Shown here: positions 1 through 32,695 of the stretch, one piece after another
Layout: each line of letters starts with the position of its first letter
Position numbering within the stretch: the stretch's first letter is position 1
Source of the DNA: Nitrospirae bacterium RBG_13_39_12
GTDB taxonomy: Bacteria > Nitrospirota > Thermodesulfovibrionia > Thermodesulfovibrionales > SM23-35
NCBI GenBank assembly: GCA_001805125.1
Contig: MHEF01000103.1
Span: 7,156 to 39,850 of the forward strand
Direction: 5' to 3'
DNA length: 32,695 nt
Notes under the pieces: model-generated
Seen by the model: the letters and a program-made list of their open reading frames with translations, nothing else
The model's database searches: none
Told to the model about the DNA's origin: nothing
Position numbers and translations under genes: made by a program

Positions 1-319
1 TCAGGGCATGGCCTCCAATAAGAATATCCATAGAGCCGATAGGCTTACCTGATTTTTCGAGTGCAGCACGGATAGTCCCGTAAGCCTCCGCTGCCTTCTC
101 GTCAAAATCAGCGATTTCAAGGGGAAGGGTAAATTCTACAAGGGCCTGCTGGTTCTTCTGGACATGCTGACTTTTGGCAGCACCATACCGGAATTCAGCA
201 AGTGTTATAGAAGAAATGCCGATATCACCTACTGAACAGTCTGAAAACCGCTTAAGGACTTTCGAAGGCTTCTGCTTTATGAGGTAAATGCAGATATTGG
301 TATCGAGCATGAACTTCAT
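1..319 (-). CDS. vapC: VapC-like PIN-domain toxin (3' end truncated by window edge)
   Basis: Minus-strand reading from cat at 317-319 gives MKFMLDTNICIYLIKQKPSKVLKRFSDCSVGDIGISSITLAEFRYGAAKS..., a PIN-domain start (MLDTNICIYL). Its ATG overlaps the stop of the antitoxin ORF (ATGA). Confidence 0.9.
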   Translation of the reverse strand, partial: MKFMLDTNICIYLIKQKPSKVLKRFSDCSVGDIGISSITLAEFRYGAAKSQHVQKNQQALVEFTLPLEIADFDEKAAEAYGTIRAALEKSGKPIGSMDILIGGHAL

Positions 320-546
320 CGGAAATCCTCTCTCTTTTGAAGCCTTGGCTGTCTTCTCTCAGTCATAAAGTCATCAGAGAATTTATTGAGGCTATTGAAC
401 AATGACTCCCATGATTCTCCCGCAGGAATAAGCATGACGACATTCCCGGACTTCTTGATAAAAACATGATCGTCCGGAAACCTGAACTCCTTGGGTAACC
501 GTACTGCCTGACTCTGGCCATTCTGAAAAAGCTTGGCGGTCTTCAT
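316..546 (-). CDS. vapB: VapB-like antitoxin (SpoVT/AbrB type)
   Basis: ORF MKTAKLFQNGQSQAVRLPKEFRF..., a typical VapB N-terminus, directly upstream of vapC. Confidence 0.9.
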   Translation of the reverse strand: MKTAKLFQNGQSQAVRLPKEFRFPDDHVFIKKSGNVVMLIPAGESWESLFNSLNKFSDDFMTERRQPRLQKREDFR

Positions 547-559
547 AGCATACCTCCCT

Positions 560-592
560 AAAAATATATATTATAAGTATATATTATATAAT
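560..592. promoter_or_regulatory. AT-rich inverted repeat upstream of vapB, possible autoregulatory operator/promoter
   Basis: tatatattataagtatatattatat: TATATA arms around a short centre, immediately 5' of vapB. Confidence 0.35.
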
Positions 593-800
593 TCCTCTTT
601 GCAAGACATTGCGAAATTCATCCTCCGGCTATGAAATCAAGCGATAAAACTTACGTGAAAAAAATCGTGAAATGAGCATATCAAAAAGTATCAAAACACA
701 TCAAACTATATAGAAACATAAAAACCGCTTGAGACTTTGATCGGCAAGCACATATCTGGAATTTTCAAGCATTTGTAAAATCCCTCGGATAGGTTTCCTA

Positions 801-821
801 AATCCCGATGCTTTCGGGATT
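801..821. repeat. Intergenic hairpin AATCCCGA-tgctt-TCGGGATT
   Basis: Perfect 8-bp inverted repeat; a second intergenic hairpin with the same TCCCGA/TCGGGA arms is at 12093-12110. Confidence 0.6.
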
Positions 822-997
822 CAATTCCTGCAGGGGGTACCATACTTTTAATGGTCTCTTAGCTTTATTTAGATAATATCTTAGCAAGTAATTCATTTTA
901 AAGTATATTTCATATCTAACATGCATAGTTATAACCTCAAAAATTGAGATTTTCAGGTTATATTTTCTCTTAAAGTTTTTGGCCTTTAAATAGAATC

Positions 998-1399
998 TTA
1001 TTTTTTTACCTCTTTTACATGCAATGGAACACTCTTGCGGACCTCATTATTCATGAGAATCTTAAATTCATAGACTCCAAAATCCTCAAATTTTATATTA
1101 TTCAATTGAATGATATGATTTATCCTCACCTGCTCACCAGGTGGCGGCGACCCAAACTTTAAGTCCCCTGCCATAGATAATTTTTTTACTCCATCAGCAT
1201 TAATCAACTCAATCGCAAGCTTATGCTCCTTGTTAGCGTCCCCTCTATCTGCCTCAAGTGTCATTACCAGTTGCATTTGTGGATGTGTAGCTGGGAGACT
1301 TTGCGCACTGATCCGGTCAAAAATCCCTGTTATGTTTAATTTTCCTTCCCTTGAAACGTTTGCACAATCAGCTAACAAAGCCAAAGTAATTTGAACCAT
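998..1399 (-). CDS. DUF6941-family protein
   Basis: MVQITLALLADCANVSREGKLNITGIFDRI... matches the typical start of this small family. ATG at 1399 preferred over the ORF-track start 1432 (SD-like aaggaggga just upstream). Confidence 0.7.
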   Translation of the reverse strand: MVQITLALLADCANVSREGKLNITGIFDRISAQSLPATHPQMQLVMTLEADRGDANKEHKLAIELINADGVKKLSMAGDLKFGSPPPGEQVRINHIIQLNNIKFEDFGVYEFKILMNNEVRKSVPLHVKEVKK

Positions 1400-1616
1400 G
1401 ATTCCCTCCTTGTGTTTTAAGGAGTATAACAAATTTCCATTATGTTGGTTACTTTGTCAGCATGCTATTACCCCAAATGCAATTCACGGTAGGCATATGT
1501 GTAGCAAAGGCTCTTGAGCAGCACCTTTGTGAGCGGTTTAATGACTCAGATAATGTGCACGTTTTCATTTATATCGTTTAAATAACCATGTATGCGCAAA
1601 TTCTGCATTCAAGAGA

Positions 1617-1663
1617 TTTTGTCGCCCCGGCGACTCGCTGAGGAGAGATACATATGTGTCTGC
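1617..1663 (+). repeat. Structured leader-like module, copy A (hairpin GTCGC-cccg-GCGAC, then TCGCTGAGGAGA ... ATGTGTCTGC)
   Basis: Aligns by eye with 12210-12253 (TCACCGAGGAGA...ATGTCTGC); the hairpin arms differ but pair in both copies. Confidence 0.5.
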
Positions 1664-1774
1664 CAGCTTTAAAATCTAACTGCATTATTCGGGCTAAGGA
1701 ATATCCATTATTATTCATTTATTTTCAATACGTTTTATGGAATATTGTTATATAATTTTAGGGGAATTGTATAA

Positions 1775-2197
1775 ATGCCAGTATTTGTTATTCATGAACA
1801 TCATGCAAAGAGACTGCATTTTGACCTGAGACTTGAGATAGACAAGGCACTAAAATCATGGGCTATACCAAAAGGCCCGTCAATGAATCCAAAAGAAAAA
1901 CGGCTTGCAATTATGGTAGAAGACCATCCTCTCGATTATGCAACTTTTGAAGGTAAAATACCTGAAGGGATGTATGGCGCTGGTACTGTGCTGATATGGG
2001 ATAAAGGTAAATTCGAAATTACAGATGGAAGCCTGCAGCAGGGAAAACTCGATATTGTATTCTACGGTAAAAATCTTAAGGGAGCATTTGCCCTTGCAAA
2101 GATGTACGGCAAGGATAAAGAATGGCTGTTGATTAAAAAGAAAGATAAATATGCAGATTACAAGTTTGTGTTAGAAAACGTTCTCAAGGTCAGATAG
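1775..2197 (+). CDS. Standalone DNA ligase D 3'-phosphoesterase (PE) domain protein
   Basis: FVIHEHHAKRLHFDLRLEIDKALKSWAIPKGPS...DHPLDYATFEGKIPEGMYGAGTVLIWDKG is the LigD PE domain signature; 140 aa with no ligase or polymerase domain. Confidence 0.92.
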   Translation: MPVFVIHEHHAKRLHFDLRLEIDKALKSWAIPKGPSMNPKEKRLAIMVEDHPLDYATFEGKIPEGMYGAGTVLIWDKGKFEITDGSLQQGKLDIVFYGKNLKGAFALAKMYGKDKEWLLIKKKDKYADYKFVLENVLKVR

Positions 2198-2335
2198 AAA
2201 TTTTGAATATAAGCAGTTATCAATTTCTCAAACAATAAAGGCATTTTTGCAGATGAGCAGTTTAAAATAGTTAAAAGTCTGTTTTTACTGTATATCTTGA
2301 CAAATAATTCCCGGACTACCTATACTTTTCTCATT

Positions 2336-3043
2336 GTGGATCAGAGCACACAAGAGCTCTACGAGCTTGCAACACAGCTTTTCGAGGAGGGCAAATACTC
2401 GGAAGCGGAGCCAATTCTCAAAGATATAATCAGCTCTAACCCTAAATTTGCTGACATACACAACAAGCTCGGAATAATCTCGCATGTCAATGGTGAGCTT
2501 AGACAGGCCTCTCAATATTTTGAAAAAGCGCTTCAATTAAACCCAAATTATACTGAAGCCTCACTGAACCTTGCTATCACCTACAATGAAATGGGTGAAT
2601 TTAAAAAAGCCCAAGAAGTCTTTTCAGTCGCAGCACAGATTGCTCACCCCACACCTGCTACAATTGATCCCTTTGTTGCAGGCAAGCTTGCCAATGAGCA
2701 CTATAAGTTAGGGAACATTTACATGGATTTAGGCATGAATGATGAAGCAATAGAAGAATACTATAAGGCAATAAAACTGTACCATCGGCTTCCTGATGTG
2801 CACACAATGCTTGGCAAGGCTTTGAGAAACAAGGGGCTCATAGAAGATGCTATAGTTCATTTTGTCAAGGCAAAAGAGATAAATCCTAATTATGGAGCTG
2901 CCTGGATACAACTTGGCCTGAGTTACTATATGAAAGGCCTTATAGGTCTTGCCTTTGAAGAATGGGAAAAGGCACTTGAACACAATCCTGGACTTAAAGA
3001 AGCAGAAGCATATCTCAGGCTTCTTAAAAAAGAGGACAAGTAG
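2336..3043 (+). CDS. Tetratricopeptide-repeat protein
   Basis: Multiple TPR units (ADIHNKLGIISHVNGELRQASQYFEKALQLNPNYTEASLNLA...). GTG at 2336 preferred over the TTG at 2297. Confidence 0.85.
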   Translation: MDQSTQELYELATQLFEEGKYSEAEPILKDIISSNPKFADIHNKLGIISHVNGELRQASQYFEKALQLNPNYTEASLNLAITYNEMGEFKKAQEVFSVAAQIAHPTPATIDPFVAGKLANEHYKLGNIYMDLGMNDEAIEEYYKAIKLYHRLPDVHTMLGKALRNKGLIEDAIVHFVKAKEINPNYGAAWIQLGLSYYMKGLIGLAFEEWEKALEHNPGLKEAEAYLRLLKKEDK

Positions 3044-3049
3044 TCTGCT

Positions 3050-4024
3050 GTGTCCCTCCTTGAAGTAAGGGACCTTGATGTTTTTTTTAAATCAAGAGTT
3101 AAGCCTACAAAAGTTATATCATGTCTTAATTTCTATATTGAGGAGGCCAGGGTATTCGGCCTAGTCGGTGAAAGCGGATGTGGTAAAAGTCTTACCGCCC
3201 TTTCAATTATGGGAATCCTTCCACAAAATGCAGTGGCAGAAGGCGAGATAATTTTCAAAGGCAAAAACCTGCTGAAACTTGATAGCGAATCTTTGAGAAG
3301 ACTCAGGGGAAAAGAACTTACAATGATATTCCAGGAACCGATGACTTCACTTAATCCCGTACTAACAGTCGGTTATCAGATAGCAGAGGTTTTTACAACT
3401 CATATGGGCATGTCAAAGAAAGAGGCAATGAATAGTTCCATAGAACTTTTGAAAGCTGTTAAAATCCCTTCTCCTGAAGTACGGATAAAGGAGTATCCAC
3501 ATCAAATGTCCGGCGGGATGAGACAGAGGGTTATGATTGCAATGGCAATAGCCTGCAAACCATCCTTGCTGATTGCTGACGAACCGACAACAGCTCTTGA
3601 TGTAACGATACAAGCGCAGATACTTGATCTTCTCAGGAATCTCAGGCGAGAAAGGAATATGGCCATTTTGCTTATAACCCACGACATCGGGGTTATTGCT
3701 GAAAATGCTGAAATAGCCGCTGTAATGTATGCAGGAAGGATTGTTGAGATTTCTAACGTTTCTCATCTTCTCGAAATACCAAAACACCCTTACACTATGG
3801 GTCTTTTAGAATCCCTTCCTAAAAGAAAAGGCGTTCCCTTAAAACCTATTTCAGGCTCTGTACCAAAGCCTGATGAACTGCCGCCCGGCTGCAAGTTTTC
3901 AAATAGATGCCCTTACATGATACCGGCCTGTCAGAAAGAGGAGCCTGCTTTAAGAGAGATTACTCCAGGTCATTTTTCAAGGTGTATAAAATCAGAGGAA
4001 ATTAAATGGACATCATTAATGTAG
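3050..4024 (+). CDS. dppD: Oligo/dipeptide ABC transporter ATP-binding protein (DppD/OppD type)
   Basis: Walker A GESGCGKS, signature SGGMRQR, Walker B LLIADEPTTALDVT, C-terminal PPGCKFSNRCPYM; GTG start. Confidence 0.93.
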   Translation: MSLLEVRDLDVFFKSRVKPTKVISCLNFYIEEARVFGLVGESGCGKSLTALSIMGILPQNAVAEGEIIFKGKNLLKLDSESLRRLRGKELTMIFQEPMTSLNPVLTVGYQIAEVFTTHMGMSKKEAMNSSIELLKAVKIPSPEVRIKEYPHQMSGGMRQRVMIAMAIACKPSLLIADEPTTALDVTIQAQILDLLRNLRRERNMAILLITHDIGVIAENAEIAAVMYAGRIVEISNVSHLLEIPKHPYTMGLLESLPKRKGVPLKPISGSVPKPDELPPGCKFSNRCPYMIPACQKEEPALREITPGHFSRCIKSEEIKWTSLM

Positions 4025-4956
4025 TCGCACTAAGGAAATATTTCCCTGTCAAAAAAAAGCTTTTCAGCGGACAAGAATACGTTAAAGCTGTTGACGGAAT
4101 TAATTTTTCTGTTAAAGACGGTGAGGTTTTCTCACTGGTTGGAGAAAGTGGTTGCGGGAAATCGACTGTAGCGAGACTTGTTGTCAAGTTGATTCCGCCA
4201 ACCTCAGGAAAGGTTTTTTTTAAAGGAACCGATATTGGTGAACTTAAAGGGAACTCTCTACGGGAATTCAGGAAATCAGTACAGATTATATTTCAGGACC
4301 CCTTTGCATCATTAAATCCCAGGATGACTGTATTAGATACAATCTCAGAACCACTTAAAATACACAGAGTTGTTCAAAAATCTGAAATTGGAGACAAGGT
4401 TATCAGCCTATTAAGGAGTGTCGGGCTTCAGTCTGATATTTTAAACCGCTACCCCCATGAATTCAGTGGGGGACAGAGGCAAAGGATATGTATTGCAAGA
4501 GCACTTGCAGTGTCCCCAAAGTTAATAGTTGCCGACGAACCTCTTTCCGCACTGGATGTATCGATACAGGCACAGATACTTAATATACTTCAGGAACTTA
4601 AAAGAAAATCGAATATCTCTTTCCTTTTCATAAGCCATGAATTAAGAGTAGTTCAATATTTCAGTGATGAAGTAGCTGTTATGTATCTTGGCAATATCGT
4701 TGAATATTCAAAAGCAGACGACCTCTTCGATAATCCGCTTCATCCCTATACCATTATTCTTCTTTCTTCAGCCCCCAAGATAAAACCCGATGGAGGGAAA
4801 AAACCTATCCTAAAGGGGGACATACCAAGTCCTATCAATATTCCGCCCGGATGTCCTTTTCACCCAAGATGCCCTAAAAGATTTGAACAATGTGATAAAG
4901 TCGTACCTGAATTAAAGGAAATAAATGGCAGACATGTATCATGCCTATTATTCTAA
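4006..4956 (+). CDS. dppF: Oligo/dipeptide ABC transporter ATP-binding protein (DppF/OppF type)
   Basis: GESGCGKS, FSGGQRQRICIARAL, LIVADEPLSALDVSIQAQ, PPGCPFHPRCP; overlaps the end of dppD. Confidence 0.93.
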   Translation: MDIINVVALRKYFPVKKKLFSGQEYVKAVDGINFSVKDGEVFSLVGESGCGKSTVARLVVKLIPPTSGKVFFKGTDIGELKGNSLREFRKSVQIIFQDPFASLNPRMTVLDTISEPLKIHRVVQKSEIGDKVISLLRSVGLQSDILNRYPHEFSGGQRQRICIARALAVSPKLIVADEPLSALDVSIQAQILNILQELKRKSNISFLFISHELRVVQYFSDEVAVMYLGNIVEYSKADDLFDNPLHPYTIILLSSAPKIKPDGGKKPILKGDIPSPINIPPGCPFHPRCPKRFEQCDKVVPELKEINGRHVSCLLF

Positions 4957-5019
4957 AGATAAATTTCCTACTACAATTTTGTTGACTTCCATATTTCTAT
5001 GTTGTATTTTCAAACCGAT

Positions 5020-5577
5020 ATGAAAACCAGATTGATACAACTTATAATTGAAAAGGCTTTTAAATACAGTAAAAAGCCCATTTTTAAACTCGTATCAGGC
5101 AAAAAGAGCAACTATTATTTCAACTGTAAGGCTATAACCCTTCACCCAGAGGGCATGTATCTCATAGGGAATATTATTTTTGATCTAATAAAAGATATAA
5201 ATATAAAAGGAATTGGCGGACTCACGCTCGGTGCAGACCCCATTGCATATGCAGTAACGTATACGTCTTATCTCAAAGAAAAACCCGTTGAGGCCTTTGT
5301 AGTCCGTAAGAAACCAAAGACTCACGGTACAATGTTGTGGATCGAGGGTAATGTAAAAAAAGGCGACAGGGTAGTAATTGTTGACGATGTTATCACAACC
5401 GGCAAATCAACCATTGAGGCAATCAACAGGTCAAAAGAAGAAGGACTTTATATTATAAAAGTAATATCCTTAATCGACAGGCAGGAAGGCGGTCGGGAAG
5501 CAGTCGAGGCTTCAGGTTATAAACTTGACACAATTATCACAAAAGATGAAGTAATGAAGCATTTCAAAAAACTTTAG
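5020..5577 (+). CDS. pyrE: Orotate phosphoribosyltransferase
   Basis: PRPP motif VVIVDDVITTGKSTIEAI and FKLVSGKKSNYYFNCK; ATG at 5020 preferred over 4999. Confidence 0.92.
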   Translation: MKTRLIQLIIEKAFKYSKKPIFKLVSGKKSNYYFNCKAITLHPEGMYLIGNIIFDLIKDINIKGIGGLTLGADPIAYAVTYTSYLKEKPVEAFVVRKKPKTHGTMLWIEGNVKKGDRVVIVDDVITTGKSTIEAINRSKEEGLYIIKVISLIDRQEGGREAVEASGYKLDTIITKDEVMKHFKKL

Positions 5578-5589
5578 CATAATAAGTGC

Positions 5590-6453
5590 TTACTGTCTAC
5601 TGTCTGCTTCCCAAAGTCTCGGATCTATAGAGTCTCGTATCCCCTCACCGAGGAGATTATATCCGAGGACAGTAATTAAAATAGCAAGTCCAGGAAAAAC
5701 AGACAACCACCATGCTATCTCAATATTGTCTTTCCCTAACGTAAGGATGTTTCCCCAGCTCGGATCCGGAGGCTGGATCCCTATGCCCAGAAAACTTAGA
5801 GCTGATTCCACAAGAACAGCACCTGCTATCCCTAAGATTGCGGAAACCAGTACTGGAGCCATACTGTTTACCATTATATGTCTGAAGATTATTCTATAAT
5901 CGGTTGCTCCCAATGCCTTTGCAGCTAGAACGAACTCCCTTTCTTTTAAAGACAGGAATTCAGCCCTCACAAGCCGTGCAACTCCCATCCATGACGTTAT
6001 GCCAATAACTATCATAATGTTCCAGATACTTGGACCGACAAATGCAATAACAGCAAGGATGAGAAAGAATGTTGGTATAGAAAGCATGATATCAATAAAC
6101 CTCATGATAACCCTTTCCGTCCACCCGCTGTAATATCCAGATAGAGCTCCTAAAATCATTCCTATAAGAGACGCTATACCAACAGCAACAAACCCTACTG
6201 CGAGTGATATGCGCGCACCCCATATCATCCTGCTTAACAAATCCCTGCCGAGATCATCAGTCCCTAGCGGGTGCTTAAAGCTGGGGGGTTCGAGGATCTC
6301 TTTTCTATCAATTTCATCCGGGCTGTAAGGTGAAACAAGAGGTGCAAGAAAAGCTGCAATGAATAAACATAAAACAATCATCCCGCCTGCAACTGCAAGT
6401 TTATTCTTCCTAAACCTTTGCCAGAACAATTTTTTTGGTGAATAAATACTCAT
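5590..6453 (-). CDS. dppC: Peptide ABC transporter permease (DppC/OppC)
   Basis: N-terminal TM, HPLGTDDLGRDLLSRMIWGARISL and EREFVLAAKALGATDYRIIFRHI...; ATG at 6453 preferred over the TTG at 6489. Confidence 0.92.
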   Translation of the reverse strand: MSIYSPKKLFWQRFRKNKLAVAGGMIVLCLFIAAFLAPLVSPYSPDEIDRKEILEPPSFKHPLGTDDLGRDLLSRMIWGARISLAVGFVAVGIASLIGMILGALSGYYSGWTERVIMRFIDIMLSIPTFFLILAVIAFVGPSIWNIMIVIGITSWMGVARLVRAEFLSLKEREFVLAAKALGATDYRIIFRHIMVNSMAPVLVSAILGIAGAVLVESALSFLGIGIQPPDPSWGNILTLGKDNIEIAWWLSVFPGLAILITVLGYNLLGEGIRDSIDPRLWEADSRQ

Positions 6454-6460
6454 GATTTTT

Positions 6461-7459
6461 TTATTTCGACCGTATCCTCGGGTCAGCAAACATATAACCG
6501 ATATCTGCCATTAAGTTTCCCATAAGTGTCAGTATCGCACCAATTGTTAAGATACACATGACCAAAGGATAATCCCTCGTCATGACACTCATGTAAAACA
6601 ACTGTCCCATTCCAGGGATTCCGAATATACTTTCGATTATAACGCTTCCACCTATGAGTCCAGGCACAGAAAGACCGAGCAAGGTAATAATTGGGAGAAG
6701 TGCGTTTTTAAATGCATGTTTATAAATAACCTTTTTTTCATGTAACCCCTTTGACCTGGCAACTGTCACAAAATCCTGTCTGATTACTTCGAGCATGCTG
6801 CTACGCATAAATCGTGAAAGCCCTGCGAGTCCCACAAATGCTGATACAAAAACTGGCAGAATGAGATGAGACCCCCTGTCCCATATCTTTCCAAGCAAAG
6901 ACAGGGAATCATAATTCATTGACTTCAGCCCTGATATCGGAAGCCAGTCGAGATATACGCCGAAGAGAATCATCAAAAGAAGGGCAAGCCAGAATGAAGG
7001 TGTAGCGAATCCTATAAATACAAAGGTTGTGGTTATCTTATCATAAAAGGAATACTGGCGAGTCGCAGAAGATACGCCGATAGGTATTGCAATAACAAAG
7101 ATAACAAACATTGAAAGGATATTTATCAGAAATGTTATAAAGAGTCTCCTTTCTAACAGCGGTTGTTTTGTATCCCATATTTTTTCCATCACCGGTCTTC
7201 TGTCTGTAGAAAAGGATTCACCAAAATCCAATTTTGTAATCCTTTTCAGCCATATCCAATATTGTTCTATTATTGGCTTATCAAGGCCGTATAACTTTTC
7301 GAGCCTCTCACGAGCTTCAGGTGTAATCTTTGGATTCATCTCTGTCAATACATCTGTAGGTTTTCCAGGGGCAAGATGAATTATGAAAAATGAAAGCAGG
7401 GTAATACCGAACAGGGTCGGGACCATTTCAAGCAGCCGTTTAAAAAGATATGCAAACAT
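6461..7459 (-). CDS. dppB: Peptide ABC transporter permease (DppB/OppB)
   Basis: [36 protein letters not shown]..., the canonical DppB N-terminus. Confidence 0.93.
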
Positions 7460-9097
7460 TTAAGGTTCCATTATATTGTGCCTCTGTAGCTTTTTTGGCA
7501 CATACCATTGATATAGGTTATAGCTGATACCTATCGGTGAAGGTTTTATCCCTCTGAACCGTACATGAACAATAGGAGTTGCATCAGGGACGTATAAAAA
7601 GATGTAAGGTAATTCATAAGCGAGTATTTCCTGTATTCTATAATAAGCCTTTTTTCTTTGTTCAATGTTAAATGTCCTGCGTCCTTTCTCAAGGAGTTCA
7701 TCCACTTCAGGGTTATTGAAACTTATAAAGTTAAACTCTTTCTCCTTTGTCTTACTCGAATGCCATATATCATACTGGTCAGGGTCAATACCAATGCTCC
7801 ATCCAAGCATAACCGCCTGAAACCGTCTCTTATCAATGAATTCATTTATGAACGTACTCCATTCGAGCATCCTTATTTCTACTTTAATGCCAACCTGCTT
7901 AAGTCTCCACTGTATTATGGTTGCTGTGTTTTTTCTCAGATTGTTCCCCATATTCGTAAGTATAGTAAAATCAAAATTCTTACCATCTTTTTCAATGATG
8001 CCGTCACCATTCGTATCCACCCATCCAGCCTCTTTCAAGAGATGCTTGGATTTCTCCGGATTATATTCATACTTCTTCACATTCGGATTATACGGCCAGG
8101 TATTCGGAACATACGGCCCTGTTGCGGGGCTTCCGAGGCCAAAAAGAACAACGTCTATAATTTCGCTTTTATCAATCGCATGGGCTATCGCCTGTCTCAC
8201 CCGCTTGTCCTGAAACCACGGATGTTTTAAATTGAACCCGAGATATGTATAGGAGAATACGGGATAACGAAATTTCTGGAAGTTATTTTTGAAAAAACTG
8301 TTATCAGTTTGTTTTGTATATTGAATCGGTGTCAATCCCATCATATCAATACCGCCTGCCTGGAGTTCAAGGAACATCGTTGCAGAGTCAGGTATTACCC
8401 TGTAAATATAATGGTCAATATAAGGCCTAGCCTCAAAGTAACCCCTATTTGAATCAAGTATCAGTTCCTGCCCCGCAGTCCACTTATTTAGTTTGTAAGG
8501 CCCCATACCAACAGGGTTTCTCCCGAAATCTATCTTTGTTATTTCTTTGCCTTCAAGAAGATGTTTTGGAAGGACAACTAAATTCCCCCATGAAGAAAGC
8601 GCAGGCGCAAAAGGCTTTTCATAGGTGACCCTGAATGTATATTTATCGATAACCTCAGCCTTTTTTACCTGAAGATAATCACCCTGATATGCTGTAGGAG
8701 TCTTTTCATTAATTATCGTCTTATAGCCGAACATCACATCATCAGCCGTAAACTCAACCCCATCAGTCCACTTTACACTTTTTCTCAAGTGGAAGGTTAT
8801 AACAAGCCCGTCAGGAGAAATATCCCAGGATTCAGCAAGGTCACCAATAACGCTGAGGTCTGTATCGTATTTGACAAGGCCATTAAATATTAACCCCGCA
8901 ACATCGTGAGAGGCACTATCACCAGCAAGCATTGGAATCAGAACACTTGGCTCACCTATAGATCCCGCTATCAAAGTATCTCCATATGCGGGTCTGTAAG
9001 TATCATCTTTGAGGTCTGCTTGTATTGTCTTTGAGGTTCTACTTTCGCAGCCAAACATAACCAGGATAATTAGCAGAAGATAAACAACTTTTTTCAT
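7460..9097 (-). CDS. dppA: Peptide-binding lipoprotein (SBP family 5, DppA/OppA type)
   Basis: Signal/lipobox-like MKKVVYLLLIILVMFGCES, then DTLIAGSIGEPSVLIPMLAGDSASHDVAGLIFNGLVKYD...; ATG at 9097 preferred over 9136. Confidence 0.9.
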   Translation of the reverse strand: MKKVVYLLLIILVMFGCESRTSKTIQADLKDDTYRPAYGDTLIAGSIGEPSVLIPMLAGDSASHDVAGLIFNGLVKYDTDLSVIGDLAESWDISPDGLVITFHLRKSVKWTDGVEFTADDVMFGYKTIINEKTPTAYQGDYLQVKKAEVIDKYTFRVTYEKPFAPALSSWGNLVVLPKHLLEGKEITKIDFGRNPVGMGPYKLNKWTAGQELILDSNRGYFEARPYIDHYIYRVIPDSATMFLELQAGGIDMMGLTPIQYTKQTDNSFFKNNFQKFRYPVFSYTYLGFNLKHPWFQDKRVRQAIAHAIDKSEIIDVVLFGLGSPATGPYVPNTWPYNPNVKKYEYNPEKSKHLLKEAGWVDTNGDGIIEKDGKNFDFTILTNMGNNLRKNTATIIQWRLKQVGIKVEIRMLEWSTFINEFIDKRRFQAVMLGWSIGIDPDQYDIWHSSKTKEKEFNFISFNNPEVDELLEKGRRTFNIEQRKKAYYRIQEILAYELPYIFLYVPDATPIVHVRFRGIKPSPIGISYNLYQWYVPKKLQRHNIMEP

Positions 9098-9116
9098 AAA
9101 TCTTGTTGATAGTATT

Positions 9117-11912
9117 TCAATTGTATCTATTTCCAACTAATGACTCGATAAAATAATTTCTTAGATATTTCCCTGTATAAGAATCTTTTGACTTGATTAT
9201 ATCTTCCGGTGTACCCTCAAAAACAATTTTTCCTCCACTGTCTCCACCTTCGGGGCCCAAATCGATAATCCAGTCTGATGCCTTAATAACATCAAGGTTA
9301 TGTTCGATTATAAGTACTGTATTTCCTGAAGCAACCAATCTTTGTAGTATATCCAACAATGCCTTGACATCACTGAAATGTAACCCAACTGTTGGTTCAT
9401 CGAGGATATACAAAAAACCTTTTTTAATCTCTTTCCTTCTTTCTTTATTAAAAACCGATGAAGGAGTATTAATCATCTCATCACATATCTTGAGCCTCTG
9501 TGCCTCACCGCCTGAAAGTGTTGTTGCAGGTTGACCGAGCCGAAGATAGCCAAGTCCTATCTCTTTCATGAGTAATAACTTATTTTTAATCTTGGTGATA
9601 TCCGGAAATAAATCGATGGCTTCATCCACTGTCGTATTCAGAATTTCATTTATATTCTTGCCTCGACATGTAACCCGCAGTGCCTCTTGTCTGTATCTTT
9701 TTCCACCACATACCTCGCATTTTATGTAAAGGTCTTCAAAAAAGTACATTTCCATCCGCTGGTATCCCGCACCCTTGCAGGTCTCACATCTGCCACCTGA
9801 TACATTAAAGGAAAAAAACCCCGGATTATACCCGTATGCTTTTGCTTCAGACTGCTCTGAGAAGAGTTTTCTTATAACATCGAATATTTTTAAATATGTA
9901 ACAGGGTTTGAACGCGGACTTCGTCCTATCGGTGTCTGGTCAATAAGCTTAACACCCTGTAAATATTGGCTTCCGCTAATCTTCTTATACGGCAGGGGAA
10001 AGACATGTTCTGACTTGTACTCTCTGGCTAACGCTCTATAAAGGGTTTCTACAACAAGACTGCTTTTCCCCGAACCTGATACACCGGTAACAGTTATCAT
10101 TGTTTGCAGAGGAATTTCAAAATCAACATATTTCAGGTTATTACCTGAAGCACCATAAAGCGAAAGCTTTTTGTCTGAGCTTCTTCTTCTTTCAAAAGGT
10201 GCCTCTATTTTATTAATCCTGTTTAAATAACGCGCTGTAAGAGTATCAGTTTGCAAGAATTCATCTTTATTCCCTGAGAAAACAATCTCTCCCCCTTTAT
10301 GACCACCTCCGGGCCCCATTTCAACTATCCAGTCAGCAGATTCTATAATCCCCCTGTCATGCTCGACAACAATTACAGTGTTGCCAAGTTTTGAAAGCTC
10401 TGACATAATGTCTGCAATTACTTTTGTGTCCTTTGCATGAAGCCCCACAGTTGGTTCATCTAATACATAAAGTGTACCTGTGAGGAAAGAGGCAAGCTGA
10501 TTGGAAAGATTTACTCTTTGATATTCTCCACCTGAAAGTGTTCTCCCATCACGGCTTAAACTGAGATAATTAAGACCTACTCTTTTCAGGAAGCCGAGTT
10601 TGAAGTCTATCTGTCTTAAAAGCTCTTTCGTCATATCTCTTTGAAATAAAGAAATATCCATATTTTCGAAAAACTTGATTATTTCTGATAATGGTATTCT
10701 GCAGAGCTCTGCGATATCAAGACCTGAAAGTTTATAGGCAAGAGACTCTTTTTTCAATCTCTTGCCACTACACTGAGAACATGTAACAGGCCTCCTATAT
10801 CTGCTAATGAAAACTCTTATGTGGAGTTTATATCTCCTGCTTTCCATCTCATTAAAGAAGTCATTAATTCCATAAAAACTGCTGCATCCTTCAAAAAGCA
10901 AGGCTTTCTGATTTTCAGTTAATTCATAATATGGCATATTTGTATCAATGCCTTCCTTGTCAGCGTTTTTAATAAGCTGTTTTCTCCACCATCTATACGC
11001 AGGTTTATTCCAAGGATCAATGGCACCTTTCGATAAGGAAAGGCTTTTGTCAGGAAGAATCAAATCCTCATCATATTTAAGAATATTGCCAAAACCTTTA
11101 CAATATTCGCATGCACCAACCGGATGATTAAAAGAAAAAAGAAGAGGATAAGGCTTAGGTAGTTCTATATTGCATTTTTCACAAGTATTATCCGAAGAAA
11201 AAACACAAACTTTAAACTGCGGGGTCTGCGAAGTTCCTACAATTATAACTTTCATTTTACCCTCTCCCTCTTTCCATGCCATTTCGATAGAATCAGACAG
11301 TCGTGGTTCGTCTTTAATAACAAGTCTGTCAAGGACTATATCCATTAAGGGTTGATTAGTAACTAATGACGAGAAATCTACTACTTCATTGTCAATCCAT
11401 GCCCTGTAGAATCCCCGTTTTTTTAGTTCATCTATTTGGTCTCTGGTCTCAAAAACTATAATCGCCTTTTCACCGCGGTATTTCTCAATAAGCTCAGAAA
11501 TAACATGCGATGGATCCCATATTTTTATCTCTTCACCACATAGCGGGCAAAAAGGTTTGGAGATTTTAGAGTAAAGCAGTCTTAAAAGGTCATAGAGTTC
11601 AGTCAAAGTCCCGACTGTTGAGCGTGAACCGCGAACAGGATTTCTCTGTTCAAGGGCTATGGCTGGTCTTATATTATGAATAGCGTCAACATCAGGTCTA
11701 TCGAGTTTTTCCAGGAAAAGTCTTGCATATGTTGAAAGAGACTCAATAAATCTCCATTGGCCTTCAGCAAAAACTGTGTCAAAGGCAAGAGATGATTTTC
11801 CTGAACCTGACACACCTGTTATTGTTATAACTTTATTATGTGGCAGTTTGAGGTTAATATTTTTGAGGTTGTTCTGCCGGGCCCCCTCAATTATGAGTTC
11901 CTTGTAGGACAT
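9117..11912 (-). CDS. uvrA: UvrA-like excinuclease ABC subunit A (divergent)
   Basis: Two ABC ATPase halves (GVSGSGKSSLAFDT; GVSGSGKSSLVVET), zinc motifs CEYCKGFG and CETCKGAG, LGQPATTLSGGEAQRLK. Confidence 0.9.
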   Translation of the reverse strand: MSYKELIIEGARQNNLKNINLKLPHNKVITITGVSGSGKSSLAFDTVFAEGQWRFIESLSTYARLFLEKLDRPDVDAIHNIRPAIALEQRNPVRGSRSTVGTLTELYDLLRLLYSKISKPFCPLCGEEIKIWDPSHVISELIEKYRGEKAIIVFETRDQIDELKKRGFYRAWIDNEVVDFSSLVTNQPLMDIVLDRLVIKDEPRLSDSIEMAWKEGEGKMKVIIVGTSQTPQFKVCVFSSDNTCEKCNIELPKPYPLLFSFNHPVGACEYCKGFGNILKYDEDLILPDKSLSLSKGAIDPWNKPAYRWWRKQLIKNADKEGIDTNMPYYELTENQKALLFEGCSSFYGINDFFNEMESRRYKLHIRVFISRYRRPVTCSQCSGKRLKKESLAYKLSGLDIAELCRIPLSEIIKFFENMDISLFQRDMTKELLRQIDFKLGFLKRVGLNYLSLSRDGRTLSGGEYQRVNLSNQLASFLTGTLYVLDEPTVGLHAKDTKVIADIMSELSKLGNTVIVVEHDRGIIESADWIVEMGPGGGHKGGEIVFSGNKDEFLQTDTLTARYLNRINKIEAPFERRRSSDKKLSLYGASGNNLKYVDFEIPLQTMITVTGVSGSGKSSLVVETLYRALAREYKSEHVFPLPYKKISGSQYLQGVKLIDQTPIGRSPRSNPVTYLKIFDVIRKLFSEQSEAKAYGYNPGFFSFNVSGGRCETCKGAGYQRMEMYFFEDLYIKCEVCGGKRYRQEALRVTCRGKNINEILNTTVDEAIDLFPDITKIKNKLLLMKEIGLGYLRLGQPATTLSGGEAQRLKICDEMINTPSSVFNKERRKEIKKGFLYILDEPTVGLHFSDVKALLDILQRLVASGNTVLIIEHNLDVIKASDWIIDLGPEGGDSGGKIVFEGTPEDIIKSKDSYTGKYLRNYFIESLVGNRYN

Positions 11913-12092
11913 CTTAATATTTTAACACATAATATTTTTATATAAAGGTAGATTAAAGTTAAAAAATCTGTAGAATCTGTCTTGAAAATACTGCTAAACT
12001 TACATATGGAATTTTTATCTATGCCTTATTTTCAGGTTAACAGCTTTAATTTCTGTATTTTACATTTACCCAAATAATGCAATTGAATAATG

Positions 12093-12110
12093 TCCCGATA
12101 TGCATCGGGA
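12093..12110. repeat. Intergenic hairpin TCCCGAT-atgc-ATCGGGA
   Basis: Perfect 7-bp inverted repeat with arms similar to the hairpin at 801-821. Confidence 0.55.
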
Positions 12111-12209
12111 TCGATACCTTAGTGTACCTTTAACTAATGGTATAGGGAATATTTTTATCAATGGAACAAATAAAGATAATCTCAATAAATTCATCGAGTT
12201 AAATAAATT

Positions 12210-12253
12210 TTTGTCCGCCTCAGCGGATTCACCGAGGAGAAAGCAATGTCTGC
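12210..12253 (+). repeat. Structured leader-like module, copy B (hairpin TCCGC-ctca-GCGGA, then TTCACCGAGGAGAAAGCAATGTCTGC)
   Basis: By-eye alignment with 1617-1663. Confidence 0.5.
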
Positions 12254-12419
12254 ACTTTTCGGGTTTATAATACTTGATAAAAATATCAAGAAGTACAATA
12301 CAATATATAATGTATATTTTTGAAAAGAGTATAATGGCTGTATTAATAATTACATTGCCGCTATCTAAAGATATATCGAGGGTACCTTTGTCAATAACTT
12401 GCAGACATAAGAGATTTAA

Positions 12420-13184
12420 ATGATTTCAAATAAAAAACTTATCGTTATAATGCCTGCCTATAATGCTGAGAAGACACTTCGTCAGACCTACGACGAATTA
12501 CCCCATGAATATATAGACGACATTATACTTGTTGATGATGCCTCAATCGACCGTACCACAAATATAGCCCAAAAATTAGGCATTAAGACAATAATCCATG
12601 ACAAAAATTTGGGATACGGAGCAAATCAAAAAACCTGTTACCGTGAAGCCCTGAGACACTGTGCAGATATTGTTGTTATGCTCCATCCTGACTATCAGTA
12701 CTCTCCGCGTCTTTTAACCGCCATGGCTTCCATGATTGTATCCAGCCATTATGATATTGTATTGGGCTCAAGGATACTTGGAGGCGATGCTCTCAAGGGC
12801 GGGATGCCCATATACAAATACATTGCAAACAGATTGCTAACGTTCATTGAAAATCTGGCACTCGGCATAAAAGTTTCTGAATACCATACGGGTTACCGTG
12901 CTTTCAAGCGTGAAGTTCTGGAAACATTACCTCTTGAAGAAAATTCTGATGATTTTATATTTGACAACGAGATTCTTGCACAGGCAGTCTATTTCGGATT
13001 CAAGATAGGTGAAATAAGCTGTCCAACCAGATATTTCAAAGACGCTTCTTCAATAAATTTTGCAAGGAGTATAAAATACGGTCTGGGCGTTATTTCAACC
13101 ACAATACGTTTTATACTGAACAAGTTCCGCTTAATAAACTCGCCTATATTCAATAAAGAGGGGCGTAAAATAACTCAAAAATAA
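12420..13184 (+). CDS. Glycosyltransferase family 2 (polyprenyl-phosphate-sugar synthase-like)
   Basis: [20 protein letters not shown]...[12 protein letters not shown]...[16 protein letters not shown]...[10 protein letters not shown], the GT2 motifs. Confidence 0.9.
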
Positions 13185-13220
13185 ACCGCCATTAGAAAAT
13201 AATACTTAAAGTTTCTGTTT

Positions 13221-13655
13221 TTAGAACACTCTCATTATATTATTGCAGTTGATGTCCATGCTTTCACCGGATACACGTGTACCTGTTCTACCTGTAGCTG
13301 TTGCAGTAAAGCACGAGGCAGTACCAGTTGTAGTAATGGAATAATCGTAAGCCAATGAGTCCCCTGGTCTGAACCCTCTGAGAAAAAAATCTCCTGATGC
13401 ATTTGATTGTATTTGGGCAACGCCATTCCTGGTAGCATCTGCACATGCAGCAGGCGAGCCTGTCATATAATAACATCCATGTTCTGCAAAATATTGTTCC
13501 TCTAATAGCCTTAAATTTTGAAGATTTGATTGTGCCTCCGCCCTTGTAGCATTCCTTTGCTGGCCAATATATGCAGGAACCGCTATAACAGCCAAGATGC
13601 CGATTATTCCTATAACGACTAAAAGTTCAATTAGAGTAATCCCTTTTTTATTCAT
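13221..13655 (-). CDS. Type IV pilin (PilA/PilE-like)
   Basis: MNKKGITLIELLVVIGIIGILAVIAVPAYIGQQRNATRAEAQSNL, class III signal peptide with Glu5; AAGGAGG upstream. Confidence 0.92.
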   Translation of the reverse strand: MNKKGITLIELLVVIGIIGILAVIAVPAYIGQQRNATRAEAQSNLQNLRLLEEQYFAEHGCYYMTGSPAACADATRNGVAQIQSNASGDFFLRGFRPGDSLAYDYSITTTGTASCFTATATGRTGTRVSGESMDINCNNIMRVF

Positions 13656-13677
13656 AGAATCCTCCTTCTTTGAGTAT

Positions 13678-13863
13678 TCAAATCTTCTCTTTATTAAATC
13701 CTATCATTTTATCAACAATAAAACCAGGTCTGTTTCTGGATTCATCAAAGTTCCTCCAGAGGTATTCACCCAAAATCCCGAGCATTAACAATTGGACACC
13801 GGAAACTATAAGCACAACAACCATTAAAGAAGCCCGGCCCTGAATATGAATTTTCTTTTTTTC
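13678..13863 (-). pseudogene. 3' remnant of a GT2 glycosyltransferase (C-terminal membrane segment only)
   Basis: Minus strand reads ...KIHIQGRASLMVVVLIVSGVQLLMLGILGEYLWRNFDESRNRPGFIVDKMIGFNKEKI*. It aligns with the C-terminus of the intact GT2 at 16445-17422 (IPGWASTLLPILALGGLQLFFIGLIGEYIGRLYVEIKHRPLFVIREEF). No catalytic domain lies upstream. Confidence 0.8.
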
Positions 13864-14865
13864 TCATGCTAAGGTATGTTTTATAGGAAAGCAGTTTTGA
13901 AATCCCGGGCCATACCTTTTAAAAAAATCCCTGTACCAATTGATCGTTCTTGAAAGCCCTTCATCGAGACTGATCTTTGAAGACCATCCAAGAAGCTTTT
14001 TCACCTTTTCATTGCTACAGAAAAAATGTTTGGTCTCACCAGGTCTTTTTGGTAAAGCGCCAACAAGTAAGCGTATAGGATCTCCCATTATATGCACAAT
14101 CTTTTCTGCTACCGCTTTTACACTGTATTCGATACCATTGCCAATATTAATAACTTCTCCAATCGCATTGCGAGAAATAGCAGCAAGGGTATATGCATTA
14201 ACCGTATCATCTATGTAGTTGAATTCCCTTGTTTGGTCTCCTTCTGTCATCGGGAAGTCTTTTCCCTCAAGACAGTGTTGAATAAGGGAAGGTATAAACA
14301 TATGAGTATCCTGACCGGGTCCATATACCAGAAATGGGCGGAGTGTTATTATTGGCAAGCCAATACTTTTTTGAAGCATCTGACAAAAATAGGTTGTTGC
14401 AACCTTACTTGCCGAATATGGAGAAACAGGTATTTCTCTTTGATTCTCATTAAATGGAACTAATCCATTACCGTATTCCTCTGAACTCCCTGTATTAATA
14501 AAACACTCCAAGTCTATCTTTTCTTCAATAACCCCACGTAAAATATTTAGTGTTCCTTTAATATTTATATCAATCATGGGCTCAATCAATTCCGGTATCC
14601 TATTTACATTAATTAGCGCGGCAAGGTGGAAAATTATTTGAGGTCTTGAATGTCTTATGCAAGAACATAACGATTGGTAATCCTTTAGATCCCCATACCA
14701 TAAAGTCAGTTCGTTGATAATATCTTGGATTCTGAATTGATTAGTATCTTTCTTAAGGAATACATGAACTTGTGCTCCTTCTCCAAGAAGTTTCCGGGTA
14801 AGATGAGAACCAATAAACCCATTAGCGCCGGTTACCAAGATCACTTTACCTTTCAAGGATTTCAT
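13864..14865 (-). CDS. NAD-dependent epimerase/dehydratase (extended SDR; nucleotide-sugar enzyme)
   Basis: VILVTGANGFIGSHLTRKLL Rossmann motif, YSASK active site, RPFLVYGPGQ. Internal ATG (MKSLKGK) preferred over 14877. Confidence 0.9.
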   Translation of the reverse strand: MKSLKGKVILVTGANGFIGSHLTRKLLGEGAQVHVFLKKDTNQFRIQDIINELTLWYGDLKDYQSLCSCIRHSRPQIIFHLAALINVNRIPELIEPMIDINIKGTLNILRGVIEEKIDLECFINTGSSEEYGNGLVPFNENQREIPVSPYSASKVATTYFCQMLQKSIGLPIITLRPFLVYGPGQDTHMFIPSLIQHCLEGKDFPMTEGDQTREFNYIDDTVNAYTLAAISRNAIGEVINIGNGIEYSVKAVAEKIVHIMGDPIRLLVGALPKRPGETKHFFCSNEKVKKLLGWSSKISLDEGLSRTINWYRDFFKRYGPGFQNCFPIKHTLA

Positions 14866-15662
14866 TTCTCGTTCCATATCTTCCAGGGGACATTCCCTCT
14901 TTCCCAGTATTCATTAAGCAGGTTCATGTCACGAAGCGTATCCATGCACTGCCAGAACCCGGTGTGCTTACAGACCATGAGTTCTCCATCTTTTGCCAGC
15001 TTTTCTAATGGCTCTCTCTCCAATATGCATTGGTCATCTTCTGATAGGTAACTGAACACCCCTTTATTGAATACGAAAAATCCACCATTAATCATGCTAC
15101 TTCCTGCTTGTGGTTTCTCACCAAACTCAATAACTCGGTCACCCTCGGTAATCAACTCGCCAAATCTTGATGGTGGTCTCACACCAGTAACTGTAGCCAA
15201 TTTCCCATGGGACAAATGGAAATCCATAAGTCCTTTGATATCAATATTAGCAACACCGTCTCCGTATGTAAGAAGAAATCTGTCATTATCTATATATTTT
15301 TCGACCTTTTTTATCCTTGCCCCTGTCATTGCCTTGAGCCCTGTATCTGCCAAGGTAACTTCCCAGTTATCCTCGCTATGTAAATTATGGATATGAATGT
15401 TTTCATGCTTACCTAGATTGATCGTAAAATCACTGTTTCTGGCTCTATAATTTAGAAAATATTCTTTAATTATTTCACCTTTATATCCGAGACAGATAAT
15501 AAAACGTTTATATCCATAAAAAGAGTATATCTTCATAATATGCCATAAGATAGGTCTAGTCCCTATTGGTACCATTGGCTTTGGGATAAACTCAGTTTGT
15601 TCCCTAAGCCTTGTCCCAAAACCACCTGCTAAAATGACAACGGGAATGTTTTTTGTTTTCAT
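14862..15662 (-). CDS. rfbF: Glucose-1-phosphate cytidylyltransferase-like nucleotidyltransferase
   Basis: VVILAGGFGTRLREQTEFIPKPMVPIGTRPILWHIMKIYSFYGYKRFIICLGYKG, RfbF signature; ATG at 15662 preferred. Confidence 0.9.
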   Translation of the reverse strand: MKTKNIPVVILAGGFGTRLREQTEFIPKPMVPIGTRPILWHIMKIYSFYGYKRFIICLGYKGEIIKEYFLNYRARNSDFTINLGKHENIHIHNLHSEDNWEVTLADTGLKAMTGARIKKVEKYIDNDRFLLTYGDGVANIDIKGLMDFHLSHGKLATVTGVRPPSRFGELITEGDRVIEFGEKPQAGSSMINGGFFVFNKGVFSYLSEDDQCILEREPLEKLAKDGELMVCKHTGFWQCMDTLRDMNLLNEYWERGNVPWKIWNEK

Positions 15663-15779
15663 AGCTATATTTTTATGTTGAATTTCTTTATACAAAATAT
15701 TTACGGAAATATTTCTATAAAATATCAGGCACTGTTAGTCCAGAAAATAATGCGTTTATTACATTTAATAGGTCGTTCA

Positions 15780-16319
15780 TTAGTCTGCATATAAGTCCTT
15801 GGAGTAAATGGCCTGTCCACTCGAATCCTGTGCAAAGAGTCTAATAAAACCACCACCTGCAGCATTGCTGCAGGTTATTTTTCCAGGAACTGGGGCACCA
15901 AATTGCCACAAGTAACCAGGAGTGGTTCCCCAGGGAGACATCTCTCTCTGAGCAGTCTGTTTTGTATTTACATATTGACTGCACAATCCATTATTCAAAA
16001 ATAAAAGTTGACCGAGTGCTGAATTATTCATATCGAAATCCGACTGAATTACTCCATCCCCATCAGTATCAACTTCATAAAGCTGTCCTTGAACTCCAGT
16101 GCCATCAGCACGCCCTTTTAAAGCTGAGTGGAGCCACGCCTGTAATTCTGACTCTGAGGCAGAAGCAGCCCTTAATACCGCCCCTTTCCTTGCCCTGTTT
16201 TGTATACCTAAAAAACCGGGGATCGCTATTGCAGCCAGGATAGTAATAATTGCAATAACAACAAGCAGTTCAATCAAAGCAAAACCCTTACCTCGCTGGC
16301 GATTCATTAGCCTCGACAT
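15780..16319 (-). CDS. Type IV pilin-like protein, paralog of 23061-23612
   Basis: KGFALIELLVVIAIITILAAIAIPGFLGIQNRARKGAVLRAAS; SD gaggaggaaaag. C-terminal half shares ALKGRA.GTG.QGQLYEVDT.GDGVIQS..DMNNS.LG with the other pilin. Confidence 0.9.
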   Translation of the reverse strand: MSRLMNRQRGKGFALIELLVVIAIITILAAIAIPGFLGIQNRARKGAVLRAASASESELQAWLHSALKGRADGTGVQGQLYEVDTDGDGVIQSDFDMNNSALGQLLFLNNGLCSQYVNTKQTAQREMSPWGTTPGYLWQFGAPVPGKITCSNAAGGGFIRLFAQDSSGQAIYSKDLYAD

Positions 16320-16444
16320 CTTTTCCTCCTCTCTTTAGAAAAAAGATGGCATTGTTCCCACCGCTAGCTTTCATCTATAACAAGTAACAGCGAATTTTGC
16401 TGAGAATCTTTGTTTTTTGCAACGCCATTCATTTCTAAATATTT

Positions 16445-17422
16445 TCAATTCTCTGGTAAACCGGTATCTTTTCTCTCATGGTTAAATTCTTCTCTAATGA
16501 CAAACAAAGGCCTATGTTTTATCTCTACATAAAGTCGACCTATATATTCGCCTATTAACCCTATAAAGAAGAGTTGCAAACCGCCAAGAGCCAGAATAGG
16601 GAGCAATGTAGAAGCCCAACCCGGTATGAATTTATCAGTAAAGATTTTAATATATAAAACCCATAACGCTCCTGAAAGAGACAACATGGATATAAATATA
16701 CCAATAATAGAGGTTAATCTTAAAGGGAAATAAGTGAATGAAACAATCCCGTCAATGCTTAGAGAAAATAAAGAGCTAATATTAAATTTTGATTGTCCAG
16801 CCTTTCTGTTTTCACGTTTATAAAACACGGTAGCATATCGGGACTCAAGTTGTAAAACCATAGCCCGAATAAGACGGTTCCTCTCAGGAAGAGCGTTAAA
16901 CTCTCGTAATAATTGTTTTGACATAAGCCTAAAGTCTCCGTGATTGAATACGATATTAACACCCATCAATTTCATCAGTCTATAATAATTCTCAGAAAAG
17001 AATCTTTTTATGAATGAATCTGAAGATCGGTCCTCACGAACACCTAGAACCAGATCATATCCCTGTTCAAACCAAGTTATCATTTCTTCAATCTTCTCCG
17101 GTGGATCCTGAAGATCTGCATCTATGGTTACAACTGCATCCCCTTTAGAATGAAATAAACCCGCAGAAATTGATCCCTGGAAACCAAAATTACGTCTCAA
17201 AGAAATTATTCTAGTATATGGGTCATAAACAAAGATGTTCCTTAAGACCTGTAAAGTATTATCTGTTGATCCATTATCTATATATATCAGTTCATAATTT
17301 GAAATCTTTCTGGAGGAAAGTAAATTTTTAAGTACATTAGTTATTCTATCGTGAGTTGCTCTTAAAACCTCTTCCTCGTTGTGGCATGGAATAACTATAG
17401 ATAATAAGTCAATCTTTCTCAT
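16445..17422 (-). CDS. GT2 glycosyltransferase with C-terminal TM segments (undecaprenyl-phosphate sugar transferase, GtrB/ArnC-like)
   Basis: LSIVIPCHNEEEVL...IDADLQDPPEKIEEMI...NFGFQGSISAGL and two C-terminal TM helices ending GEYIGRLYVEIKHRP. Confidence 0.92.
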   Translation of the reverse strand: MRKIDLLSIVIPCHNEEEVLRATHDRITNVLKNLLSSRKISNYELIYIDNGSTDNTLQVLRNIFVYDPYTRIISLRRNFGFQGSISAGLFHSKGDAVVTIDADLQDPPEKIEEMITWFEQGYDLVLGVREDRSSDSFIKRFFSENYYRLMKLMGVNIVFNHGDFRLMSKQLLREFNALPERNRLIRAMVLQLESRYATVFYKRENRKAGQSKFNISSLFSLSIDGIVSFTYFPLRLTSIIGIFISMLSLSGALWVLYIKIFTDKFIPGWASTLLPILALGGLQLFFIGLIGEYIGRLYVEIKHRPLFVIREEFNHERKDTGLPEN

Positions 17423-18155
17423 ATTTTTTCGCTATAGCAAAAACACTAATTCCTACTGCTAGATTTATACCTATTGATAGAATCATATTTTCGAATTTAA
17501 GTAAATATTCTAAAGCCTTGTTTAAAAATAAACCTACTTCGCGTAACTGATCCCCTGATTTCCTGCTTCCTTGCAAAAAAAACTTCTGAAAGAGTCTGAC
17601 CAAGCTTAGTGGAAAGAATAAACTGAAATTCCAGTACGAACTTCTCTCTATTATAAAACCACTTTCCGTTAAAACTCTGCACAGACCTGATTTGGAATAT
17701 CTCCTGTAGTGATGATTGATTTCATCATGCTCACTCCATAAAAATTTAAACGCAGGTACAAATATAAATAATTTACCGTTCGGCTTTAATATTCTGTACC
17801 ATTCGGAAAGAGCTTTGTATTCATCTTTAATATGCTCCAAAATATCAGAAGCAATAATAACATCAATTTTTTGATCTTTGAACCCTGTTTTTTCTGCATC
17901 AGCAACACGGACATTGTTGATTCCTTTTTGCCTGCAAATTTCAACTGCATTTTTATCAATTTCAACACCCTCAAGGTTTTTAAAACCTCTAGCCATTAAG
18001 AATCCTATCAATGCACCACCGGAACACCCAGCATCCAAAATATCAACATTTCTGTCATAATCTTTTATCAACCTAAATATCATATCCCTTCGCCCCTTAA
18101 ACAGCCAATAGTTTCCCTCTAATTCGTGATACTTCGAGGCATAAAAATGTTCCAT
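17409..18155 (-). CDS. Class I SAM-dependent methyltransferase
   Basis: ILDAGCSGGALIGFLMARGF (motif I), VIIASDILEHIKDEYKAL, LKPNGKLFIFVPAF. Confidence 0.88.
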   Translation of the reverse strand: MEHFYASKYHELEGNYWLFKGRRDMIFRLIKDYDRNVDILDAGCSGGALIGFLMARGFKNLEGVEIDKNAVEICRQKGINNVRVADAEKTGFKDQKIDVIIASDILEHIKDEYKALSEWYRILKPNGKLFIFVPAFKFLWSEHDEINHHYRRYSKSGLCRVLTESGFIIERSSYWNFSLFFPLSLVRLFQKFFLQGSRKSGDQLREVGLFLNKALEYLLKFENMILSIGINLAVGISVFAIAKKYEKD

Positions 18156-19168
18156 TATGTTTTTTTACCAAGATTCTCAAAGTGTTTATTGTACCACTCA
18201 ATTGTTTCTTTAAGTCCCTCACTTACAGAATAGAGCGGTTTCCACTTAAGAGTTCCCCTTGCCTTTTCAGAGGAAAGGTACTGTTTACGTATTTCTCCTT
18301 TAGCCTGATTTAATATGATTGGGTTTAAATCCAGGCGGTTCATCAATAAAAGTATTTCCTTCGTTATTTCTAAAACGGTCATTGGTGTGTCGTTTCCAAA
18401 ATTAAAAACCCCTCCCATGATATTATCATCACTCATCTTTTCTGCAAGTAATATGTATGCCTTAGCCGCATCTTTTATATAAAAATAGTCTCTCAAATAT
18501 TTACCGTCGCTCCTAATAATCGGTCTTTCATTGTAAAACACAGAGCGGATAGTTCCAGGAACGATCCTATTAAAGTTAAGATCTCCACCCCCAAACAGAT
18601 TGCCACACCTTGTTACACATACAGGCAAACTATAAGAATAAAAATACATCTGTGCAATTAAATCAGCACAACTTTTTGACACGTCATATGGATTTCTTCC
18701 TTTTAGTGGCATATCTTCTGTGTAAGGCAGTTTTTTATGTTCACCATATGCTTTATCGCTTGATGCCACGATTATTTTTTCTATCCTTTTATTTCGTCTG
18801 CATGCCTCCATTAAAGTCCATGTTCCTTTTATGTTTGATTCAAATGTAGAGATCGGACTGTTATTCGCAATTGGCACAATAGTCTGTGCTCCGAGATGGA
18901 AAACGAATTCCACCTCATATTCATTTAATGCTCTTTCAACCACATGGTAATCCTCTAAACTCCCTGAAATGATATTTATCCTATCTATAAGACCATCTCT
19001 GTAAACTCTCGACCCAGGGACATAGTCTCTCACCAGACCTACTACGTTTGCCTTAAGGTTTATTAACTCTTCAGTAAGCCAAGAGCCCAATAGCCCTGTA
19101 CACCCAGTTACAAAGACATTTTTGTTGCGCCAGTTGCTTTGCACCTTAATTCTCCTTTTATTTAACAA
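18155..19168 (-). CDS. rfbG: Extended SDR, CDP-glucose 4,6-dehydratase-like
   Basis: [32 protein letters not shown]..., [40 protein letters not shown]; resembles RfbG. Confidence 0.8.
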
Positions 19169-19271
19169 TTATATCCTTATCACTCTTTAAATCAATATAA
19201 TTGTTTATTATATCTTGCTTTTTTTGTTTGATAAAAGATTTTTATCGTAAATCACAATGATACATCATTAT

Positions 19272-21086
19272 TTATTCATTATTCCCTAATTCTAATGCCC
19301 TTTGATACAACAAACTGCTTTTTTCTTTATCTCCTCTCTTTTCATATGCCAATGCAAGATTATTAAATAGATAAGGTTTTTTATTTATACTTATTGCTTT
19401 TTCAAATATTTCTATTGCAGAATCAATCTGATTAATTTTTATATATTGAACACCAAGATTATTGAGCAAGACTACTGATGACGGGAATAATTTTACAGCT
19501 TCCTCGAATATTTCTATGGCTTTCTCGGTTTGCCCCATAGCACTGTATGTCCTTCCAAGTTTGTTCAGGATATCTAGATGTAATTGTGGGTTGAGCTTTC
19601 CTGTCAGGGCTTGTTTTAAATAAACAACAGCGTTTTTATAATTGCCGAGTCTATATTGAACATCTCCCAGATTAAAATAAACAGCGGTATAATTATGATT
19701 CGCCTTTAACGATTTATTAAACAGCTCAACAGCTATGTCATATTTTTTTCTCTCTTTAAAGACAACTCCAAGATTGTTATATGCCCGTGCATTATTAGGA
19801 GCCTTTGTTATTACATCCTGCCATAAAAACTGCGGATCTCGCCAAACGTTGTTTCTGCTATAAGTACTAAGCGATAGTACAGAAACCAGAACGACGACTA
19901 AACTAATCTTTATCTTTCTTGACAACAGGATTTGATCAAGTGCTGCTGCACAGGCTATAAAAAACCCTACTGATGGAAGGTATACCCTGTGTTCATTAAT
20001 AACATCGCGTATGGGGATGATGCTCGATTCAACAGAAAGAGCAAGAAAAAACCAAGCGATAGCGAAAGATATAAGTTTTGCTCTTTTATATGTCCAGATA
20101 GCAATAGCAATAAAAAAGAGTATCGTAATGAGAGATAAAAATATTTCAAGAGAAAACATGGTCTTATAAATTTTATAGTCATAGTCAAAGTTTAAATTAA
20201 CAGGAAAAAATAATAGTCTTATATATGTGATAATCACCCTGAACTGTGTTATTACATAATCCGTCCTTGATATATTAGTTGTTTCTCTTGACATATAATC
20301 AATATCGGTCAAGATATCATTTACGGATTTTTCGAGATTAACAGATCCCCCAAAAAATATTAATAATATAAGCAGAATCGGCAGGAAGAATATAGCTATC
20401 TTTAATCTTTTACGCTCTAAATTGAAAAAGTATAATTCGCACATAATGATTGCAAAAGGTAGTGTCAGTGCAATTTCTTTTGTTTTCATGGCAAGAATAG
20501 CAGTCAAAAAAGAAAGAAAATAAAATGTCAGGGTTGGAGCTGAAAAAAACTTAGTTTTATCATTTGCTCCTGTTTTCAGGCTAAGTCTTGCCTTTAGATA
20601 AAAAACTATTGATGTAAGGTAGAACATTGTAGCCATAGAGGTAAATCTCTGGACGATGTAAGTAACAGCCTGCGTCTGTATTGGATGTGAAACAAACATA
20701 AAAGAGGCTGTAAAGGCAATAAATTCCTTTGAAAGCTCGGAATCACTCATTTTTGGAGTTTTAAAAATAAGTGTTACAAAATAGTAAACCAAAAAAGCAT
20801 TAATAATATGGATAAAAACATTTAATATGTGATAACTGAAGACATTCAATCCTCCAATAGAATAATTTAAAGCAAAGCTCAATAAACCAACATATCGTCT
20901 GCTGGATATATTGGTAAATGATTCTGACAGGGTTTTTATCGTTTCATTTTCAACAATAGTACCTCTGTCATCATAAACAAAAGGGGAATAAAGAATGTTT
21001 GAATAAATAATTGCGCCAAGTAAAGAAATCCCTAAAACCCCTAATATGACAATCTTTCTTTTGTTTGATGCAGGAATCAGGATCAT
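19272..21086 (-). CDS. Polytopic GT-C-like membrane protein with C-terminal TPRs (TMTC-like)
   Basis: SPFVYDDRGTIVENETIK...SFALNYSIGGLNVFSYHILNVFIHIINAFLVYYF...FVSHPIQTQAVTYIVQR..., multiple TM segments, then several TPR units (ARAYNNLGVVFKERKKYDIAVELFNKSLKAN...). Confidence 0.85.
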   Translation of the reverse strand: MILIPASNKRKIVILGVLGISLLGAIIYSNILYSPFVYDDRGTIVENETIKTLSESFTNISSRRYVGLLSFALNYSIGGLNVFSYHILNVFIHIINAFLVYYFVTLIFKTPKMSDSELSKEFIAFTASFMFVSHPIQTQAVTYIVQRFTSMATMFYLTSIVFYLKARLSLKTGANDKTKFFSAPTLTFYFLSFLTAILAMKTKEIALTLPFAIIMCELYFFNLERKRLKIAIFFLPILLILLIFFGGSVNLEKSVNDILTDIDYMSRETTNISRTDYVITQFRVIITYIRLLFFPVNLNFDYDYKIYKTMFSLEIFLSLITILFFIAIAIWTYKRAKLISFAIAWFFLALSVESSIIPIRDVINEHRVYLPSVGFFIACAAALDQILLSRKIKISLVVVLVSVLSLSTYSRNNVWRDPQFLWQDVITKAPNNARAYNNLGVVFKERKKYDIAVELFNKSLKANHNYTAVYFNLGDVQYRLGNYKNAVVYLKQALTGKLNPQLHLDILNKLGRTYSAMGQTEKAIEIFEEAVKLFPSSVVLLNNLGVQYIKINQIDSAIEIFEKAISINKKPYLFNNLALAYEKRGDKEKSSLLYQRALELGNNE

Positions 21087-21158
21087 ATTTACTATTCCCT
21101 TTTAATAACTATTCATTTAAAAACCTTGGGTTTCGAAGACTATCTTTATGTCTGTAAA

Positions 21159-23009
21159 TTAGCGGGGTATTCCTTTATTTTTTAATGCCTTATCAGACGA
21201 TTTTTTCTGCTTGGCAAACTCTTCGTCTATCTCTTTAATCTTCTGCATAAGGTCTGGGTCTTTCCATGTTTCGGCAGCATACTTATAAGCCTTCAGTGCA
21301 TCTTCGGTTCTTCCTATTTTTGAGAAAATATACCCGAGAGAAATAAGGTGTCTGGGATTAACCCCGTCATACAATGCTGAAGAGGCAGTCTTAGCAATAA
21401 GCAAATCATACACATCATTTTTAGGCATTTTAAATTTAGATATTACTTCTTTATTACAATTTGTATCCTTAACAAATATGATACTCATATGATCATAATA
21501 TACCGGTACCCATTTATTGCTCTCGGCAAGTTCAAGGATTAAAGGAGTTACATTGCCGTAAACATCTGTAATAGACAAGAAAATAAAATTTATTTTATAG
21601 TGCTTTAAGATTACCGCCCATAAAGGTAACTTCTCATTCTTTGTTTTGATACCTTTAACTTTTTTCTTAGCTTCTCCTATCATTCCGTATTCATCCATTA
21701 CAGCCCTATTCAATGCCCGTGTATCAATAAAATTTTTTATGGGATAAAGTCTCCAGGTAATATATCCCCCATATCCGTAGTCATTAAACATATTCCCCTG
21801 TATTTTGTTCTTTTCAATGAAATCTACTGCTACCACCGGAACACTAAGCTCTTTCGCTATTTCTAATTTGATATTATATTTTAAGCTACCGAACAGAAAA
21901 AACAGTGAAGAAAAGAGTGTAAAAAAAGCCAATGTGTACCTGATATTTTTATGAAAATCCTCTGAAAACCTTCTATCAATTAAATTTTTTATAAAAATAT
22001 CAAACTCTTTTCCAATAATCATAGAGGCTACTACTGCATAAAAAATTCCATACCGAGAAGCTTTAATGCTCATAATAAAAAACCCAGTTAGAAGTATTAC
22101 ATGAATTAATTCAAGTTTCCTGTTCCTTAAAATTAATATCAGAGGAAACATCGCAGCAATACTGAAGTATGCATAACTAAAAGGGCGAAACTTGTAAATA
22201 AAAACATGCAATGGTGAAATATATTCCTGTATCCCCTCCTGAAATATATTATATTTGGATGAAAATGCCATAAAAAAAGAATCCCACCCCGAGGGGTTCA
22301 TAAATGAGGCAATAATTGCTAAACCGGTTGCACTATAAAAAATTTTCATTTCACGTTTTGTAAAATTACTTTTCCTTAAAAATACTTTAATCACTTCTCC
22401 CAATATAAACACCGAAATAATGATCACACCGAGGATAAATCCTCCGTGCATATTTGACCATAGAAGCATTACAGGCACAATAAAAAATAGTGTTTTGTTT
22501 TTTCTATCCCTAAAATCCTCGAGAAGAAAAAGTATAACTGAAGTGAAAAGTATCGAAAAAAGAACAGGTCTTTCGCCAAGAGACTTCATTGTCATCATGA
22601 ATAAAGCAAAAACAAAAATAAAGGATATATAGAATTTGACTCCAGACCTTTTCAGTTGCCAGAAAACAATCAATACAGTCATAAAAAGGATTGCAGCTCT
22701 CATAAAAATTATGCCTGTTGGCCCTGTATAATTAAAGATAAGGTAAAATAGGACCTGAGCAAGCCAGTATTGTTTTAAGAAGAAGTGTTCTCTTTCAGGA
22801 AAAATATTCTTGTTTTCTTCCATTGTTGAGGTAAAAGAAAAAGGATCCTCCTCCGGGAGATGCCCTTCGGTTAGAATGTATCTTCCTGTTGAAATATGCC
22901 ACCAGAAGTCATAATCCCAGAGTTTTATTGTAAGATAGTTATACAGGAAAGCAGAAAATAATATAAGAAAAATAAGCAGAACTATAATTTTAATAGATTT
23001 GTTTTTCAT
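21159..23009 (-). CDS. Polytopic membrane protein, GT-C-like, with short C-terminal TPR-like tail
   Basis: Multiple TM helices; N-terminal loop LWDYDFWWHISTGRYILTEGHLPEEDPFSFTS resembles first-loop acidic motifs of GT-C families; C-terminal GYIFSKIGRTEDALKAYKYAAETW. Confidence 0.7.
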   Translation of the reverse strand: MKNKSIKIIVLLIFLILFSAFLYNYLTIKLWDYDFWWHISTGRYILTEGHLPEEDPFSFTSTMEENKNIFPEREHFFLKQYWLAQVLFYLIFNYTGPTGIIFMRAAILFMTVLIVFWQLKRSGVKFYISFIFVFALFMMTMKSLGERPVLFSILFTSVILFLLEDFRDRKNKTLFFIVPVMLLWSNMHGGFILGVIIISVFILGEVIKVFLRKSNFTKREMKIFYSATGLAIIASFMNPSGWDSFFMAFSSKYNIFQEGIQEYISPLHVFIYKFRPFSYAYFSIAAMFPLILILRNRKLELIHVILLTGFFIMSIKASRYGIFYAVVASMIIGKEFDIFIKNLIDRRFSEDFHKNIRYTLAFFTLFSSLFFLFGSLKYNIKLEIAKELSVPVVAVDFIEKNKIQGNMFNDYGYGGYITWRLYPIKNFIDTRALNRAVMDEYGMIGEAKKKVKGIKTKNEKLPLWAVILKHYKINFIFLSITDVYGNVTPLILELAESNKWVPVYYDHMSIIFVKDTNCNKEVISKFKMPKNDVYDLLIAKTASSALYDGVNPRHLISLGYIFSKIGRTEDALKAYKYAAETWKDPDLMQKIKEIDEEFAKQKKSSDKALKNKGIPR

Positions 23010-23020
23010 AAGTAAGGAAC

Positions 23021-23048
23021 CAGGTTAGGGGGCAATCCCCCTAACCTG
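23021..23048 (-). terminator. 12-bp perfect stem hairpin (CAGGTTAGGGGG-caat-CCCCCTAACCTG) between pilin and downstream GT-C gene
   Basis: Direct inverted repeat, 12 nt 3' of the pilin stop and about 11 nt 5' of the next ATG. The U-tract is weak, so it could be an attenuator or mRNA-stabilising structure. Confidence 0.65.
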
Positions 23049-23060
23049 ATAAATAGACCT

Positions 23061-23612
23061 TTAGTCTGAATACAAAGTCTTTTGATGAAGGGTTTGTGCA
23101 CTTGAATCTTGTGCTGTTATAGTTATATTTGCCGCATTAGCAGTGTGCGAACAAACTATCGCTCCTGCTGATGTAGCAGTTTGAGATAGCCATAATGAAC
23201 CAGAAGTATTAGCCCATGGGGACATTTCATCCTGTAAAGTCTGTTTTGCAAGTACATACTGGTCACATAATCCATTAGCAGTAGTTAAAAGCGTTCCGAG
23301 CTCAGAGTTGTTCATGTCAACGCCTGACTGAATTACGCCATCTCCGGTAGTGTCAACCTCATAAAGTTGTCCCTGAATACCTGTTCCAGCAGCACGTCCT
23401 TTTAGTGCAGAATTAAGCCAGCCCTGGATATCCGGCTCTGCCGATGAAGCTGCTCTGATAACCGCTCCCTTCCTAGACCTCTCCTGCATACCAAGATAAC
23501 CGGGGATTGCAATTGCGGCAAGTATTCCTATGATTGCAACAACTATGAGCAATTCAATGAGGGTAAAGCCTCTTTCTTCTCTCACCTTCATCTTGTGAAT
23601 AGTCCTGAACAT
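23061..23612 (-). CDS. Type IV pilin-like protein
   Basis: ERGFTLIELLIVVAIIGILAAIAIPGYLGMQERSRKGAVIRAASSAEPDIQGWLNSALKGRA; strong SD AAGGAGGT. Confidence 0.93.
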   Translation of the reverse strand: MFRTIHKMKVREERGFTLIELLIVVAIIGILAAIAIPGYLGMQERSRKGAVIRAASSAEPDIQGWLNSALKGRAAGTGIQGQLYEVDTTGDGVIQSGVDMNNSELGTLLTTANGLCDQYVLAKQTLQDEMSPWANTSGSLWLSQTATSAGAIVCSHTANAANITITAQDSSAQTLHQKTLYSD

Positions 23613-23741
23613 TTCTTACCTCCTTTTTCAGGTTTTTAATTTTAGTGGTCTGTTTCCATGACCACATTCCCACATATTATTTAATACTTTCTACTGGTTT
23701 TTTACATCACCTCCTTTTAACCCATTTGTACAACAATAATT

Positions 23742-23757
23742 AGCAAACATTATGCCA
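23742..23757 (-). promoter_or_regulatory. Candidate sigma-54 (-24/-12) promoter for the pilin gene
   Basis: Minus strand TGGCAT-AATGT-TTGCT versus consensus TGGCAC-N5-TTGCA, about 130 nt upstream of the pilin ATG. Confidence 0.6.
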
Positions 23758-23946
23758 GATACAATACAGGATCGATTTCAATAAAATAATATACAAAATA
23801 TTGATAAAAAATAAAAGGATAATCAATATATATTAAAATTACACTTTTTAAACCTTATAGTTTGCGGGCAAATAAAATTTGATATAAGCCTTTCTTTAAC
23901 TATTAAATTGACAAAAAATGTCAGTTTAAACACCAAGTGACCGCTA

Positions 23947-24384
23947 TCACTCCCAACTGTTAATGTCTTCACTTTCTCCATCTCCACCGGAAGAACCATC
24001 TGCTCCATAGGAAAAAAGGTCATAATCTCCGTGACTTCCCGGCGATTGATAATTATAAGGTCTTTTCCATGGATCATTTGGAACAGCCTTCTTTAAATAC
24101 GGGCCGCTCCAACCCTCTATCCCGGGATCAACCACTAGTGCATTTAAACCTTCTGATGTTGTGGGATATTTGCCTATATCAAGTCTGTACAGTTCAAGGG
24201 CCTGATCGAAGATTTCTATCTGCGCCTTTGCAGCATTGTGTTTGCTCGTTCCGATTTTCCCGGTAAATTTCACATAGACAATTGAAGCTAATATACCTAT
24301 GATAACCATAACGACAATAAGTTCAATAAGGGTGAATCCGTTTTGGTTGCTTGATTTTTTTACTTCTTCATTTTCAATTTTCAT
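23947..24384 (-). CDS. gspG: GspG-like type II secretion major pseudopilin
   Basis: NGFTLIELIVVMVIIGILASIVYVKFTGKIG...IEIFDQALELYRLDIGKYPTTSEGLNALV...GWSGPYLKKAVPNDPWKRPYNYQSPGSHGDYDLFSYGADGSSGGDGE; GGAGG before ATG 24384. Confidence 0.93.
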   Translation of the reverse strand: MKIENEEVKKSSNQNGFTLIELIVVMVIIGILASIVYVKFTGKIGTSKHNAAKAQIEIFDQALELYRLDIGKYPTTSEGLNALVVDPGIEGWSGPYLKKAVPNDPWKRPYNYQSPGSHGDYDLFSYGADGSSGGDGESEDINSWE

Positions 24385-24557
24385 TTTTCCTCCACTTATA
24401 TTTGACAACTGTTATATATTTCAATTGATTCTATTCTTATCCGAGAAATACATATCTTAACCTTATGTATAATACATAATATGCTACCACAGGGTTAAAA
24501 GAGCGTCAAATTACCTCTTTATTAATTCTATTTTAGATGTTAAAATCTCTTCATTTT

Positions 24558-25247
24558 ATGGGATACAATAGTATAAAAAAATGGCCTGAAGGCGAGAGAC
24601 CACGAGAAAGGCTTCTAAAATATGGTGCCCATAATTTATCAGATGCTCACCTACTCGCAATAATACTTCGCACCGGGGGCGGAGGTAAAAGCGCTATAGA
24701 CCTTGCGATAGAGATCCTTAACTCATTCGGAACTCTTAAAAGGATTGATAATGCATCTCCTGGGGAGTTTGTATCCTACAAGGGGATAGGAAAAGCAAAG
24801 GTTGCTCAGGTAAAGGCTGCTTTTGAACTTGGGAGAAGGCTGCTTGATGAGCCTCTTGAAAAAGGACCTGTTTTTTCATCGTGCCAGGACGTTTTCTTAT
24901 ACTACAATCAGCGTTTTAAAAATTTTAAAAAAGAGGTCTTCCGCTGTGCTCTTTTAGATGCAAAAAACAGGATATTCCGAGACTACCGAATCTCAGAGGG
25001 TACCCTTACCAATTCATTAATACATCCTCGCGAGGCATTCAGGGAAGCTATAAAAGAATCTGCAGCATCAGTTATTTTTATACATAACCATCCAAGCGGT
25101 GATGCAAGCCCAAGCCAGGAAGATATTTTGATAACAGAACGGCTTGTTGACACTGGTAAGATAATCGGTATAAGGGTTCTCGACCATTTAATTATCGGAG
25201 ACAAAAAATATACAAGTATGATGGAGGAGGGATACATAAAAAATTAA
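24558..25247 (+). CDS. radC: RadC-family JAB/MPN domain protein
   Basis: KKWPEGERPRERLLKYGAHNLSDAHLLAIILRTGGGGKSAIDLA..., C-terminal FIHNHPSGDASPSQEDILITERLVDTGKIIGIRVLDHLIIGD. Confidence 0.93.
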   Translation: MGYNSIKKWPEGERPRERLLKYGAHNLSDAHLLAIILRTGGGGKSAIDLAIEILNSFGTLKRIDNASPGEFVSYKGIGKAKVAQVKAAFELGRRLLDEPLEKGPVFSSCQDVFLYYNQRFKNFKKEVFRCALLDAKNRIFRDYRISEGTLTNSLIHPREAFREAIKESAASVIFIHNHPSGDASPSQEDILITERLVDTGKIIGIRVLDHLIIGDKKYTSMMEEGYIKN

Positions 25248-25257
25248 GGAGGGTTAG

Positions 25258-25872
25258 ATGTTAAAAATTAAGAGAGCCATCATAAGTGTCTCAAATAAAA
25301 AAGGTGTTGCAGATTTTGCAAAAGAACTCAGCTCAATGGGGATTGAAATATTATCAACCGGGGGAACAGCAAAAGCATTAAGGGAAGCTGATATTACTGT
25401 AAAAGATGTATCAGAATATACTGGCTTTCCTGAAATGCTTGATGGAAGGGTTAAGACTCTTCATCCCAGGATTCACGGCGGTTTACTTTCAAGAAGGGAT
25501 AATCCAAAGGACATGGAAGAAATAAATAAGCACGGGATTGATACAATAGGAATGGTGGTTGTAAACCTGTATCCTTTTGAGGAGACCATCTCAAAGCCAG
25601 GGGTTTCCCTCGCAGAAGCTATAGAGAACATTGATATAGGTGGACCTGCAATGCTGAGATCAGCATCAAAAAATTTTCAGGATGTTGCTGCCATAATTGA
25701 CCCGCTTGATTATAAGAAAATCATAAATGAGATGAAAAGCCGGAATGGGGACTTGAGTTACAACACGAGATTGGAACTTGCAAAAAAAGTATTCAGACAT
25801 ACATCGATATACGATAAACTAATTGCTGATTACCTTACAAAAATAACAGAAGAAACTTTAAACGAGAGATAG
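25258..25872 (+). CDS. purH: Standalone IMP cyclohydrolase domain (PurH N-terminal/PurJ-like); AICAR transformylase domain absent
   Basis: [36 protein letters not shown]...[29 protein letters not shown]...[17 protein letters not shown]; stops after [13 protein letters not shown], the domain boundary. Confidence 0.9.
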
Positions 25873-25924
25873 GAAAGCCTGTAAAATCCATTCCTTAGTA
25901 AATTATATTCTATGAATTATTGAA

Positions 25925-25941
25925 ATGGCATAATATGCCAT
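25925..25941. repeat. Perfect palindrome ATGGCATA-a-TATGCCAT
   Basis: Direct inverted repeat in the purH-purD intergenic region. Confidence 0.6.
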
Positions 25942-26117
25942 AGACTAAAGTCTTTTCTGTTTGAGCATCAGAAACTTCTTCTATTCTATATGGATAGTGA
26001 TGGATAGTGAAGGAATGTTTTGGAAGCATTCCCTATACAAACTATTGTTTTTACTATATTCTATGGTTATATGCATGTCTCTTTTTAGATTGCATTTGAA
26101 TCAGAGGTTATAAAAAG

Positions 26118-27383
26118 ATGAAAGTGCTTGTTATTGGCAGCGGGGAGAAAGAACACGCAATTGTATGGAAGCTATCTCAAAGCAGGAATATAAACAGAAT
26201 TTTCTGCAGTCCTGGAAATACTGAAATAGCCGAGATAGCCGAGTGTGTGGATGTAAGCCCAAATAATTTTCGTGCACTTATCGATTTTGTCAAATACGAG
26301 TGGATTGACCTGACAGTTGTTGGTCCTGAAGAGCTTTTTTCAAAAGGTATTGTTGATGAATTTGAAAAAGAAGGCTGTAAAATATTGGGCCCTAATAGAA
26401 GAGCTGCGCAACTAACATCGAGCCGGGTATTCGCAAAAAACCTCATGCGGCTCCACAGGATCCCAACAGCAGAATTTAAAGTCTTTACTTCTTATCTTCA
26501 TGCAAAGGATTACGTAAGACTAAAAGGTACTCCAATAGTTATAAAGGCAGATACCCCTTTTGAAGAACCCGGAGAATTTGTGGTTTCTACATTAGAAGAA
26601 GCAATGGACGCCCTCAAACTTGTTATTGAAGATAGAATTGGAGTGGACACTAGTAAACGAGTAATTATAGAAGATAACCTAAAAGGCGAAAGGGTATCTT
26701 TTATAATCTTAACTGATGGAAAGACAATCGTGCCTTTCACAGGTTTGCATAAATACAAACAACTTTTTAGTGGTAATACTGTTCCAAAGACAACAGTTAT
26801 GGGTGCTTCCAGTCCAGCGCCTATCATCACAAAGAAACTTGAAGACATTATAATGGAAAAAATAATGAGACCCATAATAAAAGCGCTGAATTCTGAAAAT
26901 ATAATATACAAAGGTGTCCTATCTGCAGACCTGGTGATAGATAAAGATAATCCGTATGTCTTTGATTTCAAATGTTGTTTTTGTGATCCAGAAACACAGA
27001 CTGTCCTTCCCAGAATTAAAACAGACTTTATAGACTTGGCGCAAGCTATTATAGAAGAAAGGCTATCTGAAATAAAAATAGAATGGAAACAAGGGGCATC
27101 TGTATGTGTTGTAATTTCTTCAAAAGATTACCCTAACAAATATCAAAAAGGTGCTATTATAAAAGGTCTTGAAAAAATAAAATTAATGAATGATACTGTC
27201 GTGTTTCATGCAGGCACATCATTTTTGGATAAGGATATTATTGCCTCAGGTGGAAGGGTTATCAGCATAATAGCCACAGGAACTGAAATAAAGGATGCTA
27301 GTAACAAAGCATATAATGCTTTAGAAAAGATAAGTTTCGACGGTATGTATTATAGAAAGGATATCGGTAATAACAAATTTTAA
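26118..27383 (+). CDS. PurD-like (phosphoribosylamine-glycine ligase family, ATP-grasp) protein with altered catalytic motifs
   Basis: MKVLVIGSGEKEHAIVWKLSQS...IDLTVVGPE...FCDPETQTVLPRIKTD...HAGTSFLD...GGRVISIIATG; end-to-end collinear with PurD. Confidence 0.88.
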   Translation: MKVLVIGSGEKEHAIVWKLSQSRNINRIFCSPGNTEIAEIAECVDVSPNNFRALIDFVKYEWIDLTVVGPEELFSKGIVDEFEKEGCKILGPNRRAAQLTSSRVFAKNLMRLHRIPTAEFKVFTSYLHAKDYVRLKGTPIVIKADTPFEEPGEFVVSTLEEAMDALKLVIEDRIGVDTSKRVIIEDNLKGERVSFIILTDGKTIVPFTGLHKYKQLFSGNTVPKTTVMGASSPAPIITKKLEDIIMEKIMRPIIKALNSENIIYKGVLSADLVIDKDNPYVFDFKCCFCDPETQTVLPRIKTDFIDLAQAIIEERLSEIKIEWKQGASVCVVISSKDYPNKYQKGAIIKGLEKIKLMNDTVVFHAGTSFLDKDIIASGGRVISIIATGTEIKDASNKAYNALEKISFDGMYYRKDIGNNKF

Positions 27384-27393
27384 AGGAGAAGAA

Positions 27394-27900
27394 ATGAAGT
27401 TACAGGTTTTGATAGTAGCTGGAAGTGATTCTGATCTTCCTGTAATGGAAGAAGCTGGCAAAATACTCAAAAAACTTGGAATTTCTTATGAGATGTCCAT
27501 TGCATCTGCGCATAGGTCACCGGAACGTGCAATTCGAATTGCATCTGAGGCTGAAAAGAAAGGCTTTGAAGTGATTATTGCTGGCGCTGGAATGGCAGCC
27601 CATTTGGCCGGAGTTATTGCAGCACATACAACAATCCCTGTAATCGGGGTACCCATTGATTCATCGCCTCTTAATGGTTTTGACTCCCTTCTTTCTACGG
27701 TACAGATGCCTTTTGGAGTACCGGTAGCCACGATGGCGATAGGCAGGGCAGGAGCAAAAAATTCTGCAATCTTTTCAGCTCAGATTATTGGCACAAAGGA
27801 TCCAGAGGTTTCAAAAAGGCTCAAAGACTACAAGAAAAAAATGGCAGAAAAAATAGAAAAAAAGGCAAATGCACTGCAAGACCGCTACCACCGAGGATGA
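27394..27900 (+). CDS. purE: 5-(carboxyamino)imidazole ribonucleotide mutase
   Basis: VLIVAGSDSDLPVMEEA...SAHRSPERAI...AGAGMAAHLAGVIAAHTTIPVIGVPIDSSPLNGFDSLLSTVQMPFGVPVATMAIG. Confidence 0.93.
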   Translation: MKLQVLIVAGSDSDLPVMEEAGKILKKLGISYEMSIASAHRSPERAIRIASEAEKKGFEVIIAGAGMAAHLAGVIAAHTTIPVIGVPIDSSPLNGFDSLLSTVQMPFGVPVATMAIGRAGAKNSAIFSAQIIGTKDPEVSKRLKDYKKKMAEKIEKKANALQDRYHRG

Positions 27901-28742
27901 GAGTACACCTTGATTGTTTTCCATGCTTTTTAAGGCAAGCTCTTATTGCGCTCAGATTTGGAACTAAAGACGAACTATTACAGGAGACTATATTAAAAAG
28001 CATCCTGGGAAACATTGAGAAAGCCGATACTTCAAAACCAGCTGCCTATACAACCACATTTATTCACAAGAAGATAAGAAAACTGCTGGGCAGTGACCCC
28101 TTCAAAGAGATAAAATCAGAATACAATCATATTGCACTCAGACTATATCCTGCTTTTAAAAATATTATTAATGACAGTCATGACCCTCTATGGATATCTA
28201 CAAGGCTTGCAATTGCAGGGAATGTGATAGACTTTGGAATATTCTCCTCTGTAGATATTGAAGGAACTATTCATACGGCACTTAATAACCCTTTAGCAGT
28301 TGATGACTACAGTAGTTTTAGTAATGCCATTTCTACTGCAGAAGAAATCCTTTACCTTACAGACAACGCGGGAGAGATTGTGTTCGACAGGTTATTAATA
28401 GAGACCATAATCTCTCTTGGGAAAAAGGTCAGGGTGGTTGTTAAAAGCTCACCTGTAATTAATGATTCTACAATGCAAGACGCTGAGGAATCTGGCCTTA
28501 TAAGAGTTTGCGAAGTAATAGACAATGGTTCTGAAGTTGTAGGCACAATCCTGGAGTGGACATCCTCAGCGTTCCAAGCAATATTTAAAAATGCTCAACT
28601 TGTAATAAGCAAAGGACAGGGCAACTTCGAGACACTCTATGGCAGCGAAAAGAAAATATTCTTTCTATTCCAATCTAAATGTGATGTGGTTTCTAAAGAA
28701 CTTGGCCTTTCAACTGGCTCGATGCTTCTCAAGAAATCCTGA
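27897..28742 (+). CDS. DUF89/ARMT1-like damage-control phosphatase family protein
   Basis: DCFPCFLRQALIALRF...HDPLWISTRLAIAGNVIDFGI...EILYLTDNAGEIVFDRLLIETI...VKSSPVINDSTMQDAEESGL; ATGA overlap with purE. Confidence 0.88.
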   Translation: MRVHLDCFPCFLRQALIALRFGTKDELLQETILKSILGNIEKADTSKPAAYTTTFIHKKIRKLLGSDPFKEIKSEYNHIALRLYPAFKNIINDSHDPLWISTRLAIAGNVIDFGIFSSVDIEGTIHTALNNPLAVDDYSSFSNAISTAEEILYLTDNAGEIVFDRLLIETIISLGKKVRVVVKSSPVINDSTMQDAEESGLIRVCEVIDNGSEVVGTILEWTSSAFQAIFKNAQLVISKGQGNFETLYGSEKKIFFLFQSKCDVVSKELGLSTGSMLLKKS

Positions 28743-28776
28743 CTTTGCTGGCTGGATTAAACTAAATTAAGGATGA

Positions 28777-29088
28777 CTATCTTCTTCCCCCTCTACCTCC
28801 AAAACCACTTCTTTCCCTTGAGTAACTTCTCTCTCGCCTTTCCTGCGGTTTTGCCTCATTTACAACAATGTTTCTGTCCATAAAGGTTTTTGCATTAAAC
28901 ATGGAAATCGCCTTCTGAGCATCCTCATTTGAGGCCATCTCCACAAAGCCGAACCCTCTCAGCCTGCCTGTAGCTGCATCTTTAATAAGCTTGACAGAAG
29001 TAACCTCACCTGCTTGAGAAAACAGATCCCTTACATCATCCTCACTAGCCTTGAAGGAGATGTTGCCTACATAGAGCCTTGTACTCAT
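28777..29088 (-). CDS. RRM-domain RNA-binding protein (cyanobacterial Rbp-like)
   Basis: LYVGNISFKASEDDVRDLFSQAGEV...GRLRGFGFVEM (RNP2/RNP1) with an RG-rich tail; AGGAGGAAG SD. Confidence 0.94.
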   Translation of the reverse strand: MSTRLYVGNISFKASEDDVRDLFSQAGEVTSVKLIKDAATGRLRGFGFVEMASNEDAQKAISMFNAKTFMDRNIVVNEAKPQERRERSYSRERSGFGGRGGRR

Positions 29089-29223
29089 TCTTCCTCCTAT
29101 TATATTTTTTTTTACTAACTCTTAAAACCCTTTTCGAGCCTTAAAAGATGCCCAACTAAATATGAAGGATAAAGAAAACATTTGTCAATAGCAAAATAAA
29201 GAGAGATAACGGCAGAATAAATA

Positions 29224-29637
29224 TTAAGCTTTTGGATTTAAAATTATCTCCTCTATTGCTTCTTTTGCGACTAGTCTCACGTTTGCGTCTTCATCTTTAG
29301 TAATTTCCTCAAGGAAAGGTATAGCATTTTTGTCTCCGATTACTCCGAGGAGGTATGCTGCATCAGCTCTATGCATAGGGGTTTTATTTTTCAGAAGTGG
29401 AAGGATATAAAGCACGGCTTCACGCACATTTTCTGGATCCTCTATTTTTAATGCCTCAATAAGAGCCGACGTTCCAATCCTCACCCTTAATCTTTCGTCG
29501 ATTATCAGATCCCCGATATAGATGTAAAGGTTTTTATCATGTTTGAACATATCAATAATGTTATCTAAAAAACCTTTCTCCATGTACTCTGCGATTATCG
29601 CCTTAAGGTCAAAATCTTCTATGTTAATATTTTCCAT
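29224..29637 (-). CDS. HEAT-repeat protein
   Basis: HRADAAYLLGVIGDKNAIPFLEEITKDEDANVRLVAKEAIEEI. Confidence 0.8.
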   Translation of the reverse strand: MENINIEDFDLKAIIAEYMEKGFLDNIIDMFKHDKNLYIYIGDLIIDERLRVRIGTSALIEALKIEDPENVREAVLYILPLLKNKTPMHRADAAYLLGVIGDKNAIPFLEEITKDEDANVRLVAKEAIEEIILNPKA

Positions 29638-29802
29638 TTTACCAATAATACCATAATGGTTTTTATATTATATAACCTTCAGTTACAGAGGGTTAAGTAA
29701 ATACAAACTGCTCAACAGTCATGCTTTAACGATTTAGATATCTAAACCTAGAATTATTGTATAATCTCTAGACAAAGATTCTTAAGCGGTACAAAAACTG
29801 AG

Positions 29803-31263
29803 ATGAAGATTTACAATACAATTACTGGAAATAAAGAAGATTTCATCCCTCTTATCCCTAACAAGGTAAAAGTATATGCCTGCGGTGTTACAGTTTATGA
29901 CCACTGTCATATAGGTCACGCCAGAAATGCTGTTGTATTTGATATCTTGAGGAGATATATGCGTTATAAGGGATTTGATGTTAAATATGTAAGAAATTTT
30001 ACAGACATAGATGACAAGATAATCAACAAGGCTAATCAAGAAGGTATCACATGGGATGCAGTCGCTAGGAAATATACAGATGAATATTATAAAGACATGG
30101 AAAGGCTTGGGGTCGGAAGGGCAGATGTCGAACCGAAGGCTACTGAGCATATTGATGAGATTATAAACATTGTCAACGTCCTTATTGATAAAGGATATGC
30201 ATATGAGGTAGATGGCAGCGTTTACTTTGCAGTAAATAAATTCCCTGAATATGGAAAATTATCAAAAAGAGATACAGAGGAAATGATAGCCGGGGCAAGA
30301 GTTGAAGTGGACGAAAAAAAGAAAAATCCTATGGATTTTGCGCTGTGGAAAAAATCGAAAGGAGGTGAACCATCATGGAAAAGTCCTTGGGGAGACGGTA
30401 GACCAGGATGGCATATTGAATGCACAGCCATGTCAATAAAACACCTGGGTGAAAGTTTCGATATACATGGAGGAGGTGCTGATTTAATCTTTCCCCATCA
30501 TGAAAATGAGATTTCACAGTCTGAGGCATTTACAGGAAAAACTTTTGTCAAGTACTGGGTTCATAATGGATTCATCACCATTGACAAAGAGAAGATGTCA
30601 AAATCTCTTGGTAATTTCTTTACTGTCAAAGAGATACTTGATAAGTTTGACCCAGAGGTTGTCAGGTTTTTCTTGCTATCCACTCATTACAGGAGCCCGA
30701 TAGAATTTTCTGACGAACATTTGCGCGATGCCGAAAGTTCTATAGATAGATGTTATACGACCTTTTCCAGGATTAATGATTTCCTTTTAAAAGAAAAAAC
30801 GTCGGGAGAAGGATTTTCAAATGCAAGCAAATTTTTTGAAGGATTTATTTCTTCATTTAAAAATAAATTCGAAGAAGCAATGGACGATGATTTAAATACT
30901 GCCCTTGCAATCGGACACATATTTGAATTAATACGTGAGGCAAACAGATTTCTTGACAATAAACCATCATCCTCAAATGAACGGGAACTTTTTTTGAAGA
31001 CAAAAGAATTACTCTTAAATGCTGGAAATATTTTAAATATATTTAATAGAACACCTGATGAGTGGTATAGGTCATTAATAAACATAAGGAAAATCGGTCT
31101 TTCTGAAAAAGAGATACTTGAGAAAATAAAGGACCGACAGGATGCAAGGCAAAGAAAAGACTGGCATATGTCAGATACAATCAGAAAAGAACTAGAAGAA
31201 AAAGGGGTTATCCTTGAAGACAAAAAAGACAGGACAGACTGGAAAGTTAAGGTCGGGGAGTGA
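29803..31263 (+). CDS. cysS: Cysteinyl-tRNA synthetase
   Basis: VYACGVTVYDHCHIGHARNAVVFDILRRYM, CTAMSIKHLGESFDIHGGGADLIFPHHENEISQSE, KMSKSLGN. Confidence 0.97.
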   Translation: MKIYNTITGNKEDFIPLIPNKVKVYACGVTVYDHCHIGHARNAVVFDILRRYMRYKGFDVKYVRNFTDIDDKIINKANQEGITWDAVARKYTDEYYKDMERLGVGRADVEPKATEHIDEIINIVNVLIDKGYAYEVDGSVYFAVNKFPEYGKLSKRDTEEMIAGARVEVDEKKKNPMDFALWKKSKGGEPSWKSPWGDGRPGWHIECTAMSIKHLGESFDIHGGGADLIFPHHENEISQSEAFTGKTFVKYWVHNGFITIDKEKMSKSLGNFFTVKEILDKFDPEVVRFFLLSTHYRSPIEFSDEHLRDAESSIDRCYTTFSRINDFLLKEKTSGEGFSNASKFFEGFISSFKNKFEEAMDDDLNTALAIGHIFELIREANRFLDNKPSSSNERELFLKTKELLLNAGNILNIFNRTPDEWYRSLINIRKIGLSEKEILEKIKDRQDARQRKDWHMSDTIRKELEEKGVILEDKKDRTDWKVKVGE

Positions 31264-31990
31264 ATGGATTTACGGTTTGAACCCTGTGCTAGAAGCAATA
31301 AAAGCAGGCAGAAACATAAAAAACATTTATATATCCTCTAATAGACACCATAAGGTATTTGAGTTAAAAAAAGAGTCAGAATTTAGGAATATACCCTTAA
31401 AAATATCGGATCCCATTTTTTTTAATTACACTTTCAATAAAGGACATCAGGGAGTTGCAGCTGAAGTATCTTCAAAAGACTATGTTAGTCTTGATGAATT
31501 ACTTAACATTCCTTTAAGAAAAAAAGAGATATCGCTATTTTTAATCCTTGATTGTATTGAGGATCCGAGAAACTTTGGAGCTATATTGCGGGTAGCGGAT
31601 GCTGCTGGTATCCATGGTGTTGTCATACAGTCACATAGATCAGTACAACTTGGTTCTGTAGTATCAAAGGTTTCTGCAGGTGCTGTTGAGTATGTACCAG
31701 TTTGCATGGTATCAAACATAAAATACGCAATTAGTGAAATGAAAAAGAGTGGGATAACAGTCGTAGGTACTGAAGCAAGTTCGGGGAAGACAATTTGGGA
31801 TCTGAATTTAAAAATGCCTTTAGCTCTTGTGATTGGTTCTGAGGGCAAGGGGATCAGAAAAACTGTTGGGAAAAGCTGCGATGTTTTAGTAAGCTTACCT
31901 ATGTTAGGTAAATTAAACTCTCTTAATGTTTCTGTTGCTACAGGGATATTTGCTTTTGAGATATTGCGACAAAGACTTTGTAATAATTAA
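31214..31990 (+). CDS. rlmB: 23S rRNA (guanosine-2'-O-)-methyltransferase RlmB / TrmH-family SPOUT methyltransferase
   Basis: GLNPVLEAIKAGRNIKNIYIS..., LDCIEDPRNFGAILRVADAAGIHGVV, VIGSEGKGIRK, LPMLGKLNSLNVSVATGIFAFEILRQR; TTG start overlapping cysS. Confidence 0.93.
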   Translation: MKTKKTGQTGKLRSGSEWIYGLNPVLEAIKAGRNIKNIYISSNRHHKVFELKKESEFRNIPLKISDPIFFNYTFNKGHQGVAAEVSSKDYVSLDELLNIPLRKKEISLFLILDCIEDPRNFGAILRVADAAGIHGVVIQSHRSVQLGSVVSKVSAGAVEYVPVCMVSNIKYAISEMKKSGITVVGTEASSGKTIWDLNLKMPLALVIGSEGKGIRKTVGKSCDVLVSLPMLGKLNSLNVSVATGIFAFEILRQRLCNN

Positions 31991-32040
31991 ATTAATAGAG
32001 AAATTAAGAGATAATTAAACTTATTCTCTATTTTCTACAA

Positions 32041-32070
32041 TTGACCATTTTGTATCAAGAAATGTTAAAT
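32041..32070 (+). promoter_or_regulatory. Candidate sigma-70 promoter for the tRNA-tuf operon
   Basis: TTGACC-N18-TTAAAT about 70 nt upstream of the first tRNA. Confidence 0.35.
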
Positions 32071-32140
32071 TTTAAATTCATTATATAAGGGATTAGTGTT
32101 GTCTTTTTCAGCTGTTATTATAAAATACGATTACGATGAA

Positions 32141-32216
32141 GCCACCGTAGCTCAGCAGGCAGAGCAGCTGATTTGTAATCAGCGGGTCGGGGGTTCGATT
32201 CCCTTCGGTGGCTCCA
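32141..32216 (+). tRNA. tRNA-Thr(TGT), CCA encoded
   Basis: GCCACCG/CGGTGGC acceptor, anticodon loop TTTGTAA, GGTTCGATTCC T-arm. Confidence 0.97.
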
Positions 32217-32218
32217 AG

Positions 32219-32303
<85 letters not shown>

Positions 32304-32408
32304 TAATATACGATGCTTCAAAAAAAGTTTAGGAGTTTAAAGATAAAAGTTTGGAGTCTTTTTGTTTGTACAAAAAATTTAACGCCTTACCAATTTACAC
32401 CTGTAGAA

Positions 32409-32483
32409 GCGGGAGTAGCTCAGTGGTAGAGCGTCAGCCTTCCAAGCTGAGGGTCGCGGGTTCGAATCCCGTTTCCCGCTCCA
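32409..32483 (+). tRNA. tRNA-Gly(TCC), CCA encoded
   Basis: GCGGGAG acceptor, CAGC-CTTCCAA-GCTG anticodon arm, GGTTCGAATCC T-arm. Confidence 0.97.
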
Positions 32484-32570
32484 TGAAATACGGTAAATTA
32501 TTTATTAATTATTTATTGTTAATTATGAATGTTAGAACTCGATATTAAAAAACGTTATCTTTAATTTTGC

Positions 32571-32643
32571 GCCCATGTAGCTCAGTTGGCAGAGCACATC
32601 CTTGGTAAGGATGAGGTCACCGGTTCAATCCCGGTCATGGGCT
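32571..32643 (+). tRNA. tRNA-Thr(GGT), CCA not encoded
   Basis: GCCCATG/CATGGGC acceptor, CATCC-TTGGTAA-GGATG anticodon arm; followed by ttt rather than cca. Confidence 0.97.
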
Positions 32644-32672
32644 TTCAGGAATGTAAGTTAATAGGAGGGCAT

Positions 32673-32695
32673 ATGGCGAAGGCTAAATTTGAGAG
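32673..32695 (+). CDS. tuf: Elongation factor Tu (5' end only)
   Basis: GGAGGGcatATGGCGAAGGCTAAATTTGAGAG = MAKAKFE..., directly after tRNA-Thr. Confidence 0.9.

Follow-up and report, generated by a model that had tools for sequence, protein, structure and literature searches.

The window, a stretch of 32,695 nucleotides from the Nitrospirae bacterium RBG_13_39_12, encodes a membrane protein that probably transfers sugar to pilins, because it is built like the TMTC proteins, lies in a variable pilin island and carries a TPR tail whose conservation is unusually high only in relatives encoded beside pilins. On balance, we favor an inner-membrane TMTC-type GT-C glycosyltransferase acting on an island pilin, and a pilin is, with moderate confidence, our best single guess for the acceptor. 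Fold, membrane topology, active-site conservation, the pilin-island clade and the clade-specific conservation of the TPRs were obtained computationally; catalysis, a polyprenyl-phosphate donor, a pilin acceptor and an O-linkage are what we infer. On the periplasmic side of the membrane, the 11-helix domain would accept a sugar carried by a polyprenyl phosphate; D39-D40, which lie in the first periplasmic loop, would form the catalytic or metal site, and K203/E204, D301 and R367 would surround the donor phosphate. The TPR solenoid in the periplasm would hold the protein acceptor, most likely an island pilin, so that the sugar could be transferred to a pilin Ser/Thr before or during pilus assembly.

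The coordinates which a sequence-only reading of the window had given for the gene are exact, and its strand, absent from that reading, is minus (Table 1). The three strings quoted there (SPFVYDDRGTIVENETIK, SFALNYSIGGLNVFSYHILNVFIH and FVSHPIQTQAVTYIVQR) are all found in the protein, and the described layout of a polytopic N-terminal two-thirds followed by several TPRs is borne out as well: the polytopic part comprises residues 1 to ~410 (68%) with 11 TM helices in the AlphaFold2 model, and the TPRs are genuine, with Pfam TPR_1 (E=3.7e-33) matching five stretches across residues ~421-600 and helical hairpins running from 418 to 600 in the model. Searches of the N-domain against Pfam yielded no useful match to any family, and a profile of 30 homologs found no match among PDB sequences.

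Table 1. Features of the TMTC-like gene and of the surrounding island, in positions of the window.
Feature	Position	Strand	Basis
TMTC-like GT-C protein with C-terminal TPR solenoid, 604 aa	19272..21086	-	ORF, Pfam, family alignment, AlphaFold2 model, Foldseek
GT-C catalytic domain (predicted), residues 1-410, 11 predicted TM helices	19857..21086	-	alignment, model, Foldseek, topology
Predicted periplasmic TPR solenoid, residues 411-604, 5-6 TPRs	19272..19856	-	Pfam, AlphaFold2 model
Acidic pair D39-D40 codons, first predicted periplasmic loop	20967..20972	-	ORF, alignment
GspG-type pseudopilin, radC side of island	23947..24408	-	
pilA, type IV pilin-like, 183 aa, candidate acceptor	23061..23612	-	
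P2, second polytopic protein, 616 aa, short C-terminal TPR; candidate membrane glycosyltransferase	21159..23009	-	
SDR1, CDP-glucose 4,6-dehydratase-like	18155..19168	-	TIGR02622 E=2.8e-59, below cut-off
Class I SAM methyltransferase	17409..18155	-	
GT2, PgfS/polyprenyl-phosphate-sugar synthase type	16445..17422	-	PgfS model E=5.6e-73, below its cut-off
Second pilA-type pilin, 179 aa, candidate acceptor	15780..16319	-	
Glucose-1-phosphate cytidylyltransferase, RfbF	14862..15695	-	TIGR02623 above its cut-off
SDR2, nucleotide-sugar epimerase/dehydratase	13864..14877	-	
pilC, ComP-like pilin, 144 aa	13221..13655	-	ComP_DUS E=2.9e-8
Second GT2, nearest AglJ, PpgS, DPhHxTase (polyprenyl/dolichyl-phosphate monosaccharide synthases)	12420..13184	+	all below cut-off

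The GT-C fold that had been proposed from the sequence was checked with Foldseek on predicted structures. AlphaFold2 models were computed from the window protein and six relatives (seven sequences, a shallow input); the full-length model reached a pTM of 0.69, with the TPR part mostly above 90 pLDDT. Since the PDB matches listed for this model were all TPR proteins, the N-domain was modeled alone (pTM 0.79, mean pLDDT 71, first and fourth periplasmic loops of low confidence). For this model, the top-50 PDB matches with a probability of at least 0.77 were all GT-C enzymes, headed at probability 1.00 by AglB (5gmy/7e9s), Pmt4 (9i5k, TMq 0.50) and ArnT with undecaprenyl-P (5f15, TMq 0.50); Pmt1-Pmt2 and yeast OST were also found, and non-GT-C folds, including transporters, stayed below 0.35 among the matches listed. 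The E-values (best 0.005) and TM-scores (up to 0.50) are modest, as would be expected for a shallow model, and the assignment to GT-C was made because the matches lie consistently within this class.

Our own hydropathy/positive-inside predictor did not give an agreed number of helices and was dropped in favor of the helices of the AlphaFold2 model. The 11-TM reading takes the hydrophobic segment 274-293 as a non-membrane helix, following the description of such a helix in TMTCs (PMC7801869), and predicts the N-terminus inside and the TPRs outside. Under this reading, the density of K+R across the family is 0.21 inside versus 0.09 outside, and nearly all conserved polar residues (D39/D40, R64, R147, K203/E204, D301/Y302, E365/R367/Y369) are predicted to face the periplasm. 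Helix parity, charge bias and the placement of conserved residues thus support TPRs in the predicted periplasm, in line with the lumenal TPRs of human TMTCs (PMC7801869), and not in the cytoplasm, the placement that the sequence-only reading had named as speaking against its proposal.

Across the 30 aligned homologs, D39, R147, K203, P295, Y302, R367 and Y369 do not vary, and conservation is at least 90% at each of D40, R64, E204, D301 and E365. The YDD acidic pair, whose conservation had been left to be checked, is therefore retained (D39 in 30/30, D40 in at least 90%), its loop is placed outside by parity and charge, and acidic residues in the first exoplasmic loop are a feature of GT-C enzymes. 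For a comparison with TMTC1-4, the animal O-mannosyltransferases of GT105, the seven motifs M1-M7 listed in Table 4 of PMC7801869 were placed by eye on the family alignment, without aligned TMTC sequences. M1 (DD, loop 1) is kept as D39-D40 and M4 (KE(T/Q)xxT, loop 3) as K203-E204-I-A-L-T208, with I at the T/Q position. The Asp of loop 4 and the Arg and Tyr of loop 5 recur in altered motifs, M5 (DW) being D301-Y302 and M7 (ERxxY) being E365-H-R367-x-Y369, that is EHRxY, in which the Arg is displaced by one position. Unlike in TMTC1-4, M2 (SHKSYRP) is reduced to R64, M3 (RxD) is lost in the 30-homolog alignment, where R147 is kept and the D is replaced by T/S, and M6 (PxxP) is absent at the corresponding place of the same alignment. 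The overall layout of 11 TM helices and exoplasmic C-terminal TPRs is, by prediction, that of TMTC/GT105.

PF08409 (DUF1736) does not match the window protein; it matches one of the 30 alignment members weakly and none of 150 relatives above its cut-off. Since PF08409 is without a match, the protein is not filed in GT105 and is, as judged from sequence comparison, TMTC-like and not a formal member of that family; it would work like a TMTC and is probably related to the TMTC branch. The earlier label "TMTC-like" is consequently upheld by layout and by M1 and M4, and is qualified by the loss of M3 and M6, the changes in the other motifs and the silent Pfam model. A paralog in the same genome (G000:C1), 39% identical over the N-domain, scores 21.6 bits with PF08409 against a cut-off of 27; it belongs to a second P2-like/TMTC-like pair, whose genes are divergently oriented (L111, 2691-5868), and is the only PF08409 match across the window's genome and the 150 relatives. 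Matches to the N-domain itself occur in 89/150 related genomes at E<=1e-3, often with at least ten per genome, and in 34/61 genomes of a phylum-wide sample at E<=1e-20; from these sequence searches, with many paralogs in 89 of 150 genomes, its occurrence is judged to be far beyond chance. Additional scans of viral contigs for a deeper alignment added few new sequences.

The island is located between uvrA and radC, and ten of its genes, read from 23612 to 13221, share one strand and follow the order pilin A, P2, TMTC-like gene, SDR, methyltransferase, PgfS-type GT2, second pilin, glucose-1-phosphate cytidylyltransferase, second SDR and ComP-like pilin. In relatives, the corresponding site is flanked by uvrA and, on contigs that extend far enough, by radC/GspG at its opposite end; the pilins there are the same, and the genes added to them are interchangeable. 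The island is conserved across families: the pilins form its common core, and both polytopic enzymes as well as the sugar cassette are exchanged. Among 25 islands, which were chosen for a nearby pilin or TMTC-like match so that the counts are not population frequencies, seven contain both P2 and a TMTC-like gene, ten P2 only, four a TMTC-like gene only and four neither. That some pilin islands (L120, L128, L129) lack both enzymes speaks against the favored reading. That the window protein is an enzyme of TMTC architecture devoted to glycosylating bacterial pilins, with its periplasmic TPR solenoid as acceptor selector, and one of several interchangeable membrane enzymes of the variable island, is a possibility to which we give slightly less than even weight. 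Island pilins, represented in the window at 23061-23612 and 13221-13655, have conserved C-termini: the pilA type mostly ends in K-x-[ILVM]-x-[SAT]-D (one ends ALD), and in relatives most pilC-type pilins end in NNNxNF. These ends possibly represent modification or assembly signals.

In a quick tree of 52 TMTC-like N-domains with moderate support, the clade of the window protein is pilin-adjacent (pilin within 6 kb) in 9/10 members, compared with 4/42 elsewhere in the tree (Fisher p=1.8e-6, with rows that are not independent); the tenth member neighbors uvrA and P2 where its contig ends. The pilin label changes four times on the tree versus 11.7 times in shuffles, none of 500 being as low. Being encoded with its pilin, a feature of TfpW and TfpO, is thus shared by this clade, in most relatives of which pilC directly adjoins the TMTC-like gene. 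The distant lineage L122, as well as L090 on a long branch, is found in the same island type, which suggests that pilin islands recruited TMTC-like genes repeatedly. Most TMTC-like paralogs are not beside pilins, and pilins therefore cannot be the general acceptor of the family. One pilin-linked TMTC-like gene (L086, 6958-8763, G013) is split by an in-frame TGA and is either a pseudogene or an assembly error.

Among tails of at least 120 aa, TPR identity inside the pilin clade was 47.5% versus 47.8% for the N-domain (difference -0.4), at a tail length of 175-197 aa; in other pairs, TPR identity was 10-12.5 points below that of the N-domain and tails measured 127-298 aa. In an orthology control, six of seven non-pilin clades showed a TPR deficit (-6 to -21) and one a value of +2, and all pilin subclades lay at +2 to +8 (TPR minus N-domain identity). 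Next to pilins, the solenoid thus appears to have been kept constant, which is what binding to a shared partner would lead one to expect. This clade-specific conservation lends circumstantial support to acceptor recruitment by the TPRs, with pilins as likeliest acceptors.

These observations also bear on a different role, in which the GT-C enzyme would decorate a surface polysaccharide or lipid-linked glycan in the style of Gtr, ArnT or GT136, the pilins would share the island merely as surface-structure genes cluster, and the TPRs would bind another enzyme. Such a role would fit the presence of RfbF and the SDRs, which are nucleotide-sugar genes, in this gene run, the pilin-free loci of most paralogs, ArnT among the nearest folds and the precedent of GT136, a GT-C enzyme with a C-terminal glycan-binding domain that decorates O antigen (PMC11127046). 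Nevertheless, we consider it unlikely, given that the pilins and not the exchanged sugar cassette and polytopic enzymes form the island core, that TPRs are a protein-binding fold and that it is precisely the pilin clade in which the tail shows constraint.

Co-variation of the TPR tail with the globular sequences of pilA or pilC was not seen inside the clade (8-9 taxa, low power), which speaks against a simple model in which the TPRs read the pilin. The earlier proposal that the TPRs recruit pilins is consequently backed, circumstantially, by the pilin-adjacent clade with its conserved tail and opposed by the absence of co-variation. This absence would suit an enzyme whose acceptor is some other protein of the periplasm or surface, or a TPR protein that scaffolds the pilus machinery (like PilF/PilW/Tgl), with pilins only indirectly involved, and the PilW, Tgl and MamA profiles do rank with the tail's best matches. 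These matches are, however, far below cut-off, as is usual for any TPR, and the conserved catalytic residues argue against a mere scaffold, so that we regard an explanation of this kind as improbable.

With respect to the preferred reading of a pilin glycosyltransferase, the second polytopic protein and the sugar donor have to be considered. P2 belongs to a widespread polytopic family with an invariant D32xD34...H38 after TM1, for which no informative Pfam model was matched; homology to the TMTC-like protein was rejected (hhalign probability 1%). A PgfS-like GT2 is present in 10/17 islands with P2 and in 0/8 without it (p=0.008). This gene goes with P2 and not with the TMTC-like gene; it is therefore not supported as donor synthase of the TMTC-like protein, and the island does not point to the donor of the latter. 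As a tentative and not exclusive refinement, both proteins might act jointly, one starting and the other extending a pilin glycan, with P2 using the PgfS-like/CDP-sugar cassette. Their adjacency in the window, their joint presence in seven of the 25 islands and the PgfS-like gene tracking P2 would agree with this, but each is also found apart from the other, so neither needs its partner. Judging from its enzyme class, the donor of the TMTC-like protein is likely a polyprenyl-P-monosaccharide; mannose is not indicated here. PpgS/AglJ/DPhHxTase-like genes occur near TMTC-like genes in L085, L089, L090, L091, L092, L093 and L098 as well as in the window (12420-13184). GtrA as a shared flippase was rejected, with one found in the window's genome and none in ten relatives searched; this only GtrA domain of the genome is fused to a DPMS-type GT2 (353 aa; L156, G000:C91).

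Animal TMTCs attach mannose to cell-adhesion proteins. The window protein differs from them in lacking a link to mannose and in being located in a bacterial pilin island. To our knowledge, TfpW has no TPR tail. This GT-C arabinosyltransferase for group IV pilins of P. aeruginosa is encoded with its pilin and, in contrast to the window protein, uses an arabinofuranose pathway (PMC11841053); compared by description, it is similarly a pilin accessory GT-C enzyme associated with variable pilin-linked modification genes. In Streptococcus mutans, PgfS, PgfM1, PgfE and PgfM2 together modify surface proteins (PMC5856776), a set that resembles the island in combining two polytopic proteins with a GT2 of PgfS type and a sugar epimerase, the membrane proteins being likened by description, whereas the acceptors there are Cnm and WapA and not pilins. 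The protein O-mannosyltransferase TMEM260 (GT117) is alike by its GT-C plus TPR layout only, and recruitment of acceptors by the TPRs has been proposed for the human TMTC/TMEM260 enzymes (PMC11292533).

The combination of a GT-C domain and TPRs is itself not new, because full-length prokaryotic TMTC homologs, e.g., AMJ42_05695, have been noted before (PMC7801869). An acceptor or context was not proposed there; new in comparison is a clade linked to pilins in which the TPR tail is constrained. This clade makes the idea of acceptor recruitment testable and yields a short list of candidate acceptors. If the reading with the TPR solenoid as acceptor selector is true, the window protein would be the first TMTC-like enzyme of a prokaryote to have its acceptor class assigned, and it would offer a tractable model of TPR target choice in human TMTC enzymes. 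Bacterial TMTC-like proteins are numerous and, as far as we know, the literature assigns them no role. Some are encoded in arrays where up to about nine TMTC-like genes follow one another head to tail (L159 and L160 at G162:C23:67399-85965, also L161-L168), spaced ~2 kb apart, with glycosyltransferases near and, in some arrays, with ORFs of 1595-2031 aa.

Follow-up and report, generated by a model that had tools for sequence, protein, structure and literature searches.

A full-length PurD homologue without its ligand residues is probably retained as a pseudoenzyme in a family of Nitrospirota

We analysed a 32,695-nucleotide stretch of the genome of Nitrospirae bacterium RBG_13_39_12 (the window), whose pur operon carries a full-length homologue of purD, here called D1. 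Our preferred reading, to which we give a probability of about 0.7, is that D1 is a conserved pseudo-PurD with a non-catalytic role and that the chemistry is done by another PurD. A first-pass annotation of the sequence had favoured a selected pseudoenzyme over simple decay, and the follow-up supports this choice: a canonical purD is found elsewhere in the genome, the residue loss is common to 14 genera and dN/dS (omega) is far below 1. The new catalytic activity that it had offered as the other option is unsupported, as the altered loops differ between genera, drift within a genus and contain no common new motif. In the open-access papers searched we found no report of a family-wide, operon-bound, full-length pseudo-PurD, or of any PurD/ATP-grasp pseudoenzyme.

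The D1 gene and its operon

D1 lies between a shortened purH and purE; an ARMT1-like phosphatase comes next, and cysS lies farther along. The neighbourhood is as follows.

24537..25247, + strand: radC, conserved neighbour upstream
25258..25872, + strand: purH, IMP cyclohydrolase domain only, 204 aa; the transformylase domain is on contig C69
26118..27383, + strand: D1, probable pseudo-PurD of 421 aa; GARS fold complete, ligand and catalytic residues missing
27394..27900, + strand: purE (AIR carboxylase), starts 10 bases downstream of D1
27897..28742, + strand: ARMT1-like (DUF89-type) damage-control phosphatase, overlaps the purE end

In the window translation the D1 frame is open over all 421 aa, and the Pfam domains GARS_N, GARS_A and GARS_C were all matched, each near-complete and with scores far over the cut-off. 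This confirmed the first-pass description of an intact 421-aa PurD homologue. An AlphaFold2 model built from 35 sequences of the window and related loci had the complete PurD fold with a mean pLDDT of 88.2 (weak at residues 176-178, at 216-225 and at the C-terminus), and the closest solved structure was A. aeolicus PurD with ATP (2yw2, TM 0.95). D1, which is 42% identical to 2yw2, thus has the domain set of PurD and resembles the known GAR synthetases (TIGR00877; 2yw2, 1gso) in fold, three-domain layout, length and purH neighbourhood; it differs from them in lacking ATP/Mg residues (E100, K103, E192) and glycine residues (D212, R287), and in that a canonical PurD is also present. The NCBIfam purD model gave window D1 421 bits (cut-off 288) and matched all 17 altered copies described below, the most diverged one checked scoring 247.5 bits, under the cut-off. 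Automatic annotation with this model would therefore label window D1, which is over the cut-off, a working PurD in metabolic models.

The window purH encodes IMP cyclohydrolase together with a stretch matching positions 1-64 of the transformylase model. The 'PurH domain' named in the first-pass annotation is thus accounted for, as PurH here is the cyclohydrolase only and the transformylase is encoded elsewhere. The ARMT1-like phosphatase adjoins purE in most relatives too, and radC is probably outside the function of D1.

Ligand residues lost and kept

We used A. aeolicus PurD (2yw2) as the residue reference for the D1 alignment, with ligand roles taken from the charged ligand residues listed for this enzyme (PMC8880213). 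Window D1 carries the changes E100T, K103R, E192R, D212K and R287C and retains K143, E185, K214 and E292, so that the ATP/Mg set (E100, K103, K143, E185, E192, K214) reads T, R, K, E, R, K and the glycine set (D212, R287, E292) reads K, C, E; both sets are incomplete. At E283 and N285, which from general ATP-grasp knowledge we take to be metal ligands, it has E283D and N285K. Among canonical homologues K103 was present in 57 of 58 and every other checked residue in 58 of 58, which excludes chance as the source of the loss in the window. Three segments of D1 are degenerate.

26544..26579, + strand: degenerate ATP-binding loop KADTPFEEPGEF (canonical KADGLAAGKGV), codons 143-154; free variation among orthologues
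26745..26825, + strand: degenerate SQDHKR...GPNTGGMGAYSPAP region LHKYKQLFSGNTVPKTTVMGASSPAP, codons 210-236; D212 in 0/15 copies; model of low confidence at residues 216-225
26964..26999, + strand: degenerate glycine/metal motif DFKCCFCDPETQ (canonical EFNCRxGDPETQ), codons 283-294; R287 in 0/17 copies

All of the motif strings quoted in the first-pass annotation (GSGEKEHA, KADTPFEEPGEF, EDNLKGERVSF, KYKQLFSGNTVPKTTVMGASSPAP and DFKCCFCDPETQ) were found, and its statement that nearly every motif had been rewritten held for the most part, the exceptions being the N-terminal loop, where G7, E12, H13 and A14 are kept, and the ATP-site K143, also kept.

We then surveyed all 21 genomes available for the Nitrospirota family of the window; nearly all genomes compared in this study are MAGs. 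An altered, syntenic D1 beside purE was present in 18 genomes of 14 genera, a total that takes in the window's genome and a single partial copy. Among the altered copies the Mg/ATP residues were kept unevenly (E100 in 0/17, K103 in 2/17, K143 in 15/17, E185 in 14/17, E192 in 3/17 and K214 in 6/17), as were the glycine-site residues (D212 in 0/15, R287 in 0/17, E292 in 15/17) and the presumed metal ligands (E283 in 6/17, N285 in 11/17). Key catalytic and ligand residues are therefore absent from the whole orthologous group. New states were fixed at other positions: T295 and P298 in all 17 copies, R103 in 15/17, D or E at 271 in 16/17, and S269 in 15/17, where all canonical copies have Y. The loops that bear the ligand residues are unlike between genera and drift inside one genus. 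The question of whether the substitutions are conserved among orthologues thus has a divided answer: the loss of residues is common to 14 genera, whereas the random drift that would have spoken against the first-pass reading is seen in the loops and not in the protein as a whole. The drop in conservation is found mostly in the ATP-grasp part, while residues 1-40 of the N-domain are as conserved in altered D1 as in active enzymes (0.85 versus 0.86).

The complete fold, the persistence of K143, E185, E292 and N285 in most copies and the new conserved S269, D/E271, T295 and P298 could indicate that D1 is still an enzyme with an altered pocket, be it a ligase for another amine or acid or a catalyst of a phosphatase-like or kinase-like partial reaction. 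However, the ATP-, Mg- and glycine-binding loops are unconserved among the altered copies, contrary to what a common new activity would require, and E100, D212 and R287 are gone with no common replacement. As the loops themselves drift, a new activity common to the family is unlikely, and we give the altered-enzyme explanation about one chance in ten. As K143, E185 and E292 persist in most copies, D1 may bind nucleotide weakly or have some residual activity.

Family history and the second PurD

In a maximum-likelihood tree the altered D1 proteins formed a single clade of 17 copies (support 100/100) with long branches, and the canonical copy of genome G006 fell just outside it. G006, which is 83% complete, has a fully canonical syntenic PurD and a full-length 516-aa PurH, and no D2 (the second PurD, described below) was detected in this 83% complete assembly. 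Other families of the same order also have a canonical PurD. In a scan of named genomes, those with an altered D1 were Nitrospirota MAGs, several of them labelled Thermodesulfovibrionales. Wherever both halves were assembled, altered D1 was paired with a cyclohydrolase-only PurH and a stand-alone transformylase. A purF match was found in 21/21 family genomes, 18 of them full length and over the cut-off. Loss of D1 in G016 and G018 was considered and rejected: these genomes give no evidence of it because the purH2-D1 region as a whole is absent from both assemblies, and the G018 match is the end of D2.

Nearly all genomes with an altered D1 also encode D2, which is ∼37% identical to window D1. 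D2, which is 432 aa long, has the canonical PurD motifs and carries an insertion of ∼15 residues (the GRTRQxKxGKSKGWYPGYP region; loci L059-L075); it scores 479 bits as PurD. In G004 it is split across two contigs, and in G016 and G018 it lies at contig edges. We found no source of D2 in the sampled phylum, where full-length matches outside the family reached ∼50% identity at most, and D2 may have been acquired from outside the phylum. At the same loci (L059-L075) D2 adjoins MTHFR genes.

The window's own assembly (176 contigs totalling 2.93 Mb, completeness 96.5%, contamination 5.04%) differs in that D2 is represented by a C-terminal 185-aa fragment on contig C106 (L006, 4801-5358). The fragment sits in the usual family order (glutamate-synthase-like reductase, MetV-like protein, DUF2520, D2, MTHFR, PilZ), and 2.8 kb away the same contig carries a full canonical purD (735-2009, - strand) that is 58% identical to window D1. 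The second canonical purD for which the first-pass annotation had proposed a search in the same genome was thus found. In the tree this purD clusters with that of G044, from another family of the order (support 100/99), and beside it lie an ORF for an IS200-like transposase and a weak match to a DDE transposase. Apparently D2 lost its 5′ part here and an imported purD covers for it, a natural replacement, although the deletion could be an assembly fault of the MAG. All 11 checked residues are present in the G006 PurD, in the C106 copy and in both D2 proteins checked. By sequence, the activity lost from D1 would be supplied by D2 or by the C106 purD, and the chemistry seems to be left to an intact PurD encoded at another site in the genome.

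These data bear on two further explanations. Window D1 scores over the purD cut-off and lies in the pur operon, as would a working GAR synthetase that tolerates its changes while D2 does something else. Against this, the glycine-site D212 and R287 and the Mg-site E100 are missing from all altered copies, D2 has all 11 checked residues and a 479-bit score, and the genome without an intact D2 has another canonical purD. We regard this explanation as very unlikely, and the missing residues indicate that D1 very probably lacks GAR synthetase activity. An assembly or binning artefact is less credible still: the genomes are indeed MAGs, and the window's assembly has the contamination given above, but the altered gene recurs, with its neighbours in the same order, in many independently assembled MAGs, and contig C106 carries the D2 gene order typical of the family. 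A chimera or binning fault was rejected on this repeated synteny.

Selection on D1 and its possible role

Pairwise codon likelihood, in which omega is rough at high divergence, gave values for D1 of 0.181 (G007/G017), 0.235 (G001/G020), 0.145 (G011/G019), 0.109 (window/G012) and 0.126 (G009/G012); the three within-genus pairs are unsaturated for D1. Omega = 1 was rejected in all five pairs (p <= 1e-7 each). The dN/dS measurement that the first-pass annotation had called for therefore placed omega far below 1 in every pair, and purifying selection (omega 0.11-0.24) has followed the residue loss. The ATP-grasp domain alone gave 0.10-0.32; selection on the N-domain only was rejected, as the ATP-grasp and C domains also have omega ∼0.1-0.3. 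Every complete copy is full-length and stop-free across 14 genera, the sole stop, in G020, being the terminal codon; the stops, frameshifts and omega near 1 of a pseudogene were not seen. Neutral simulation predicted ∼4 to 18 in-frame stops per lineage at 0.13-0.85 substitutions per site where D1 has 0, the absence of stops alone not being decisive at the shortest simulated distance of 0.05, which is about that of the closest pair.

D1 nevertheless evolves faster than its surroundings. Identity to the window copy was 37-70% for D1 versus 67-84% for PurH2, PurE and RadC; fast evolution of the whole operon was therefore rejected, and the acceleration is specific to D1. In three matched pairs D2 omega was 0.10, 0.07 and 0.03, that of D1 being 2-5 times as high, and in genus g2 the ATP loop of D1 had omega ∼0.8-0.9 over 48 codons, which is near-free drift. 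This drift, the higher omega and the long branches are what would be expected of a relaxed or decaying relic that D2 made redundant and that survives through translational coupling or a misfolding cost. Yet all complete copies are intact in 14 genera where the neutral simulation predicts several stops, omega = 1 is rejected in five pairs, new residues have been fixed, and the N-domain is conserved as in active enzymes. We consider the relic improbable, the low omega and the lack of stops having led us to reject simple decay, and the D1 protein is almost certainly under selection.

The retained pseudo-PurD would have arisen early in the family, after the split from the G006 lineage, with the gain of an intact D2 and a stand-alone AICAR transformylase; purH would have kept the cyclohydrolase domain only. 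After the gain of D2, the original PurD between purH and purE would have lost its ATP/Mg and glycine chemistry, its fold, and especially its N-terminal domain, being kept under purifying selection ever since. The family has probably retained D1 since its early history, and the G006 sister lineage apparently shows the state before a core metabolic enzyme was stripped of its chemistry and yet kept family-wide. From its position in the operon, which is the basis for this view, we lean slightly towards a role for D1 within the purine pathway. D1 may be a non-catalytic partner that holds or docks PRA, PurF, D2, PurE or the cyclohydrolase; alternatively, it might sense a phosphoribosyl ligand through the retained N-domain.

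A more specific version, which we think unlikely though worth stating, is that the pseudo-PurD acts as a subunit dedicated to carrying or docking phosphoribosylamine (or PurF together with D2), with the N-domain binding the intermediate or the partner. A PRA-holding role is attractive because PRA is unstable, because PurF-PurD channelling has been proposed in E. coli while a stable complex was not found (PMC10912719), and because the coupling that the A. aeolicus enzymes show in vitro was considered insufficient unless some further factor takes part (PMC3261824). As the binding of PRA to PurD is structurally unresolved (PMC8880213), its assignment to the N-domain of D1 is something that we infer. 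A carrier D1 would be the kind of extra factor seemingly missing from the reconstituted PurF-PurD coupling (PMC3261824) and a marker of a bacterial purine metabolon. More generally, D1 offers a way to ask whether the purine enzymes of bacteria depend on scaffolds or on a handover of PRA.

Non-catalytic paralogues are retained in other biosynthetic pathways, for example HisZ with HisG. D1 would be like HisZ in having an enzyme fold without the chemistry, as would befit a partner of an active enzyme, and differs from it in having no known partner. Extra PurD-like proteins, rrnAC0307 in Haloarcula marismortui and Hlac_1553 in Halorubrum lacusprofundi, have been judged not to be GAR synthetases (PMC3261824). 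Like D1 they lack the R[LF]GDPE aspartate and the metal sites and share their genome with a canonical PurD (PMC3261824); unlike D1, whose N-domain is intact and which lies in the pur operon in 14 genera of one bacterial family, they lack Pfam GARS_N and come from two archaea.

The purH split coincides with the change in PurD, and G006 has neither. In the window's assembly the transformylase-only gene (∼430 aa) lies apart from the operon, on contig C69 (L007:1357-2649). A similar split is known from archaea, where PurH1/PurH2 are encoded as separate cyclohydrolase and transformylase genes (PMC3261824, PMC6797443); here it occurs in bacteria and together with the change in PurD.
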